A stretch of DNA of 64,000 nucleotides from an uncultured Mycobacteriaceae bacterium (GTDB lineage: Bacteria; Actinomycetota; Actinomycetes; Mycobacteriales; Mycobacteriaceae), in NCBI GenBank assembly GCA_902826815.1, contig CADEGF010000010.1:1-64000 (forward strand). The letters are read 5' to 3'. Position numbers and translations under genes: made by a program. Below, piece after piece: positions 1 to 64,000 of the stretch (position 1 is its first letter; each line of letters starts with the position of its first letter). The notes beneath the pieces were generated by a model. The model did not search any database. It was not told where the DNA came from and worked only from the letters and a program-made list of their open reading frames with translations.

Positions 1-1
1 G

Positions 2-604
2 CTAGGGCAGCTTGATCATCGATACGTACATCTCGACGATCGGCCGGTAGAGGTCGACGTCGTCGAGTTGGCTTCCCAGTACGACGGAATCACTGGTGGC
101 GACGAGCACCTGGGCGAACGTCAGCGGCGGGATGAGCAGAGTTCCGCCGAGCCGGTCGATGCCATCGACGATGAACTTCCCCAGCTTCTCGACAACCTCC
201 GCTCTCTTTGCCGCCACCCGCTCGCGTGCCTCCGGGTTGCGAAGTAGGTAGAGGGTGAACTCGTGCCCAAGCGCGGCGTGCTCCGCGCCCCGATCGAGGC
301 TCAGTTGCCGCCACCGGGTCGCGATCTCGTCGAGTTCGCGCGCAGTGACCTTCTTCGCAGCCGACATCACCTCGGCGAAGTTGTCGAAGTAGCGCCGCCA
401 GTACCGATCGCTGACCGCGAGGAAGAGGTCTTCTTTGGTGGCGAAGTGCTTGTAGATGGCGCCCTTGGTGTAGCCGGCCGCATGCGCGATGTCGTCGAGA
501 GTCGCTGGGGTGAAACCTTTTTCGGCGAACACGTCTTCAGCGGCATCGAGCAGCAGCGATCGCGTGTGTTCGAGGCGCCGCTCGCGCGTCCACCGCTCCG
601 CCAT
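2..604 (-). CDS. TetR/AcrR family transcriptional repressor
   Basis: This 200-residue protein has the TetR layout. An N-terminal helix-turn-helix (about residues 15-60, with TLDDIAHAAGYTKGAIYKHF and the usual F-x-x-K-E-D-L-F end) is followed by a helical ligand domain with no recognisable ligand signature. It probably binds DNA as a dimer and is released by a small hydrophobic molecule. It is transcribed away from the AveC-like membrane protein gene, whose start lies 93 bp away, so control of the 698-4306 operon and of itself is the simplest reading. No clear operator dyad was found in the gap. The family call is secure and the target is inferred. Confidence 0.9.
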   Translation of the reverse strand: MAERWTRERRLEHTRSLLLDAAEDVFAEKGFTPATLDDIAHAAGYTKGAIYKHFATKEDLFLAVSDRYWRRYFDNFAEVMSAAKKVTARELDEIATRWRQLSLDRGAEHAALGHEFTLYLLRNPEARERVAAKRAEVVEKLGKFIVDGIDRLGGTLLIPPLTFAQVLVATSDSVVLGSQLDDVDLYRPIVEMYVSMIKLP

Positions 605-697
605 GCGGCTGATTGTTGCACAGTATCTGAGATCCCCGTTGTTTACTCAAATACTGACTGGTATCTTTGCGGCGCCGGACCACCCCGAGGAGGCCAT

Positions 698-1858
698 ATG
701 AGCGAACTGTCGAACAAGAAGCGGGTAGTCACCGAGCCGCTCGCCAGAGCGGCCGACCTCGGGGCGCAAGTCCAGCCGCCGAGCAGTCGCGTGAAGATCT
801 GGGCCGCGGCCGGAGGCCTGATCCTGGCTCTGCAGATCTACGTCTGGATCCGGTGGATCACCGGGCCCTACTTCGAGCGTGTTCCGTCCGGCCCGACCGA
901 CCCTCCGATGTACATGCAGGTGGTGCTCATCGGGAACGCGGCGCTGATGTGCGTCGGGCTTCCCCTCGCCATCTGGTGGTTTCTCATCCGCCCATGGATG
1001 CGCGAGCGCCGAATCACTCTCGACGGCTTGATGCTGATTTCGTGCGCGCTGTTCTTCTTCCAGGATCCGCTGTTGAACTACTTCAACACCTGGTGCACGT
1101 ACAACACCTGGCTATGGAATCGCGGTTCCTGGTCATCGCACATTCCGGGTTGGGTATCGCCAGAATCCCCCGGACGTCAGGTCGCAGAACCGTTGCTCAT
1201 CAACGCGACCGGGTACGGCATGGTCGTCGTCCTTGCCATCGCCGGTTGCTGGATCATGCGACGGATCAAGTCGCGCTGGCCAGGCATCAGCAACCTTCGA
1301 CTCATCCTGGTCACCTACGCTGCCGCCATCGTCGCGGACTTCGTCATGGAAGCGCTGATCTTCCTGCCGTTCGGTCTGTATACGTATCCCGGTGCCATTC
1401 GGGCGGTTTCAATCTTCCCCGGCACCTACCACCAGTGGCCCATCTATGAGGGACTGATGTGGGGCGGCGTCATGACGGCCCTGAGCTGCCTTCGCTTCTT
1501 CACCGACGATCGGGGGCGCACCGTCGTCGAGCGCGGGCTCGATCAGGTGAAGGGTGGCTTCGCCCGGCAGCAATTTGTTCGCTTCCTCGCCGTCTTCGCC
1601 GCCGTCAGCGCCTGTTTCTTCTTCTTCTACAACGTGCCCGCGCAGTGGTTGGGTATGCACGCCGACCCGTGGCCAGAGGATCATCAGAAGCGGTCGTACT
1701 TCAACGGCGGTATCTGCGGCGACGGCACCGACGTGCCGTGCCCCGATCCGGCCCTGCCGATACCCACCAAGCACTCCGGCTACATCGATGTCAACGGCAA
1801 GCTCGTGCTCCCCGACGGGGTTGAACTGCCGAAAACCGTTCCCCTCGAAGGGAACTAG
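698..1858 (+). CDS. Spirocyclase AveC-like integral membrane protein
   Basis: The 386-residue protein has about seven hydrophobic segments, from residue 30 onwards, separated by aromatic-rich loops (WNRGSWSSHIPGW, FPGTYHQWPIYEG). It resembles mycobacterial proteins annotated as AveC-family spirocyclases, named after the Streptomyces avermectin protein AveC. The ATG at 698 was chosen because GAGGAGG lies at 687-693. The frame is open upstream to 263, but that stretch runs opposite the TetR gene. A NorQ-type ATPase follows after one base, so co-translation is likely. The reaction is unknown; in mycobacteria a role in lipid or polyketide-like modification is conceivable but unsupported here. Confidence 0.75.
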   Translation: MSELSNKKRVVTEPLARAADLGAQVQPPSSRVKIWAAAGGLILALQIYVWIRWITGPYFERVPSGPTDPPMYMQVVLIGNAALMCVGLPLAIWWFLIRPWMRERRITLDGLMLISCALFFFQDPLLNYFNTWCTYNTWLWNRGSWSSHIPGWVSPESPGRQVAEPLLINATGYGMVVVLAIAGCWIMRRIKSRWPGISNLRLILVTYAAAIVADFVMEALIFLPFGLYTYPGAIRAVSIFPGTYHQWPIYEGLMWGGVMTALSCLRFFTDDRGRTVVERGLDQVKGGFARQQFVRFLAVFAAVSACFFFFYNVPAQWLGMHADPWPEDHQKRSYFNGGICGDGTDVPCPDPALPIPTKHSGYIDVNGKLVLPDGVELPKTVPLEGN

Positions 1859-1859
1859 G

Positions 1860-2639
1860 TTGCCACCGTTCTACCGCGCGGTCGACGACGAGATCGAGGT
1901 ATTCCGCGCGGCGGCCCGCCGCGGCTTCCCGGTGCTCCTGAAGGGTCCGACTGGATGTGGGAAGACCCGGTTCGTGGAGGCGATGGCACACGACCTCGGG
2001 CGCGATCTGATCACGGTCGCCGGCCACGAAGACATGACGTCGGCGGACCTGGTGGGCCGCTTCCTGCTCAAGGGCGGGGAGACGGTGTGGGTCGACGGGC
2101 CGCTGACCCGCGCGGTGCGCAGCGGCGCCATCTGCTACCTCGACGAGATCGTCGAGGCGCGCCAGGACACCACCGTCGTCATCCATCCACTTGCCGATCA
2201 CCGCCGCGAGCTGCCCGTCGACCGGCTCGGCACCACACTGCCTGCAGCACAAGGCTTCCAGCTGGTGGTGTCCTACAACCCCGGCTACCAGAGCGTCCTG
2301 AAGAACATCAAGGAGTCGACCAGACAACGCTTCGTCGCGATCGAACTCGACTTCCCACCCGCCGGCACCGAGACCGAAATCGTCGCCCACGAAGCCGGCA
2401 TCGACGTCGAGACGGCGCGCGTCCTTGTCGTGGTGGGCAACGCCATCCGAAACCTGGACGGCGCCCCGCTCGGCGAGGTGTCGTCGACACGAACGTTGAT
2501 CCTCGCGGGCGGTCTGGTGGCCGAAGGCCTTAGCCTGCGCAGCGCCGTGAGATCGGCCGTCGTGCAGGTACTCTCCGACGATCGCGACGTCATTCGCGCG
2601 CTGGAAGAGCTCGTCGACGCGGTCCTTCCTGCGCCGTGA
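1860..2639 (+). CDS. MoxR/CbbQ/NorQ-type AAA+ ATPase
   Basis: A 259-residue AAA+ ATPase with Walker A GPTGCGKT at residues 29-36, a Walker B region ending CYLDE near residue 88, and a sensor-like SYNPGY segment. This matches the CbbQ/NirQ/NorQ group, which works with a VWA partner to insert cofactors or remodel metalloenzymes such as Rubisco, NO reductase and gas-vesicle systems. The start is taken as TTG at 1860, directly after the TAG of the AveC-like gene, with GAAGG upstream. The stop overlaps the next gene by GTGA. The pairing with the NorD-like gene is typical; the target enzyme is not apparent. Confidence 0.85.
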   Translation: MPPFYRAVDDEIEVFRAAARRGFPVLLKGPTGCGKTRFVEAMAHDLGRDLITVAGHEDMTSADLVGRFLLKGGETVWVDGPLTRAVRSGAICYLDEIVEARQDTTVVIHPLADHRRELPVDRLGTTLPAAQGFQLVVSYNPGYQSVLKNIKESTRQRFVAIELDFPPAGTETEIVAHEAGIDVETARVLVVVGNAIRNLDGAPLGEVSSTRTLILAGGLVAEGLSLRSAVRSAVVQVLSDDRDVIRALEELVDAVLPAP

Positions 2640-4306
2640 ATCAGTTCGGGTTCCTCGCGGCGTTCCTCGCAGGCAGATCCCTCGAGATCGCTGAGGCGGC
2701 GGAGAACGTTCCGGCTCACACGAACGGGCGCGTCGTCTTCGCGTCCGCAGGCGGCTCGGTTGCACAGCAGCGTCGCGAGATCGTGTTGCAGAGCGCTCTA
2801 CTCGGCGCGGGGAGCCTCGAGGCGCACCTGATGAAGCCGTTGCGGGCACGGCCGACGCTAGCCCGCCGCTATCTCGCTCTGGAAGGCCGCCGGGTGCTCG
2901 CCGAACTCGCCGACCGGTTACCACTCGCTGCCGAGCTTCGATCCGCCTGCGACCCGCGCGCGACGTCCAGCGCCGAATCACTCGAGATCGCCAAGGGCCG
3001 AGGGAAAGTCGTCGATGCGCCGGACTGGTTCGGCGCCATCCGGCCGTCGCTGCTCATGACGAAACGGGCCGAGCCGGGGACCGAGGCCACCGCTGCTGAC
3101 ATACAGCTCAATTTCGAGCGCGTCGATCTTGCCGAAAGCAGCGACAGCGACTCAGAGGGCGAGGAGAGCAAGATCCTCAAGCTGTTCGAGAACCCATTGA
3201 TGAAGTCGACCGCGCTCGCGAGTTTCCTCCGGGAGATATTGGGCAACTCACGGTCGACGGGTGACAGTGCCGCGGGCGCGGACATGGATACCGGTTCGAT
3301 TCGGCGGGTGCATGCCACCGGATCACATGCCAAGCCACTGTCCACCCGGATCCACTTCACCGACGACGGCAAGCCCGGCGCAGCAGTCGGGGTGGGCGGG
3401 GTATTGCATCCGGAGTGGGACGTTCACCACGACCGTTATCGACCCGACTGGTGCCGCGTGATCGACTTCGCTCTGACCGTGACGGCCGACGTCACGGGCG
3501 CCGCGGTGCCGCGCGACGAAGTGCTCCGGCGACGCCTTTCGCGCGTCGGCCTCGGGCCGAAGGTGCTGCGCAGCCGTGCCGATGGCGACGAACTCGACAT
3601 CGAGGCGCTCATCGACCTTTTCGTCGATCTGCGCTCTGGTTATTCGCCGCCGGAGCACGTCTATCTCGAACGCCGTAAGCTCGCCCGCGATCTCGGCGTG
3701 CTCATCCTGGTCGACGCGTCGGGGTCGGCCACCGATGCCGATCCGAAAGGCCTTGCCGTACACGAGCACCAGCGGCGGGCGGCGGCCACGATCGCCGCGA
3801 CGCTCGAAGAGCTCGGCGACCGCGTCGCGGTCTACGCGTTCCGGTCGCACGGTCGGCACGCGGTCCACCTGCCTGCGATCAAGACGTTCGGCCAGCGTTT
3901 CGGCGCCGTTGCCCGCGCTCGACTCAACCAGCTCCAACCGTCGGGCTATACGCGGCTCGGATCGGGTATTCGCGGGGCGGGAGAAATCCTCAAAGCTCAG
4001 GCCGGTACACAGAACCGGCTGCTATTGCTGTTGTCGGACGGCTTTCCCTACGACGACGACTACGAAGGCCGCTACGCGGAAGCCGACGTATCCAAGGCAC
4101 TCGAAGAACTTCGGTCGCAGGGCATCGCCTGTCTGTGCCTTTCGGTCGGCTCGGCCGGCGATGCCGATGCGCTCGGCCGAGTATTCGGCGCCACCGGATA
4201 CACCAGCGCGGCAACTCTGGCTGAGTTGAGCCCGCAGATGGACGAGTTGTTTCTGTCGTCGTTGCGCGAACTCGCCGCGCCCATCTCACTGCGAGCACGA
4301 ACATGA
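2636..4306 (+). CDS. NorD/CbbO-like von Willebrand factor A domain protein
   Basis: The 556-residue protein carries a C-terminal VWA domain starting near residue 350. Its MIDAS motif is DASGSATDAD (D-x-S-x-S, about residues 360-369), followed by a threonine loop (GYTRLGSG) and an LLSDGFPYDDD segment. The N-terminal half is helical and charged with no named domain. This is the partner architecture for NorQ/CbbQ ATPases: the VWA protein docks on the target enzyme while the ATPase supplies work. The GTG start overlaps the ATPase stop by 4 bp, so the two are translationally coupled. The client could be the AveC-like membrane protein or an enzyme elsewhere. Confidence 0.85.
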   Translation: MNQFGFLAAFLAGRSLEIAEAAENVPAHTNGRVVFASAGGSVAQQRREIVLQSALLGAGSLEAHLMKPLRARPTLARRYLALEGRRVLAELADRLPLAAELRSACDPRATSSAESLEIAKGRGKVVDAPDWFGAIRPSLLMTKRAEPGTEATAADIQLNFERVDLAESSDSDSEGEESKILKLFENPLMKSTALASFLREILGNSRSTGDSAAGADMDTGSIRRVHATGSHAKPLSTRIHFTDDGKPGAAVGVGGVLHPEWDVHHDRYRPDWCRVIDFALTVTADVTGAAVPRDEVLRRRLSRVGLGPKVLRSRADGDELDIEALIDLFVDLRSGYSPPEHVYLERRKLARDLGVLILVDASGSATDADPKGLAVHEHQRRAAATIAATLEELGDRVAVYAFRSHGRHAVHLPAIKTFGQRFGAVARARLNQLQPSGYTRLGSGIRGAGEILKAQAGTQNRLLLLLSDGFPYDDDYEGRYAEADVSKALEELRSQGIACLCLSVGSAGDADALGRVFGATGYTSAATLAELSPQMDELFLSSLRELAAPISLRART

Positions 4307-4551
4307 AGGTCTCAAGGAGAATCGGCGGCGGCGTCGCAACAGGACTGGCCACCGCGTCAACAACGGGCGGTGGGAATTCACCCGCGATGCCTTCTGGTCG
4401 TGTCCCGACGGCAGACAGCTCGCCAATGCGATCAGCTACTCGCTCGACGCGATGACGTTTGACAGGAACCGCAAGCGCCAACGTTCCCGTTGGCTGCGAA
4501 GGGTTTCCGATCATCATCGACGGAATAACGGTCACTCTGACGCGGGTCTAG
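4303..4551 (+). pseudogene. Possible broken small secreted-protein gene
   Basis: No intact gene fits this gap. An ATG at 4303 overlaps the VWA stop and begins a signal-like start (MKVSRRIGGGVATGLATAS), but that frame stops at 4453-4455. A second frame reads a protein-like segment (NNGRWEFTRDAFWSCPDGRQ and beyond) through the same DNA. The first frame resumes after the stop with ANVPVGCEGFPIIIDGITV and ends at 4549-4551. The three parts could be one exported protein damaged by two shifts. No family was recognised, and chance open frames remain possible. Confidence 0.3.
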
Positions 4552-4583
4552 CGGTCTATCGCCGCAGATGTGTCGGCCTGGCC

Positions 4584-5306
4584 TCACTTCAGGTGCCGGG
4601 TGAAGAACCGGGCCACGTCCTCCCCCGCGAACTGCGGGACGCCGGTGTGCCCGCCCATGTTGGCGTGCAGCGTCTTCTCATGGGAGCCGAACGCGTCGAA
4701 CAGGTCTAGTGCCGGCTGCCTGTCGTTTCCTTCGTCGTCCCACTGCAGCAGGACGTGCAGCGGAATCCTGACCTGCCGGGCCTCGCCGAACGTGGCGCGG
4801 GGCACGAAACTCCCCGCGAAGAGACCGGCGGCCGCAATGCGCGGTTCGACCACCGCCAGCCGGATGCCGATGGCGATCACCCCGCCTGAGTAGCCGACCG
4901 GGCCGCTGACCTCGGGCAGTGAAAGAAGTGCGTCGAGGGTGGACTGCCATTCCGGGACCGCCTTGTCGACCAGTGGGATGACAAGCCGGTCGACGATCTC
5001 GTCGACCGGCTCGCCGGCCGCCAACGCCCGGTGCAGATCGGCGCGCGCCCGCTCGGCGTCGGCCGACCGGGGGCGGTCACCGCTTCCTGGAAGCTCGATG
5101 GTGGCCGCGGCAAAACCGTTCGCCGAGGATTGCCTGGCTCGCCCCGCCAGCCGGGGGTACATCGTGCGCAGTCCGCCGGGGTGGCCGAGCAGGATCAGCG
5201 GCGCGGGTGAGGACGCGGGCGTCCACAGGATGCCGGGGATCTCGCCGAGGGTGAAGTCGCGTTCGAGGCTGCCATCGTGGTGGCGCTTTTCGGAAGTGAA
5301 GTGCAT
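4584..5306 (-). CDS. Alpha/beta hydrolase
   Basis: A 240-residue alpha/beta hydrolase of the dienelactone-hydrolase/acyl-esterase size class. The nucleophile elbow is GYSGG with Ser140. A likely acid is Asp190 or Asp191 (QWDDEGN) and the histidine is His220 in MGGHTGVP. An early LLGHPGG probably forms the oxyanion hole. There is no signal peptide, so it is cytosolic. A GAAAGG ribosome site precedes the ATG. The gene follows the phospholipase-D-like gene on the same strand after 66 bp. The substrate is unknown. Confidence 0.8.
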   Translation of the reverse strand: MHFTSEKRHHDGSLERDFTLGEIPGILWTPASSPAPLILLGHPGGLRTMYPRLAGRARQSSANGFAAATIELPGSGDRPRSADAERARADLHRALAAGEPVDEIVDRLVIPLVDKAVPEWQSTLDALLSLPEVSGPVGYSGGVIAIGIRLAVVEPRIAAAGLFAGSFVPRATFGEARQVRIPLHVLLQWDDEGNDRQPALDLFDAFGSHEKTLHANMGGHTGVPQFAGEDVARFFTRHLK

Positions 5307-5372
5307 GGTCGTGCCTTTCGGGAGTGCTCGTTGCCCCGTTGCCTGCCAACCGGTTTACGGCGGCGCATCGGT

Positions 5373-6851
5373 CTAGCGCCTCAGCCCGGCGATGAACCGT
5401 TGCACACTTGCGCTCAGCGAGCGCGGGACGTGGTCGGGATCCATCAGGTCGTTCTCCGCCAACGGGCTGTCTTCGCCGTCGATGGTCTGCTCGGTGAAGG
5501 GCCGCAGCGTCTTGCCGTCTCCGCGTAGTTCCTCGACGGCGCGGCGTAGGGAGCCGTGCCGCTGCGCCGCGTGCTCGAACTCGCCGACGGCCACGCCCAA
5601 ATGCTCCGACAGCAGTTCGTTGCGCACCGAGACCGCCTCACGACGGACGTCGCCGTTGCCGCCACTGTTCGGCTCGGCCACGATAGCCAGATCGCACTCG
5701 CTGTCGAACCCCATCGACCGGTTGTTGAGGTTGGACGAGCCGATTCGCAGCAGCCTGTCGTCGATCACCATCACCTTCGAATGGACATAGATGGCCGTGC
5801 CGCCGTCGGCGACCGGGTAGTCGATGCCGAGCCGATGGTGTTCGTCGGCGGCCCAGAGCACGTGGATGAGCCGGTGGCGTGCGCCGTCCATCGTGGCCTG
5901 CTCGAGGCGATTGTTGCCCCGCCGGGGAAGGACGATGACGATCTCCGGCCCGTCGCTTTCCCGTAGCCGGTCAGCGAGCGCATCGACCAGGCGCCGCGCA
6001 GCCAGATACTGGTTCTCCAGGTAGATGGTGTTGCGCGCCGCCGCGATCGCCGCGAGGTTGAGCGCCTCCACCTCGCGAACCTCGTCGCGATCGCCGAGTT
6101 CCGGCATGGTGCGCGCGATACCGACGTCGACGTTGTGCAGTGCGGCTTCAAGCCTGCCCGGCCAGGCGGCGTGCTTGGCGTCGACCGGGTCCAGCGACTC
6201 CCCCGTCGCCGTCTTCCACCGTTCCCTTGCTTGTTCGGCGAGCGCGTCGGCGGCCTCACCGTCGACCGCAGCGCCCACTTCGTGCCGCGGCCCGTAGCTG
6301 CGCCCGACCGTGCGACGGATACGGCTGCCATCCTCGTGCGCACGGGTGTCCCACCTGTCGAGGGTCAGGTCGAGCCCGCCGGAGAACGCCACGGAATCGT
6401 CGACGACCGCGATCTTCTGATGGTGGACGGCACCGGTCGGGCGGGCCCCGTCGATGGCGAAGTGCATTCTCCTGCTGCTGATCTGATTCACCACCGAGAC
6501 GGGGGTGAGCCCGAACCAGATGCTGTCGAACGCCGGAAGCAGACGCAGATTGGACTTCAGCAGGTAGACCTCGAGGTCGGGTCGCTTCCACAGCAGCCAG
6601 TAGAGAAATGCGCCCAGCTGGTTGGGGCCGGGCAGCGTTTTCTTGCCTCGCTCGAACGTCATCCGGGCGTCGAGATCCCAACCGATCAGCATGATCCGAT
6701 GCTGCGCCCGCAACATCGCCGACTTCACGTGGAGGAAGTAGTCGGCGGCATCGATGATGCATGCAAACTGATCGGCGTGCGCCACGCGCCAACACGTTTC
6801 GCCGGGGATCAGCAGTCGGTCGTCGCCCATGTCGGACGGTGTGTACCCCAT
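5373..6851 (-). CDS. Phospholipase D-family phosphodiesterase
   Basis: A 492-residue protein with the two HKD half-sites of the PLD superfamily. The first is VHHQKIAVVDD followed by SGGLD, and the second is VHSKVMVIDD followed by GSSNLNNRS. The halves combine into one active site that cleaves or transfers phosphatidyl groups through a phospho-histidine. There is no signal peptide or cardiolipin-synthase-type membrane anchor. The start overlaps the end of the aconitase gene by 43 bp (an alternative ATG at 6830 gives 22 bp), so it can ride on the upstream operon. Its role there is unclear; a housekeeping lipid function with read-through expression is plausible. Confidence 0.85.
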   Translation of the reverse strand: MGYTPSDMGDDRLLIPGETCWRVAHADQFACIIDAADYFLHVKSAMLRAQHRIMLIGWDLDARMTFERGKKTLPGPNQLGAFLYWLLWKRPDLEVYLLKSNLRLLPAFDSIWFGLTPVSVVNQISSRRMHFAIDGARPTGAVHHQKIAVVDDSVAFSGGLDLTLDRWDTRAHEDGSRIRRTVGRSYGPRHEVGAAVDGEAADALAEQARERWKTATGESLDPVDAKHAAWPGRLEAALHNVDVGIARTMPELGDRDEVREVEALNLAAIAAARNTIYLENQYLAARRLVDALADRLRESDGPEIVIVLPRRGNNRLEQATMDGARHRLIHVLWAADEHHRLGIDYPVADGGTAIYVHSKVMVIDDRLLRIGSSNLNNRSMGFDSECDLAIVAEPNSGGNGDVRREAVSVRNELLSEHLGVAVGEFEHAAQRHGSLRRAVEELRGDGKTLRPFTEQTIDGEDSPLAENDLMDPDHVPRSLSASVQRFIAGLRR

Positions 6852-9514
6852 TTGGGCGGCTCATGCACACCGTCGGACAGTTCGCGCAGTACATACGGCA
6901 TGACCCCGCCGTGACGGATGTAATCCACCTCACGGGGTGTGTCCAACCGCAGTCGCGCCGCGAACGTCTTGCCGTTGCTCTCGACGGTGACCAGCGCCGC
7001 CGGGCCTGTGTTGAGCGCGTCGAGGCCGGTGATGCTGATCTCTTCGGCGCCTGTCGGCGCGACGTCGTCGGGTCCCGCATCGATCAGCTCGATCGGAATG
7101 ACGCCCATGGCGACCAGATTCGACCGGTGGATCCGCTCGAAGGACTGTGCGATGACGGCTCGCACACCGAGAAGCGCGGGACCTCTCGCAGCCCAGTCGC
7201 GCGACGAGCCACCTCCGTAGTCAGTCCCCGCGACGACGACCATCGGAACATCGGCATCGCGGTACGCGGCGGCAGTGTCAAAAATCGTTGCCTCTCTACC
7301 TCCTTCGAGGAAGTTTCGCGTTCGGCCACCACGGCTGCCCGGCGCTACTTGATTCTGTAGGCGGACATTGGCGAAGGCGCCGCGCATCATCACCTCGTGG
7401 TTGCCCCTGCGCGATGCGTAGGTGTTCACGTCTTGGCGGGTGACGCCGCGAGCCGCCAGATAATCCCACGCGGGGGTCCCTGACGTGATGGCACCTGCTG
7501 GCGAGATGTGGTCCGTCGTGACAAGGTCGCCGAGCTTGACCAGCACCCGTGCCCGCTGAATGTCAGCGACACCCTGCGTTTCGAGCGTCATTCCATCGAG
7601 ATAGGGCGGACGCCGGATGTACGTCGAATTCTCGTTCCACGGGAAAAGTTCGCTCTTGGCGATGTCGATGTCGCGCCACCGTTGGTCACCGGAGAAGACC
7701 GTCCGATATGCGCTGGTGAACATCTCTGAGGACAGAGTCTCGGCGATGACGTTGTGGATCTCGCCGGAGTCGGGCCACAGGTCAGCGAGGAAAACCGGTT
7801 GCCCGTCAGGGGCGTACCCCAGAGGCTCGGTGGCCATATCGATGTCCATCGTTCCGGCGAGCGCATATGCGATGACCAAGGGCGGCGACGCCAGATAGTT
7901 CATTGCCACTTCTGGCTGAATTCGTCCTTCGAAGTTGCGGTTGCCCGACAGCACCGACACCACGGTGACACCGTCGCGAACCGCGCGGGACACCTCGTCG
8001 ATCAACGGACCCGACGCGCCGATGCACGTCATGCAGCCAAAACCGGCGAGGTGAAATCCGAGGACCTCGAGGTCGTTGACCAGACCGGCTTTGTCGTAGT
8101 AGTCCATGACAACCCGGGAGCCGGGGCTGAGTGTGGTTTTCACCCATGGCTTGCTGCGCAGCCCAGCCCGGACCGCGTTTCGGGCCAGCAGGCCCGCCGC
8201 GACCATCACGTCCGGGTTGGAGGTGTTGGTGCACGACGTGATGGCTGCGATGGCAACTGCCCCGTCGCCGATAACATGGTCGACTCCGCCGAGATACACT
8301 GTCGCCGTGTGGTTCTGCCCTTCTCGGGCAACACCTTCGAGAGCTGTCGCGAACCGCGCCTTGGCCTCGGTGAGTGGCACACGGTCTTCGGGACGACTAG
8401 GACCCGCGAGCACGGGAACCACCTCGCCGAGATCGATCTCGACGGTGGCGTCGAACTTCAGAACGCGGTCCGTATCGTGCCAGAGCCCCTGAGCCTTCGC
8501 GTAGGCCTCGACGACGTCGACGTGGGAGTCCGCACGCCCCGTTAGCCTCAGATACCGAAGCGTCTCGTCGTCGATAGGGAACAGTGCGCATGTCGACCCG
8601 AATTCCGGGCTCATATTGGCGATGGTCGCACGGTCCGCCAACGGGAGGCTGGAGACGCCGGGTCCGGCGAACTCGACGAACTTGCCGATGACGCCGTAGG
8701 CGCGAAGTCGCTCGGTGATGGTCAGCACGAGGTCAGTGGCCGTCGAACCGGATGGCAGGACGCCCCGAAGGTAGACCCCGACTACGGGTGGCACGTTCAG
8801 CGAAATCGACTGACCCAGCATCGCCGCATCGGCTTCGATACCGCCGATGCCCCACCCGAGCACGCCAAGCCCGTTGATCATGGTGGTGTGGGAATCGGTG
8901 CCTAGGCACACGTCGGGGAAGATCCAGTCGCCGTCGGTCATCACGACGCGCGCGAGGTGTTCCAGATTCACTTGATGCATGATTCCGGTTCCGGGAGGAA
9001 CCACTTCGAACTCGTCGAGCGATTGTTGCCCCCACCGCAAAAACCGGTAGCGTTCTGCGTTGCGGCCGTATTCCAGGGCCACATTGCGGTCGAGCGCGTC
9101 CGGCGTGCCGAACGCATCGGCGATGACGGAGTGGTCTGCCACCAGTTCGGCAGCGATCACCGGGTTGATCTGAGTCGGATCGCCGCCGAGTGCTGCCATC
9201 CCATCCCGTATCGCCGCCAGATCTACTAGCGTCGGGATGCCGTTGGTGTCGTGTAGGAAGATGCGCGATGGATAGAGATCCACGGCTGTGTCGGCCTGAT
9301 CGACGATCGCGTTAATCTGGTCGACCGTCCTGCCGGTTCCGTCGTCGAAGCGGAGCACGTTTTCCAGCAGAATCCGCAGGCTTACCGGGAGGGTGGCGGG
9401 CGCAACGCTCGTGATGTCGTGATAGCGCAACCGCTTTCCACCCACACCGAGTTCACGCTGGGTGCCGAATGTGTTCCGCTGCGTGCCAGCCAGGTGTTTC
9501 GCGTGCTTCGTCAT
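6809..9514 (-). CDS. acnA: Aconitate hydratase, AcnA family
   Basis: A 901-residue aconitase-fold hydratase, complete from the N-terminal catalytic part to the C-terminal swivel domain. The 4Fe-4S ligands are in SCTNTS and GCMTCIG, and the substrate-binding segments GTDSHTTM and GGSSRDWAARG are present. The ATG at 9514 was chosen because it lies 22 bp after the dehydrogenase stop; the frame is open further upstream but overlaps that gene. It is the last catabolic gene of the SBP-permease-ATPase-dehydrogenase operon, so it may be a pathway-specific paralogue acting on an aconitate-like hydroxy-tricarboxylate rather than the TCA-cycle enzyme. Sequence alone cannot separate these. Confidence 0.9.
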   Translation of the reverse strand: MTKHAKHLAGTQRNTFGTQRELGVGGKRLRYHDITSVAPATLPVSLRILLENVLRFDDGTGRTVDQINAIVDQADTAVDLYPSRIFLHDTNGIPTLVDLAAIRDGMAALGGDPTQINPVIAAELVADHSVIADAFGTPDALDRNVALEYGRNAERYRFLRWGQQSLDEFEVVPPGTGIMHQVNLEHLARVVMTDGDWIFPDVCLGTDSHTTMINGLGVLGWGIGGIEADAAMLGQSISLNVPPVVGVYLRGVLPSGSTATDLVLTITERLRAYGVIGKFVEFAGPGVSSLPLADRATIANMSPEFGSTCALFPIDDETLRYLRLTGRADSHVDVVEAYAKAQGLWHDTDRVLKFDATVEIDLGEVVPVLAGPSRPEDRVPLTEAKARFATALEGVAREGQNHTATVYLGGVDHVIGDGAVAIAAITSCTNTSNPDVMVAAGLLARNAVRAGLRSKPWVKTTLSPGSRVVMDYYDKAGLVNDLEVLGFHLAGFGCMTCIGASGPLIDEVSRAVRDGVTVVSVLSGNRNFEGRIQPEVAMNYLASPPLVIAYALAGTMDIDMATEPLGYAPDGQPVFLADLWPDSGEIHNVIAETLSSEMFTSAYRTVFSGDQRWRDIDIAKSELFPWNENSTYIRRPPYLDGMTLETQGVADIQRARVLVKLGDLVTTDHISPAGAITSGTPAWDYLAARGVTRQDVNTYASRRGNHEVMMRGAFANVRLQNQVAPGSRGGRTRNFLEGGREATIFDTAAAYRDADVPMVVVAGTDYGGGSSRDWAARGPALLGVRAVIAQSFERIHRSNLVAMGVIPIELIDAGPDDVAPTGAEEISITGLDALNTGPAALVTVESNGKTFAARLRLDTPREVDYIRHGGVMPYVLRELSDGVHEPPKWGTHRPTWATTDC

Positions 9515-9536
9515 GCCGAAAGTCGACGGTCGTTGC

Positions 9537-10625
9537 TCAGGACTGCTTGACGGTCGCCGCCACGGCTTCGGCGAACTCCCGGCAGCCGACGTTTCCGCCC
9601 ATGTCGGATGTGCTGATCCCTTGCGCGACGGTGTCTTCGACGCCACGCGCAATGAGCGATCCGGCCCGGCTCATCGCCTCGTCGCCATGCCGGGCACCGA
9701 GCCAGTCGAACAACATGGCGGTGGACAGGATCATCGCGATCGGGTTGGCGCGATCCTGCCCAGCGATATCGGGTGCCGAGCCGTGGGCCGCCTGCGCCAT
9801 CGCCCTGTCCCCGGATGCGTTGAGAGACGGTGCGATTCCGAGCGAGCCGGCCAACTCACCAGCCAGATCCGACAGGATGTCACCGAACATGTTCTCGGTG
9901 ACCAGAACGTCGAACTCGTTGGCACGCCGCACGAGATGCACCGTCATCGCATCGATGTGGTAGTCGTCGACACTGACGTCGGGATATTCCTTAGCGATTT
10001 CCCGGCACACGTCGCGGAACAGGCCTGTCGTCATCTTCAGAACGTTTGCCTTGTGCACGATGGTCACCTTCTTGCGCCGCCGCGACGCCCATTCGAACGC
10101 TTCGCGGGCGATCCGCTCACAAGCCTTTCGAGTGATGATGCCAAGGGCGATGGCAATGTCGGGCGTTGGCATGAACTCGCCGGTTCCGCGATAGGTGCTG
10201 CGGTCGGCGTAAAACCCTTCGGTGTTCTCCCGCATGATGACCAGGTCGGTATTCTTCACTACCGCGCTGCTGCCCGGAAAAGCCTTGGCGGGACGGACGT
10301 TTGCGTACAGGTCGAAATGCTTGCGGATCGTGCCGCTCGGGTTCAGCTCAGAGCGGAACGGCTCCGGGTACGCCGCGCTGTCGTGCGGGCCGAGCAACCA
10401 GCCGTCGGTTTCGGCGAGCGCCGCAAGCGTGCTCTTCGGCGTCGCCTCGTTGATTTCCTCGATCGCCTTGAAGCCGATGGGGAGCTCACGCCACTGAATC
10501 GGCGCGGCGCCACCGGCCTCGACAGCGGCCTCAGCGATGAGTACGGCTGCGGGAACGATCTCGGGACCGATGCCGTCACCGAGTAGCAGGCCGAGGGTGT
10601 AGCTGCGGGTAGCAGTGGTTGTCAC
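9537..10625 (-). CDS. Isocitrate/isopropylmalate/tartrate dehydrogenase-family enzyme
   Basis: A 362-residue NAD(P)-dependent beta-decarboxylating dehydrogenase. Family marks are LLGDGIGPE near the start, the substrate arginines in TIRKHFDLYANVRP, the loop RENTEGFYADR, and the metal and cofactor segment NMFGDILSDLAGELAGSLG. The substrate-recognition helix reads NPSGTIRK. That differs from the leucine-rich helix of LeuB, so leucine biosynthesis is unlikely; isocitrate, homoisocitrate, tartrate or methylmalate analogues are open. Such enzymes oxidise a 2-hydroxyl and lose the 3-carboxylate. It lies 19 bp after the ATPase gene and 22 bp before the aconitase. Confidence 0.85.
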   Translation of the reverse strand: MTTTATRSYTLGLLLGDGIGPEIVPAAVLIAEAAVEAGGAAPIQWRELPIGFKAIEEINEATPKSTLAALAETDGWLLGPHDSAAYPEPFRSELNPSGTIRKHFDLYANVRPAKAFPGSSAVVKNTDLVIMRENTEGFYADRSTYRGTGEFMPTPDIAIALGIITRKACERIAREAFEWASRRRKKVTIVHKANVLKMTTGLFRDVCREIAKEYPDVSVDDYHIDAMTVHLVRRANEFDVLVTENMFGDILSDLAGELAGSLGIAPSLNASGDRAMAQAAHGSAPDIAGQDRANPIAMILSTAMLFDWLGARHGDEAMSRAGSLIARGVEDTVAQGISTSDMGGNVGCREFAEAVAATVKQS

Positions 10626-10644
10626 TGGGCTTCCTTCTTCGTGG

Positions 10645-11775
10645 TCAGGTTGCGACGGTCAGCAATTCTTGGGCCTCGTCCGAAAGGACGTCGGCTTCGC
10701 GGTACAGGAGGCAGGCATCTGGTTCGACGCTCAGCCGGACCGGACCTGTTAGCCCACCGCGATCGCATACGACCTGCACGACCTTGTCGCCCAGCTTGAC
10801 GTCGTACTCGAACCGCGATCCGAGGTAGGACACCGTGAGCACTTCGGTGTCGAGGGTGTTGACACCGGGCGGGACCACAGTGTCCGGCGGGCACAGGCGC
10901 AGCTTCTCGGGCCGGATGGCGACCGTTATCGTTTGGCCCGCTGGCGTTTTCTGGTCCGTGTCCAGGCGCAGCGATTGCCCGTTGGCCGCCAGCTTCACAA
11001 CCACACCCGCGCTTTTCGACTCTTCGACCGTTGCCTCCAGGAAATTGCATCGGCCGATGAACGCGGCGACCTCGGCCGTCGCCGGAGACTCGTAGATCTC
11101 GGTCGGCGTCCCCACCTGAAGCATGCGACCACTCGACATCACCGCAATGCGGTCCGACAGCGCCAGCGCCTCGTCCTGGTCATGGGTCACGTAGACCGTG
11201 GTGATGCCCAGTTCCTCCTGCAGCCGCTTCAGCCAGGCCCGGGCCTGCTCGCGTAGCTTCGCGTCCAGGTTGGACAGCGGCTCATCGAGCAACAGAACCG
11301 TGGGCGAGTAGACCAACGCGCGGGCGAGCGCGACGCGCTGCTGCTGGCCGCCCGACAGCTGATGCGGGTAGCGGTCGCGCAGATGCGCCAGGCCCACCTT
11401 TTCCAGCGCGTCGTCGATGAGGCGGCGCTGTTCGCCCCTACCTATCTTGCGGATCTGCAGCGGCATCGCGAGGTTGTCGGCGATCGACTTGTGCGGCCAC
11501 AGCGCATACGACTGGAAGACCATACCTAGGTTTCGACCCTCGGGCGGGACGAACACCTTCCGCGAAGTATCGACGAAGGTGGTCTCCCCAACGGCGATCT
11601 GGCCACTGGTCGGCTGTTCCAGACCCGCAATGCAATTCAGCGTGGTGGACTTCCCACAGCCACTCGGGCCGAGCAGGGTGAAGAACTCGCCGTCCCGGAT
11701 GGTGAAGTCGACGTCGTCGAGAACCGTATTGGTTCCGAATTCTTTGTTGAGATGGCCTACCTTGACGTCAGGCAT
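10645..11775 (-). CDS. ABC transporter ATP-binding protein (FbpC/PotA class)
   Basis: A 376-residue import ATPase. Walker A GPSGCGKST is at residues 36-44, the Q-loop glutamine is near 88, the signature LSGGQQQR is at 140-147, Walker B VLLLDEP is at 160-166, and the switch histidine is His198. A C-terminal TOBE-like region of about 130 residues follows. This layout belongs to the Fe3+/polyamine/phosphonate/sugar class. The start overlaps the permease stop by 8 bp. With the fused permease and lipoprotein it completes an importer made from one operon under the GTTATAAC promoter. Confidence 0.92.
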   Translation of the reverse strand: MPDVKVGHLNKEFGTNTVLDDVDFTIRDGEFFTLLGPSGCGKSTTLNCIAGLEQPTSGQIAVGETTFVDTSRKVFVPPEGRNLGMVFQSYALWPHKSIADNLAMPLQIRKIGRGEQRRLIDDALEKVGLAHLRDRYPHQLSGGQQQRVALARALVYSPTVLLLDEPLSNLDAKLREQARAWLKRLQEELGITTVYVTHDQDEALALSDRIAVMSSGRMLQVGTPTEIYESPATAEVAAFIGRCNFLEATVEESKSAGVVVKLAANGQSLRLDTDQKTPAGQTITVAIRPEKLRLCPPDTVVPPGVNTLDTEVLTVSYLGSRFEYDVKLGDKVVQVVCDRGGLTGPVRLSVEPDACLLYREADVLSDEAQELLTVAT

Positions 11776-13543
11776 CGTTCTTACGTCCTCTCATGAGTAA
11801 CAGGCCCGCAAGCGCCACGAAGGCCGCGGTGATGGCGATTTGAATGGTGGCAAGCGCGGCGACCGAGCCGGTGTTCCCCTGCACCCACAGCTCGAGCATC
11901 GTGGTGCCGATGATGTTGGTCTTCGCGGAGCCGAGGAACACCGCGGGCGAATACTCCTTGAGCATCGTCACGAAGGTGAGGATCAGCGCGCCGGCGAAGG
12001 CCGGGGTGAGCAGACGCACGAGGATCCGGAAGAACGTCTTCAACCAGTCTGCACCCGCCACCCGTGCGGCATTGTCGAGTTCCTGACCGATCTGCATCAG
12101 CGAGGGCGCCAGGGAGCCGAAACCGCTTGGCAGAGCGCGTAAACCAAAGCCGATAATAAGCGCCCACAGGGTCCCCTGCACCAACGCGCCGGTGCCGAAA
12201 GGCGCAAACGCGAAGGCCCAGAAGAAGCCGATGCCCACGATGATTCCCGGCATCGCCTGCGGTGCCAGCGCCAAGTACTCCACGGCGCGGCGGAACCGGA
12301 AATTCGACCGCCTGGCGACCATGACGGCCATCAGGGCGATCAAACTGACGAGTACCGCGCCGAGCGCTGCGACGATCACGCTGTTCTTGATCGATTGCAC
12401 ATAAGCCGCGTAGGTGAACACTCGGTCGTAGTTGTTCATGGTCAGCGTCTTCAGCGGCGACTGCAGCGGAGTAAATATCAACGTGAACGATCGCATGACC
12501 AGGCCAACGATGGGCACCAACGCACCCATCACGACATAGAAGATGATGGCGCACAGGGTGATCCACTTGAGCCAACCGAGTTCGAGGAGACGTGGCCGGG
12601 TCGCCTTGCCGCGTACGGAAACGAAGCGTTGGGCGTCTTTGAGCAGCTTCGCCTGCAGCGCGACCAGGCCGATGGTGACGACCAGGATGATCGCCGAGGC
12701 GGCCCCGAGAACGCCGTAGTCGGGGTTGATGGACTGCAGGCCGTTCTTGAACAGGAAGGTCGAGAACACCTGAATGTTCACCGGCTGCCCGCACAGCAGG
12801 GGGACACTCAGCGTTTCGACGGACATGGAAATGACCAGGATGGAGCTGTAGACGATCGGCGGCCGCAGCATCGGCAGGATGACCTGGAAGATGATGCGCA
12901 GCGGACCCGCGCCACACACCTGGGCGGCGGACTCCAGGGCTGCGTCGCTCTGTCGCAATGCGTTGCCGCAGAACGTGTACGCGATCGGTGCGAGCGCGAC
13001 GGCCTCTGTCAGCGCCATGCCAGGAATCGAGTAAAGATTCCAGGGCAAGGTGCCAAGCACCTCCTGAACCTTGATGCTGACGAACCCCGACGGGCCGTAC
13101 ATCATGATCCAGCCGAAACCGAGGATGAGCGAGGAGATGAAGAACGGCCACTGCATGGCCGCCCCGAGAGCCCTGCCGCCCGGAAGCTTGGTCCGCACCA
13201 CCGCGATCGCCATGGGTACTGCGAGCACCAGCGTCAGAATCGTTGTCAGACCGGCGAAATAAATCGTGTTGAGCGCGACCTTGCCGAAGCCCGCTTCGGT
13301 GAACAGGCGCACATAGTTGTCGAGGCTGAGCACCCCGCCCGCCTCGTACAGCGGCCTGTCGAGGAATGACTGGTACAGGGTGGGCACGACGGGTGCCAAG
13401 ACCAAAACCGCGAGAAAAATCAGGACTGCGTACTGCAGCCACAGCCCTCGTCCCATGCCGAGGAATTTGCGGTATCGGGGGGCCGGGTGGCCCCCCGATA
13501 CCGAATCTCGGACGGCCGGCGGCGGAGACGTCGTCGTCGTCAT
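11768..13543 (-). CDS. Fused ABC transporter permease (FbpB type)
   Basis: A 591-residue inner-membrane protein with about twelve hydrophobic segments in two halves. Each half ends in a permease loop (EAVALAPIAYTFCGNALRQ in the first; a partial counterpart after LDNAARVAGADWLKTF in the second). This is the fused two-domain permease of the iron/2-aminoethylphosphonate class, so no second permease gene is needed. The ATG at 13543 has AAGGA 10 bases upstream. Codons 14-24 form a perfect 14-bp stem (13471-13502). A start at Met30 would move that stem into the leader but has no visible ribosome site. Confidence 0.9.
   Translation of the reverse strand: MTTTTSPPPAVRDSVSGGHPAPRYRKFLGMGRGLWLQYAVLIFLAVLVLAPVVPTLYQSFLDRPLYEAGGVLSLDNYVRLFTEAGFGKVALNTIYFAGLTTILTLVLAVPMAIAVVRTKLPGGRALGAAMQWPFFISSLILGFGWIMMYGPSGFVSIKVQEVLGTLPWNLYSIPGMALTEAVALAPIAYTFCGNALRQSDAALESAAQVCGAGPLRIIFQVILPMLRPPIVYSSILVISMSVETLSVPLLCGQPVNIQVFSTFLFKNGLQSINPDYGVLGAASAIILVVTIGLVALQAKLLKDAQRFVSVRGKATRPRLLELGWLKWITLCAIIFYVVMGALVPIVGLVMRSFTLIFTPLQSPLKTLTMNNYDRVFTYAAYVQSIKNSVIVAALGAVLVSLIALMAVMVARRSNFRFRRAVEYLALAPQAMPGIIVGIGFFWAFAFAPFGTGALVQGTLWALIIGFGLRALPSGFGSLAPSLMQIGQELDNAARVAGADWLKTFFRILVRLLTPAFAGALILTFVTMLKEYSPAVFLGSAKTNIIGTTMLELWVQGNTGSVAALATIQIAITAAFVALAGLLLMRGRKNDA
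13471..13502. repeat. Perfect 14-bp stem-loop at the permease 5' end
   Basis: Arms at 13471-13484 and 13489-13502 are exact reverse complements around a GGGT loop; the arm begins GGTATCGG and is GC-rich. It lies about 40-70 nt into the permease coding sequence, just after the binding-protein gene in transcript order. No T-run follows, so it is not a classical terminator. It could hold back polymerase or ribosomes and lower permease expression relative to the binding protein. Confidence 0.7.
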
Positions 13544-13574
13544 CGCAATACTGTCCTTCGTATCCTTTGTCGAC

Positions 13575-14744
13575 CTAGCGGCCGAGCAAGCCGTCCCAGC
13601 GGTCGGTGAACTCCTTCACCTTGTCCTCTGGAACCTTCGTGTAGGCCACGTCGATGACGTTCTCTTCGCCGACGGCTTGGACCAGTTCGTGATAGGTGTG
13701 CCTGCCGTCGGTCGCTTCGATTCCATCACGGTACGAAGTCAGTCCACCCTCGGCGACGGCGCGTTGGCCCTCCTCCGAGAGAACGAAGTCGACGAAGAGT
13801 TTGGCGGTGGCGGGATGCGGTGCCTTGGCAGGGATTCCGATGCCGCGGGGCAGCACGACGGTTCCGTCGTCGTAGAAGGACAGGCCAAGAAGGCCACCGC
13901 TGTCGTCGACCTTCGGATAGGCCGGCGCGGCGCTGATGAACAGGCCGGCCAGGTATTCACCGGAGGTGATCTTCTCCAGCTGCGTACCGGACGAGGTCTC
14001 GGCCTTCGCCATCGGAAGAACCTTGTCGAGCGTGGAACAGGAGTCGGGTCGCGCACTGGTGAACGCATGCGAGATGGTGAATCCGAACGCGCCGTTGACA
14101 TCACGCGTGGTGATCTTGCCCTGATACTTGCCGGGATCCTTGGCGACGATGTCGGCCAGGCTCTTGAGACCTGTCGGCTTCTCTGTCATCAACGAGGTGT
14201 TGTAGATGATGGAGATCGGGTCCATCGACATCGAGTAGACGTTCGGCATCAGCGTCGCCTGCTTCGGGAGCTTGGCCACCTCCGGCGAGCTGTATGCCAT
14301 CAGGGTTCCCGGCCTCTCGCCGAAGTCGGCCCACGCCTGAGCGGCATTGGAGACGACGATGTCGGCAGGCGATCCGGCAGTGGCCTGCTCGCTGAGCACC
14401 CGCTGGAAGACCTCGTCGCTGTCCAGGTTGTTGGCTGGGATCTCGCCGACCCACGGGTACTTCTTCTTGAAGTCCCGGAAGATCGGGTCCCAGTTCTCCT
14501 GGTCGGTGTTGGAGTAGATCGTCAACGTCCCGCCCTCGTTCTTGGACGCTTCGATGAGGTCCTTGTACTCCGCGGGGTAGTAGTCGGGCGCCTCGCCGGT
14601 CTTCACGACGTTGTTGGCGCCTGGATCCGTGGACTCACCGGATCCGCACGCGGTGAGTGCCATGGAAATGGCCACGCCGAACACCGCTGCGAAGCGGATC
14701 ATGCGACGCCCGCTCCCTGAGGTGTTCCGGGGGACTGACTTCAT
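13575..14744 (-). CDS. ABC transporter substrate-binding lipoprotein (Fe3+-type fold)
   Basis: A 389-residue extracellular binding protein. A lipoprotein signal runs to the lipobox LTAC (Cys about residue 31). The mature part starts GSGESTD and has the class F features of periplasmic Fe3+/polyamine/phosphonate binders (LTIYSNTDQENWDPIFRDF, then DIVVSNAAQAW). The ATG at 14744 was chosen because AAGGAGG lies at 14752-14758, leaving out a 10-codon in-frame extension. It is the first gene of a five- or six-gene operon ending with aconitase or the PLD-family gene. The ligand may be a hydroxy-acid or its metal chelate, which is inference. Confidence 0.9.
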   Translation of the reverse strand: MKSVPRNTSGSGRRMIRFAAVFGVAISMALTACGSGESTDPGANNVVKTGEAPDYYPAEYKDLIEASKNEGGTLTIYSNTDQENWDPIFRDFKKKYPWVGEIPANNLDSDEVFQRVLSEQATAGSPADIVVSNAAQAWADFGERPGTLMAYSSPEVAKLPKQATLMPNVYSMSMDPISIIYNTSLMTEKPTGLKSLADIVAKDPGKYQGKITTRDVNGAFGFTISHAFTSARPDSCSTLDKVLPMAKAETSSGTQLEKITSGEYLAGLFISAAPAYPKVDDSGGLLGLSFYDDGTVVLPRGIGIPAKAPHPATAKLFVDFVLSEEGQRAVAEGGLTSYRDGIEATDGRHTYHELVQAVGEENVIDVAYTKVPEDKVKEFTDRWDGLLGR

Positions 14745-14804
14745 GCTCTTCCTCCTTGAAGGTGAGGTCCACAACTGGAGAGTCGACCTCTTGTGTGCCC
14801 GCTC

Positions 14805-14834
14805 ACGGTAGGAGGTTATAACCTACAACGTCAA
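14805..14834 (-). promoter_or_regulatory. Importer-operon promoter with GTTATAAC operator in its spacer
   Basis: Read on the minus strand, TTGACG (14829-14834) and TACCGT (14805-14810) are separated by 18 bp, a good mycobacterial -35/-10 pair. The spacer contains the perfect dyad AGGTTATAACCT (14813-14824). A bound regulator would cover the promoter, the classic repression layout. The same GTTATAAC core recurs at the regulator's own promoter. Confidence 0.7.
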
Positions 14835-14935
14835 GCGTCTGTCTCGATTCGGAAACCACTCATCGCTTTGAACAGTACTTATAGAGCGCAATTTGCTTGG
14901 TTCAAGCGGCGACACCACAGGCGAAAGACTAGCGT

Positions 14936-14965
14936 TAACCTGGAATCTTGCTGTACGTTATAACG
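14936..14965 (+). promoter_or_regulatory. gntR-arm promoter with GTTATAAC operator over the -10 box
   Basis: TTAACT (14936-14941) and TATAAC (14959-14964) are 17 bp apart. The perfect dyad CGTTATAACG (14956-14965) covers the -10 box and ends 21 bp before the ATG at 14987. It shares its 8-bp core with the dyad at 14813-14824, 141 bp away, so one regulator probably controls both arms, including itself. Confidence 0.7.
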
Positions 14966-14986
14966 AGTCTGGAAGAGAGGTGGCCG

Positions 14987-15667
14987 ATGTCGCAGCCCGC
15001 TGAACTGTTCGAAACCAAGAGCGACTTCGCGTACCGACAGGTGCGCGACCGGATCCTGTCGGGCCAACTCCAACCCGGAGCCGTCATTCAGCAGCGCGAG
15101 CTCGCGGGCCAGATCGGAATCAGCACCACCCCGCTACGCGAGGCGCTGAGGCGCCTCAAGAGCGAAGGGCTGGTGGAGCTCGACGCGCACCGCGATGCAC
15201 GGATTGCCCCTCTTCGCGCCGAGGAGGCCAGGGATTTACTCGAGCTGCGCAAGTCGCTGGATCCACTCGCTGCAGGCCTGGCCGCGCAACGGCGGACCAA
15301 CACTGATATTCAGGCAATCCGCGCCACGCTCGCCGGTGTCGAACCGCTCCCAACGCCTCCGGTCATCGAACAGCTCGTCGCGCACCGCAACTTCCACGCC
15401 GCCGTCTATCGCGCCAGCCACAACGATCTGCTGATCGAGTCGCTGGAAGGGCTGTGGGACAAGGCCGACCGGTACCGGCGCCTCGCGTTGCAGACCGAAC
15501 GGAGCCAGGCCGCGCGCGACCAGAAGGCGAATGAACACGAGCTGTTGGTGGACTACATCGCCGCAGGCGACAGCGAGGCGGCAGCCAACGTGATGCGCGC
15601 CCACATCGACACCAGCCTTGGGGCCGCCGCGGTTTGGCGCCTCGGCCACGAGGCCGCGGGAGAGTAG
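14987..15667 (+). CDS. GntR/FCD-family transcriptional regulator
   Basis: A 226-residue regulator with an N-terminal winged helix (about residues 10-75, with PLREALRRLKSEGLVEL typical of GntR) and a C-terminal FCD helical domain. That domain's metal and ligand residues include RNFHAAVY and the late HELLVDYIAAGD. FCD regulators usually sense organic acids and repress until the ligand binds. The ATG at 14987 follows GAGAGG; the longer frame from 14948 would read through the operator. It heads the right arm and faces the importer operon, with matching dyads in both promoters, so local control of both arms is strongly suggested. Confidence 0.92.
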   Translation: MSQPAELFETKSDFAYRQVRDRILSGQLQPGAVIQQRELAGQIGISTTPLREALRRLKSEGLVELDAHRDARIAPLRAEEARDLLELRKSLDPLAAGLAAQRRTNTDIQAIRATLAGVEPLPTPPVIEQLVAHRNFHAAVYRASHNDLLIESLEGLWDKADRYRRLALQTERSQAARDQKANEHELLVDYIAAGDSEAAANVMRAHIDTSLGAAAVWRLGHEAAGE

Positions 15668-15674
15668 CACCGTC

Positions 15675-16349
15675 GTGAGCTACAAGCCCGTTATCGCGGC
15701 CGTGCATGCCAGTTCCGCGTCGATCGCCCCGCTGCGAGCCGCCTTGGCAGCAGCAGTACCTGGCGCCCAGATGTGGAACATCATCGACGACCGGCTCGGC
15801 TCGGACGCCGATGCGGTTGGCGGGGTGCTGACGCCGCCGCTGCGCGACCGCATGCTCAGCCTGGTCCGCCACGGAGTCGACGGTGGTGCCGATGCCGTGG
15901 TGATCGCATGCTCGATGTACGGCGACGTCCGCGAGATCGCCGAGAAGCTCTACACTGCACCGGTTTTCGCTTCCGATACCGACATGATGGCCGATATCGT
16001 GGCCGCCGCACCACGCCGCGTCGCAGTGGTGGCCTCACTGCAGGGCGCAGCCGCCGACACCACCGCGCGGCTCAGTGCAGCGCTGGAAGGCGTCACGCCG
16101 GCCGCAGAGGTGGTTCCGGTGTTCTGCGACGGCGCTGCGGAGGCCGCTGCCCGCGCTGACATCCCCGCGCTCGTAAACGCGCTGTCCGCCGGGCTGGAAC
16201 AGACCGACGGCCCGTTCGACATCGTCGCTATCGCGCAATACTCACTGAGCCCTGCGGCAGACGAACTCGCCGCCAAACTCGGACTCCCGGTGGCCGCGCC
16301 CACCCAGGCCGCCGCGCGTGCGATCGCACGCCGCCTCGGACGATCGTGA
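15675..16349 (+). CDS. Asp/Glu/hydantoin racemase-fold protein
   Basis: A 224-residue protein of the Asp/Glu racemase fold, starting at GTG 15675, 8 bp after gntR. The first catalytic-type cysteine is present (VVIACSMYGDV, about residue 79). The position of the second cysteine reads IVAIAQYSLSPAADE, with glutamine instead. Two-base proton transfer as in glutamate racemase is therefore unlikely. A one-cysteine isomerase or decarboxylase-type reaction, or a non-racemase role, is more consistent. The GTGA overlap with the DUF1537 kinase places it firmly in the sugar-acid pathway. Confidence 0.75.
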   Translation: MSYKPVIAAVHASSASIAPLRAALAAAVPGAQMWNIIDDRLGSDADAVGGVLTPPLRDRMLSLVRHGVDGGADAVVIACSMYGDVREIAEKLYTAPVFASDTDMMADIVAAAPRRVAVVASLQGAAADTTARLSAALEGVTPAAEVVPVFCDGAAEAAARADIPALVNALSAGLEQTDGPFDIVAIAQYSLSPAADELAAKLGLPVAAPTQAAARAIARRLGRS

Positions 16350-17602
16350 GCGGGGCGACGATCGGCTGCATCGCCGACGACTACACGGGCGGCACCGATG
16401 TCGCGGCAGCATTCCGCAGGCAAGGCCTACGGACAGTCCTGTTCTTCGGACCGCCCGACGAAGACGCAGCGATCGATGACTGCGACGCAATAGTGGTGGC
16501 GCTGAAGAGTCGGGCGCTCGACGCAGCCGCTGCGGTGAAATCGTCGCTGGCCGCCCGCGATTGGCTGGTGTCCGAGGCGGCGGTCCGCACCATCTACTTC
16601 AAGTACTGCTCCACCTTCGATTCGACCGCCGCTGGAAACATCGGCCCGGTCACCGATGCACTACTGGACGCCGCGGGCGCATCGCTGACCGTGGTATGTC
16701 CCGCGACTCCTGAGCACGGGCGCACGGTGTACCAGGGTCATCTGTTCGTGGCCGACCAGCTGTTGTCGGAATCGTCGATGCGCAATCACCCGTTGACGCC
16801 GATGACCGACTCCTATCTGCCTCGGCTGATGGCCGCCCAGACACCGCATCCGGTGAGACTGGTCAACTGGCAACAGATTCGCAACGGGCAGCGTGCTGTA
16901 GAGGGCGAGCTTCGCAAGGCGGCAGGCGACGGTGCCCGTCATATCGTTGTGGACGCCATCGACGATGACGATCTCACGATCATTGCTCGCGCCGTCCAGG
17001 GAATGACGGTCATCACCGGAGCAGCAGGATTGGCAGGCGCGCTCGGCAGGGTCGTTCACGCTAACAACCGCGACACCTCCAGCAGTGCACCGGTTCCCGC
17101 ACCGTACGGCGCCACGGTGATACTTGCGGGCAGCTGCTCGAAGGCAACCCTCGGCCAGGTCGCTCATGCGCGGGAGCGGTTCGCGTCATTCCGGTTGGAT
17201 CCCCGCACGGTCACCACGCCCGGCGAGCTGTTCGATCCGGCGTTGGCGTGGCTGCGCGAGCACCTCGGCGACGAACCGGTGATGATCTATTCTTCGGCGC
17301 CCGCCGAGGACCGCGGACCGGCCGCCCCGGACGTCGCCGATCAGCTCGAGGCCACCATGGGCGCGCTCGCCAAGGCGGCCACCGAGGCAGGGGCCCGCCG
17401 CGTCGTGGTGGCGGGCGGCGAAACCTCCGGCGCGGTTGTCGACGCACTCCGCGTGAAATCCGTTGTGATCGACGCCGAAGCCGACCGCGGTGTGCCATGG
17501 TGCAGCACCCCCGACCACCGCATCTCGCTGCTGCTGAAGTCGGGCAACTTCGGCAAGCCCGACCTGCTCGTCCGGGCGGCGACAAGCGAGACGCTCTCAT
17601 GA
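16346..17602 (+). CDS. otnK: Four-carbon acid sugar kinase (DUF1537, OtnK family)
   Basis: A 418-residue kinase of the DUF1537 family. Motifs seen are the N-terminal IADDYTGGTD, KYCSTFDSTAAGNIG, EHGRTVYQGHLFVADQLLSES, and the C-terminal nucleotide segment VVAGGETSGAVV. Characterised members phosphorylate 3-oxo-tetronates (from threonate or erythronate) at O4, feeding an OtnC-type aldolase. It overlaps the racemase-like gene by GTGA and the aldolase gene by ATGA. The adjacent aldolase makes a 3-oxo-acid phosphorylation step very likely, but the exact acid is not given by sequence. Confidence 0.88.
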   Translation: MSGATIGCIADDYTGGTDVAAAFRRQGLRTVLFFGPPDEDAAIDDCDAIVVALKSRALDAAAAVKSSLAARDWLVSEAAVRTIYFKYCSTFDSTAAGNIGPVTDALLDAAGASLTVVCPATPEHGRTVYQGHLFVADQLLSESSMRNHPLTPMTDSYLPRLMAAQTPHPVRLVNWQQIRNGQRAVEGELRKAAGDGARHIVVDAIDDDDLTIIARAVQGMTVITGAAGLAGALGRVVHANNRDTSSSAPVPAPYGATVILAGSCSKATLGQVAHARERFASFRLDPRTVTTPGELFDPALAWLREHLGDEPVMIYSSAPAEDRGPAAPDVADQLEATMGALAKAATEAGARRVVVAGGETSGAVVDALRVKSVVIDAEADRGVPWCSTPDHRISLLLKSGNFGKPDLLVRAATSETLS

Positions 17603-18222
17603 GCGTCGCCGCCGACATCGTGGAACTGGGTGCGTCGTTCTTCCGCCGCGGGCTGACCTTCGGACGAACGGGAAACCTCAGCGCGCTCGACGATGACGGG
17701 ACCGTCATCATGACGCCGACCGGCGTCAGCCTCGAGCGGCTGCGCATCGACTCGCTATCCAGACTCGACCCCACCGGAAGACACATCGTTGGCCCGCTCC
17801 CGACGAAAGAGGCGTTCCTTCATCTTGCGTTCTATCGTGCCCGGCCCCATGCCCGCGCGGTCGTGCACACCCACAGCACGTACTCCGCCGCAGTGTCGTG
17901 TCTCCGCGATGTCGATCCCACCAATGCACTCCCGGTCCTGACGGCGTACTACGCCATGCGGGTCGGCGCGCTCCCGCTGCTGCCCTATCACGCGCCGGGA
18001 GACGAAACCCTTGGCGCGGTAGCGCAATCCGCTGCCGAGAGACACCACGCCCTGCTGCTGGCCAACCACGGGCCGATCGTCGCGGGCGATGATCTGGCGA
18101 GCGCAGCAGAAGCGCTCGAAGAGATCGAGGAGACGGCCAAGCTGTTCCTGCTGCTGCGCGGCAGCCCGGTGAATCCCGTAACCGACGACGAAGTCCAACG
18201 ACTGAGCGGACTGTACCGATGA
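17599..18222 (+). CDS. otnC: Class II aldolase/adducin-family decarboxylase (OtnC type)
   Basis: A 207-residue zinc aldolase of the adducin fold. The phosphate-binding GNLSAL lies near residues 25-30, a catalytic-type glutamate in PTKEAFLH, and zinc histidines at His90, His92 (HTHST) and His157 (ANHGP). OtnC enzymes decarboxylate 3-oxo-tetronate 4-phosphate to dihydroxyacetone phosphate, linking the pathway to glycolysis. The ATG overlaps the kinase stop by ATGA and its own stop overlaps the dehydrogenase the same way. Fuculose-phosphate-aldolase-like chemistry is the main alternative. Confidence 0.88.
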   Translation: MSVAADIVELGASFFRRGLTFGRTGNLSALDDDGTVIMTPTGVSLERLRIDSLSRLDPTGRHIVGPLPTKEAFLHLAFYRARPHARAVVHTHSTYSAAVSCLRDVDPTNALPVLTAYYAMRVGALPLLPYHAPGDETLGAVAQSAAERHHALLLANHGPIVAGDDLASAAEALEEIEETAKLFLLLRGSPVNPVTDDEVQRLSGLYR

Positions 18223-19295
18223 TCTCCACGTCAGATGCCCGCCGGACCACCGACGGACGGCGCTTTCCCGCCGACACGGTGGTGGCCCACGGGGTGAACA
18301 TCATGCGCGCAAACGACGTGCCCGATGACGATGCGCGGTTGGTCGCCGAATCGCTTGTCACATCGGATATGTGGGGCCATCCCTCACACGGAATGCTGCG
18401 CCTGCCCTGGTATGTCGCGCGCCTACAGTCCGGGGTGATGCGGCCGGTGACCGAGACGGAGACCGTTTCGTCCTTCGGGTCGGTGACGGTGCTCGACGGG
18501 CACGACGGCATCGGGCAGGTCGTCACACATCGCGCGGTGACAGTGGCGGGCGGGGCGGCAACCACTCACGGCGTCGGAGTCGTCGCGGTCCGGAACAGCA
18601 ACCACTTCGGCACCGCCGCGTACTGGACCCGTCAGCTGGCCGAGATGAACTGCGTCGGGATCCTCACCACGAACGGAAGTCCCGCCATGGCGCCATGGGG
18701 AGGTGCGGAGAAGATGATCGGCGCCAACCCGTGGTCGATCGCCGTGCCCGGTGGTCGGCACGGTGCCGTCGTACTCGACATCGCCAACACAGGCGTGGCG
18801 CGCGGAAAGGTCTATGCGGCAAAGGAACGCGGCGAGCGATTGCCGGACGGCTGGGCGATCGACGCCTCGGGTGTCCCCACCAACGACCCGCAGGCCGCGC
18901 TAAACGGTCTGATTCTGCCGATGGCCCGCCACAAGGGCTACGCCGTCTCGTTCATGATGGACGTGCTGTCCGGAGTGCTGACCGGCAGCGCGTTCGGGAC
19001 CGGTGTTGTGGGACCCTACGTGCCGGACCAACGCAGCGGGTGCGGCCATCTGGTGATCGCCATCAATATCGCGGCAGTCATGCCGCCCGCGCAGTTCACC
19101 GCACGCATCGACGAGTTGATCACCTCGTTGAAGGAGTCCCGCACCGCACCAGGGCAAGAGATCGTCGTACCAGGGGAGCTCGAGAACCGGGCTATCGCAG
19201 CGGCATCCGGCACGGTGACCCTGCCCGCCAAAACCGTCCGAGAACTCAACCGGCTCGCCGCCGAATGCAATGTCGCCTCACTCGACGAGATCTGA
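18219..19295 (+). CDS. Ldh-family (type 2 malate/lactate) dehydrogenase
   Basis: A 358-residue NAD(P)-dependent oxidoreductase of the malate/L-lactate/ureidoglycolate type-2 family, unrelated to Rossmann dehydrogenases. The conserved segment GHPSHGMLRLPWY (His54, His57) and RNSNHFGTAAYW are present, as is the cofactor part NPWSIAVPGG. Known members oxidise 2-hydroxy acids. No beta-hydroxyacid (LtnD-type) dehydrogenase accompanies the kinase and aldolase here, so this enzyme or the isocitrate-type one must supply the 3-oxo acid if the OtnK/OtnC route runs. It is coupled to the aldolase by ATGA. Confidence 0.88.
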   Translation: MISTSDARRTTDGRRFPADTVVAHGVNIMRANDVPDDDARLVAESLVTSDMWGHPSHGMLRLPWYVARLQSGVMRPVTETETVSSFGSVTVLDGHDGIGQVVTHRAVTVAGGAATTHGVGVVAVRNSNHFGTAAYWTRQLAEMNCVGILTTNGSPAMAPWGGAEKMIGANPWSIAVPGGRHGAVVLDIANTGVARGKVYAAKERGERLPDGWAIDASGVPTNDPQAALNGLILPMARHKGYAVSFMMDVLSGVLTGSAFGTGVVGPYVPDQRSGCGHLVIAINIAAVMPPAQFTARIDELITSLKESRTAPGQEIVVPGELENRAIAAASGTVTLPAKTVRELNRLAAECNVASLDEI

Positions 19296-19298
19296 TCC

Positions 19299-19619
19299 GT
19301 GTACACCTTGTTCGTCACGCTCGACGTCCACCCCGACAAACTCGACGAATTCGCCGAGGCGATATCCGTCAATGCCGAAGCGTCACTGCGCGATGAGCCG
19401 GATTGCCTGGTATTCGACGTCCACCAAGACATCGAGAACCCGACGCGCTTCTACCTTTACGAGGTGTACACCGACGAGGATGCGTTCAGGGTCGCGCACC
19501 GAAGCGCTCCGCACTATGCCCGCTGGCAGCAGGCCGCACAGGTGTGCATCGTGGACGGCGGTCACCGCAACACGTTCGCGCGCCCTGTACGCATGGGCGG
19601 TATGCCCACGTGTGACTAA
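19299..19619 (+). CDS. Antibiotic-biosynthesis-monooxygenase-fold (ABM) protein
   Basis: A 106-residue ferredoxin-like protein of the ABM/YgiN type. It begins YTLFVTLDVHPDKLDEF and has the usual CLVFDVHQDIENPTRFYLYEVY strand pair and a HYARWQ helix. Homologues act as cofactor-free quinol monooxygenases or as small accessory enzymes in sugar-acid operons. The start is GTG at 19299, three bases after the dehydrogenase stop. It is the last gene of the right arm and overlaps the convergent tetR gene by 4 bp at their stops. Function in the pathway is unknown. Confidence 0.8.
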   Translation: MYTLFVTLDVHPDKLDEFAEAISVNAEASLRDEPDCLVFDVHQDIENPTRFYLYEVYTDEDAFRVAHRSAPHYARWQQAAQVCIVDGGHRNTFARPVRMGGMPTCD

Positions 19620-20179
19620 TCACCACAGCTCAGCACCACCAGCAAGCGCTTCGTAGTGGCCAGCAGCAACCGGTGCAGCGCGTCGTCGGACACATCGACC
19701 AGATGCGGGTTGATCGCCGTGCCGTAGATCCCCGCAGTAATGACCGACATCGCAACGCGCGTCGCGTCGTCGGGAGCAGGGCCTACCACCAGAGCATCGA
19801 AACCCTCGATGGCGGCGGCGAATTCGTCATGAGACCGGACCAATGGGTCGATCGCGGGATCGCCGAAGAACACCGTGGTGAGGCTGCGGTTGCGGACGGC
19901 GAGCTCGACCAGCCCGCTGATCGCCACGTCGCGCCTTGCCTCATCAGAACCGACCGCGCCTGCGATCTTGACCAACCGGGCGATGTCGTCGAACACCGGG
20001 CTGATCAACGTCAGCACGATGTCCTCTTTGGTGTGGAACTGGTAGTAGACCGAGGCCTTGGCGACGCCGACGCGGTCGGCGATCATCTGCAGCGAGGTTC
20101 CGCTGACGCCGTGCTCGGCGAAGAGCTCGAGGGCCGCTTGCAGCACCCGATCGCGGACCACACCACGGGGCGATGCCAT
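19616..20179 (-). CDS. TetR family regulator beside mmpS-mmpL
   Basis: A 187-residue TetR protein. The helix-turn-helix is at residues 10-55 (TSLQMIADRVGVAKASVYYQFHTKEDIV), followed by a ligand domain of about 130 residues. ATG 20179 is preferred over the GTG one codon upstream because AAGGGGAG is better spaced. It is divergent from mmpS with about 217 bp between. That gap holds overlapping dyads built on GGCTAAG and GCCGAGA, the probable operator. TetR repressors control several mycobacterial mmpS-mmpL pairs, so drug- or lipid-responsive control of export is the likely role. Confidence 0.9.
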   Translation of the reverse strand: MASPRGVVRDRVLQAALELFAEHGVSGTSLQMIADRVGVAKASVYYQFHTKEDIVLTLISPVFDDIARLVKIAGAVGSDEARRDVAISGLVELAVRNRSLTTVFFGDPAIDPLVRSHDEFAAAIEGFDALVVGPAPDDATRVAMSVITAGIYGTAINPHLVDVSDDALHRLLLATTKRLLVVLSCGD

Positions 20180-20283
20180 CACACGCTCCCCTTTTGCCTT
20201 GGACCAGCCGACCGTACCCCCTTTTTGTGGGTCCCGATCCTAAACATGCTCGACCCGCCGACCCGCACAAACCTAGCCGTGTG

Positions 20284-20344
20284 GCCGAGATAACAATCCT
20301 CTCGGCTAAGTGACCTTAGCCATACGGCTTGTTCATACTTAGCC
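20284..20344. promoter_or_regulatory. Operator cluster in the tetR-mmpS intergenic region
   Basis: Two overlapping perfect dyads are visible: GCCGAGA / TCTCGGC (20284-20290 and 20300-20306, 9-bp spacer) and GGCTAAG / CTTAGCC (20304-20310 and 20315-20321, 4-bp spacer). A third CTTAGCC is at 20338-20344 within a possible promoter spacer (TTGTTC 20329-20334, TAAGTT 20352-20357, 17 bp apart). A CCTAGCC relative lies at 20272-20278. Such clustered half-sites suit cooperative TetR binding. Confidence 0.65.
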
Positions 20345-20396
20345 GACCGTATAAGTTTTCCAAGACGCGCGGTTCACGGTGGAAGGACAGGGGTTG

Positions 20397-20840
20397 ATGA
20401 GCGGCAATTCGCCACTGACCTTCCTCAAGAAAGCCTGGTTACCACTGCTGATCGTGGTGGTCCTCGTCATCGCAGGCATGACCGTTTCGCGCGTCCGCAC
20501 ATTCTTCGGCGCCGACGGCGTCACCGTCACGCCGCGCAATTTCGCCGACGACCCCGAGCCGTTCGACCCGAAGGTCGTCACGTACGAGATCTTCGGCACC
20601 GGGACCTATGCCGACGTCAACTACCTCGACCTCGACGCCAAACCTCAGCGGGCGGACGCAGTAGGGCTGCCGTGGTCCCTGACGTTGCAGACGACGGCAC
20701 CGTCGGCCGCGCCGAACATCGTCGCCCAGGGCGACGGCGGCTCGATCACCTGCCGGATCACGGTCGATGACGAAGTCAAAGACGAGAGGACGTCCGACGG
20801 CTTGAACGCCCAGACCTTCTGCTTTGTGAAGTCCGCGTGA
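20397..20840 (+). CDS. mmpS: MmpS family transport accessory protein
   Basis: A 147-residue MmpS protein. A short cytoplasmic start is followed by one membrane anchor ([16 protein letters not shown]) and a secreted beta-sandwich domain that begins [19 protein letters not shown], with cysteines in SITCRITV and QTFCFVKSA. MmpS proteins support their MmpL partner in exporting lipids or siderophores. The ATG at 20397 sits after GGACAGGGG. An in-frame GTG at 20379 is less well placed. It overlaps mmpL by GTGA. Confidence 0.92.
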
Positions 20841-23722
20841 GCGCGCCAACGGCCGACGCGCCCACCGACTCCTTCCCGCCCGCGAGACACGCTGCGCGGC
20901 CGCTGATTCCGCGACTCCTCCGCACCTTCGCGGTGCCCGTCATCCTCGGCTGGATCGCGATCATCGCCGTCGCCAACGTGATCGTTCCCCAGCTGGAGAC
21001 CGTCGGCCAGATGCGCGCGGTGTCGATGAGCCCGAACGACGCGCCGTCGATGATCTCGATGAAAAAGGTCGGCGAGCTCTTCAACGAGGGTGACTCCGAC
21101 AGCTCGGTGATGGTCGTGCTCGAGGGCCGGGAGTCACTGGGCGACGACGCTCACGCTTTCTACGACGAGATGATCAAGAAGCTGGAGGCCGACAACGCCC
21201 ACGTGCAGTCGGTGCAGGACTTCTGGGGCGACCCGCTGACCGCCACCGGTGCGCAGAGCAACGACGGCAGATCGGCATACGTCCAGGTCAAGCTGGCGGG
21301 CAACCAGGGCGAGGCGCTCGCCAACGAGTCGGTCGAGTCCGTGCAGAAGGTCGTCGACGGGCTACCGCCGCCAGAGGGCGTCAAGGTCTACGTGACCGGT
21401 CCGGCGGCACTGGCGGCCGACCAGCACATCGCGGGCGACCGCAGCATGCAAATGATCGAGGCGGTGACGTTCTCCGTCATCATCATCATGTTGCTGCTGG
21501 TCTACCGATCGATTGTGACGGTGCTGCTCGTGCTCGTGATGGTCGTGCTCGAGCTGGCCGCGGCACGCGGCCTGGTGTCGTTCCTCGGCTATCACGAGAT
21601 CATCGGCCTCTCCACCTTCGCCACCAACCTCCTTGTGACCTTGGCGATCGCCGCCGCCACCGACTACGCCATCTTCCTGATAGGTCGATATCAGGAAGCG
21701 CGTTCGGTCGGCGAGGACCGAGAACAGGCCTACTACACCATGTTTCGGGGTACCGCCCATGTGGTGCTCGGCTCCGGCCTGACCATCGCGGGTGCGGTCT
21801 TCTGTCTCAGCTTCACCCGGCTGCCGTACTTCCAGACGATGGGTGTGCCGCTGGCGATCGGCATGTTCATCACGGTGATCGCCGCCTTGACGCTCGGGCC
21901 CGCGATCATCTCTGTCGCGAGCCGGTTCGGGAAAACACTCGAACCCAAGCGAGCGATGCGCACCCGCGGCTGGCGCAAGGTCGGCGCCATGGTCGTGCGG
22001 TGGCCCGGCGCGATTCTGGTGGCGGCGATCGCGCTGTCGCTCATCGGGCTGCTGACCCTGCCCGGCTACAAGACCAACTACAACGACCGCAGCTATCTGC
22101 CTACCGACCTGCCGGCCAACGAGGGTTACGCGGCCGCCGACCGCCACTTCTCCCCTGCCCGGATGAACCCCGAGCTGCTCATGGTCGAAAGCGACCACGA
22201 CCTGCGGAATTCGTCCGACTTCCTGGTGATCGACAAGATCGCCAAGTCCATCTTCCGCGTCGAAGGCATCTCCCGGGTGCAGGCGATCACCCGGCCGGAC
22301 GGTAAACCGATCGAGCACACCTCGATTCCGTTCCAGATCAGCATGCAGGGCACCACGCAGCAGCTGAACCAGAAGTACATGCAGGACCGGATGGCCGACA
22401 TGCTGGTGCAGGCCGACTCGATGCAGGACACCATCGACACCATGACGCGGATGTCCAACCTCACCGCGGAGATGGCCGACACCACGCACAGCATGGTGAC
22501 GAAGATGAAGGACATGACCGTCGATGTGGCCGAATTGCGGGACCATATCGCCGATTTCGACGACTTCTTCCGGCCGATCCGCAACTACTTCTACTGGGAA
22601 CCGAAGTGCTTCAACATCCCGGTATGCCACACGATCCGGTCGTTGTTCGATGCGCTCGACGGTGTGGACGTGATGACCGACGACATCCAGCAGCTGATTC
22701 CTGAGATGGAACGGCTCGATTCCCTTATGCCGCAAATGGTCGCGATGATGCCCGAAATGATCGAGACCATGAAGACGATGAAGACGATGATGCTGACGAT
22801 GTATGCCTCGCAGAAGGGCATGCAGGATCAGATGGCGGCGATGCAGGACAACTCGTCGGCCATGGGCGAGGCATTCGACTCGTCGATGAACGACGACTCG
22901 TTCTACCTACCGCCGGAAGTGTTCGACAACCCCGACTTCAAACGCGGGATGGAACAGTTCCTTTCGCCCGACGGCCACGCCGTGCGCTTCATCATCAGCC
23001 ACGACGGCGATCCCCTGTCGCCGGAGGGCATCGCGAGGATCGACTCGATCAAGAAGGCCGCCAAGGAAGCCATCAAGGGCACGCCGCTGGAGGGGTCGAC
23101 CGTGTATCTGGGCGGCACCGCCGCCACGTACAAGGACCTTGCCGACGGCAACACCTACGACCTGGTCATCGCCGCCGTCGCCGCACTGGCGCTGATCTTC
23201 ATCATCATGCTGATCATCACGCGCGCCATCGTGGCGTCGGCGGTGATCGTCGGCACGGTGGTGCTTTCGCTCGGCGCCTCGTTCGGCCTGTCCGTGCTGA
23301 TCTGGCAGCACCTGCTCGGCATCGAACTGCACTGGATGGTGCTGGCGATGTCGGTCATCATCCTGTTGGCGGTCGGCGCGGACTACAACCTGCTCTTGGT
23401 GTCACGCTTCAAAGAGGAGATACACGCCGGGCTCCGCACCGGCATCATCCGGGCGATGGGCGGCACCGGATCGGTGGTGACGTCGGCCGGCCTGGTGTTC
23501 GCGTTCACGATGATCTCGATGTCGGTCAGCGAACTGACGGTGATCGGGCAGGTGGGCACCACGATCGGCCTTGGCCTGCTGTTCGACACCCTGGTGATCC
23601 GGTCGTTCATGATGCCGTCCATCGCGGCGCTGATGGGTAAGTGGTTCTGGTGGCCGATGCGGGTGCGCGAGCGGCCTTTGCCATCGCCGTGGCCGTCGCC
23701 GCGCACACCGACACCGGTGTGA
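20837..23722 (+). CDS. mmpL: MmpL family RND transporter
   Basis: A 961-residue inner-membrane exporter of the MmpL/RND family. One N-terminal membrane helix precedes a first periplasmic domain, then a bundle with the proton-relay region [24 protein letters not shown] and, in the second half, [23 protein letters not shown]. The second periplasmic domain contains a long methionine-rich coiled coil (about residues 505-690), as in the MmpL4/MmpL5 group. GTG start coupled to mmpS. The C-terminus is short and proline-rich, without the long tail of MmpL3. Cargo is probably a lipid, siderophore or drug. Confidence 0.93.
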
Positions 23723-23732
23723 GCTTGACGCT

Positions 23733-24503
23733 CTAGCGAAGATCGGGGACGGCCAGCTCCGCGGAAAGGCCGCCGATTGCGGCTGGGCGGCATGACTCGA
23801 TGAATCCGCGCAGCAGTCGCTTCGCGAGTTCGTCATGCTGCCAGTTCACCTCGGGGTGCCACTGCACGCTCGTCACGGCCTGATCGGTCGCTTCATACGC
23901 TTCGATCAGTCCGTCATCGGCGATGGCAGTGGCGACGAACCCTGGCGCAAGCTCACGAATACCCTGATGGTGCTGGCTGTTCACCGAAATCGGCCCGTGC
24001 TGGCCAAGCCACCCGGCAATCCGACTGCCAGGAACGACATCGACGCGGTGGCTGACGTCGATCAACTCCTCCTCGGTGCGTCGGTGGTCGACGTTCGACG
24101 GGTGATCTCGGTCGAGGTCGAGGTAGAGGGTCCCGCCGCGTGCGGCGTTGACCAGTTGTGCTCCTCGGCAGAACGCCATCGTCGGAATGCCTCGCCGCCA
24201 GGCTGACTCGAATGCCGTGATCTCGTTTCCCGCCCTTACCGTGTTGACGACCTTCACCAGGGGATCGCGCCGGTCTGCGCCGTACAGAGTGGGGTCGACG
24301 TCGCCGCCGCCACTGATCACAAGCCCATCGACATGCGCCAGGATCGACGACATGTGCTGCGGCACGCTGCCGCACTCGACGGCCAGCACAATCGCACCGA
24401 GTTGTTGCAGACCGTCGAATATGTTCTGCCAGTGAACGAATCGCCGTAGTTCTTGGCCGCTGATCGTGACCGCGATGACGGGCTTGGTCGGCACTGCATC
24501 CAT
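23733..24503 (-). CDS. Class I glutamine amidotransferase-like gamma-glutamyl hydrolase (PuuD type)
   Basis: A 256-residue peptidase C26 protein. The nucleophile is Cys112 (MAFCRGAQLVN), and the catalytic pair His216/Glu218 lies in VQWHPEVNW. GGGDVDPTLYG matches the gamma-glutamyl-GABA hydrolase group. PuuD releases glutamate from gamma-glutamylated amines after oxidation. Here it follows the FMO gene with 2 bp between, in the same locus as two glutamate-amine-ligase-like genes, which supports a gamma-glutamyl pathway. The ATG at 24503 was chosen because the longer frame overlaps the FMO gene. Confidence 0.87.
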   Translation of the reverse strand: MDAVPTKPVIAVTISGQELRRFVHWQNIFDGLQQLGAIVLAVECGSVPQHMSSILAHVDGLVISGGGDVDPTLYGADRRDPLVKVVNTVRAGNEITAFESAWRRGIPTMAFCRGAQLVNAARGGTLYLDLDRDHPSNVDHRRTEEELIDVSHRVDVVPGSRIAGWLGQHGPISVNSQHHQGIRELAPGFVATAIADDGLIEAYEATDQAVTSVQWHPEVNWQHDELAKRLLRGFIESCRPAAIGGLSAELAVPDLR

Positions 24504-24505
24504 CC

Positions 24506-25975
24506 TCACGTCAGTCGGACAGCGATGCGGCGCAACAGCTTGGTCAACACGATGTAGGGCGATGCCCCAAGGGGCCACTGCGACACGATCTTCCCTGTGC
24601 CTGCCCTGAAGTAACTGTTGGTGGTCTTCCACACCGTCTTGCCGAGTTGCGCCTGAAGCCAGTCGTTGTAGATGACGAACGCCGAGCGGCGCACGTCGAT
24701 GACCGTCTTCCCGGTCTTGGCCGCCCGAGATATCAGGCCTGCTGCGAAGCCGGCCTGGGCCTCATAGAAATGCACAAGCGGGGCCGCGTTTGTATTGGGC
24801 CCGTACATGATGAAGAAGTTCGGGAAGCCGGGCACCATCATGCCGAGGAACGCCTCGGGCTCGCCGTTCCACGCACCGTGCAGTTCAGCGCCGCCCTGCC
24901 CGTGCACCTGGTAGTTGCCCAAGTAGTTGGCGGCGTCGAAACCTGTTGCCATCACGATGATGTCGAAGTTGTGCTCGTCGCCGTTGGCGTCAACCGCGCC
25001 GGTGCGGGTCAGTCCCTTCACCCCGTGCGGCACCAGCGTCACACCCGGCTTGCACAGAGCTGCGTAATAGGTGTCGCTCAGCACCGTCCTGCGGGCCTCG
25101 AACGCGAACTTCGGCGTCACCAACTCGACGAGATCGGGCCGGGATTCCAGTTCGCGGCGCAGAAAGCCCAGTGCCAACGCACGGCGCCGCTTGTTGTCCC
25201 GACCGTCGGTGCGTGCGTGGCCCGAGCGGATCTGGCGACGGTCGTAGTCGACGAACAGTCGGTACCGCCGCCACGCATACGCGAGCGGGTTGCGATTGCG
25301 CCTGCGTTCGGCGGCGGTGAAGTCGCGACTGTCCTTCGGCACGATCCAGTTTGGTTCGAGCTGGAAGATAGTGACGTCGGAGGCGATCTTCGCCGCTTCC
25401 GAGACCACCTGTACCGCAGACGATCCGGTGCCGAGCACCGCCACCGACTTTCCGGTCATGTCTAGCCCATCGATCCACCGCGACGTGTGGCAGATGGCGC
25501 CTTCGAAGTCGTGGTCTTCGCGGGCGAAGGGCGGAAGCACCGGGATGTTGAGGAAGCCGACCGCACTGATGACCGCCGTGAATGCGCCGTGGTCGATTCC
25601 GGAATTCGTGGTCACCGTATAGGTGTGCTGGTTATCCGACCACGACACGTCCTGGACGGCTTCGTTGAACTGGATGCGGCGCGGCAGGTCCCACTTTTCG
25701 GCGACGCCTTCGAGATAGCCGAGCAACTCGCGCCAGTCGGCGTGGGTGCGAGTCCAGTCGTGGCGTTCGAAGGAGAACGAGTAGATGTGCGATTCGAGGT
25801 CCACCTCCGCCCCGGGATAGCGGTTGTGCCACCACGTTCCGCCGAGTGCTGACGCCTTTTCGAAGATGACGAAGTCCTCGATGCCCTTTCGCCGGAGCGC
25901 AACCGCCGCGGCGATGCCGCTGAAGCCGGCACCGATGATCGCCACGCGGGGCGGCCGGCGAGCGTGTGCGTCCAT
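24506..25975 (-). CDS. FAD-dependent monooxygenase, BVMO-like
   Basis: A 489-residue flavoprotein with two dinucleotide motifs (GAGFSG, residues 15-20, and GTGSSA, 182-187). The Baeyer-Villiger fingerprint F-x-G-x3-H-x3-W is matched by FEGAICHTSRW at 157-167. Enzymes of this class insert oxygen next to a carbonyl or oxidise N or S atoms with NADPH. The start has a strong AGGAGGAGA ribosome site. Its promoter region (25976-26061) holds one copy of the 24-nt motif shared with two other promoters in the locus. Substrate is unknown; amine N-oxygenation is as possible as ketone oxidation. Confidence 0.88.
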   Translation of the reverse strand: MDAHARRPPRVAIIGAGFSGIAAAVALRRKGIEDFVIFEKASALGGTWWHNRYPGAEVDLESHIYSFSFERHDWTRTHADWRELLGYLEGVAEKWDLPRRIQFNEAVQDVSWSDNQHTYTVTTNSGIDHGAFTAVISAVGFLNIPVLPPFAREDHDFEGAICHTSRWIDGLDMTGKSVAVLGTGSSAVQVVSEAAKIASDVTIFQLEPNWIVPKDSRDFTAAERRRNRNPLAYAWRRYRLFVDYDRRQIRSGHARTDGRDNKRRRALALGFLRRELESRPDLVELVTPKFAFEARRTVLSDTYYAALCKPGVTLVPHGVKGLTRTGAVDANGDEHNFDIIVMATGFDAANYLGNYQVHGQGGAELHGAWNGEPEAFLGMMVPGFPNFFIMYGPNTNAAPLVHFYEAQAGFAAGLISRAAKTGKTVIDVRRSAFVIYNDWLQAQLGKTVWKTTNSYFRAGTGKIVSQWPLGASPYIVLTKLLRRIAVRLT

Positions 25976-25994
25976 CGGTTGTCTCCTCCTAAAT

Positions 25995-26018
25995 ATCTAT
26001 AGGTTCAGTATTTAGACC
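25995..26018 (+). promoter_or_regulatory. Locus-wide 24-nt motif, copy A (FMO promoter)
   Basis: This copy starts ATCTATAGGTT and ends TATTTAGACC. It matches copies B (34327-34350) and C (37544-37567, minus strand) without gaps; 16 of 24 positions are identical in all three. It lies between the FMO ribosome site and a TTGACA-like -35 box (minus strand, 26030-26035), a position suited to repression. The GntR regulator at 34416 is the obvious candidate binder. Confidence 0.6.
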
Positions 26019-26061
26019 AATTATGGTGTTGTCAATACCAATCCCCCTCCAGGTGCCGTGA

Positions 26062-26790
26062 CTATTTGATTTGGGCGGTCCAGCCGCCGTCGACGATCAG
26101 ATCGGTAGCGGTGATGAAAGACGCTTGCTCGGAGAGCAGGAACGCAACGGCATTGGCGATGTCGTCAGGTAGGCCGAGCCTGCGCAGCGGCGTGCGCTGC
26201 TCCATATTGGCTCGCCTGGAGGGATCCTCCTCGTAGAGAGGCTCGATCATCGGCGTCAGAATCGCGCCAGGGCATACGGTGTTGACGCGGATACCTTCCG
26301 GACCCAGTTGCAGCGCAAGGGTTCTGCTGAGGGAGACGACCGCGGCCTTGCTGACCTGATAGGCGTCCAGCGGCGAGTCCATTCCGCGCACGCCCGCAGT
26401 GCTTGCGATATTGACGATGCTCTTGCCCGCCCCACGGCGAAGCATCGGCACAGCGGCCACGGTGAGGTGCCGCAGGGCGTGCAGGTTCACTCCGAGTGTG
26501 GTGTCCCAGACGGCTTCATCAGTGTCGAGGACCGACCCGTCACGGTCGAAGAGCGCAACGCCTGCGGCGTTGACCAAGTAGTCCAGCGACGCACCGTCGA
26601 AACCAGCAAGCAAGTCCGCCGGGTCATCGCCGAGAAGATCGAAGGCCACGTATCGGACGTCTGCGGGCAGCGCAGCCGGGCGGGGTTTGACGTCGGTCGC
26701 GAGCACCGCAACCCCGTCGGACGCCAGCCTGGTCGCGGCGGACAGCCCGATGCCGCCGCCTGCGCCAGTTACCAGCGCGGTGCGGGTCAC
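26062..26790 (-). CDS. Short-chain dehydrogenase/reductase
   Basis: A 242-residue classical SDR with TGAGGGIG at residues 8-15, NAAG near 74-77, and the catalytic set Ser130, Tyr144, Lys148 (YQVSK). The GTG start at 26790 overlaps the hydrolase stop by GTGA. It is the last gene of the eight-gene operon beginning at 34265. A secondary alcohol or keto-acyl intermediate is the expected substrate. The Asp after the second strand (ATDVK) points to NAD rather than NADP. Confidence 0.87.
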   Translation of the reverse strand: MTRTALVTGAGGGIGLSAATRLASDGVAVLATDVKPRPAALPADVRYVAFDLLGDDPADLLAGFDGASLDYLVNAAGVALFDRDGSVLDTDEAVWDTTLGVNLHALRHLTVAAVPMLRRGAGKSIVNIASTAGVRGMDSPLDAYQVSKAAVVSLSRTLALQLGPEGIRVNTVCPGAILTPMIEPLYEEDPSRRANMEQRTPLRRLGLPDDIANAVAFLLSEQASFITATDLIVDGGWTAQIK

Positions 26791-27725
26791 CGGTGAACCG
26801 CACCAAGGGCTTGAGCCAGTCGCTCGCCTGCGAACGTCATCGCACCGGTCGCCGACGGGAACACCTCGTCGAGTCCGAAGAAGCCGTGAACCATCCCAGC
26901 GGTGAGGTGGCTGCGCACCGGCACTCCTGCCGCCTCGAGGGCGGCCACGTAGCGCTCCCCCTGCGGACGGATCGGATCGCATTCGGCGAGGACGACGGTG
27001 GCCTCCGGCAGACCGGTCAGGTCGGCATCGAGGATGTTGACGCGCGGGTCGCTCATGTCAGCGGGGCTCGCCAGGTAATTGTCCTGGTGCCACTGCAATT
27101 CGTCGCGTTCGAGCATGACGCCGTCGTATTCGGGATTCATCCCGCGCTCGAGATCGGTCGTGGTGACGGGATAGACCAGCAGCTGATGGCGCAAAACGGG
27201 CCCGCCTGCGTCGCGCGCGTACAACGCGGCCGCACCGGCCAGGTTGCCGCCCGCGCTGTCGCCCGCGACGGCGATATTGCTGTGGTCGATGTCGAGCCCG
27301 GAAGAAGGGTCGGCCGCCCAGAGGAGCGCGTCGATCGCATCGTTGACCGCAGTCGGGAAGCGGAAATCGGGTCCGCGGCGGTAGCCGACCGAAAGCACTG
27401 CGCTGCCAGATGCATTGGCCAGCAGCCGGGTGGTGACATCGTGGGAATCGACGCTGCCCAACAGGAAACCGCCGCCGTGGAAGTACACCGTCAACGGCAG
27501 TACCGCGCTCTCTTCTGCGGGTAGATACAGCCGTCCTGGGATGGTCCCGCCGTCGCGAGTGGGGATGGAGATGTCGATGACGCGGTGCACCGGCGGTTTC
27601 TCCAACTCGGCGAAGGTGTTCTCGAAGTTCTCGCGTGCTGTCGCGACGGGCAGCAGATGCGCGTTGGGACGTCCCGACTTCTTGGCGTCGTCGAGCATCT
27701 TCTGTGCGATCGGATCGATGGGCAT
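26787..27725 (-). CDS. Alpha/beta hydrolase, hormone-sensitive-lipase family
   Basis: A 312-residue HSL-type esterase with the oxyanion motif HGGG at residues 83-86, the nucleophile Ser157 in GDSAGG, an acid in ECDPIRPQG and a histidine in GMVHGFFG. It is cytosolic. In this locus it could cleave an ester or lactone made by the FMO, a common BVMO-esterase pairing, or an amide. The gene lies 33 bp after a glutamine-synthetase-like gene and is coupled by GTGA to the following SDR. Confidence 0.88.
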   Translation of the reverse strand: MPIDPIAQKMLDDAKKSGRPNAHLLPVATARENFENTFAELEKPPVHRVIDISIPTRDGGTIPGRLYLPAEESAVLPLTVYFHGGGFLLGSVDSHDVTTRLLANASGSAVLSVGYRRGPDFRFPTAVNDAIDALLWAADPSSGLDIDHSNIAVAGDSAGGNLAGAAALYARDAGGPVLRHQLLVYPVTTTDLERGMNPEYDGVMLERDELQWHQDNYLASPADMSDPRVNILDADLTGLPEATVVLAECDPIRPQGERYVAALEAAGVPVRSHLTAGMVHGFFGLDEVFPSATGAMTFAGERLAQALGAVHR

Positions 27726-27758
27726 ACAGGCTCCTCTGCAGTTGGTGGCGTGGCGCGG

Positions 27759-29141
27759 TCAGACGCGTTCGTAGTAGCGGCGGGTTTCCCAGTCGGTGAC
27801 GGAGTGCGAGTCGAAGGCGACGAGTTCGGCTTGCGCCGAGCCCAGTAGGTGGCCGAAGACCTCGTCGCCGAACGCCGCGCGCAGCATTTTGGCTTCTTCG
27901 AAGCGGCGAAGCGCTTCGTGCATCGAGGTCGGCACGCAGCTGATGTCGTCGCCCGTCCAGGCGTTGCCGGCGAAGATCTCGGGTGCAGGCAGTTCCCGGT
28001 CGATGCCGTCGAGGCCCGCTGCGATGGTGGCCGAGTAGGCGTAGTACGGGTTGACGTCCGCACCGGGGATCCGGTTCTCGACGCGGTAGGCCGGTCCGCG
28101 GCCGACAAGCCGGAACGCACAGGAGCGATTGTCGTCACCCAGCGCCAGAGCCGTACCCGCGAACTGGTCGGGCTGGAACCGCTTGTAGGAGTTGATCGTC
28201 GGCGCAAACATCATGGTGATGTCGGCGGCGTGGCCGAGTTGCCCTGCGACGAACGAGCCGAACTTCTCCGACATACCGCCGTCGGCCCCCTGTGCCCAGC
28301 ACAGGCTGGTGTCCTCGTCGGCCGACCACATGCTCACGTGCAGATGACACGACGACCCCACCTCGTCGACCTTGGGTTTGGCCATGAACGTCACGGTGAG
28401 GTCGGCTGCGTTGGCGAGCTGTTTGACGCCGTACTTGAACAGCACGTGGCGATCGGCCATTTCCAGGGTGTCGCAGTAGTCGAGGGTGACTTCCTGTTGG
28501 CCAAGGCCCCATTCGGGTTTGGACGACTCGATCGGTACCCCGAACTCCGGCATCTGGTTGCGAATGCGCTCGATGAACCAGTCGTCCCTGCCGGCTTGGA
28601 CCATCTGGTAGTCGGAGCGGTAGTCCGACAGCATCTTCAGGTTCTGGTAACCGAGGTCCCATGCCTCGCGCGGCGGGGTGGCCGCAAGGAAGAACTCCAG
28701 CTCGGAAGCGAACTTGAACCGCAGGCCGTGGGCAGCGGCACGGTCGATCTGGTGGCGCAGGATGCTGCGCGGCGCAACCGAAAGCAGCGCGTCGGAATCG
28801 TATTCGTAGGCGTCGCAGATCACCAGTGCGACGTGCGGCTCCCACGGCACCCGGCGAAGCGTCGCCAGATCCGGCACCAACCGGATGTCGGCCCACCCGT
28901 TTGCCGCATTCGAGACCGGGAGGTCGAGAGGGTTCATTTCCAGGTCGACCGCGAAAACAAAACTGCTGGCGTTGATTCCGCTGCCCGAAAGCCCCAGCGA
29001 GCGGAACGCAGGGATGGTGAGCCGCTTGCCGACGAGCCTGCCGTAGGGGTCAGGGGTGGCGCAGACGACTGTGTTGAGCTGTCCTGCGTCGACCAATTCG
29101 TCGAATTGATCGATGGTCAGGCGGTCCGATGCTGTGCTCAT
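27759..29141 (-). CDS. Glutamine synthetase-like gamma-glutamyl-amine ligase 1
   Basis: A 460-residue GS-fold ligase. The beta-grasp N-terminal domain is followed by the catalytic barrel with FASELEFFL, GLGQQEVTL, SCHLHVS, INSYKRF and RVENRIPGADVNPYYA, so the metal and ATP residues look intact. Members of this group (PuuA, GlnA3-like, IpuC) join glutamate to a primary amine. ATG 29141 overlaps the stop of the second GS-like gene by ATGA. With the PuuD-like hydrolase and the APC permease it suggests a Puu-type amine route; the amine is unknown. Confidence 0.88.
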   Translation of the reverse strand: MSTASDRLTIDQFDELVDAGQLNTVVCATPDPYGRLVGKRLTIPAFRSLGLSGSGINASSFVFAVDLEMNPLDLPVSNAANGWADIRLVPDLATLRRVPWEPHVALVICDAYEYDSDALLSVAPRSILRHQIDRAAAHGLRFKFASELEFFLAATPPREAWDLGYQNLKMLSDYRSDYQMVQAGRDDWFIERIRNQMPEFGVPIESSKPEWGLGQQEVTLDYCDTLEMADRHVLFKYGVKQLANAADLTVTFMAKPKVDEVGSSCHLHVSMWSADEDTSLCWAQGADGGMSEKFGSFVAGQLGHAADITMMFAPTINSYKRFQPDQFAGTALALGDDNRSCAFRLVGRGPAYRVENRIPGADVNPYYAYSATIAAGLDGIDRELPAPEIFAGNAWTGDDISCVPTSMHEALRRFEEAKMLRAAFGDEVFGHLLGSAQAELVAFDSHSVTDWETRRYYERV

Positions 29142-30421
29142 TGGTGCTCCAGGTGACGGGTGAGTTCCCAGCTGGTGATCGTTTGGCGCAGCCACTGGTC
29201 GAAGCGCTTGGCCTCGGCACGACGGGTCGCGGCGTACGACGCGCAGAACGGCTTTCCGAGCAGTTCGGGTAGCCATGTCGACTCTTCGAAAGCCGTTACA
29301 GCGCCGTGCAAATCGGCAGGCACGCTACCCACGTGCTCGCGAGGCGCCGACAGCGCGACCTGTTCGCGCAGCCCGTGCAATCCGGCTGCGAGGAGCGCGG
29401 CGGACACCAGATACGGGCTGGCATCCGCGCCGGGGCGGCGGTGTTCCACACGCGCGCCGGGAAGGTCCTCGAGGATGGTTCTGCAGGCGGTGCTGCGGTC
29501 GTCGTTACCCCATGACGCGGCGGCGGGGGTGAACATCTCGGGGTCGATGCGCTTGTAGGAATTGACGTACGGATTGAGCATGGCTGTGGTGTCGGCCATC
29601 CCGACGAGCAGTCCCGCCAGGTAGTGCGCGCCTTCCGGGGACAGCTGTCCCGGCCGCTCGGAAAAGATGTTGGTGCCTGCGCGGCTCAGGCTCGAGTGCA
29701 CGTGTCCCCCCGCACCGGACCTGTCGGCGAACGGCTTGGCCATGAAGCTGGCGTGCAGGCCCTGTTCGGCACACAGGTCGCGCAGGTACTGGCGCGCACG
29801 CACGGCGTTATCGGTGGCCTTCATCGCGGGTGCGGGCGCGAGGGTGAACTCGAAGAACCCGGGCCCCAGTTCAGAGTGGAACATCTCCACGGTGATGCCG
29901 ACAGACTCCATGCGATTGATGAAGTCCGTTGTCAGCGTGTGTACTTGGGCAGAACGTGAAACGCTGTAGGCGTTCTCGGTGGTTCCGAACGGGCGGCGGT
30001 CGCCTCCCGTCTGGCCGGGGCTGTCGTGGAACAACCACAGTTCGTACTCGAAGCCGAGCACGGGCTGCAGATCAAGGTCGGCGTAGCCGTCGAGTACCCG
30101 TTGCAGCGCGTACCGCGGCGACATCTCGACGGGTTTGCCGTCGGTATCGAACAGGTCGGCGATGACGGCATCGGTGCCGGGACGCCAGCTCAACTCGACG
30201 CGGGTGCCCTCGTCCGGGACGAGTCGAGCGTCGGGATAGCCGTTTTCGGCGCTGCTGAACTGGGTGTCGGTGACCTCGTCGGTGACTGACAGCCCGTAGA
30301 GGATGGTGCACATCGCCAGGCTGGTCGAGCCGTGAGTCTTGCTGGTGCGCACCAGCTTGCCGCGGATACCGAGGTCGTAGTCGGGCACCTCGAGTTGCGT
30401 CATTGCAACGGCGTCAGGCAT
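29138..30421 (-). CDS. Glutamine synthetase-like gamma-glutamyl-amine ligase 2
   Basis: A 427-residue GS-fold paralogue, clearly diverged from its neighbour. FEYELWLF, SELGPGFFEF, GGHVHSS, VNSYKRID and RVEHRRPGADASPY replace the usual motifs, and the second metal motif reads GPGFFEF rather than GQQEV. Full activity or a changed amine specificity are both possible, as is a heteromer with ligase 1. ATG 30421 was chosen for its AAAGGAG site; it overlaps the upstream gene by 8 bp. Paired GS-like genes of unequal conservation occur in amine-catabolic loci. Confidence 0.85.
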   Translation of the reverse strand: MPDAVAMTQLEVPDYDLGIRGKLVRTSKTHGSTSLAMCTILYGLSVTDEVTDTQFSSAENGYPDARLVPDEGTRVELSWRPGTDAVIADLFDTDGKPVEMSPRYALQRVLDGYADLDLQPVLGFEYELWLFHDSPGQTGGDRRPFGTTENAYSVSRSAQVHTLTTDFINRMESVGITVEMFHSELGPGFFEFTLAPAPAMKATDNAVRARQYLRDLCAEQGLHASFMAKPFADRSGAGGHVHSSLSRAGTNIFSERPGQLSPEGAHYLAGLLVGMADTTAMLNPYVNSYKRIDPEMFTPAAASWGNDDRSTACRTILEDLPGARVEHRRPGADASPYLVSAALLAAGLHGLREQVALSAPREHVGSVPADLHGAVTAFEESTWLPELLGKPFCASYAATRRAEAKRFDQWLRQTITSWELTRHLEHQ

Positions 30422-31490
30422 CGCCCGCTCCTTTCGCAGTGCCTCTTGCTGGACGGCTGGCGGGATCGCGCCCGACCCTGCGGTAGACGTCGTCGGGGAT
30501 ATCCGCCGGGTCGCGGTACACCCACCAGGTACAGGAAGTCTGCGCCGCATCCGGCGTCCATGTCGGCGCGTCGATGACGCGGGTGGGAAACCCCAGCCGG
30601 TCGATCGGCATGACTTCGTTGAGTTGGCAGCAGTGCACGCAGTACGAGCAGATTCCCACGGTGTTCCAGGCCCAGTCGTGCGGCTCGGTGGTGACAGCGA
30701 AGCCGTAGGGTGCGCCCGCCCGCGGTGCGCCGTCGCTGATGCGCGCATCCAGTGATCGACCGCCGGAACCGCACGGCGCGAAGCGGAACCCCACCCGGGT
30801 GGGCTCCTCGATGAGCTCGATATCGCCTTGCCGCCCCGTGCCGGTGAGGTGGGCGTGAAAGCCGTCGACGATAGCGATCATCAACTGGTGCGCCGATACC
30901 GACCATGGTTGGCTCTCAAGGGAATAGCGGCGCGCGTGTACCTCGTACCAGTCGTCCATCAGGAAGTCCCACAGCGCGCCGAGGTGTTCCTCCCCCACCA
31001 GCTTCACCGCGACGTCGATCAGGCCGGAGACCCGGTCAACGGCGCGATCATGCATGGCCTGCCAGACCGCGCGGGCCTGCTCGACGGCGTCGGTCGCCCC
31101 TGCCTCGCGCCGCCTGCAGGCCGCTGCGGCGGCCGCGACCGCGGAGGTGAACTGCGGCCATTCAGCTTCGATCCCCACCATTGCCTGGTCTCCGACGAGT
31201 GCCCCGAGACGGTCGACTGCGGCGGCGATGTCTGCTTCGGCCACCCCGTGTCCGCGTATCCAGTCCGCCGTGGCCCTCGGCCACCGGTCGTAGACATCGC
31301 GCAATTCCTCTGCCTCGAGGACGCCCACCTCGACCAGATCCGCTGCCGCGTCGGGGTCGCCGTCGGCCAGCCGTTCGACGGCCGCGCGGAAGGTGCCCTT
31401 TGCCAACTCCTGCCACGTGCCCGTGCGAGCCGTGCGACCGAGGGACGGCTCGTATCCGACAGGGGCCCGGTCGAGGTCGTTGGCGCTCAC
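30414..31490 (-). CDS. Uncharacterised cysteine-rich protein
   Basis: A 358-residue protein I do not recognise. The first 200 residues are helical and acidic. The C-terminal third holds a conserved-looking PCGSGGRS and a compact cluster ICSYCVHCC, followed by SCTWWVYRDP, which could bind a metal ion or Fe-S centre. There is no signal peptide or membrane segment. GTG 31490 overlaps the SDR stop by GTGA and its own end overlaps GS-like gene 2 by 8 bp, so it is co-translated with the pathway. An enzymatic or cofactor-carrying role is likely but unproven. Confidence 0.6.
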   Translation of the reverse strand: MSANDLDRAPVGYEPSLGRTARTGTWQELAKGTFRAAVERLADGDPDAAADLVEVGVLEAEELRDVYDRWPRATADWIRGHGVAEADIAAAVDRLGALVGDQAMVGIEAEWPQFTSAVAAAAAACRRREAGATDAVEQARAVWQAMHDRAVDRVSGLIDVAVKLVGEEHLGALWDFLMDDWYEVHARRYSLESQPWSVSAHQLMIAIVDGFHAHLTGTGRQGDIELIEEPTRVGFRFAPCGSGGRSLDARISDGAPRAGAPYGFAVTTEPHDWAWNTVGICSYCVHCCQLNEVMPIDRLGFPTRVIDAPTWTPDAAQTSCTWWVYRDPADIPDDVYRRVGRDPASRPARGTAKGAGDA

Positions 31491-32263
31491 GACAGCCCGA
31501 ATCCGCCGTCGATGCACAGGTCCGTGCCCGTGATGTAGCCGGCTTGATCACTGAGCAGAAAGGCTACGGCCGAGGCGATTTCGCCGGCTTCGGCGAACCG
31601 TCCAACCGGGATCCGCGGAGCAAGTGTGGATGACAGCGTCGAGGTGTCGCCATGCGGTGCGGCCATGGCGGTCGCGACGAAGCCGGGCGAAACGCTGTTG
31701 ACGCGAACCCCGTCGGCTGCCAATGCTCGCGCGGCGCTCTTCGTCAGCATCCGCAACCCCGCCTTCGACGCCGCGTACTGCGGGGTCGGATCGGGATCGG
31801 TGAGCGCGACGACCCGCGACGCCTCGATGGAGGCGACGTTCACGACCGCCGCCGTTGCCGCGCTGCGAAGGGCAGGCCCGAGGGCATCGATCAGGTTGTA
31901 GGCACCGACGAGATTGACCTCAAGACAGCGCATCCAGGTGTCGCGGTCGACGCCGGAGAAGCCAGTGTTGTCGAGAATTCCCGCACAGTTCACCAGATAG
32001 GAGATGTCGTCGACGGCGACTTCTGCGGCACCCAGCCGCTGTACCAGGTCACGGTCGCGCACGTCGGCGCTCACGCAGGCCTGCAGGTCGGCGCCGAAGT
32101 CAGGATCGACGTCGGGCGTGTGGATGTCGAGTCGGATGGTGCGGATCCCAGCCGACATGAGGGTCCGAGCGATCGCCGCGCCGATTCCCGATGCGGCACC
32201 GGTGACCACGGCGGCTCCGCCGCTGAAGGTCAGCGGCAGCACTTTCGTCGTGGCAGCCGTCAT
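31487..32263 (-). CDS. Short-chain dehydrogenase/reductase
   Basis: A 258-residue classical SDR: TGAASGIG near residues 21-28, LVNCAGIL, catalytic serine in ASIEASR, and Tyr/Lys in YAASK. LDIHTP after strand two suggests NAD use. The insertion VVALTDPDPTPQ just before the catalytic tyrosine is longer than in the other SDRs here and may shape the substrate pocket. ATG 32263 overlaps the DUF1116 stop by ATGA; the reading frame extends upstream only antisense-like through that gene. Substrate unknown. Confidence 0.86.
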   Translation of the reverse strand: MTAATTKVLPLTFSGGAAVVTGAASGIGAAIARTLMSAGIRTIRLDIHTPDVDPDFGADLQACVSADVRDRDLVQRLGAAEVAVDDISYLVNCAGILDNTGFSGVDRDTWMRCLEVNLVGAYNLIDALGPALRSAATAAVVNVASIEASRVVALTDPDPTPQYAASKAGLRMLTKSAARALAADGVRVNSVSPGFVATAMAAPHGDTSTLSSTLAPRIPVGRFAEAGEIASAVAFLLSDQAGYITGTDLCIDGGFGLS

Positions 32264-33537
32264 CGCGGCCCGTACCGGCGTTCGTGTTCGGCCATCGCGT
32301 CGACGAAGCACTCCCGCGGCGCCCGGATCACACCCGCGCCGATCTGGCCGCCGTCGCGACCCGCCAATCCGACGTCCATCACGGGCAGGATCTGAGTCTG
32401 CAGCACCTTGCGGGCATCGATTCCCGTCGGAGTGCCGCGGAAGCCGAACAGCGGGATCCGGTAGGTGTCGTTCTCGCCGTGGGTGATGGCGTACATCTCT
32501 CGGTTGCGTTCGATCATCACCTCCGGGGAACCGCCCTGGTACTCCTGCAGGGGAAGCGCGCATGCCTGGGCGAAGCCGCCGAGACCGATGGTTTCCGTGA
32601 TCGGCGATTCGCCACCCATCCAGGTGATCTCGTCTTCGGTGTGACCATCGAACAGCTTGCCCTGATGTATCGGCGGCGGCCCTTCGAACCAAGTATCGCC
32701 CAGCCCCGCCACCTTGATGGCGAATCCGCGGCAGGAGAACGCCATCGCCGAGACCAGCGTGGAGCCGGGCACCACCATCGCATCAGCAGACGCCTTGGCG
32801 GCCGCCATCGACAGCCGCAGGAAGAAGTAGTCGTTCTCCGCCAGGTGCAACATGGTTTCGCGGACGCCGGCCACCCGCTCGTCGACCATGTCAAGGACCG
32901 CGGGCAGGATCTCCCTGTTGAACAGGATCGAGGCCGCCGCGTTGCGGCTGTGCACCTCGTCGCCCATCCGCAGCGCGCGGGCAATCAGCGGTTTGAGTGC
33001 GATCCCGCCACGGCGCCGGATCGCCTCCCCGACCACGGGCGCCAGCACGTTGTTGACGTGCAGCAGTCGCTCGTGCACGCCCTCGTCGTAACAGCCGTAG
33101 TTCAGCCGCCGCGGTTCCTTGCCCTCGTAGAAGTTGCAGAACCCGCGGTTGCCACCTGCGCGGTTCTCTACGACGAAGACCGGCATCGACGCGGTGTAGA
33201 TGCCTGCGAGCGAGCCGACCGCGGCGTAGTCGTGGCAACCGCCGACTTCGATCTCGCCGGTCTCGAATCGGGCGATCGCCTCGTCGCGGTCGGCGGCGAG
33301 GCCCTCGAACAGGGCGCCGCCGATCAGCGCCTCACGCTGCCCACCGATGTAGTCCTGCCAGGCCATCGGCGCACCCGACGTCAGGACCAGGTTGTCCCGA
33401 TAGCCCGGGAGGACGTCGCGGGCCTGGCGCACGTCCACCACCCATGGGTCGGCGTCGATGAGCCTGGCGAACGAGTCGGCGTTCGCGTCCTCGACCGAGG
33501 TGGTTCCATGCGCCGTCGTGCTGTGCTCGGTGCTCAC
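32260..33537 (-). CDS. DUF1116 protein (AllG/YlbE-like)
   Basis: A 425-residue DUF1116 protein. Visible marks are EVGGCHDYAAVGSLAGIYTASMPVFVVEN, RLNYGCYDEGVHERL and HSRNAAASILFNREI. In E. coli the related AllG (YlbE) works with AllF (FdrA) and AllH to make oxamate carbamoyltransferase in allantoin use. Neither partner is encoded in this window. It may bind acyl phosphates, carbamoyl groups or CoA in another context. GTG 33537 overlaps the SDR stop by GTGA; the gene is second in an eight-gene operon, which ties it to nitrogen-compound breakdown. Confidence 0.8.
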   Translation of the reverse strand: MSTEHSTTAHGTTSVEDANADSFARLIDADPWVVDVRQARDVLPGYRDNLVLTSGAPMAWQDYIGGQREALIGGALFEGLAADRDEAIARFETGEIEVGGCHDYAAVGSLAGIYTASMPVFVVENRAGGNRGFCNFYEGKEPRRLNYGCYDEGVHERLLHVNNVLAPVVGEAIRRRGGIALKPLIARALRMGDEVHSRNAAASILFNREILPAVLDMVDERVAGVRETMLHLAENDYFFLRLSMAAAKASADAMVVPGSTLVSAMAFSCRGFAIKVAGLGDTWFEGPPPIHQGKLFDGHTEDEITWMGGESPITETIGLGGFAQACALPLQEYQGGSPEVMIERNREMYAITHGENDTYRIPLFGFRGTPTGIDARKVLQTQILPVMDVGLAGRDGGQIGAGVIRAPRECFVDAMAEHERRYGPR

Positions 33538-34265
33538 CACGCGACGACACCGCCGTCGACCAGCAGCGTCTGCGCGGTGATGAACGATGCGCGCGGCGAT
33601 AGCAGGAACTCGACTGCTTCTGCGACCTCCTCTGGCTCGCCGATGCGCTTCAACATCGCGTGGCTGGCACTCATCTCCTCTCCTCCGGACACGCGGGCCA
33701 TCGACGGACTCATCGGGGCGCGGATGACGCCGGGTGCGACATTGTTGACCCGGATGCCGCGCGGTGCGAGCTCTTCTGCCAGGTAGCGGGTGTAGGCGGC
33801 GATGCCTGCCTTGGTCGCTCCGTACACCGACGCGCCACGAAACCTGCCGAAGTGGCCGGTGAGGCTGCCGATGTTGACGATCGCACTGCCGTCAGTGAGC
33901 AGAGGGGCGACCGCATCGGTGACCCGGGCCATGCCTGCGATGTTCACCTGGAACATCAGCTCCAGCTTCGCCTCGTCGAGTTCGCCGAGGAATGAATCGC
34001 GAAGGATGCCAGCGCAATTGACCAAGCCGTACAGTGTCTCGCCGTCTGCGCCGACCGTCGCGACCGCCGAGGAGACGCTTTCGCGGTCGCTGACGTCCAT
34101 CACGACCGTCGACGCGCCCCCTAGGCCCGCCTTGTCGAGATCGAGGGCGTCGACCGCAGGCTTGAGGTCGGCGACCACCGGTACGTAGGAACTCTGCAGG
34201 AGGCGACGGGAGATCGCCTGCCCGATGGTGCCGGCCCCGCCGGTCACGATCACTTTGTTTCCCAA
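33534..34265 (-). CDS. Short-chain dehydrogenase/reductase, first gene of the eight-gene operon
   Basis: A 243-residue classical SDR: TGGAGTIG at residues 8-15, LVNCAGIL, Ser134, Tyr148 and Lys152 (YGATK), and a VVADLKP strand-two end that suggests NAD. It begins the tightly coupled operon running to 26062. The gap to the divergent gntR gene contains motif copy B and a GTGA-N6-TCAC Crp-like dyad. Expression is therefore probably induced by the locus regulator and may respond to carbon status. Confidence 0.87.
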   Translation of the reverse strand: MGNKVIVTGGAGTIGQAISRRLLQSSYVPVVADLKPAVDALDLDKAGLGGASTVVMDVSDRESVSSAVATVGADGETLYGLVNCAGILRDSFLGELDEAKLELMFQVNIAGMARVTDAVAPLLTDGSAIVNIGSLTGHFGRFRGASVYGATKAGIAAYTRYLAEELAPRGIRVNNVAPGVIRAPMSPSMARVSGGEEMSASHAMLKRIGEPEEVAEAVEFLLSPRASFITAQTLLVDGGVVAW

Positions 34266-34286
34266 CGTGTTAGCCCTTCTGCACAG

Positions 34287-34300
34287 GTGACACGGATCAC
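34287..34300. promoter_or_regulatory. Crp-like dyad GTGA-N6-TCAC
   Basis: GTGA (34287-34290) and TCAC (34297-34300) flank six bases, matching the core of mycobacterial Crp sites (TGTGA-N6-TCACA), though the outer bases do not match. It lies 21 bp upstream of the SDR start at 34265. Chance occurrence is possible. Confidence 0.35.
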
Positions 34301-34326
34301 GGACAAACCCAGTCTCATCGACAAAG

Positions 34327-34350
34327 ATCTATTGGTCAAGTTTTTAGGTC
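34327..34350 (+). promoter_or_regulatory. Locus-wide 24-nt motif, copy B (gntR/SDR divergent promoter)
   Basis: This copy starts ATCTATTGGTC and ends TTTTTAGGTC, aligning without gaps with copies A and C. It lies 61 bp upstream of the eight-gene operon and 65 bp upstream of gntR at 34416, so one bound protein could act on both directions. The orientation differs from copy C relative to the controlled gene, which fits an operator better than a promoter box. Confidence 0.6.
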
Positions 34351-34415
34351 TTTAAAAGCAAACCGTCTTTGTGCACTGCTCGTGCGGTAACCTGCTAGCA
34401 AAGGAAGGGGATCTC

Positions 34416-35156
34416 ATGCCGGCGGTGGAAGCGACCCAGGCATTGAGTCCGGTGCGCCAGATTCCCGCCCACGAGTTGGTCGTCGACCAGATGCGTAGGG
34501 CCTTGGAGCTCGGCCAGTTCCGGCCAGGCGATCGACTGCCCACCGAGCGTGAACTGGCCGAGATGCTCGATGTATCCCGCACCACCGTGCGCGCCGCCGT
34601 CGCAGTACTGGAAAGGGAAGGCCTGATTGCGGTGCGCCGCGGGCGCGGCGGCGGCTTCACCGTGCAGGCGCCGCCGATCGACCCCGCGGAGATGCGGCGC
34701 GAGATGCGACGCAACAAGCTGGCCATCCGGGACGCGTTCGACTACCGGATCATCGTCGAGACCGGGGCGACGCACCTCGCCGCGCAACGGCGCCGCAACG
34801 CCGACCTCTCCGCACTGCACAAACTGCTCAACGGGATGTCCGACGCCCTCGACGTCGCGATGTCCGAACAGTCCGCGCAGCACACCACCGAGTTTCAGAC
34901 GCTGGACAGCGCGTTTCACATGGGTATCGCGCAGGCTGCGCAGAACGATCGCCTTCTCGACGCGGTCGCCGACGCCCGACGGCGGATGTGGCTCCCGGTC
35001 GGGGCGATCTTCGGTCGCTTGGAACCCAACGCCAACGACTTTCACGAATCGATCCTCGAAGCCATCGAGAATCGCGAGCCCGAATTGGCGGCCAAGCGCA
35101 TGGAAGCCCATATCAACGACACCCGATGCACCATCGAAGCCTGGCTCAAGCGCTGA
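34416..35156 (+). CDS. GntR/FCD-family regulator of the amine locus
   Basis: A 246-residue regulator: winged helix (about residues 15-85, LPTERELAEMLDVSRTTVRAAVAVLEREG) and an FCD domain with TLDSAFHMGIAQAA and a late FHESILEAIENRE. The ATG at 34416 is preferred because AAGGAAGGGG lies at 34401-34410. It sits at the centre of the three promoters that carry the 24-nt motif and is divergent from the main operon. Local repression relieved by a pathway acid is the likely mode. Confidence 0.9.
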   Translation: MPAVEATQALSPVRQIPAHELVVDQMRRALELGQFRPGDRLPTERELAEMLDVSRTTVRAAVAVLEREGLIAVRRGRGGGFTVQAPPIDPAEMRREMRRNKLAIRDAFDYRIIVETGATHLAAQRRRNADLSALHKLLNGMSDALDVAMSEQSAQHTTEFQTLDSAFHMGIAQAAQNDRLLDAVADARRRMWLPVGAIFGRLEPNANDFHESILEAIENREPELAAKRMEAHINDTRCTIEAWLKR

Positions 35157-35171
35157 GCCTGACTTCGCCTC

Positions 35172-35942
35172 CTACAGAACGTTTTCCGGTATTTCCGGCA
35201 GTGTCTGACCGCCGTCGACGACCAGCGTCTGCCCTGTCACGAAGCCGGCCTCCTCGCTCGCGAAGTACATCACCGCTGCCGCGATGTCCGCCGGTGAGCC
35301 CAGCCGGTGCTGCGGGATACAGGCCCGCATCCTGGCGATGGCGTCGTCGCCCAACCCGTCAAGCCCCTCGGTGGCGATGCTGCCTGGAAGCACAGCGTTG
35401 ATGGTGACCTCGTCGACGGCGAGTTCGATCGCTGCGCTGCGAACGAACCCCAGCTGGGCGGCCTTGCTCGCACCGTAGTGGCTCAGCCCCGGATAGCCGG
35501 TCACGGGCCCGGTGATCGAGGAGGTGACGACGACTCGGCCGCGGCCGGACTCCTTCAACGCCGCACGGCAGGCCTGGACCGAGAAGATGGTGCCTGCGAC
35601 GTTGGTCGCCATGATCGCGGTGACGTCGTCGACATTCATCTCATCGAGGGTGCGCTCTGGATAGATTCCGGCGTTGGCGCACAACACATCCAGCCCGCCC
35701 AGCCGATCGGCGGCCTCGTCGGCCATCTGCTGACACGACTGTGGGTCAGCGACGTCGGCGACGACGGTGTGGACTCGCTGTCCCGTCGGGTCGAGGCGTT
35801 CCGCCGCGTCGGACAGGGCGTCCGAGCCGCGGCCGCTGATCGCGACCGCCGCCCCAGCGCGCAGGAACTCCTCGGCGATACCGAACCCGATGCCCCGGCT
35901 TCCGCCGGTGACCAGAACCCGCGCGCGCGACCAGTCGGTCAC
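35172..35942 (-). CDS. FabG-like short-chain dehydrogenase/reductase
   Basis: A 256-residue SDR: TGGSRGIG near residues 12-19, CANAGIYPE, serine in VTSSITG, and YGASK. AISGRGSD after strand two has an arginine, which suggests NADP preference, unlike the other SDRs of the locus. The GTG start overlaps the permease stop by GTGA, making a two-gene operon under motif copy C. It converges on gntR with 15 bp between stops. Confidence 0.87.
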   Translation of the reverse strand: MTDWSRARVLVTGGSRGIGFGIAEEFLRAGAAVAISGRGSDALSDAAERLDPTGQRVHTVVADVADPQSCQQMADEAADRLGGLDVLCANAGIYPERTLDEMNVDDVTAIMATNVAGTIFSVQACRAALKESGRGRVVVTSSITGPVTGYPGLSHYGASKAAQLGFVRSAAIELAVDEVTINAVLPGSIATEGLDGLGDDAIARMRACIPQHRLGSPADIAAAVMYFASEEAGFVTGQTLVVDGGQTLPEIPENVL

Positions 35943-37477
35943 GCCTTGTCCGCAGGCAACAGGTCCTCGGGCCGGTCATCGAACACCGTGCTACCGATGC
36001 GGGCATACCGCTGCGGGCTCGTCTTCTTCCAGATCGCAGCCACCGCAAGCGATCCGAACAGCAGGAACGCAACGATCCACGGAATGGCCTTGAAGAACAA
36101 CGTCTCCGACGCAGCGCCTGCAGCCGCGGTCATATTCGACGCCATCAGATAGATCACGAAAAGCATTCCGAACCCGCCGATCAGAGGCGCCACAAGGGTG
36201 CGCCACCAGTTCGCGGTCTCGGGATGCTCCTTCTTGACATGGAAGTACACGATCGTCGAGATCGACGACATCGTCTGCACGATCAACAGGCACAGCGTCG
36301 CCAGAATCGCCACAAGGACGAAGAGCACAGCGTAGGGATCGCTGCCCGACACCGCGCAGATCACCAGCAGCACACCGGCGAACGCGCTCTGGGTCAGCGA
36401 CGCGATCCACGGTGAGGCGTGCCGATGGTGCGCTCCACCCAACCGGTGCCACAGCAGCCTGTCACGACCGAACGCGAACAGGTAGCGCGCCGCGGAGTTG
36501 TGAATCGCCAGCGCGCACGCGAACGATCCACCGAGCACCAGCCACTCGAACACGGTGACCGCCCACGGGCCGAGATAATCCCTGGCGGGCGAATACAGCA
36601 GCTCGAACGGGGTGGCACTGGCCGCCAGTTCGACGGACTTCTCCGGCCCGTTGCCGACGATGACGCCCCATGACACGAACGTGTAGAACACCCCGATGCC
36701 GATCACCGCGATCATGGTCGCCCGCGGCACGATCTTCTTGGGATCCTTGGATTCCTCGCCGTAGATGGCGGTGGACTCGAAGCCCACCCACGACCAGAAC
36801 GCCATGAGTAGCCCGAGCCCGATGACACCGCCTGCCACCCCGTTGGTGCTCAACGCGCTGGCCGGGTTCAGCGATGCGAAGCTCATCCCCTCCGGGTGGT
36901 GAAGCAGCGATGCGACCGCAAGGAGCGCAAGGATCGCGATCTCGCAGACCAGCACGACACCAAGCACTTTGGCGGCCACCGAGATGTCGAAGTGGGACAG
37001 CGCTGCGATCACCACCAGGCAGACCGCCGCGTACACCTCCCACGGCAGGTCGATCCCCAATTGCTCGCCGAACGCCTGTTTGGAGAAGGCCGCGAAGATC
37101 CCGATCAGGCCCGCCTCCATGGTCATGTAGGTGAACATGGTCATCACACCCGCCGCCAGGCCGGGGATCTTCGACCATCCGCGGGAGACGAACGTGTAGA
37201 ACGCGCCCGCGGCGGTGATATGGCGCGCCAGCGCCACGAAGCCGACGCTGAACACCGTGAGTACCACCGTGGCGATGATGAAGCCCGCAGGGGCACCGAG
37301 GCCGTTGCCGAAGCCCACCGCCACCGGCAGGTTACCGGTCATCGCCGTGATCGGCGCCGAGAACGCCACCACCATGAAGACCACGCCGACGAGGCCGATC
37401 GCTCCACGTCGAAGTGTCGTGCGACCCGCGTCGGAGTCTGCCGCAGCCGGCGCCGCGGGTGCTGAATTCACGGCCAT
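35939..37477 (-). CDS. APC superfamily amino acid/amine permease
   Basis: A 512-residue transporter with about twelve membrane segments and the APC start GAIGLVGVVFMVVAFSAPITAM, which carries the helix-1 unwound region. FWSWVGFESTAIYGEE in helix 6 is typical of the amino acid/polyamine group. The C-terminus is hydrophilic. It probably brings in the amine or amino acid that the GS-like ligases use, as PuuP does for putrescine. Its upstream region holds motif copy C, and GGAAGG precedes the ATG. Confidence 0.88.
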   Translation of the reverse strand: MAVNSAPAAPAAADSDAGRTTLRRGAIGLVGVVFMVVAFSAPITAMTGNLPVAVGFGNGLGAPAGFIIATVVLTVFSVGFVALARHITAAGAFYTFVSRGWSKIPGLAAGVMTMFTYMTMEAGLIGIFAAFSKQAFGEQLGIDLPWEVYAAVCLVVIAALSHFDISVAAKVLGVVLVCEIAILALLAVASLLHHPEGMSFASLNPASALSTNGVAGGVIGLGLLMAFWSWVGFESTAIYGEESKDPKKIVPRATMIAVIGIGVFYTFVSWGVIVGNGPEKSVELAASATPFELLYSPARDYLGPWAVTVFEWLVLGGSFACALAIHNSAARYLFAFGRDRLLWHRLGGAHHRHASPWIASLTQSAFAGVLLVICAVSGSDPYAVLFVLVAILATLCLLIVQTMSSISTIVYFHVKKEHPETANWWRTLVAPLIGGFGMLFVIYLMASNMTAAAGAASETLFFKAIPWIVAFLLFGSLAVAAIWKKTSPQRYARIGSTVFDDRPEDLLPADKA

Positions 37478-37543
37478 GGAGGCCTTCCTTTCCTGTGGGC
37501 AACGTGATGTGCGTTACTCGTGACGGAAGCGTAAGACCCTAAA

Positions 37544-37567
37544 GAACTAAAAACAAGACCTATAGAC
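37544..37567 (-). promoter_or_regulatory. Locus-wide 24-nt motif, copy C (permease promoter)
   Basis: Read on the minus strand this copy starts GTCTATAGGTC and ends TTTTTAGTTC, 66 bp upstream of the permease ATG. It aligns without gaps with copies A and B. A further AAGACC at 37533-37538 may be an extra half-site. Confidence 0.6.
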
Positions 37568-37621
37568 CAAATAGGAACGGACGTGACACATTGTTAACGG
37601 GCGAAAGCACCATGCCCGCGG

Positions 37622-38227
37622 CTAAGTCGCCCCCGTCGATCTACCTGTGACGATCCGAAAGGCTCGATTCAGCCTGTTGCGCATGTATTCCGGCGACTCG
37701 TCGTCGACTTCTGGGTCGAAGTGGCCGTGCCTGTCCAACACATCCAGGTAAGTCGCCGCGAGCACCGCAGACCACAGTTTCAGCCCCTGCTGGACGCGGG
37801 TGTCTTCCGGGGGCGCCTCGAAGCGATCGGCGAGCACGGTCGTGAGCATCTCGACACGCTGGGCGCCCACCTTCTTCTGTAGGTCGGCCGACGAGATGAT
37901 CGCCTTGCTCATGTTGCGCATGCGTTCTGCGGAAACCGGACCAGTGCCGACGATGATGTCGGCGACGACTTCTGAATGTGCCGCCATCAGCGCTTCGACT
38001 ATCGGCGTCTGCGGGTCGACTTCGGCCAATGCGTTCGCAACGATGACCAGCATGTCCCGTGCGACACCGAGCACGATCGCATCCTTGGTTCCGAGGACGC
38101 TCTCGACCTCGTCGGCCGGAATGCCGGTGGCCTCGGCGATCTGCGCCATCGACGTGCCGTCAAACCCTCGCTCCGCCAACAGGGCCAACGCGATATCGGC
38201 GGCTTCGCGACCGGCCTGGTCGTCCAT
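37622..38227 (-). CDS. TetR-like transcriptional regulator
   Basis: A 201-residue TetR-like protein. The helix-turn-helix (FDGTSMAQIAEATGIPADEVESVL, about residues 22-45) lacks the usual aromatic FxxK end, so it is a diverged member. The remainder is helical with a charged C-terminus. It lies upstream of the permease on the same strand (144 bp gap with motif C) and is divergent from the orphan binding-protein gene at 38342. Either neighbour could be its target. Confidence 0.75.
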   Translation of the reverse strand: MDDQAGREAADIALALLAERGFDGTSMAQIAEATGIPADEVESVLGTKDAIVLGVARDMLVIVANALAEVDPQTPIVEALMAAHSEVVADIIVGTGPVSAERMRNMSKAIISSADLQKKVGAQRVEMLTTVLADRFEAPPEDTRVQQGLKLWSAVLAATYLDVLDRHGHFDPEVDDESPEYMRNRLNRAFRIVTGRSTGAT

Positions 38228-38285
38228 CGTCGGACGGTATCACTTCTGACGTGCACAAATGCCGCGAATTCACCCCAATGAAAGG

Positions 38286-38310
38286 ACGTGGCGGTAGGGT
38301 TCCGCCACGT
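38286..38310. repeat. Perfect 9-bp inverted repeat in the leader of the orphan binding-protein gene
   Basis: ACGTGGCGG (38286-38294) and CCGCCACGT (38302-38310) flank TAGGGTT, 31 bp upstream of the ATG at 38342. With no T-run it is unlikely to terminate. It could be an operator for the divergent TetR-like gene product or a stem in the 5' leader. Confidence 0.6.
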
Positions 38311-38341
38311 TGGCTTCGCCCTCCCATCGGAAGGTTTGGCA

Positions 38342-39472
38342 ATGACCAGATCACGGCTCCTCGCAGCCACCGCCGCATCCGTCCTCGTCGTCACAGGATT
38401 GGTCGCATGTGCTCCGCCCGAGAAGAAGGACGAGGGCAGCCAGACCGAGTCCGGCGTGAACGCCAGGGAGGCCACATCGGCGGCCGACTTCGGCGGAATG
38501 GACGGCCTTGTCGAGGCCGCGAAGGCCGAGAAAGAGCTCAATGTGATTGCGCTGCCGCCGGATTGGGCCAACTACAAGGAGATCATCGACACCTTCTCAA
38601 GCAAGTACGGCATCAAGGTCAACTCCGCGCAGCCTGACGCCAACAGCCAGGACGAAATCAACGCCGCCAACCAGCAGAAGGGCAAGAGCTCCGCGCCCGA
38701 TGTGTTCGACCTCGGCCAGGCGATCGCGTTGGCGAACACCAACCTGTTCGCGCCGTACAAGGTCGAGAAGTTCGACGACATCCCTGCGCAGTTCAAGGAT
38801 CCGGACGGCACCTGGGTCAACGACTATGGCGGCTACACGTCCATCGGTTACGACTCGGCGAAGGTGCCGGAAGTGACCGCGGTCGCCGATCTGCTCAAGC
38901 CTGAGTTCAAGGGCAAGGTCGCCCTCAACGGCGATCCCACGACCGCCAGCGCCGCCGCGAACGGGGTGCTGATGACCGCGCTCGCCAACGGCGGGTCGGT
39001 GGACGACATCGCTCCCGGCGTCAACTTCTTCGTGAAACTCAAGGAGGCGGGCAACTTCGTACCCGTCGACCCGACGCCTGCGACCATCGAGTCCGGTCAG
39101 ACGCCTGTCGTCATCGACTGGGACTACCTGAATGCGGCCGAGACCAAGAAGATCCCGACCTGGAAGGTGTTCGTGCCAAACGATGCACTCGTCGGCGGCT
39201 ACTACTTCCAGGCGATCAACAAAGACGGTCCGCACCCCGCGGCGGCGCGGCTCTGGCAGGAGTTCCTCTACAGCGACGAGGGCCAGAACCTCTTCCTGAA
39301 GGGCCTCGCCCGACCGGTGCTCGCGGACGCGATGGAGAAGGCAGGCACCGTCGACAAGACGCTGCTCGATGCGCTGCCCAAGGTCGACGGGACACCCGTG
39401 ATTCCGACCGACGAGCAGAGCAAGAAGATGGCGGACTACCTCGGGGCCAACTGGTCCAAGGTGATCAGCTGA
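38342..39472 (+). CDS. Orphan ABC substrate-binding lipoprotein (spermidine/putrescine-Fe3+ type)
   Basis: A 376-residue extracellular binding protein with a lipoprotein signal (lipobox LVAC, Cys about residue 23), then the class D/F binder pattern: VIALPPDWANYKEIIDTF, DVFDLGQAIAL and the hinge segment GYTSIGYDSAKV. ATG 38342 follows GGAAGG; an upstream in-frame GTG runs through the leader hairpin. No permease or ATPase gene accompanies it, so it must share another transporter, such as the FbpB-type one at 10.6-14.7 kb or a distant one. Its end overlaps the convergent oxidoreductase by 8 bp. Confidence 0.88.
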   Translation: MTRSRLLAATAASVLVVTGLVACAPPEKKDEGSQTESGVNAREATSAADFGGMDGLVEAAKAEKELNVIALPPDWANYKEIIDTFSSKYGIKVNSAQPDANSQDEINAANQQKGKSSAPDVFDLGQAIALANTNLFAPYKVEKFDDIPAQFKDPDGTWVNDYGGYTSIGYDSAKVPEVTAVADLLKPEFKGKVALNGDPTTASAAANGVLMTALANGGSVDDIAPGVNFFVKLKEAGNFVPVDPTPATIESGQTPVVIDWDYLNAAETKKIPTWKVFVPNDALVGGYYFQAINKDGPHPAAARLWQEFLYSDEGQNLFLKGLARPVLADAMEKAGTVDKTLLDALPKVDGTPVIPTDEQSKKMADYLGANWSKVIS

Positions 39473-40829
39473 TCCGGACGTCCTGCCGGGTCAGCTCGGC
39501 CTGGACCGCGGAGATGTCGACGTCGTCGAGTGGGCGGTCGGCGCGGATGGACAGCGCGGCCGCGATACCGGCGCCCTGACCGGTGACGGCGCAGCAGGAC
39601 ATGTTGCGGGTCGCCGCGTGGGCGATGCGGTCCCCTCCAGTGGCGCGCCCTGCGACGATCAGCTGCCTGACTGCTTGCGGCAGCAGTGACCGGTACGGGA
39701 TCTGCAGGTAACGCCCGGTCGTCGGCAGCACCAGCACCCCGTAGCCGTCGATGAACTCGGGGTAGATGCCGATGCTGTCGTCGAACCGGCCCTGCTCGCG
39801 TACGTCGGCCTCGGTCAGGTTGTAGACCGCGTCGATCTTGCGTGTGTCTCGGATGCCGATGGTCATCCCGAAGTTCCGCAGGCGGGCCGCCTCGCAACCG
39901 GGTGTGTAGCGGCGCAGCGCCTCGATGGCGAGCATGGCTTGCCTGCGGCCCTCGATCTCGTAGCGGGTCAGGCTGTCGGGATCGGTGCCGTCACATCCGG
40001 CGAGGTGAACCAGGTTCATGTAGGTCAGTTCGCCGGTGTCGTGCATCGCACCCCAGGTGCCGCCGATGGTGTTGAGGTGGTCAGGGAGCAGGCCGTCGGC
40101 GATGGCCTTCGCGAACGGCTTGCCGAGGTAGGGCGAGTAGAGGTCGGCGTCCTTCTCGTCGGTATCGGCGGCGAATTCGCCTGCCGCCCAGTCGCGGTAC
40201 GTCTGTGGGTCCTCGGCGACGCCGGCGAGAAACGCCGCCTTGTCGACGCCTGCGAGGTGAAACATCACCGAGGCCGCCATCATCTCTTCCACCGGTGTCT
40301 TGTGCACAGGCGCCCCCGCCCGGGTGGCCACGTCGGCGTCACCGGTGGCGTCCACGACCCGGCGGGCCAAGATCGCCTCCCTGCCGGCCTTCGACTCGGT
40401 GACGATGCCGATGATCGTGTCGCCGTCCATCAGGGGTGCGACGAACTGGCGGTGCAGCATCGCGTGGATGCCCGCCTCCTCGACGAGGCGGTCGGCGACC
40501 AGCTTGAAGCCCTCCGAGTCGAGTTCGTAGGACAACGACTGGCTTTCGGGCACCGCTGCGCCCATCTCCTTGGCGCGTCGCTCGAACTCCCACCCGATGC
40601 CGCCGGCTTCGACGGTCTGCTCGCGGCGGTACCAGGCGAAGCCCTCGACGCCGACGGCGGTGATGTTGCCTCCGAAGCAGCCGAATCGCTCGACAAGGGC
40701 CACTTGCACACCGGTTCGCGCGGCCGCCAACGCGGCGGCCAGACCGCCGGGACCCGATCCGACGACCAGCACGTCGGTTTCGTGGATGACGTCGATCTCG
40801 CGGCTGGGTTCGGTGACGCGGGCAGGCAT
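39465..40829 (-). CDS. FAD-dependent oxidoreductase (FAD_oxidored type)
   Basis: A 454-residue flavoprotein. The dinucleotide motif VVGSGPGGLAAALAAARTG is near residues 22-40 and is followed by FGCFGGN; DATGDADVATRAG closes the FAD site. This group (PF12831-like) oxidises or reduces small organic substrates; several sit in sugar-acid and amine loci. ATG 40829 lacks a ribosome site but has TAAGAT about 8 bases upstream, so leaderless transcription is possible. The in-frame extension to 40913 has no support. Confidence 0.8.
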   Translation of the reverse strand: MPARVTEPSREIDVIHETDVLVVGSGPGGLAAALAAARTGVQVALVERFGCFGGNITAVGVEGFAWYRREQTVEAGGIGWEFERRAKEMGAAVPESQSLSYELDSEGFKLVADRLVEEAGIHAMLHRQFVAPLMDGDTIIGIVTESKAGREAILARRVVDATGDADVATRAGAPVHKTPVEEMMAASVMFHLAGVDKAAFLAGVAEDPQTYRDWAAGEFAADTDEKDADLYSPYLGKPFAKAIADGLLPDHLNTIGGTWGAMHDTGELTYMNLVHLAGCDGTDPDSLTRYEIEGRRQAMLAIEALRRYTPGCEAARLRNFGMTIGIRDTRKIDAVYNLTEADVREQGRFDDSIGIYPEFIDGYGVLVLPTTGRYLQIPYRSLLPQAVRQLIVAGRATGGDRIAHAATRNMSCCAVTGQGAGIAAALSIRADRPLDDVDISAVQAELTRQDVRIS

Positions 40830-41015
40830 GGCGCGGAATCTTAAACCCCGCAGATGGCCATCGAACAGCGGGTGTACGGGGCGAGCATGAGCCGGCAGCT
40901 GGACGCACTGCATGTACGCCCTGCATGTACGCCCGGTTGTTGTCGTCGGCCAGTGCCTCGGGCGGCTGTAGTACTCGGCTGGAATTCCTCCGCTCGGCGA
41001 CCGCTTGGATCACTT

Positions 41016-41031
41016 TTTGCGATGTAGCAAA
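41016..41031. repeat. Small dyad TTTGC-N6-GCAAA
   Basis: A perfect 5-bp dyad at 41016-41020 and 41027-41031, in the otherwise featureless stretch between the FAD oxidoreductase start and the FMO remnant. It could be an operator; its short arms make chance possible. Confidence 0.3.
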
Positions 41032-41115
41032 TCGAGTTTATGAGTTGTACGGATGCCAATGGCGGCTGAATCATGGAATGGGCGAGGGAGCCTGCTTTGA
41101 GCACTGGAGGATGAG

Positions 41116-41358
41116 ATGCCGAGCCAAGAGATCGAGGTTCTCAACGTCGACCCCGACGGATTCGCCACGAAGGAACAGGTCGCGGATTACCCCGTCGCCT
41201 ACTCGGAGAAAATCGACGTACCGATTCGTACCGGTGTGCAGGTGACCTCGGTGTGGAAGAACATCGGTCGTCCTCGTCCTCGTCGTCGCCGCGGGATCCT
41301 CGGGGAAAATTCAACCAAGGAAGCAGGATCAGATGAACCAACCAACACCGGTGTCTGA
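41116..41358 (+). pseudogene. Remnant of a flavin monooxygenase
   Basis: An 80-codon open frame behind a clear GGAGG (41106-41110). Residues 5-50 (VLNVDPDGFATKEQVADYPV, then AYSEKIDVPIRTGVQVTSV) resemble the internal segment of mycobacterial FAD/NADPH monooxygenases that follows the first FAD motif. Both the N-terminal FAD motif and all later domains are missing. After about residue 52 the sequence turns arginine-rich and unrelated, overlapping the permease start at 41333. It is best read as a gene fossil; expression of a short peptide is possible. Confidence 0.6.
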
Positions 41359-42749
41359 ACCCGTCGAGCGGCGAACCATCGACCACGTGCCCCTCGACGA
41401 ACGTCACGGTCGGGCCCGCGATCTGTTCACGGTCTGGTTCGGATCCAACATAATGCTGCTGACCATCATCACCGGTGCACTGGCCACCACGGTGTTCGGG
41501 CAGCCGCTGTGGTCAGGTGCGCTCGCCGTCGTATTGGGCAATGTCATCGGGGCCGTGGTGATGGCACTGCATGCGGCCCAGGGCCCGCAGATGGGTGTCC
41601 CCCAGATGCTGCAGACACGCGCGCAGTTCGGCTCGTACGGCAGTCTTCTTGTGGTCGTCCTGGTGATCTTCATGTATCTCGGCTTCTTCGCATCCAACGC
41701 TGTGCTCGGTGGCCAGGCGTTTGCCAAAGTCACCGGGGTTCCGACGAACTGGTCGATCATGATCATCGGAATCATCAGCGTGATCGCCACGATCATCGGA
41801 TATCGCCTCATCCACCGTGTGACCGCTTTCCTGTCCGTCGTCGCGGGCATCGCCCTGATCGTCGCCTTCGTCTGGATGGTCTTTGTCAACGAGGTTCCCG
41901 CAGGCACGTGGCACACAGACGGATTCGGGGTTGGCGGGTTTCATGTCCACGCTCTCGGTGGCGGCACTGTGGCAGATCGCGTACGCACCATACGTTTCGG
42001 ACTACACCAGGTACATGCCGAAGGACACCGGTCGCCGTGCGGCGTTCTGGGGCACCTACTCGGGGTGTGTCCTCGGCTCGGTACTGCCGATGCTGCTCGG
42101 CGTACTGGTGGGCGCCGCACTGCCGAACGACGACACCCTGGATGGGCTTTCGACGTTGACCCGCGGCGTGAGCACCGGAGTGTTCGCGATCTTTGCGCTC
42201 GGGATCACCGCCACCAACGCGATGAACCTCTACTGCGGTTCGCTATCCACCATCACCGTCGGACAGAACCTGTTCACCCGATGGAAGCCTGCGGCCATGA
42301 GCCGGGCGGTCACCGCCGTGGTGCTGTTCGTGATCGCGATCATCCCGGCACTCGTCAGCGCTGCGGACTTCCTTGCCAACTACGCGAACTTCCTCGCCCT
42401 GCTGTTGTGCGTCCTGATCCCCTGGACCGCTGTCAACCTCGTCGACTACTACCTGCTGCGCCACGGCGTCTACGACATCGAGGCATTGTTTCAACAGGAC
42501 GGCGGGCGGTACGGAAAGTTCAACTGGGTGGCCATCGCCTGCTATTTCATCGGCATCCTGATCCAGATCCCATTCCTGTCTACCGCGATGTTCACCGGTT
42601 TCGCGGCTGAAGCCATTGGTGGCGTTGATATCTCGTGGATCGTCGGGCTGGCCGTTATCTGTCCGCTGTACTACGTATGGATGCGGTCCACGATGTCGGG
42701 TTCGGAACTCGTGCCTGCCTCGCTGCCTCGGGACACCACGACCGCATGA
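41333..42749 (+). pseudogene. NCS1-family nucleobase/cation permease, frameshifted
   Basis: Two overlapping frames together make one NCS1 (cytosine/purine/allantoin-type) permease. The first covers the start to about 41940 (LFTVWFGSNIMLLTIITGAL, then GTWHTDGFGVGG). The second resumes in another frame with GFMSTLSVAALWQIAYAPYV and runs to 42749 (YTRYMPKDTG, then NLVDYYLLRHGVYDI). Joined, the length (about 470 residues) and all twelve segments are normal. A one-base change near 41925-41945 explains it. Either a recent mutation or a sequencing error is likely, because both halves are otherwise well preserved. The stop overlaps the GMC gene by ATGA. Confidence 0.8.
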
Positions 42750-44302
42750 CCGTTGACTACGTCGTCGTCGGCGGCGGGACGGCGGGTTGTATCGTCGCGT
42801 CCCGGCTCTCCGAGGACCCCGACGTCACGGTCACCGTCATCGAGGCCGGTCCTTCCGACGAACACGAGCCGCGCGCTCGTGACATCCGACGGTGGCCAGA
42901 GATGCTGGAGAGCGAGTACGACCTCGACTACCGCAGCGTGCCCCAGGCGCGCGGCAACTCGGGTATCCGTCAGGCTCGAATGCGCATTCTTGGCGGCTGC
43001 TCGACGGCCAACACCATGATCACCTGGCGGCCGCTGCCTGCCGATCTCGACGAATGGGCCGCCTGCGGCGTCACTGGCTGGGACACCCGATCGGTGCACG
43101 ATGCCTTCGCCCGCGTGCTGGCCCCGGTGCAACCAGTGGCGGACAAGGACCGCAATCCGTACGTCGCCGACGTCGTGGATTCGGCACAACGGACATTGGG
43201 ACTACCCGCCCGAAGGACGTGGAATTCCGATCCGGACTTCGCTGCCACCGGGGTGGGAGCCGGTTTCTTCGAGATCGGGTACACGCCGGAAACCCATCTG
43301 CGGTCCGCGACGTCCGTCCATTACCTTCACGACGCGATCCGCAGCCGGCCCAACCTGGTGGTCGAGCACGGTCAGCACGCCCAACGGATACTGATCGAGG
43401 GTGGTGCAGCCATCGGTGTGCGCACCCGCGACGATCAGGGTGTTGAGGTCGAATTCCGTGCCGCCCGCGAAGTCATCGTGTGCTGCGGTGCCATCGATTC
43501 GCCAAAGCTGTTGCAAATTTCGGGCATCGGACCCGCGGATGTGCTCGACGCGGCCGGTGTCCGCACTGTGGTGTCATCGCCCGGTGTCGGCGAGAACCTG
43601 ATGGATCACGCTGAAGGGCTGATCGTGTGGGAGGCCGCCGCCGATGTCCCTGACACCTGTGCGACGGGGTGGGACGCCGGGGCCGCCGTGCGGCTCTTCG
43701 ACGACAGTCCGGCACGACCCGACGTATTGATGCACTTCCCCGTCGAAGCGGTCGCCGACCACGCCATCGCACGCGGCGTAGAGATGCCCGAGCGCATCGT
43801 GTCGATCGCGCCCAATGTGGCCAAGCCGCACAGCCGCGGACGCATCTGGATCACCTCGGCAGACCCGGCCGACCCCCCCTCGATCGATTACCGGTACTTC
43901 ACCGACCCCGACGGCCACGACGAAGCGATATTGATCGCAGGCATCCGATTGGCCCGACGCATCGCTGAGACCGAGCCGATGGCCGATTGGATTGTGCAGG
44001 AGGTCTTTCCCGGGCCGCAAGCGCAGTCCGACGAATATTTGTCCGAGGCGCTGCGCGCGACGCACCAGACCGTCTATCACGTCTGCGGAACGTGCCGAAT
44101 GGGTGCGGATGACGATCCGATGGCGGTATGCGACTCCCGTTTGAGGGTGCGCGGCGTGGATGGTCTCCGAATCGTTGACGCCTCTGTGTTTCCGACGATC
44201 CCGTCGGTGAACCCGGTCGGCACCATCATGGCGGTGGCAGAACATGCCAGCGCCCTGCTGCTGGCAGATCAAGCGGCCCGCGTAGGCGCGGATCGCTCCT
44301 GA
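42746..44302 (+). CDS. GMC-family FAD oxidoreductase
   Basis: A 518-residue glucose-methanol-choline oxidoreductase. The FAD motif GGGTAG is at residues 9-14, ILGGCSTANTMITWR is the GMC signature 1 region, and AIDSPKLLQISGIGP is signature 2. The active-site pair is His in TVYHVCGTCRMG and Asn in SVNPVGTI near the C-terminus. It oxidises an alcohol with oxygen or another acceptor. It is coupled by ATGA to the NCS1 permease and followed by an amidohydrolase, suggesting uptake and breakdown of an N-containing alcohol such as a choline-like or heterocyclic compound. Confidence 0.9.
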   Translation: MTVDYVVVGGGTAGCIVASRLSEDPDVTVTVIEAGPSDEHEPRARDIRRWPEMLESEYDLDYRSVPQARGNSGIRQARMRILGGCSTANTMITWRPLPADLDEWAACGVTGWDTRSVHDAFARVLAPVQPVADKDRNPYVADVVDSAQRTLGLPARRTWNSDPDFAATGVGAGFFEIGYTPETHLRSATSVHYLHDAIRSRPNLVVEHGQHAQRILIEGGAAIGVRTRDDQGVEVEFRAAREVIVCCGAIDSPKLLQISGIGPADVLDAAGVRTVVSSPGVGENLMDHAEGLIVWEAAADVPDTCATGWDAGAAVRLFDDSPARPDVLMHFPVEAVADHAIARGVEMPERIVSIAPNVAKPHSRGRIWITSADPADPPSIDYRYFTDPDGHDEAILIAGIRLARRIAETEPMADWIVQEVFPGPQAQSDEYLSEALRATHQTVYHVCGTCRMGADDDPMAVCDSRLRVRGVDGLRIVDASVFPTIPSVNPVGTIMAVAEHASALLLADQAARVGADRS

Positions 44303-44313
44303 AAGGTTCCGTC

Positions 44314-45966
44314 ATGTTCGTCGACCGCATCTTCACCAACGCTGCGGTGTTTCAGGCCGTCGGCGCCAAACCGGCCGACACCGTGGCCGTACGAGGCGAC
44401 ACCATCGTCGGCGTCGGTTGCGGCGTTGACCGTGATCTCGTCGGAAAGCACACGGAGATCAGCGATCTCGGTGGCGCCAGCCTACTGCCGGGGTTCATTG
44501 ACGCCCACGCGCATCCCGTTGCGGCCGGCATGGCCGCTCTGCGCTGTGACCTTTCCGGTCTCCCCCACGACCGCAGGTCATATCTCGCAGCACTCGGCGA
44601 CTACGGGGCGAGCCATCCGGATGAGCCGGTGATCGCAGGCGCCGGCTGGTACGGCGACGCCTTCCCTGACGGGTTTCCCACCCGCCACGACATCGACTCG
44701 GTGGTCGCTGATCGACCCGTGATCCTGACCAGTCACGACTACCACGGCGCCTGGGTGAACACCCGTGCACTCGAAATGGCCGGAATCACAGAGCAAACCG
44801 GCGATCCCGACGGCGGCCGTATCGTCCGCGACCGCGACGGCGAGCCGACCGGAATGCTGATGGACCGTGGCGGCGACGCCGTGAACGACCTGATCCCCGA
44901 AGTGACACCGGAGTTCATGCGGCACGCACTGCTCGAAGCGCAACGCAGACTGCACTCCGTAGGCGTCACCGGCTGGCAGGACGCCGCCGTCGGCGCGGAA
45001 TTCTTCGGCTTGAAGGACAACTTCGCCACCTACGTCGACGCCGACGACGCCGATGAGTTGACCGCGCGGGTCGTCGGGGCGCTGTGGTGGGAAACCGACC
45101 GTGGCGCCGAGCAACTCGATGAACTGTCTGCTCGTCGCAGCCGCACCGGTCACTCGCGATTCACCGCGAGCATGGTCAAGGTGATGCAGGACGGCATATG
45201 TGAAAACTGCACCGCCGCAATGCTGGCTCCGTACCGTGCCATCGCCGGAGACACCGATCTCATCGGTGATTCGTTCATTCCTCCCGACGAACTCAACAAG
45301 GTCACCGCTCTGTTGGCAGGTGCAGCGTTCGGCATCCACATGCACGCCGTCGGCGACCGCGCGGTACGGGAATGTCTCGACTCACTCGAATACGCGATAT
45401 CTCAACATCCGCAATCCGATGGGCGACACCAGATCGCGCATCTGGACGTGGTTGATCCGCAGGATATTCCGCGGTTCGGCAAGCTCGGCGTCATCGCCAA
45501 TATCCAGGCGCTCTGGGCTCGCAGGGACAAAGAGATCGTCGAGCGCAAGCTGGCTCTGCTCGGCCCCGAACGCGAATTGTGGCACTTCCCGTTCGCATCC
45601 CTTCAGCGCCACGGAGCCACGTTGGCGATGGGTAGCGATTGGCCGGTGACCGACCCGAATCCGCTGTGGGCGATCCACACCGCCGTACACCGGACCGGCA
45701 CGCACGCCGATCCGCACGCGATCGGCGACGGCGTCTTCGACACCCCGCTGCAACCGCAGGAAGGCATCAGCCTGCAATCAGCGATTCATGCCTATACCGC
45801 AGGCTCCGCCTACGCCAACCATCAAGATCGCGCAGGCCGCATCAGCGAAGGCATGCTCGCCGACCTTGTCATTCTCGACCGAAACATTTTCACCGCGGAC
45901 GACATCGGGACGGTCGGCATCGCACAGACACTCGTCGGAGGCGATACCGTCTACCACGCTTCATAG
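44314..45966 (+). CDS. YtcJ-like metal-dependent amidohydrolase
   Basis: A 550-residue amidohydrolase of the YtcJ/NfdA group. The metal motif DAHAH (His65, His67) starts the barrel, and MHAVGDRAV, QIAHLDVV and GSDWPVTDPNPL supply later ligands and the catalytic aspartate. The C-terminal HAYTAGSAYANHQDRAGRI is typical. Members hydrolyse amide or formamide bonds. It follows the GMC gene by 11 bp with GAAAGG before its ATG and overlaps the convergent nitrilase gene by 6 bp. Confidence 0.9.
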   Translation: MFVDRIFTNAAVFQAVGAKPADTVAVRGDTIVGVGCGVDRDLVGKHTEISDLGGASLLPGFIDAHAHPVAAGMAALRCDLSGLPHDRRSYLAALGDYGASHPDEPVIAGAGWYGDAFPDGFPTRHDIDSVVADRPVILTSHDYHGAWVNTRALEMAGITEQTGDPDGGRIVRDRDGEPTGMLMDRGGDAVNDLIPEVTPEFMRHALLEAQRRLHSVGVTGWQDAAVGAEFFGLKDNFATYVDADDADELTARVVGALWWETDRGAEQLDELSARRSRTGHSRFTASMVKVMQDGICENCTAAMLAPYRAIAGDTDLIGDSFIPPDELNKVTALLAGAAFGIHMHAVGDRAVRECLDSLEYAISQHPQSDGRHQIAHLDVVDPQDIPRFGKLGVIANIQALWARRDKEIVERKLALLGPERELWHFPFASLQRHGATLAMGSDWPVTDPNPLWAIHTAVHRTGTHADPHAIGDGVFDTPLQPQEGISLQSAIHAYTAGSAYANHQDRAGRISEGMLADLVILDRNIFTADDIGTVGIAQTLVGGDTVYHAS

Positions 45967-46752
45967 CCATAAGGCGCCAGCGTTGCGGTCGGCATCGCGG
46001 ATACCGCTGTGGATATCGACCGTGGCGACGAGGAACTCTGCGCCCTCGCCCTCACCGATGCGGCTGGCCTGCACTGCGATAGAGCCATCGGGCGCGATGA
46101 TCCTGCTCTTGCCCAACAACTGCCCGCCGCATTGGTTGGCCATCACCCACCACTGGCCGTTGACGAGAGCATTGGCCGGGTAGAGCACGTCCCACCAGGA
46201 TTCGGCCGCGGTCTCATATGCGGCAGGCTCGATGACCACTCGTGCTCCGCGCTTGTGCAACTCACGCGCGTAGGTGGGATGATCGCCGTCAAAGCACGTG
46301 CTCAGACCGACTCGGCCGATCCCGTCTACCTGCACCACCGTCGCTTCACTGCCGGCCGTGAACACCTTGTCCTCGTCCATCGGGCTGTACAGGTAGACCT
46401 TTCGGTGCGCGGCACGCAGCGTGCCGTCCGGCCCATAGACCACTGCCGTGTTGTAAAGCCTTTCACCGTCGCGCTCGGGCACCGTCCCGGCAAAGACCCA
46501 GATGCCATGTGCGCTCGCGGCCGCAGAAAGACGTTGGCCCCGAGGCCCATCGACGGCTTCAGCCGCCTCGTCCGCGTCCCGTCGCAGCGTCGCGGGGTCA
46601 TATCCGCAGGGCCACAGCTCGGGCAGAACGACCAGATCGCAGCCCCGCGCGACGAGTTGGTCCACGAACGCCAACGCATCGTGCAGGTTGCGATCCGGCT
46701 CGTTGCAGGCAGGCATCCACTGGGCTATTCCGATCGTGACGGCGCCAGTCAA
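45961..46752 (-). CDS. Carbon-nitrogen hydrolase (nitrilase superfamily)
   Basis: A 263-residue nitrilase-superfamily amidase with the triad Glu45 (LPELWPCG), Lys118 (HRKVYLY) and Cys153 (STCFDGDHP). The aspartate after Cys-Phe replaces the common tyrosine-based loop, so the substrate may be unusual. The TTG start at 46752 overlaps the membrane-protein stop by TTGA. Possible roles are omega-amidase or carbamoyl-amino-acid hydrolysis. It faces the amidohydrolase gene and may belong to the same nitrogen-release pathway, although it is transcribed separately. Confidence 0.87.
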   Translation of the reverse strand: MTGAVTIGIAQWMPACNEPDRNLHDALAFVDQLVARGCDLVVLPELWPCGYDPATLRRDADEAAEAVDGPRGQRLSAAASAHGIWVFAGTVPERDGERLYNTAVVYGPDGTLRAAHRKVYLYSPMDEDKVFTAGSEATVVQVDGIGRVGLSTCFDGDHPTYARELHKRGARVVIEPAAYETAAESWWDVLYPANALVNGQWWVMANQCGGQLLGKSRIIAPDGSIAVQASRIGEGEGAEFLVATVDIHSGIRDADRNAGALWL

Positions 46753-47474
46753 GTCGATGCTCCCGACATACCCCGTCTGCGCTCCCACGGCCACGTCATC
46801 AGAGCCCAGACTACGAGCACGATCGCGATCTCGGCCAGCAGGTAGATCGGCCACGGGCCCAGCGCATCCAAGACCGACGCGGTCGGCGGCTTCCTGTTGA
46901 GGTAGCCGTAGTTGGTTCCGGTGATCGCGTTGAACGTGATAGTGAACGCGGCCCACGCGAGCGTCACGACGATCGCGAACCGGTAGTCGCGCCACGTCGG
47001 TCTGTTCCGTTGCCCCCAGGTGAGATAGATGGCGGCCCAGACCACGAGCACGTGAAGGATGAAGAACGTCAGGAACAGATGGCTCGGGAAATCCGGTGCA
47101 CCCTCGTCGGGTGTTCCGATATCCGGCGTGATGAGTGCCTGTGAGCTGAGTACCAGACCCCAGTAGTACGCGAGAACGAAGGCCCAATGCCGCTGCGACC
47201 ACAGCGCATAGGCCGCCGTGAGCTCCGCGATGTCGCACAGTTGCAGCGGAATCGACGTTTGGATGTCGGGCCGGATCAGCTTGTAGACCAGCGCCACGAT
47301 GAACGCCGCGACGATCACCACCGCAAGCGCACGACCGAGCAGGCGCGCTTGCGCTTCTGTCTGTCTGCGTCCGATCCAGACCAAGAGCACGGCGCCGATC
47401 ACGAATACGGCGAGCACGGCCAGATGCGACGGACCGTACGCCGAGAACTCCCGTTGCGCAGCAAGCAGCTCCAC
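46749..47474 (-). CDS. TIGR02206-type integral membrane protein (YwaF-like)
   Basis: A membrane protein of about 241 residues with six or seven hydrophobic segments. It starts with FSAYGPSHLAVLAVFVIGAVLL and contains PLQLCDIAELTAAYAL and NAITGTNYGYLNRKPP, the family's marks. Function is unknown. The GTG at 47474 was chosen because the frame's first ATG (47519) lies only 3 bp from the divergent SDR gene, leaving no room for a promoter; the start is uncertain. Confidence 0.75.
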   Translation of the reverse strand: MELLAAQREFSAYGPSHLAVLAVFVIGAVLLVWIGRRQTEAQARLLGRALAVVIVAAFIVALVYKLIRPDIQTSIPLQLCDIAELTAAYALWSQRHWAFVLAYYWGLVLSSQALITPDIGTPDEGAPDFPSHLFLTFFILHVLVVWAAIYLTWGQRNRPTWRDYRFAIVVTLAWAAFTITFNAITGTNYGYLNRKPPTASVLDALGPWPIYLLAEIAIVLVVWALMTWPWERRRGMSGAST

Positions 47475-47522
47475 GTCATTTACGGTAATGCCACAACGAC
47501 GCTGAAGGGCGGAATACATCCC

Positions 47523-48263
47523 ATGTCATCACTACACGGCAAAGTCGTTTTCGTCACCGGCGCGTCCTCTGGTTTGGGCGCGGAAACCGCGCGGCTGCTG
47601 TCCCGCGAAGGCGCAACGGTTTTCGGCATCGCGAGGAACACCGACCGGCTCGCTGCGGTGTTCGCCGATGGAGAAGCCGGCGCCTACGCAACCGTGGAGT
47701 TGAGTTCGGCGTCGGCCTGCCGGGATGCGGTGCAGCGCTGCGTCGAGCAGTTCGGTCGGCTAGACGTGCTCGTCAACATCGCCGGAAGCCACCGGATGCG
47801 CCGCACGGAGACCATGACCGACGACGACTGGGCTGACGACCTCGCGGTCAACCTCAGCGGACCGTTCTACCTGTGCCGGGCGGCGCTCCCCCATCTGCTC
47901 GCGCAGGGCGGCAACATCGTCAACGTCGCCTCGATCGCCGGCGTCGAAGGCCAGGCCTACTCGGCCGGCTACTGCGCCGCCAAGCACGGCCTCATCGGCC
48001 TCACCCGTGCCCTTGCCGTCGAGTACACAGCGGATCGACTGCGCGTGAACGCGGTGTGCCCCGGCGGCATGCTGACGCAGGCGATCGAGAACTTCACCGC
48101 ACCGCAGGACGCCAACTTCGAGCTGATCATGCGCACCGTCTCGCCGCGCGGAATGATGGCCCCCCTCGATGTCGCCAACGTGATCGCATTCCTTGCAAGC
48201 GACGCCGCCGCCGCCGTCCACGGTGCGGTCTACCGGGTCGACAACGGCAAGGGCGCAGGGTGA
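47523..48263 (+). CDS. Short-chain dehydrogenase/reductase
   Basis: A 246-residue SDR: TGASSGLG near residues 12-19, VNIAGSHR, VASIAGVEG serine, and YCAAK. IARNTDR after strand two suggests NADP. The ATG has AAGGGCGG upstream. It stands alone on the plus strand between the YwaF-like gene and the copper-cluster dyad. Substrate unknown. Confidence 0.86.
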   Translation: MSSLHGKVVFVTGASSGLGAETARLLSREGATVFGIARNTDRLAAVFADGEAGAYATVELSSASACRDAVQRCVEQFGRLDVLVNIAGSHRMRRTETMTDDDWADDLAVNLSGPFYLCRAALPHLLAQGGNIVNVASIAGVEGQAYSAGYCAAKHGLIGLTRALAVEYTADRLRVNAVCPGGMLTQAIENFTAPQDANFELIMRTVSPRGMMAPLDVANVIAFLASDAAAAVHGAVYRVDNGKGAG

Positions 48264-48279
48264 ACAACCCGAACCGGTT

Positions 48280-48298
48280 CTACTAGGTGATGTAGTAG
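48280..48298. promoter_or_regulatory. CTACTA-N7-TAGTAG operator-like dyad
   Basis: A perfect 6-bp dyad with a 7-bp spacer, 21 bp upstream of the GTG at 48320. The TAC/GTA pattern resembles operators of BlaI/CopY-family repressors, which often control copper or cell-wall stress genes in actinobacteria. No such repressor is encoded nearby. Confidence 0.5.
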
Positions 48299-48319
48299 GC
48301 CGAAGGTAAAGTCCCCCGG

Positions 48320-48865
48320 GTGAGTACGCCGAAGTCGCGCGCACGCTGGATTCGCGGTGCGCTGGTGGGAGCGTGCTCGGCGATAGCTACCGCAGGCGCA
48401 CACGCAGGCGCGGGCGGCGGAATACCGCGAGGACAGGCACTGATCATCTTGGTGCTTGTCTGCGCGTCCATCGGAGCGGGACTGGCCGGGGCGACGCTCG
48501 AAGGGCGCCGCAGTCGGCTGCTCCTAGTCACCGGCGCCCTCGTCGCAGCCCAGTCGCTTGGCCACATTGTGCTGACGGTGACCACGGCCCATCACCACGG
48601 CGGCATCGTCGAAGTCACGCCGTCGATGGTCGCGGCGCACCTCGCCGCCGCCGTGGCGCTCGGCATTGCGATCACCTCGGTCGAATACCTCTACGTGGTG
48701 TGCACGTCGGTGCTGTGTTGGCTGCAACTGTTCTTCACGGCTGCACAGCGGCCGACGCCGCGTTCCGTGCGCATGGAGTCCGCCGACGTTGTCGCACCGT
48801 CGCGGCTCCGCTGCTCGGGTCCCGGCATGCGCGCACCACCGCGCTGCGTCCCGTCGCCCGCCTAG
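48320..48865 (+). CDS. Small integral membrane protein, first gene of the copper/heme cluster
   Basis: A 181-residue membrane protein with four hydrophobic segments (ALIILVLVCASIGAGLAGATL, LLLVTGALVAAQSLGHIVL, then two later ones). A HHHGG sequence lies in the loop after the second segment, a possible metal site. The C-terminus is arginine/proline-rich and cytoplasmic-looking. The start is GTG at 48320. No family was named with certainty; similar proteins precede PepSY and PCuAC genes in mycobacteria. The next gene starts 117 bp downstream. Confidence 0.65.
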   Translation: MSTPKSRARWIRGALVGACSAIATAGAHAGAGGGIPRGQALIILVLVCASIGAGLAGATLEGRRSRLLLVTGALVAAQSLGHIVLTVTTAHHHGGIVEVTPSMVAAHLAAAVALGIAITSVEYLYVVCTSVLCWLQLFFTAAQRPTPRSVRMESADVVAPSRLRCSGPGMRAPPRCVPSPA

Positions 48866-48982
48866 CGGACGATCAAAGTCAATTTCCTTCGCCGCGGTGA
48901 GACCGCGGTCTTTTCGCGTACCGCAGCGTCCTCTCGACGTCGCGCTATGCGCTTCCAGCCAGACCTGACCGAAAAGGCAACC

Positions 48983-50527
48983 ATGACCGGATCAACCCGG
49001 ACCCTTGAACCCAACGCGCCATCAACTGCTTCAAAGCGACGCGCCAACGCCGCTGTACTGCGCCGCATCTGGCGGATCCATTTCTGGGTGGCTCTGTTCG
49101 CCGCACCCGCACTGGTCGTTCTAGCGTGTTCTGGGCTGGTGATTCTCTACAGCCAGCCGCTGGACAACTTGCTGGACGGCGACCTCTTGGTGGTGAATCA
49201 AGGCGTCGAGGCCGTCCCGCTCGATGACCAGGTCGCCACCGCTCAACAGCATGTTGGCGGCGACTACTCCGTCGACGCGGTGACGCCACCGCCGGGACCT
49301 GGACGCTCGACGCGGATCGACTTTCTGCCACCCGATTCTGCCGAATACCCGGCAGGAGAAGCTAACGTCACACAGGTCTTCATCGATCCCTACACCGGCC
49401 AGTACCTGGGACAGCGCGCCGAATTGTCCGGCCTGGTCGGTTGGGCCAACCAATTGCACCGGATGTTCGGCAACGACGGGCCGAAGGTGCAACTGCCGTC
49501 CCTTGGACACCTGATCGCGCCGTCGGCTTACCCGCACGCAACGATTCCCGTCGGAATCGGCAACCTCTGGATGGAACTCACCGCGGTCTGGATACTCGTG
49601 CTGCTGTCGAGCGGGATCTATCTGTGGTGGCCAAGGGCGATCGAAGCGGCGAAACCGCTGCTGAGGATTCGATGGAACAGGGCCGGCCGCATTCGGTGGC
49701 GTGACGTGCACGCGTTGGTCGGCGTGGTGATCGCCGTAATCCTGACCGGTTATGTCCTTTCCGGTATGACCTGGTCACGGTACTGGGGTGAGAACTGGCG
49801 TGCGTTCTCGTCGACCGTCGCGCCGTCCGCCGGGATCGACGCTCCATCCACTCCGGCAACGATGGGTGACTACGACCGGTTGGGTCGGCGGATCGCGTGG
49901 GCTGCAACCGACGATCCCGTATACGCTTCCGCGCCCGACGATCATGCACCGCAGCGCCTTTCGTTCGCTGACATCGACCGAATCGCCAAAGGTGAGTACA
50001 TGGTGCCGGGATACGCGATCATCCCGCCATCGAATTCGACGGCAGACGGAGAAACGGTCTACGGCAGCTATACCGTCGTCAACGCGTGGCCGCAGAAGTT
50101 GTCCGAGCAGCGCACGCTTTATCTCAACCAGTTCACCGGGCAGACGATCACCAACGCAACTGCCGCTCAGGATGGCGCGTTGTCGAGGCTGACGAGCTTC
50201 GGTATCGCAATGCACATGGGTAACCAGTACGGGCTGCTCACCCGAATCTCGGCGACCATCGCGTGCTTGGGGATTCTGACCAGCGTGCTGACCGGGTTGC
50301 TGATGTGGTGGAAACGTCGTCCCGCCGGTAGCGCCGGGCTGCCCGGTCCGTCGGCCGAAGCCACCGGCTCGAACACCCCGACGCGAACTGTGATCGCCAT
50401 ATCCGCGGCCGCCGTCGTTCTTGGTGTCGTCTATCCGGTCTTCGGTGTCTCGCTTGTGTTTGTGCTCGCAGTCGACGCTCTGGTTACGCGCCGGAGGAAC
50501 TCGCCGAAAGTGGGTGCGCTGCAATGA
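48983..50527 (+). CDS. PepSY-associated transmembrane protein
   Basis: A 514-residue membrane protein of the PepSY_TM type. The first helix is IWRIHFWVALFAAPALVVLACSGLVILY, a PepSY-like external region follows (QVFIDPYTGQYLGQR), then HRMFG, further helices with DVHALVGVVIAVILTGYVLSGMTW, and a last helix LTGLLMWWKRRP. Conserved histidines in the first and third helices could bind heme or copper, as in iron-reductase-like members. ATG 48983 follows GAAAAGG. It overlaps the PCuAC gene by ATGA. Confidence 0.87.
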   Translation: MTGSTRTLEPNAPSTASKRRANAAVLRRIWRIHFWVALFAAPALVVLACSGLVILYSQPLDNLLDGDLLVVNQGVEAVPLDDQVATAQQHVGGDYSVDAVTPPPGPGRSTRIDFLPPDSAEYPAGEANVTQVFIDPYTGQYLGQRAELSGLVGWANQLHRMFGNDGPKVQLPSLGHLIAPSAYPHATIPVGIGNLWMELTAVWILVLLSSGIYLWWPRAIEAAKPLLRIRWNRAGRIRWRDVHALVGVVIAVILTGYVLSGMTWSRYWGENWRAFSSTVAPSAGIDAPSTPATMGDYDRLGRRIAWAATDDPVYASAPDDHAPQRLSFADIDRIAKGEYMVPGYAIIPPSNSTADGETVYGSYTVVNAWPQKLSEQRTLYLNQFTGQTITNATAAQDGALSRLTSFGIAMHMGNQYGLLTRISATIACLGILTSVLTGLLMWWKRRPAGSAGLPGPSAEATGSNTPTRTVIAISAAAVVLGVVYPVFGVSLVFVLAVDALVTRRRNSPKVGALQ

Positions 50528-51051
50528 CTCGCGTCTCGATCGGCATAGCGTTGAGTCTCTGCGCGCTTCTCGGATCCGGGTGCACGTCGTCGTCGGACCA
50601 CCACGAGGAAGCCATGGCGTCGACCGTCACCTTCAGGAATCAGTGGGCGAGTTCTGCCGAGACAGGTATGTCGGCGGTGTTCGGCACATTCGCCAACACC
50701 GGTCATCACGACGCGGTCATCGTGTCGGGTAACTCGCCGCTCGCGGGCCGAGTCGAAGTCCACGAAGTCGTGCCCGACGCTGCAGGCGTCAAGACGATGC
50801 GGCCGAAGGCAGGAGGTCTCACGGTGCCCGCCGGGGCGACGCGAGAGCTGATTCCCGGCGGCGATCACCTGATGCTGATGGATCTGAAGCAGCCTCTTGA
50901 ACCGGGTGCCGACGTGGCGCTGACGGTCGTCTTCGACGACGGCTCGACGCTCCCGGTCACCGCTCAGGTGCGCGACTTCGCGGGCGCCAACGAGGCGTAC
51001 ACGCCCGGCGACAAAGAGCCTGGGTCAGGCTCACACAGCGGCCATGGCTGA
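50524..51051 (+). CDS. PCuAC-type copper chaperone lipoprotein
   Basis: A 175-residue exported lipoprotein (lipobox GSGC, Cys20). The cupredoxin-like domain carries His80, Met92, His115 and Met117 (H-x11-M-x22-H-x-M), one residue longer in each gap than the textbook PCuAC motif. PCuAC proteins hand Cu(I) to cytochrome oxidase or related sites outside the membrane. A histidine-rich tail (SHSGHG) may add a metal site. It is translated between the PepSY and Dyp genes by overlaps of 4 and 8 bp, so the three probably work together. Confidence 0.9.
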   Translation: MTRVSIGIALSLCALLGSGCTSSSDHHEEAMASTVTFRNQWASSAETGMSAVFGTFANTGHHDAVIVSGNSPLAGRVEVHEVVPDAAGVKTMRPKAGGLTVPAGATRELIPGGDHLMLMDLKQPLEPGADVALTVVFDDGSTLPVTAQVRDFAGANEAYTPGDKEPGSGSHSGHG

Positions 51052-52261
51052 CGGGCCGGGCCGAAACGGTCCGCGGGTGAACCGGCGGCGCCTCCTCGCC
51101 GGGGGGGCCGCCGCCCTAGCGGCCGGAGCTGCGTCGACACAGTGCAGGGTTGCGCAATCAGCCTCTCCCCCTGATGGATTCGGCAGCTCGACGGTCCCGT
51201 TTACCGGTGCACATCAGGGCGGCGTGGCGACGGCGCCGCAGGCACATGCGCTCTTCGTTGCTCTGGACCTCATCCCGCATCCCGGCCGCGGCGCGCGGGA
51301 CACGCTCGCCGCAGTCCTCAAACTGTGGACATCGGATGCCGCGCGGTTGACCCAGGGCGAGGCGGCGCTTGCCGATACCGACCCCGAGCTCGCGGTGCGT
51401 CCAGCACGCCTCACGGTAACGGTCGGTCTCGGCCCCGCCGTGTTCGATCGGGTCGGACTGACGCACCTGCGGCCGCACTCGGTAGTCGAGTTGCCTGCCT
51501 TCGGCACCGATCGGCTTGACCCGAAATGGTGCGGCGGGGATCTGCTGGTTCAGATCTGCGCAGACGACCCGGTGGTCGTCGCTCACACCAGCCGGGTCCT
51601 GCTGAAGAACGTTCGAGCCATGACTCGGCAAAGGTGGCGGCAGAAGGGATTTCGCAACGCATACGGCTCGAACGTGTCCGGCGGCAGCATGCGCAATCTC
51701 ATGGGACAGGTCGACGGAACGGCGAACATCCACGACGAGCAGGGATTCGATCGACATGTCTGGGATGACGGTTCAAGCCAGCCGTGGTTCGCAGGCGGCA
51801 CAGTCCTCGTACTTCGGCGTATCCGTGCCGAGATGGACACCTGGGACGAACTCGACCGTGCGGGCAAGGAACTCGTCGTGGGACGTCGCCTCGACAGCGG
51901 GGCACCACTGACCGGCGATCGGGAATCTGATGAGCCCGATCTCGCTGCCAGTGTCGGCGGCATCCCGGTCATTCCGCACAACGCCCACATCGCGTTGGCT
52001 CGCCACCGCAACGATGACGAACAGTTCCTGCGTCGGCCATACAACTACGACGATGCCCCAGGCAGCGACCAGACGACTGACAGCGGTTTGATTTTCGCCG
52101 CATACCAACGCGACCCGGGCAGGCAATTCATCCCCGTGCAGCGGCGGTTGTCGGCAGCCGACGCGCTGAACCAATGGATCACCACCATCGGTTCAGCGAC
52201 GTTCGCAATCCTGCCCGGCATCGCGGCAGACGGCTTCATCGGCGAGACGCTGTTGGCGTGA
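51044..52261 (+). CDS. Tat-exported Dyp-type heme peroxidase
   Basis: A 405-residue dye-decolorizing peroxidase with a twin-arginine signal (NRRRLLAGG, residues 13-21), the GxxDG motif GQVDG with the catalytic aspartate, and the heme-histidine region IPHNAHIALARHRND followed by RRPYNYDD. It resembles EfeB of the EfeUOB iron system, but no EfeU or EfeO is present. It overlaps the PCuAC gene by 8 bp. A role in oxidative stress or heme/iron release at the cell surface is plausible. Confidence 0.92.
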   Translation: MADGPGRNGPRVNRRRLLAGGAAALAAGAASTQCRVAQSASPPDGFGSSTVPFTGAHQGGVATAPQAHALFVALDLIPHPGRGARDTLAAVLKLWTSDAARLTQGEAALADTDPELAVRPARLTVTVGLGPAVFDRVGLTHLRPHSVVELPAFGTDRLDPKWCGGDLLVQICADDPVVVAHTSRVLLKNVRAMTRQRWRQKGFRNAYGSNVSGGSMRNLMGQVDGTANIHDEQGFDRHVWDDGSSQPWFAGGTVLVLRRIRAEMDTWDELDRAGKELVVGRRLDSGAPLTGDRESDEPDLAASVGGIPVIPHNAHIALARHRNDDEQFLRRPYNYDDAPGSDQTTDSGLIFAAYQRDPGRQFIPVQRRLSAADALNQWITTIGSATFAILPGIAADGFIGETLLA

Positions 52262-52279
52262 GTACGCGGCCTGGCGACG

Positions 52280-53650
52280 TCAGACAGCCATTGCGACGGC
52301 CTTCTCGAGGTCGGCGAGCGAGTCCTCGAGGTGCATGAGCAGTCGTTGCAGGTGCGGAATGCTGCGGCGGCAGCCGACGAGCCCGAAGTCGAGGTTGTCG
52401 GCGTTGTTGGTCAGCGTGATGTTCAGGGCCTGGCCGTCCAACGCGATCGACAGCGGGTAGTTGCCGTCGAGTCGGGCGCCGCGCCAGTACAGCGGTTCGC
52501 GGGCACCCGGCACGTTGGAGATGACGATGTTGAACGGCGGAGGCGCCGACGACACGAAGCCGGGCACCAATGCGAGCGCGATGCCGGACATCAGGAACGC
52601 CGACAGCGCGAGCGCCTGGTTGCGGGGCAGCTCGGAGAACACCTTCTTGTTGTCACGCATCGACGTGTTGATCGCTTCGAGGCGCTTGGCGGGATCTTCT
52701 GTGTCGGTGGCGAGGTTGCACAGGATCGTGCCGACCATGTTGCCGCCGGCATCCTGCTCGTTTTCCGCGCGCAGGCTGACCGGGACCATCGCCACCAGAG
52801 GCGTCTCTGGCAGCGCGTTCTCCTCGACGAGGTACGCGCGCAACGCCCCCGAGCACATGGCCAGCACCACGTCGTTGACGGTGACCTCGGCCGCGGATTT
52901 GATCGCGCGGATCCGCGCAAGCGGCCACGACTGCGCGGCCACCCGCCGCGCTCCGCCGATCGGCACGTTGAACATCGTCTTGGGCGCGCGGAACGGCAGG
53001 GTCAACTGCTGTTCCAGCAGCGCGGCCCTCGCCACCGAGAGCGTGGACGGTGCAATCGAGGCCACCGACCCGACCGCACCGGCGATCGACTGCAGGGCCG
53101 ACCGTGACGCATCCGAGTTCTTGGTCCTGTGCTTCGGGCCGAGCGTCCACGGCACCCGGACCTCGCGGTCGTCGGGGTCCGTCGTCATCGAGCGAATCGT
53201 CAGGCGCTGCGCGGAGATACCGTCCAGCAGCGAATGGTGGATCTTGCTGTAGATCGCGAAGCGTCCGTCTTCGAGCCCCTCGACCAGGCTTGTCTCCCAC
53301 AACGGCCGGTGCCGATCGAGAAGGGTGCCGTGCAACCGCGACACCAGCTCGAGCAGTTCGCGGACGCGGCCGGGCTGCGGCAGCCCGGATCTGCGCAGGT
53401 GATAGTCGATGTCGACATCGTCGTCGAACGTCCACGCAACGTTGGCGATGCCGCCGAGCATCGTGGACGGATGCTTTCTGAACGTCGGCTGGAAGTCGTC
53501 GTTCTCGACGATCGTCTCGTGCAGTTCACGGATGAAATCCGGGCCGCTGCCCTCGGGAGGTTGGAACAGCTGCAGACCTGCGACGTGCATGGGATGTTCG
53601 CGGGATTCGCCGATGAGGAACATCGAATCGGTCGGCGAGATCAGCTTCAT
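52280..53650 (-). CDS. WS/DGAT diacylglycerol acyltransferase
   Basis: A 456-residue wax-ester synthase/acyl-CoA:diacylglycerol acyltransferase. The active site HHSLLDG is at residues 138-144. The N-terminal PTDSMFLIGESREHPMHVAG and the late segments NIVISNVPGAREPLYWRGAR and GGNMVGTILCNLATD are typical of mycobacterial members. It makes storage triacylglycerol or wax ester from acyl-CoA. ATG 53650 was chosen by homology of the N-terminus; the frame is open further upstream. It is divergent from the mycofactocin SDR gene, 33 bp away. Confidence 0.92.
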   Translation of the reverse strand: MKLISPTDSMFLIGESREHPMHVAGLQLFQPPEGSGPDFIRELHETIVENDDFQPTFRKHPSTMLGGIANVAWTFDDDVDIDYHLRRSGLPQPGRVRELLELVSRLHGTLLDRHRPLWETSLVEGLEDGRFAIYSKIHHSLLDGISAQRLTIRSMTTDPDDREVRVPWTLGPKHRTKNSDASRSALQSIAGAVGSVASIAPSTLSVARAALLEQQLTLPFRAPKTMFNVPIGGARRVAAQSWPLARIRAIKSAAEVTVNDVVLAMCSGALRAYLVEENALPETPLVAMVPVSLRAENEQDAGGNMVGTILCNLATDTEDPAKRLEAINTSMRDNKKVFSELPRNQALALSAFLMSGIALALVPGFVSSAPPPFNIVISNVPGAREPLYWRGARLDGNYPLSIALDGQALNITLTNNADNLDFGLVGCRRSIPHLQRLLMHLEDSLADLEKAVAMAV

Positions 53651-53683
53651 CGACGTGACGGTACGCTCCTGGGCGAGGTGACG

Positions 53684-54529
53684 ATGACGAACACAATTGG
53701 CAGGGTGGCAGGCAAGGTCGCGTTCATCACGGGCGCGGCACGCGGCCAGGGCCGCGAACACGCCGTCCGGCTCGCGGAGGAAGGCGCCGACATCATCGCC
53801 GTCGACGTCTGCGACGACATCGACGGGGTGGGCTATCCGGGGGCGACGCAGGCCGATCTCGATGAAACCGAGGCACTGGTCGAGAAGATGGACCGGCGCA
53901 TCGTCACCGCGAAGGCAGACGTCAGGGACCTCGATGGACTTCGCGCAGCGCTACAACGCGGCGTCGACGAGTTGGGGCGCCCCGATGTGGTCGTGGCCAA
54001 CGCCGGCATCAGCGGTGTGCCCGTCGCCGCCGCGTCGATCGAAGAGGCCGACTGGCAGACGATGCTCGACATCAACCTGACCGGCGTCATGCACACGGTC
54101 AAGGTCGCCCTGCCTCATATGATGGACGGCCGCGGCGGTTCGATAATCCTGGTGAGCTCGATGCTCGGACTTCGCGGCGGCGGTTACATGGCCGCCTACG
54201 CGTCTGCCAAGCATGCGCTGGTCGGTCTGAAGAACTCACTGGCCAATGAGCTTGCCCCGCAATGGATCAGGGTCAACTCCATCCACCCCGGCAACATCCG
54301 GACTCCGATGCTCGACAACGAGTGGTTCCATCGCACACTGCGGCCGGACCTCGACGAGCCGACGATGGACGATGCCGCCGCGGTGATCGGGCACTTCCAC
54401 ATGCTGCCCGCTCCCCTCATCGAGGCCAGGGCCGTCAGCAACGCCGTGCTCTTCCTTGCCTCCGACGAGGCGCAGTACATCACAGGGGCGGCACTGCCGA
54501 TCGACGCGGGAGCGGTCGCGAAGTTCTGA
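53684..54529 (+). CDS. Mycofactocin-coupled SDR oxidoreductase
   Basis: A 281-residue SDR of the mycofactocin-coupled group, known for a non-exchangeable NAD cofactor reoxidised through mycofactocin. Marks are GRVAGKVAFITGAARGQGRE with HAVRLAEEGADIIAVDVCDD directly after it, the longer loop before the catalytic part, and YASAK. ATG 53684 follows GGGCGAGG. The mycofactocin biosynthetic genes are not in this window. It oxidises an alcohol, probably a terpene or secondary alcohol. Confidence 0.9.
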   Translation: MTNTIGRVAGKVAFITGAARGQGREHAVRLAEEGADIIAVDVCDDIDGVGYPGATQADLDETEALVEKMDRRIVTAKADVRDLDGLRAALQRGVDELGRPDVVVANAGISGVPVAAASIEEADWQTMLDINLTGVMHTVKVALPHMMDGRGGSIILVSSMLGLRGGGYMAAYASAKHALVGLKNSLANELAPQWIRVNSIHPGNIRTPMLDNEWFHRTLRPDLDEPTMDDAAAVIGHFHMLPAPLIEARAVSNAVLFLASDEAQYITGAALPIDAGAVAKF

Positions 54530-54533
54530 ATCT

Positions 54534-55316
54534 TCAGTCTGTTTCGCGCAACCTCGCCGACACCGCCGCCGCGAAGGTGTGAGTGTCACCCGGCCAGCGC
54601 GCGGAGATGTAGCGCCCGTCGTCGACGACGAAGGCGGGCCGTGAGTCGGTGGCGGTGTCACGCACCATCCCCGACGTCTGCCTGCGACGATGCCGGGAGT
54701 CCTCTGCGACATTGCAGAAGTCTTTCGGATCCTCAAGCGCGCGAGTGACTTCGGCTTCCACCGACATGTAGCCGGCAGGATCGCCCGGCTGCTCGGAATA
54801 CGTGCGGTAGTAGTCGGGATCCCAGAACCGCGTGAAGCGGGTGAGCTGCCACGCCGTCCGCTCGAAATCCCACGTGAGCGCGGTGGTCTTGCGGCCGTGG
54901 AGCACCGACCGCCCTGTCGACGGATCGATCGAACGGGCCGCGAGGAGAACCCCGTGACAGATCGCCGCGACCAGCTTGCCGCTCGTGAACGCCTCGACGA
55001 CCAGCGCCTGCAGGACGTCGCTGTCGATGTACCTGCGCATCCCGCGGGCGCGGTGGCCGCCGGGCAGCAGCAGGGCGTCGACGTCGTCGAGCCGCGCTTC
55101 GGCCCAGGCGATGGGGTGCCGATACTCGGTGGACTGCAACATCTGGGCGTACGCGTTGCGGGCGTCGCGGTTGGCCCGCAGAAATCGGCCGACGACGGCG
55201 ACCTTGTTCAGGCCGGGCACCCGCGACCAGACGTCGAGGCCGCGGCCGGAGACCATGATGTCGTCGAAGTCGGTGTCCGGGATCGGGATCAGGACGGTGG
55301 CCACGGATATGAGCAT
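54534..55316 (-). CDS. DJ-1/PfpI-family protein
   Basis: A 260-residue class I amidotransferase-like protein of the DJ-1/PfpI superfamily. The nucleophile elbow is LVAAICHGVLLA, and LLLPGGHRARGMRRY supplies the conserved glycine loop. A C-terminal part with WDPDYYRTYSEQPGD is longer than in minimal DJ-1. Functions range from glyoxalase to chaperone or isonitrile hydratase. ATG 55316 is uncertain because the divergent membrane-protein gene starts within 16 bp. Confidence 0.82.
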   Translation of the reverse strand: MLISVATVLIPIPDTDFDDIMVSGRGLDVWSRVPGLNKVAVVGRFLRANRDARNAYAQMLQSTEYRHPIAWAEARLDDVDALLLPGGHRARGMRRYIDSDVLQALVVEAFTSGKLVAAICHGVLLAARSIDPSTGRSVLHGRKTTALTWDFERTAWQLTRFTRFWDPDYYRTYSEQPGDPAGYMSVEAEVTRALEDPKDFCNVAEDSRHRRRQTSGMVRDTATDSRPAFVVDDGRYISARWPGDTHTFAAAVSARLRETD

Positions 55317-55331
55317 GCCATCGTTAATTCG

Positions 55332-55937
55332 GTGAGCAGATGGGTGCCGCGACCACTGGCGGCGGTGTCGTTGGTGTTCGGCCTGTGGGTGTTCGGCACC
55401 GGTGAGGCGATGCTGGTTGCCGCAGGCCTCGGCAACTCGCCATCGACGGTCTTCTCGCAGGGCATCGCGCTGCGGACGCATCTGTCCATCGGCGTGATGA
55501 CGAACCTGATCGGCGCGGTCGTCTTGCTGTTGTGGATACCGTTGCGGCAGCGACCGGGTCTGGGAACAGTCGCCAACGTCTTGCTCGTCGGAACAGCGCT
55601 CGATGTGGGGCTGAAGTTTCTGCCCCATCTGGAATCGTTGCCTGCACGCTCCGGGCTGTGTATCGGTGGGATCCTGCTCGTCGCGATCGGTAGCGGCTTC
55701 TATCTGCGGTGCGGGCTGGGGCCTGGGCCAAGGGATGGGTTGATGACCGGTATCGCCCGGATATCGGGCTGGCCGCTGGGTGCGGCGCGCGCAGTTGTCG
55801 AAGTAACGGTCCTGATCTTGGGGTGGCTACTGGGCGGAGTCGCGGGGATCGGCACGCTCCTGTTCGCGGTGCTCATCGGCCCGTGCGTGCACGTTGCGGT
55901 CCGACTGCTCAGCCGGATACCCGACGATCACCTTTGA
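55332..55937 (+). CDS. YczE/YyaS-like membrane protein
   Basis: A 201-residue membrane protein with five hydrophobic segments, starting RPLAAVSLVFGLWVFGTGEAML with the family marks GLGNSPSTVFSQGIA and LRCGLGPGPRDGLMTGI. Function unknown; homologues are sometimes called membrane proteins near antibiotic loci. The start is taken as GTG 55332. It overlaps the decayed cyclase gene by 10 bp at their 3' ends. Confidence 0.75.
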   Translation: MSRWVPRPLAAVSLVFGLWVFGTGEAMLVAAGLGNSPSTVFSQGIALRTHLSIGVMTNLIGAVVLLLWIPLRQRPGLGTVANVLLVGTALDVGLKFLPHLESLPARSGLCIGGILLVAIGSGFYLRCGLGPGPRDGLMTGIARISGWPLGAARAVVEVTVLILGWLLGGVAGIGTLLFAVLIGPCVHVAVRLLSRIPDDHL

Positions 55938-56551
55938 CCCATCGGGTACACGCGCACCGCGGCCGCCTTTCCCTTCAACTCATGCGCTCCTCGGTCGAGG
56001 AGTCCGTTCGGCCGCAAGGCCAGCGCGTCGACGGTCTGCTGCGGGAGAGGGATTGTGTCGCCGGATACCGTGTCCTCAGCGAAGTTCGATTCCGCGAACG
56101 GCGTGAAGTCACGAATGTCGACGAACATCACCGTCACCTCGCGACGCCAACAACGGGTCGACATACGTCCCGAACGCACCCTGAAGCCGTTGCCGCTCAG
56201 CTAAACCCGCCTGCATCCGGTTGAACGCCTTCAGTACACCCAGATCGTCGACACCGCAGCCGCCATGGAAAGGTTCGTCCAATTGGCGAAAGTCGGCCTT
56301 CGAGCCCGCGGCCCACCGCTCAGCCGCGCGCAGTCCTTTCCGCCCGGGGAGGAAAAGCATGTACGTTCGCACCACACGGCAACGACGGTGGACAGCGCCG
56401 CTTCGCCGTAACCTCTCGATCCTTCGAAGGCGACGATGGTCATCGACCAGACCAGGTAGGTCAGCAGCGCAATGGGATGCATCAGGGCGACTACCGCCCA
56501 CGAGTACCTCGTTCCGTACCGGTCCCAAAGCCATTGGAAGATGCGGTCCAT
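55928..56551 (-). pseudogene. Decayed membrane adenylate/guanylate cyclase
   Basis: Three minus-strand frames give successive pieces of a mycobacterial class III cyclase. The start (MDRIFQWLWDRYGTRYSWAV, near 56551) is followed in another frame by membrane-to-HAMP parts (GRKGLRAAERWAAGSKADF, then AFNRMQAGLAERQRLQGAFG and TYVDPLLA, about 56380-56137). In a third frame comes the catalytic start (REVTVMFVDIRDFTPFAE) joined directly to the C-terminal ELKGKAAAVRVYPMGQR. Most membrane helices and the catalytic core are deleted, and at least two frameshifts separate the pieces. It cannot make an active cyclase. Confidence 0.8.
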
Positions 56552-56680
56552 GCCGGGAGATCAAGCGTCGGATCCCGCGAACCGAGCCAGAAGACCAAAG
56601 TGCGCTGATCCGGCTTCACCGATTCCGGCACAACACCGGTGACCGCAGCCCAGACTCGAATCCAGCCAAGGAGACGATCA

Positions 56681-59374
56681 ATGACCAAGTACGTGTACGA
56701 CTTCACCGAGGGCGACAAGAGCCAGAAGGCTCTGCTCGGCGGCAAGGGCGCCAACCTTGCCGAGATGACCAACCTCGGCCTGCCGGTACCGCCCGGGTTC
56801 ACGATCACCACAGAAGCCTGTCGCGAGTACCTCGCGCGCGGCAGCGCCCCTGGGGAGCTGCGGGTGCAGGTCACGATGGCGCTGCGGCAGTTGGAGGACG
56901 GGATCGGCCGACGGCTCGGCGACCGCCACGACCCGCTGCTGGTGAGCGTCCGCTCCGGTGCGGCTTTTTCGATGCCCGGAATGATGGAGACGGTATTGAA
57001 CATCGGTCTCAACGACGCCAGCGTGAAGGGGCTCGCCGAAGAGTCCGAGGATGAGCGCTTCGCATGGGATTCCTATCGGCGGCTGCTGCAGATGTTCGGC
57101 AAGACGGTTCTCGAGATGCCCGGCGAGGTGTTCTCCGACGCGCTGGACAAGGCGAAGTCGACGAAGGGCGTCACCACCGACGTCGATCTCGACGTCGATG
57201 ATCTCAAGGAACTGGTCTCGGTCTTCAAGGACCTGGTGCGGGAGCACTCCGGCCACGACTTCCCCCAGCATCCACGCGAACAGCTTGATATGGCCATCAA
57301 CGCGGTCTTCAACTCGTGGAACACCGAGCGCGCGCGCCTCTACCGGCGACGCGAGCGCATCCCGCAACACCTTGGCACCGCCGTCAACATCTGCACCATG
57401 GTCTTCGGCAACCTCGGCGAGACAAGCGGCACCGGTGTGGCATTCACCCGCGACCCGGCATCGGGCCGGACGGGCGCGTACGGGGACTACCTGGCCAACG
57501 CCCAAGGCGAGGACGTCGTCGCCGGAATCCGCAACACGCTGTCGCTCGACGATCTCAAGACGATGGATCCGGCGTCGCACAAGCAACTGATGAAGGTGAT
57601 GCGCAGGCTGGAGACGCATTACCGGGATCTGTGCGATATCGAGTTCACCATCGAGCGCGGCAAGTTGTGGATGCTGCAGACGCGCGTCGGCAAGCGCACC
57701 GCTGCCGCGGCATTCCGGATCGCGGGCCAGCTGGTCGACGAGAACCTGATCACGATGGACGAGGCTCTGTCGCGGGTGTCCGGATCGCAGCTCGCGCTGT
57801 TGATGTTCCCGCAGTTCGACCGGTCGGCTCAGCGGGAACTGCTGACGCGGGGAATGGCCGCATCGCCGGGTGCCGCCGTCGGGCGCGCGGTGTTCGACTC
57901 CGCGACCGCGAAGGCGTGGCACGAACGCGGTGAGCAGGTTGTCCTGGTGCGCAAGGAAACCAACCCCGACGACCTCGAGGGCATGATCGCCGCGAACGGA
58001 ATCCTCACCGCGCGTGGCGGAAAGACGTCGCACGCGGCCGTCGTGGCCCGCGGCATGGGCAAGACCTGTGTCTGTGGCGCAGAGGCGCTCGATGTCGACG
58101 CCGTGGCCCGTACTGCGCGCGTCGGCGGCGCGGTGATCGAGGAGGGCGACGCGATCAGCATCGACGGGTCGACCGGCGAGATCTTCCTCGGTGCGGTACC
58201 CGTGCGACCCTCCCCCGTTGAGACCTACATCGAGTCGGGCTTGGATGCCGCCCTCGACGGAACCGACGACGAGACCGCCGCCCTGGTCAATGCTGTCGAT
58301 CGGCTCCTCACCCATGCCGACGAGTCCCGCCGGCTGGCGGTCCGCGCGAACGCCGACACCGCCGAGGACGCCGTGCGCGCGAGAGCGCTTGGCGCACAGG
58401 GCATCGGCCTGTGCCGAACCGAGCACATGTTCCTCGGCGACCGTCGAACCCTCATCGAACGGGTCATCGTCGCCCATACCGCCGAGGAGCGCGGGGATGC
58501 GCTGGAGGCGCTGCTGCCGTTGCAGCGCAAGGATTTCACGGACCTGCTCGACGCGATGGACGGTCTCCCGGTGAACATCCGGCTGCTGGATCCGCCGCTG
58601 CACGAGTTCCTCCCGGATCGAACCGAGCTCGCGGTGAAGGTCGCCCTCGCCGATGCTGCGGGCGAAACCGGCGATCAGGTGGACACCGATCGCAAGCTGC
58701 TGGCCGCGGTCGAGAACCTGCACGAGTCGAACCCGATGCTGGGCTTGCGCGGCGTTCGTCTCGGCCTGGTGACCCCCGGACTGTTCGCACTGCAGGTGCG
58801 CGCCATCGGCGAGGCGGCCTGCGATCAGCTCGCGGCGGGTAAGCACCCTAAAGTCGAGATCATGGTCCCGTTGGTGGGGTCGGTGATGGAGTTGCACCTG
58901 GTCCGCGATGAGGCAGAGCGCATCCTGGCGGAGGTCGCCGCCGAGCGCGGCGTCAAGCTGACGATCCCTATCGGCACCATGATCGAGCTACCCCGGGCCG
59001 CGTTGACCGCTCATCGGATCGCCGACGCTGCCGACTTCTTCTCTTTCGGCACAAACGATCTCACGCAGACGACGTGGGGATTCTCGCGCGACGATGTCGA
59101 GTCCTCGTTGTTCGCCGCCTACATCGACAAGGGCGTGTTCACCATCTCGCCGTTCGAAACCATCGATGCCGACGGCGTCGGCCGTTTGGTGGAGATCGCG
59201 GCTGCGGAGGGTCGCAAGACCAAGCCCGGCCTGAAGCTCGGGGTCTGCGGTGAGCACGGCGGCGACCCCGAGTCCATCCACTTCTTCCACCAGACCGGTC
59301 TGGACTACGTGTCCTGCTCTCCGTTCCGGCTCCCGGTGGCGCGCTTGGAGGCAGGGCGAGCGGCCGTCGGCTAA
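56681..59374 (+). CDS. ppdK: Pyruvate, phosphate dikinase
   Basis: An 897-residue PPDK, close to the family length. The N-terminal nucleotide domain (LLGGKGANLAEMTNLGLPVP, VSVRSGAAFSMPGMMETV) is followed by the swivelling phosphohistidine domain (GGKTSHAAVVARGMGK, His about 449) and the PEP-binding barrel with GLCRTEHMF and the late CGEHGGDP. It interconverts pyruvate and PEP using ATP/AMP and phosphate. ATG 56681 follows AAGGAG. It stands as its own unit and overlaps the convergent LLM gene by 4 bp. Confidence 0.94.
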   Translation: MTKYVYDFTEGDKSQKALLGGKGANLAEMTNLGLPVPPGFTITTEACREYLARGSAPGELRVQVTMALRQLEDGIGRRLGDRHDPLLVSVRSGAAFSMPGMMETVLNIGLNDASVKGLAEESEDERFAWDSYRRLLQMFGKTVLEMPGEVFSDALDKAKSTKGVTTDVDLDVDDLKELVSVFKDLVREHSGHDFPQHPREQLDMAINAVFNSWNTERARLYRRRERIPQHLGTAVNICTMVFGNLGETSGTGVAFTRDPASGRTGAYGDYLANAQGEDVVAGIRNTLSLDDLKTMDPASHKQLMKVMRRLETHYRDLCDIEFTIERGKLWMLQTRVGKRTAAAAFRIAGQLVDENLITMDEALSRVSGSQLALLMFPQFDRSAQRELLTRGMAASPGAAVGRAVFDSATAKAWHERGEQVVLVRKETNPDDLEGMIAANGILTARGGKTSHAAVVARGMGKTCVCGAEALDVDAVARTARVGGAVIEEGDAISIDGSTGEIFLGAVPVRPSPVETYIESGLDAALDGTDDETAALVNAVDRLLTHADESRRLAVRANADTAEDAVRARALGAQGIGLCRTEHMFLGDRRTLIERVIVAHTAEERGDALEALLPLQRKDFTDLLDAMDGLPVNIRLLDPPLHEFLPDRTELAVKVALADAAGETGDQVDTDRKLLAAVENLHESNPMLGLRGVRLGLVTPGLFALQVRAIGEAACDQLAAGKHPKVEIMVPLVGSVMELHLVRDEAERILAEVAAERGVKLTIPIGTMIELPRAALTAHRIADAADFFSFGTNDLTQTTWGFSRDDVESSLFAAYIDKGVFTISPFETIDADGVGRLVEIAAAEGRKTKPGLKLGVCGEHGGDPESIHFFHQTGLDYVSCSPFRLPVARLEAGRAAVG

Positions 59375-60276
59375 CGTGCCGAGATCAGCGGTTGCACCTG
59401 CCGCGCGATGAACTCGATGAACTCGCCGATGTCTGCGTCCGCATCCGGTTGAAACACGATCGTGTCAGCGCCTGCGGCGATCCATCGGTTCGCCCCTGCG
59501 GCGATGTCCTCCGCCGAACCGTAGACGGCGCGGTCCTCGGCGGGGTCCAACTTCCACAACAGCACCTCGTCGCGCGCCCGCTGTGCGGCGTCCTGCCCGG
59601 TCGCGCAGATCAAATAGACGACGGTCGAATGGGGTTCAGGCGCCTTGCTTTTGGCGCGACCGGCGGCGACGTGCCGCAGCGCTTCGGTAAGCCCGTCCGG
59701 CGAAGTGCCGCCGGTGATCACCGTGCCGGAGCCGATTTCGCCGCTCAGCTCAAGGGTTCGGGGACGTTCAGCCCCGATCAGCAGGTCGATGTTCGTTTCG
59801 GGCGGCCAGTCGAGGCCGACGTCGGTGAGCTTCATGTATCGGCCGTCCTGGGTGACGCGTTCGCCGCGCAACAGTGCGGCGAGCACCGTCACGTATTCGC
59901 GCAGCAGGGTCATCGGTGAGGCGACCTTCTCGCCGATCTGCGCCATCCAGTCCTGGACACCGTGGCCGAGGCCGATCCGGATGCGGCCGGGGTACGCGCG
60001 GTCGAGGGTGGCGATCTCCATGGCGGTAATGGCCACGTTGCGCATCGGAACGGGCAGCACCCCGATGCCCACCTTGAGGCGCTCGCTGTTGGCCAATGCG
60101 ATCACCGCGGCAGAGATTCCGCCCGCCAGAAAGCAGTCCTCCCACAGCCACAACTCGTCGAGGCCTGCGGCGTCCGCGGCCCTGGCCGCTGACGCGAGGT
60201 GCTCGGGTGCGATCTGCGGGCGGAACACCACGCCCACACTGATTTTGGTATTGACGATCAACGGTTGAGAAGCCAT
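59371..60276 (-). CDS. LLM-class (F420-type) oxidoreductase
   Basis: A 301-residue luciferase-like monooxygenase-fold enzyme. GLDELWLWEDCFLAGG and the RIRIGLGHGVQDWM loop match F420-dependent mycobacterial members; F420H2 is the expected cofactor although FMN cannot be excluded. ATG 60276 follows AAAGG. Immediately upstream lies the 17-residue SDR fossil, which was presumably the gene once between it and rarD. Substrate unknown. Confidence 0.88.
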   Translation of the reverse strand: MASQPLIVNTKISVGVVFRPQIAPEHLASAARAADAAGLDELWLWEDCFLAGGISAAVIALANSERLKVGIGVLPVPMRNVAITAMEIATLDRAYPGRIRIGLGHGVQDWMAQIGEKVASPMTLLREYVTVLAALLRGERVTQDGRYMKLTDVGLDWPPETNIDLLIGAERPRTLELSGEIGSGTVITGGTSPDGLTEALRHVAAGRAKSKAPEPHSTVVYLICATGQDAAQRARDEVLLWKLDPAEDRAVYGSAEDIAAGANRWIAAGADTIVFQPDADADIGEFIEFIARQVQPLISAR

Positions 60277-60301
60277 ACGTTCTGTGTTGCCTTTCTGATC
60301 A

Positions 60302-60355
60302 TCACGCTTTGGTCCCACCGGTGATCACGGCGACCTTGCCTTTCATTGAACTCAT
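60302..60355 (-). pseudogene. SDR gene fossil, 17 codons
   Basis: The minus strand encodes MSSMKGKVAVITGGTKA followed by TGA. KVAVITGGT is the first strand and start of the Rossmann glycine motif of an SDR. Its ATG overlaps the rarD stop by ATGA, a normal coupling, so it is the true start of a lost gene rather than random sequence. The rest of the SDR is deleted. It may still be translated as a short peptide. Confidence 0.65.
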
Positions 60356-61278
60356 AGCCATTCGTTGTCCTTGTTCGACCGACGGCGCAGAGCGTCCACG
60401 GTGAACAAGAGCAGCGCTCCCCACACCAGACCGAAGCCGACCCACGTCGTCGCGGTCAATGCCTCATGACGCACTAAAACCGCCCACAACAGCTGCAGGA
60501 TGGGAGTGATGTATTGCAGCAACCCCATGGTGACGACCGGCAGTCGCTTGGCCGCGGCGCCGAAAAGAAGCAGAGGGACAGCGGTGATCGCACCGGACGC
60601 GATCAGTAAACCCAGTTGAGATGCGGAAATCGGCGGGTGGTGGTGACTCGTCAGGACGTAGGAGACCAGCAGGTAGCCGATGGCCATCGGCGCAACAAGC
60701 AGCGTCTCCGCGGAGAGACTGGTGCGCGGGTCGACTTGAACGGTTTTCTTGATTGCCCCGTATGCGGCGAATGATCCCGCCAATGTCAGCGCTATCAGGG
60801 GCAAGCGACCATAGGCGACGGTCACGACGGCAACAGCGACGATGGCAAGCCCGATAGCGCAGACCGCGAGGCGACTTAACTTCTCTCGGAACACGATGAC
60901 CCCGAGCAGGACGGTCACCAAAGGGTTGATGAAGTAGCCAAGCGCCGCTTCTGCCACGTGCCCGCTCACCACGGCGTAGATGTAAACGCCCCAGTTGACC
61001 GAAATGGAGAGCGAGCCCGCGGCCAATAACAACCAGGTTCGTCGGCCGTGGCCACGAAGGGAGCGCAGGTGCCCGCCGATAGCCAGCACAGCCGCCATCA
61101 GAACAAGCGTCCATGTGACGCGGTGCGCGAGAATCTCCAGCGGCGCGGCAAAGGTCAGCAGACCGAAGAACGCCGGAAACAACCCCCAAATGGTGTAAGC
61201 GGCTGTGCCGGATAACCATCCGCTCGCTTCACCGTCGACCCGCGGCCTTGGCGCCGTCACGAGGCGGGTGTTTGACAC
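60352..61278 (-). CDS. rarD: RarD/EamA-family transporter
   Basis: A 308-residue membrane protein with ten hydrophobic segments in two EamA repeats, starting TAAYTIWGLFPAFFGLLTFA and with ILAHRVTWTLVLMAA typical of RarD. RarD proteins are thought to export small molecules; the classical name comes from chloramphenicol sensitivity. GTG 61278 was chosen because it lies one base after the stop of the serine-dehydratase remnant; GTG 61302 is the alternative. It overlaps the SDR fossil by ATGA. Confidence 0.88.
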   Translation of the reverse strand: MSNTRLVTAPRPRVDGEASGWLSGTAAYTIWGLFPAFFGLLTFAAPLEILAHRVTWTLVLMAAVLAIGGHLRSLRGHGRRTWLLLAAGSLSISVNWGVYIYAVVSGHVAEAALGYFINPLVTVLLGVIVFREKLSRLAVCAIGLAIVAVAVVTVAYGRLPLIALTLAGSFAAYGAIKKTVQVDPRTSLSAETLLVAPMAIGYLLVSYVLTSHHHPPISASQLGLLIASGAITAVPLLLFGAAAKRLPVVTMGLLQYITPILQLLWAVLVRHEALTATTWVGFGLVWGALLLFTVDALRRRSNKDNEWL

Positions 61279-61279
61279 G

Positions 61280-61468
61280 TCAGCACTCGACAACGTTGAC
61301 ACCTACGTGTGCGGCAAGTCCACCGAGTACGGTCTCTTTGTATTTGTGGCTCATGTCCATTCCGCTAGCCCGCATCGTCTGAACGACTTCACCCAGGCGG
61401 ACCCTGTGGGAACCGTCGCCGCGTAGCGCCATCCGAGCGGCAGTAATCGCCTTGGCGACCGTGATGCT
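61280..61468 (-). pseudogene. C-terminal remnant of L-serine dehydratase (SdaA)
   Basis: The minus strand reads [20 protein letters not shown], then [20 protein letters not shown] and [18 protein letters not shown] before TGA at 61280-61282. This is the conserved end of bacterial L-serine ammonia-lyase (KYKET-GGLA-NVVEC). No upstream part, including the Fe-S domain, is present. It shows that a full sdaA once preceded rarD. The upstream stretch to 61816 holds no gene I can support; it is lower in GC and looks like decayed DNA. Confidence 0.7.
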
Positions 61469-61816
61469 CCTATGACGCCCACACGTTGTGGGACTCTCCC
61501 GCGGCGACTCGACGGCGGTTATGAAGTTGTAGCGCCATCAAAACACATTCCGTTCGGATTGCCGAGCGAAAATAAGGGGATCCGTGCCAGATTACTAGCC
61601 CTGACGGACGTTTGCACCGTACACTTCGGCAATGCGGTCGCTATGCCAAACGTTCGTCGACCACGCGTAATCGAGACCTCTGTCGGGCGATTCGGTACCC
61701 GTCATGTATTGCCGAAAACTCCCGCGCGGCGTTTGCGATTCCGAGCGGACGAGCGGTATGACCCAGCTGATTCACAAAAACTGATCGGAACTCCGAACAC
61801 ATTTAGCAGTTTCGGC

Positions 61817-61845
61817 TTGAATTGTTCGGCGTGCCGGTTTAGGGT
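61817..61845 (+). promoter_or_regulatory. Promoter of the Tm-1-like/aldolase operon
   Basis: TTGAAT (61817-61822) and TAGGGT (61840-61845) are 17 bp apart. The -10 box ends 8 bases before ATG 61854, and no ribosome site is present, so the transcript probably starts at or next to that ATG (leaderless), which is common in mycobacteria. Confidence 0.6.
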
Positions 61846-61853
61846 CAGTGATC

Positions 61854-63170
61854 ATGATGTCCGTCACACCCGTCGAAGCCTCTGGCGCACGACCGACGAA
61901 TGTGCTGGTCATCGGCACGTTCGATACGAAGGCCGACGAGCTCGGCGCGCTAGCTGACGACATCGAAGCGCTCGGCGGAACGGCCATCCTGCTCGACACC
62001 TCTGCTCGCTACGCCGAACGGCCGGCTGACAGCGTCATCCGCGGGCGTCGATTCATCGACCAGGAGCAGGTAGCGGTGGCGGCGGGCAGCACGTGCGCCG
62101 CTGTCAGTGACCTGCCACGCGGCGAAGCCGTCTCGGCCCTTCGCTCTGGGGTGAGCACGCTGTTGCTCAAGCTTCTGGATGACGGCGAGATAGACGGTGT
62201 GGTGTGCATGGGCGGGGCCGGCACTCACATCGCAGGTCCCGGTCTGCAGGAGCTCCCGCTCGGATTCCCCAAGCTGATCGTTTCACCGCTCGCTTCCGGC
62301 AGCCGCACATTCGGCACCTACGTGGGCCTGCGCGACGTCGCGGTGATGCACTCGGTCGCCGACATCATCGGCGTGAACACCGTCACCTCTCCGATCTACC
62401 GCTCGGCCGCCGGATACATTTTCGGTGCCGCTCTGGCGTACGCCAACCCGGCGAATTCTGCTCAAACCGCCGCTGCCGAACGCGTTGTCTCAGTCGCAGT
62501 CTCAATGAACGGGAATACAACGCCTGCGCTCATGCGCGCGCGTATCGCTCTCGAACGGCGCGGTATACAGTTCGTCGCATTCCACGCCAACGGCTCCGGT
62601 GGTCGCGCTTTGGAGGACACGGTGCGATCGGGCCGGGTGAGCGCAGTTCTCGACTACACAACCACCGAACTCGGCGGCCACCTTGTTGGCGGACTGATGG
62701 ATCCGGGCCCAGACCGCATGGAGTCCGCGGGTCGCGCCGGGCTCCCTCAGGTCCTTGTGCCGGGGTGCATCGACTTCATCACCAGCGGCCCCACGCAAGA
62801 AGCGAAAGCAGCCTTCCCCGACCGCAACTATTTCGGGCATAACCCCGAACTGACGCTGGTCCGTTTGACCGCCGACGAGATGGCACAGCTCGGAAAGGTA
62901 TTCGCGCAGAAGGCCAATCTGGCCATGGGGCCAACCAAAATCATCGTGCCGATGGGCGGTTTCTCCGTCCCGGACACTCCCGGGCAACCGTTCTGGGACC
63001 CTGCGGCCGACCAAGCCTTCGTCAACGCCCTACGCGACGAACTCACCGATCGCGTCGAACTGGCCGTTCTCGATCACCACATCAATGATCACGCATTCAT
63101 CGACTACGTCCTCGACGAACTCATCGCCCTGCTGGATTCCCAGCAGGCACAACCACCCGCGTTTGCCTGA
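61854..63170 (+). CDS. Tm-1-like ATP-binding domain protein (UPF0261)
   Basis: A 438-residue protein of the UPF0261/Tm-1-like family, named after the tomato mosaic virus resistance protein whose N-terminal part has this fold. VLVIGTFDTKADELGALADD opens the first domain; GVVCMGGAGTH, VSPLASGSRTFGTYVG and PQVLVPGCIDF are conserved. ATP-binding and a small-molecule enzyme role are suspected, but the reaction is unknown. A class I aldolase-like gene follows 33 bp later, a common bacterial pairing. ATG 61854 suits the leaderless promoter; an upstream GTG 61848 is possible. Confidence 0.85.
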   Translation: MMSVTPVEASGARPTNVLVIGTFDTKADELGALADDIEALGGTAILLDTSARYAERPADSVIRGRRFIDQEQVAVAAGSTCAAVSDLPRGEAVSALRSGVSTLLLKLLDDGEIDGVVCMGGAGTHIAGPGLQELPLGFPKLIVSPLASGSRTFGTYVGLRDVAVMHSVADIIGVNTVTSPIYRSAAGYIFGAALAYANPANSAQTAAAERVVSVAVSMNGNTTPALMRARIALERRGIQFVAFHANGSGGRALEDTVRSGRVSAVLDYTTTELGGHLVGGLMDPGPDRMESAGRAGLPQVLVPGCIDFITSGPTQEAKAAFPDRNYFGHNPELTLVRLTADEMAQLGKVFAQKANLAMGPTKIIVPMGGFSVPDTPGQPFWDPAADQAFVNALRDELTDRVELAVLDHHINDHAFIDYVLDELIALLDSQQAQPPAFA

Positions 63171-63203
63171 CGGCGCCCGCCCCACCCCCACTGAGAGGTA
63201 TCA

Positions 63204-64000
63204 ATGTCCATCGGAAAAGACCTTCGGATGCGTCGGATCATCGACCCGGTCACCAACACGTCGGTGATGTTCGCGTTCTCCCACGGCACCAGTGTTCCCG
63301 AGGTGATGCAGGGTATCGAGGATCCGGCAACCAGCTTTCGAAAGGTCCGTGCCGGGGGTGCGAACTGCGCGTTCCTAACACCCGGTCTGCTGCAGACGCT
63401 TTCACCGATCATCGCCCAGTCTCCCGAGGTAGCGATCGTCGCCAAGATCACCGCGACCGCGACCCGGGGCGAGAAGGCACACCAGGAACGCCTCATCGCG
63501 TCCGTCGAGCACTGCGCCACACTCGGCGTCGACGGCGTCGTCGCCCTGTTGCCTTTCGCCCCGGAGAACGAGGCCGACATCATCACGCTGACCTCGACGA
63601 TCGGCGAGAAGTGCCGCGAGTTCGGCATGCCGTTTCTCGCCGAAGCCGAGTTCCCCAACGCGTACTTCGGTGACGGCAAGGACTACCAGAGCACCTGGGG
63701 CCTTTCCTACCTGAAGCGCAGCGCTCGGCTGTGTGTGGAGCTCGGCGCCGATGTCATCAAGTCGAACTGGCTCGGCACCCCCGAGGAGTTCGCGCCGATC
63801 GTCGACTGCGTATCCGGCACGCCGGTGATCGTCGCAGGCGGGTCCCGTGAGTCGGACCTCGCACTTCTGCGCAAGGTCAAAGCGGCCCGCGAAGTTGGTG
63901 CCGTCGGAACATCGGTGGGCCGCAACATCTTCCAGCATGCAAATCCGACCGCTATCACCGCTGCGCTGTGCGCGGTTCTGCGTGGCGAGCAATCCCCCGA
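63204..64000 (+). CDS. Class I (DeoC/FbaB/LsrF-type) aldolase family protein, partial
   Basis: The frame is open from ATG 63204 (GAGAGG at 63193-63198) to the window end; 265 codons are seen and the C-terminus is missing. It is a TIM barrel with AFSHGTSVP at the first strand, an expected Schiff-base lysine in ADVIKSNWLGT, and VIVAGGSRESDLALL followed by GTSVGRNIFQ for phosphate binding. This is the FbaB/LsrF/ADH-synthase group. It probably cleaves or forms a phosphorylated keto-compound made by, or supplied to, the Tm-1-like protein. Call limited by truncation. Confidence 0.8.
   Translation, partial: MSIGKDLRMRRIIDPVTNTSVMFAFSHGTSVPEVMQGIEDPATSFRKVRAGGANCAFLTPGLLQTLSPIIAQSPEVAIVAKITATATRGEKAHQERLIASVEHCATLGVDGVVALLPFAPENEADIITLTSTIGEKCREFGMPFLAEAEFPNAYFGDGKDYQSTWGLSYLKRSARLCVELGADVIKSNWLGTPEEFAPIVDCVSGTPVIVAGGSRESDLALLRKVKAAREVGAVGTSVGRNIFQHANPTAITAALCAVLRGEQSP

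Follow-up and report, generated by a model that had tools for sequence, protein, structure and literature searches.

A candidate local GntR regulon with an unusual operator in an uncultured Mycobacteriaceae bacterium

Gene sets and shared motif of the locus

The window, i.e., the whole stretch of DNA that was analysed (64,000 nt of contig CADEGF010000010.1, assembly GCA_902826815.1), carries an FMO-like gene followed by a peptidase C26 gene, an eight-gene operon, a divergently oriented gntR gene and a permease gene followed by an SDR gene (Table 1). The three gene sets probably serve the use of an amine-like compound.

Table 1. Genes, operator copies and promoter-like elements of the locus, in window coordinates. 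H1–H3 are half-sites, H3 being inverted.
Feature	Position	Strand	Remarks
Peptidase C26 (gamma-glutamyl hydrolase-like) gene	23733-24632	-	Follows FMO; true start probably within the frame
FMO-like gene	24506-25975	-	
Operator copy 1 (FMO promoter)	25991-26021	+	H1 25991-25999, H2 25999-26007, H3 26013-26021; 24-nt motif 25995-26018 (+), ATCTATAGGTTCAGTATTTAGACC
FMO promoter-like element, TTGACA-17-AATACT	26007-26035	-	-10 within copy 1; consensus scan
Eight-gene operon	26062-34265	-	SDR, AllG/DUF1116, SDR, unassigned protein, two glutamine-synthetase-like ligases, alpha/beta hydrolase, SDR
Eight-gene operon promoter-like element, TTGACC-17-GAGACT	34311-34339	-	-35 within copy 2; by eye, missed by consensus scan; kept in relatives
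Operator copy 2 (divergent gntR/eight-gene region)	34323-34353	+	H1 34323-34331, H2 34331-34339, H3 34345-34353; 24-nt motif 34327-34350 (+), ATCTATTGGTCAAGTTTTTAGGTC
TAACCT, possible -10 of gntR	34388-34393	+	By eye; similar hexamer recurs in relatives
GntR/FCD regulator gene	34416-35156	+	Presumed binder
APC permease gene, then SDR gene	35172-37477	-	Permease 35939-37477; SDR 35172-35942
Permease promoter-like element, TTGTTT-17-TACGCT	37528-37556	-	-35 within copy 3; by eye, missed by consensus scan; kept in relatives
Operator copy 3 (permease promoter)	37541-37571	-	H1 37563-37571, H2 37555-37563, H3 37541-37549; 24-nt motif 37544-37567 (-), GTCTATAGGTCTTGTTTTTAGTTC
TetR gene	37622-38227		54 bp upstream of copy 3

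The initial annotation of this DNA had described a 24-nt motif in the FMO, gntR/eight-gene and permease promoters. Its three copies lie where they had been placed and align without gaps, with 16 of 24 positions invariant, TCTAT, GGT and TTTAG among them, and all three overlap -10- or -35-like elements. Copy 1 separates the FMO start (25975) from the stop (26062) of the gene that ends the eight-gene operon, and would therefore belong to an internal FMO promoter. A consensus promoter scan of 25900-37800 gave a single match, the FMO element, with 1.1 expected by chance; the TTGACA of this element is kept in 13 aligned FMO sites. Motif positions that differ between the promoters are explained by the letters of the -35 or -10 elements that are overlapped. 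On the minus strand, transcription is predicted to begin some 7 nt past the hexamers that end at 26007, 34311 and 37528.

With up to 3 mismatches, only these three copies are found in the window, and 100 dinucleotide-preserving shuffles yielded none. The organism's own genome (6,871,345 bases in 141 contigs) contains the three copies at 0 mismatches and two matches at 3 mismatches, compared with 7 matches for a reversed-pattern control. These two do not exceed the control, and no targets beyond the cluster are supported in this genome. The whole-genome scan gave no further good copy in 6.87 Mb. The pattern TTGGTCYAWWGGNC, with at most 1 mismatch, has 12 matches (34 for its control), the sole exact one being copy 3.

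Half-site architecture and conservation with the cluster

The conserved block exceeds 24 nt and extends from about motif position -3 to 28 in the aligned sites. The 24-nt motif lies within a larger operator that has three GGTC-type half-sites, two direct and one inverted. Half-site comparison, which left loci L102, L105, and L111 unscanned, gives the core GGTCTA-N5-TAGACC, i.e., GT-N11-AC, with GGTC-N9-GACC between H2 and H3. In the pooled sites, the best inverted axis is that of H1 and H3 about position 12 (10.81, the 95th percentile of shuffles being 10.70), while the H2–H3 axis (position 16) scores 4.19, below the median of the best axes in shuffles (6.70). This low score counts against H2–H3 as the dimer pair; it is preferred all the same, being the pair that remains in distant clusters, and we infer from these alignments that H2 and H3 form the inverted pair and H1 an extra box. 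The H1 offset test carries a bias towards H1 at -8 because of the way in which every site was oriented. The pooled site collection left out six clusters without GntR (L098, L100, L101, L103, L106, and L111), and two shifted secondary matches were removed from it.

Within a sample of 248 genomes of the genus, 13 genomes besides the organism's own share the cluster, its gene order and matching copies. GntR is at least 84% identical in 14 of the 248 and AllG, at the same threshold, in 13, AllG being cut at a contig end in genome G118; clustered sites, GntR and AllG mark the same 14 genomes. A recurring match, TCTATCGGTCCTGTCTTTC[GT], is located outside the cluster in 9 genomes of this sample.

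Clusters of Rhodococcus, Gordonia, and Nocardioides also carry motif copies; in Rhodococcus opacus 1CP the cluster is located on plasmid pR1CP1. In three Rhodococcus plasmid loci held out of the matrix (L128–L130), all 9 of 9 expected sites were found, and in two Gordonia loci (L091, L093), where the permease gene is inverted, its site moves along with it. Core sites were counted at up to 3/18 mismatches and within 300 bp upstream of a gene, after 9 same-contig duplicate loci had been dropped; the scanned loci are interrelated and most of them contributed to defining the pattern. By this count, a core site precedes the permease gene at 33 of 36 loci (none in L088, L092, and L095), the first gene of the operon at 36 of 40 (none in L088, L092, L096, and L104) and the FMO gene at 29 of 37 (none in L054, L074, L079, L085, L094, L095, L096, and L112), and is found in 5 of 324 regions upstream of other cluster genes. 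Locus L100, a cluster without GntR, has two 3-mismatch matches and, in a separate scan, one score of 19.9, compared with at most 18.2 in 20 shuffles of this A+T-richer locus.

At 11 loci (L051–L053, L055–L062), GntRs are 76–82% identical and have the same recognition-helix arginines, yet no cluster genes are found nearby, and about 20 kb at each contain no core site at up to 4 mismatches, which speaks against the proposed regulon. GntR relatives include one located at coaE-uvrB. The regions of AllG paralogues in the organism's own genome (L125–L127) have no core site at the same threshold. In many related soil bacteria, these genes are accompanied by what appears to be the same DNA switch, and the regulon proposed in the initial annotation is supported by the scans of the own genome, of the 248 genus genomes and of the clusters of other genera.

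Regulator and its proposed mode of action

The protein encoded between the gene sets has an N-terminal GntR DNA-binding domain (PF00392, 67.0 bits, cut-off 27) and a C-terminal FCD domain (PF07729, 66.7 bits, cut-off 24.3), and is a GntR protein of the FadR (FCD) subfamily, both defining domains being present. In the HutC subfamily the effector domain is UTRA, which is absent among the listed Pfam matches of this protein, FCD being found instead. Arg45 and Arg55 are invariant in 26 of 26 relatives. Co-occurrence, position and these conserved base-reading arginines argue for GntR as the likely binder, as had been suggested initially. The switch common to the three gene sets is very likely read by this regulator, and a local GntR regulon with an unusual operator is a well-supported reading of the sequence comparisons.

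The motif is very probably the operator of the FCD-type GntR, which would repress the three operons until it is released by a ligand. GntR dimers would occupy half-sites of the GGTC type that cover the core promoters of the FMO, eight-gene and permease operons and keep RNA polymerase off them, and a small molecule of the pathway would release the regulator, so that uptake and breakdown are switched on together. Overlap of the operator with -10- or -35-like elements of three promoters is as expected of a repressor. We infer that GntR binds the operator, that it represses and does not activate, and that a ligand releases it.

GntR could instead bind the motif as an activator, or act as activator or repressor depending on the promoter. 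Copies 2 and 3 each extend over a -35, as is consistent with activation, since some activators also bind there, and the -35 hexamers TTGACC and TTGTTT are imperfect. This reading is nevertheless unlikely, as the FMO promoter-like element has its -10 within copy 1 and FCD regulators sited over core promoters are described as repressors, e.g., HypR at its own -10 (PMC6608401). The TetR protein is a very improbable binder, even though its gene, the sole regulator gene besides gntR that adjoins a copy, lies beside copy 3 and a long symmetric site, with H1–H3 about position 12 as the best inverted axis, would suit a TetR. It has no counterpart at E 1e-3 in 63 loci besides the window, while the sites are kept there, and 32 of 34 non-duplicate permease loci extend 800 bp or more upstream of that gene; TetR was rejected on this ground.

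A promoter element for an alternative sigma factor is an equally improbable reading of the motif. Its A+T-richness and location on promoters would fit, but relative to the genes concerned, copies 1 (FMO) and 2 (eight-gene operon) are reversed and copy 3 (permease) is forward, and separate -10 or -35 elements are overlapped at different places; this candidate was rejected on orientation and promoter positions. A structured RNA was also rejected: nothing in the window matches Rfam at gathering score, and the -35 location of copies 2 and 3 places them upstream of the predicted transcript. Least credible of all is a chance likeness or dispersed repeat, for which no supporting point was found, given the absence of matches in 100 window shuffles, three good copies in 6.87 Mb and the conservation of copies at these promoters in several genera.

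Relation to known regulators and operators

The proposed GntR operator has partial parallels in described systems. The dre site of DasR/NagR, which are GntR proteins of the HutC subfamily, is reported as A(G/C)TGGTCTAGACCA(G/C)T (PMC4398421, PMC4333415). GGTCTA half-sites in inverted order are common to dre and the present operator, and Arg45 and Arg55 fall, in the register of a phmmer match, in place of NagR Arg38 and Arg48, which are described as reading two guanines (PMC4398421, PMC4333415). In contrast, dre has GGTC-N2-GACC (PMC4398421, PMC4333415), whereas GGTC-N9-GACC and a third half-site are found here, and the effector domain is HutC-type in DasR/NagR and FCD in the present protein.

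NanR of E. coli, also an FCD-type GntR, is the best NCBIfam match of the regulator, at 83.3 bits and below the cut-off of 260. Its reported operator, (GGTATA)3, likewise consists of repeated GGT-type half-sites, with one operator type for three operons, and NanR Glu58, Arg59, Arg69, and Arg73 correspond to Glu44, Arg45, Arg55, and Arg59 here (PMC8012715). The NanR repeats are all direct (PMC8012715), whereas the third half-site is inverted here, and NanR controls other genes.

No description of this regulon was found in the literature covered, outside which most subscription journals lie. The joint proposition, that a clade of FCD-type GntRs in several actinobacterial genera reads dre-like half-sites as GGTC-N4-GGTC-N9-GACC and governs an amine pathway, is tentative, with slightly less than an even chance of being right. 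If true, operator spacing would be set by the effector domain and not by the DNA-reading helix, and either a single dimer would bridge the 9 bp that separate half-sites or three half-sites would be shared by two dimers. A not yet described amine pathway would then join gamma-glutamyl ligases, an AllG-type protein and a Baeyer-Villiger-like step. For the clade in Mycobacterium, Rhodococcus, Gordonia, and Nocardioides relatives, the analysis provides 12 target genes (possibly also gntR) and a candidate binding site; the three operons would be tied into one pathway, and induction offers a way to seek its substrate.

The operator also offers a test case for half-site spacing by FCD regulators. Members of the FadR subfamily share with the present system the GntR helix-turn-helix, the FCD domain and a site next to the regulator gene in the divergent region, but their usual GT to AC distance is given as 3 or 2 nt (PMC4494728), compared with 11 nt here. 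Some members, e.g., NanR and BioR, do not keep this spacing, the subfamily being defined by domains, and additional half-sites 7–12 nt away are on record for FadR-subfamily operators (PMC4494728).

The shared operator and its surroundings

The initial annotation held that one 24-nt motif in three promoters defines a probable regulon, an interpretation that is supported here with the operator redrawn. The coordinates of the three copies and their gapless alignment were confirmed, with 16 of 24 positions common to all, and no other match at up to three mismatches occurs in the window (none in 100 shuffles). In the own genome (6,871,345 bases, 141 contigs), the three copies were found at 0 mismatches together with two matches at 3 mismatches; the reversed-pattern control in the same scan gave seven matches.

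Features of the window associated with the operator (letters of the promoter-like elements were checked)
Feature	Position	Strand	Description
Copy 1	25995-26018	+	between last operon gene and FMO-like gene; C26-type gene next after FMO
Copy 2	34327-34350	+	between regulator gene and eight-gene operon
Copy 3	37544-37567	-	upstream of APC permease gene and the SDR gene next to follow; 54 bp to TetR gene stop
GntR/FCD regulator gene	34416-35156	+	
Eight-gene operon		-	SDR, AllG/DUF1116, SDR, protein without Pfam/NCBIfam match, two glutamine-synthetase-like ligases, alpha/beta hydrolase, SDR
Protein without Pfam or NCBIfam match	30414-31517		retained in most clusters
Operon promoter-like element			TTGACC (complement of GGTCAA) - 17 nt - GAGACT
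Permease promoter-like element			TTGTTT - 17 nt - TACGCT
FMO promoter-like element			TTGACA - 17 nt - AATACT; motif covers AATACT

When 41 sites from 14 genomes are aligned, conservation reaches beyond the 24 nt at both ends. According to the half-site analysis (82 non-redundant sites, up to 2 mismatches), the block consists of three WWWGGTCNA-like half-sites, H1 at motif positions -3 to 5, H2 at 5 to 13 and H3 at 19 to 27, of which H1 and H2 are direct with period 8 and H3 is inverted. The direct period 8 scores 16.19 (99th percentile 14.54 and maximum 20.50 in 2000 shuffles), the inverted axis at 12 (H1-H3) 10.81 versus a shuffle 95th percentile of 10.70, and the inverted axis at 16 (H2-H3) only 4.19. 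In distant clusters, the H2-H3 pair WWWGGTCTA-N5-TAGACCWWW (the core) is the part that persists, with 1 mismatch of 18 in locus L095, 2 in L094 and L112 (GntR 44-45% identical) and 0 in L097 (GntR 38%). H2-H3 would be the dimer pair and H1 an additional box.

The middle letters differ between promoters and hardly within one (CAA at gntR, CTT at permease), because overlapping promoter elements appear to fix them; comparable promoter-like elements are present in the aligned relatives. A consensus promoter scan of 25900-37800 found the FMO element alone with 1.1 matches expected by chance, so the case for promoters is drawn from conservation and not from the scan. The operator overlaps each likely core promoter.

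Relatives carry a TTTGGTCYAWWGGNC-like direct-repeat element between the copy 2 operator and gntR (strict pattern in 22 of 33 loci). The strict pattern was not found in the window (34354-34387 region), which, judged by eye, has apparently lost about 50 bp near 34357/34358, and gntR autoregulation may differ there. In many relatives the permease operator is also preceded, at 68-122 bp, by another core-like site (by eye; several at 4 mismatches); window positions 37572-37700 hold nothing better than 6 mismatches besides copy 3, and the TetR gene occupies the place.

Conservation within and beyond the genus

Among 248 genus genomes including the own, 84 contained the 20-nt core with two mismatches or fewer. 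Window-like clustered matches occur in 13 besides the own, with three copies listed for 12 and two for G069, whose weaker FMO site is visible in locus L099. All 13 carry the gene cluster, divided over contigs in G118 and G040, the G069 stretch used for this check ending before FMO. GntRs at least 84% identical are found in 14/248 genomes, exactly these 13 and the own, and AllG at the same level in 13/248 (AllG of G118 is truncated where its contig stops). One extra 2-mismatch match lies outside the cluster in each of the cluster genomes G098, G118 and G140. The sequence TCTATCGGTCCTGTCTTTC[GT], seen in 20-nt-core matches such as loci L064-L068, recurs in 9/248 genomes, away from the cluster.

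An AllG search of genome contigs gave 43 loci. Upstream sites (core with up to 3/18 mismatches, up to 300 bp upstream of the gene) were counted in 55 loci: the window, L036-L050, L054, L063, L128-L130 and 34 of the 43 AllG loci (9 duplicates dropped), the denominators being loci with a GntR hit or hand-counted split clusters (L046, L049, L074, L081). A core site precedes the permease in 33/36 loci (missed in L088, L092, L095), the first operon gene in 36/40 (missed in L088, L092, L096, L104) and FMO in 29/37 (missed in L054, L074, L079, L085, L094, L095, L096, L112), as compared with 5/324 upstream regions of other cluster genes; the counted loci are kin and most contributed to the pattern definition, L128-L130 excepted. 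Permease upstream regions in loci without a GntR hit had a core site in 0/4, and eight AllG loci without GntR (L098, L100, L101, L103, L106-L109) had zero core sites at up to 3 mismatches. L097, whose 38% GntR is under the score limit, matches the core fully at FMO and with 8 mismatches at the first gene. The FMO site of L081 is exact, and a 43% GntR lies about 1.8 kb past the end of the fetched stretch.

A matrix built from 40 window and mycobacterial sites recovered the three expected sites in each of the held-out Rhodococcus plasmid loci L128-L130 (9/9, scores 38.2-47.9), with no other site above 8 there and 20 shuffles reaching 5.2 at most. The L085 FMO site missed by the core count scores 51.4. 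The matrix found nothing above 8 in L094 and L104 (GntRs 44-46%), and L100 (without GntR) reached 19.9, close to its own shuffle maximum of 18.2.

The L128-L130 clusters lie on large plasmids, with an IS21-type transposase gene nearby in L130. AllG/DUF1116 relatives less than 60% identical are found on 161 of 164 matched plasmid records, mostly of Escherichia, Klebsiella and Citrobacter. Paralogous clusters with GntRs 58% identical and diverged operators occur at L063 and L079, and G118 and M. frederiksbergense have both cluster types. The own genome has four further AllG relatives (contigs C13, C21, C52; 36-49% identical); the core operator was not found near them.

Known GntR systems and the proposed pathway

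The window regulator belongs to the GntR family with an FCD domain. Its score on the curated NanR model is below requirement, and domain content (FCD) rules out the HutC type. DasR/NagR dre sites (PMC4398421, PMC4333415) have similar half-sites in a different arrangement, and the NanR operator (PMC8012715) likewise has repeated half-sites arranged differently. PMC4494728 gives 2-3 nt as the common GT-to-AC distance for FadR-subfamily sites, from which the window operator departs, and describes extra half-sites 7-12 nt away within the family. Since the half-sites are alike and the arrangement is not, the operator would be a variant of the known GntR type, not identical to NanR, dre or usual FadR sites.

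On two annotated Rhodococcus plasmids, glsA (glutaminase) and acs (acetate-CoA ligase) adjoin the cluster. Because of these neighbors and the gene set, family names suggest a pathway of amine-like compound uptake, gamma-glutamylation, oxidation, Baeyer-Villiger-like step, ester hydrolysis and acetate release.

The probable regulator reading the site

GntR co-occurs with the site across loci. TetR, encoded beside copy 3, was rejected as the binder, with zero hits at E 1e-3 in 63 other loci searched; 32 of 34 non-duplicate permease loci extend 800 bp or more upstream of that gene. Glu44, Arg45, Arg55 and Arg59 of GntR are invariant in 26/26 relatives and align with NanR Glu58, Arg59, Arg69 and Arg73 in a printed alignment. 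In NagR, two consecutive guanines are read by Arg38 and Arg48; these are in register with Arg45 and Arg55 of the window GntR as judged from the matched stretch (15-156 to 8-149), and G8 and G9 are invariant in 41/41 sites. This supports GntR as the probable reader of GGTC.

A result against the regulon reading comes from 11 loci in 11/248 genus genomes (L051-L053, L055-L062), where GntRs 76-82% identical have the same arginines without cluster genes, and some 20 kb around them held no core site at 4 mismatches or fewer. One of these genomes, G140, has the cluster elsewhere, and in L052 the GntR gene lies between coaE and uvrB. A further GntR relative (L116, 82% identical) has one internal stop, apparently a sign of regulator decay in one species.
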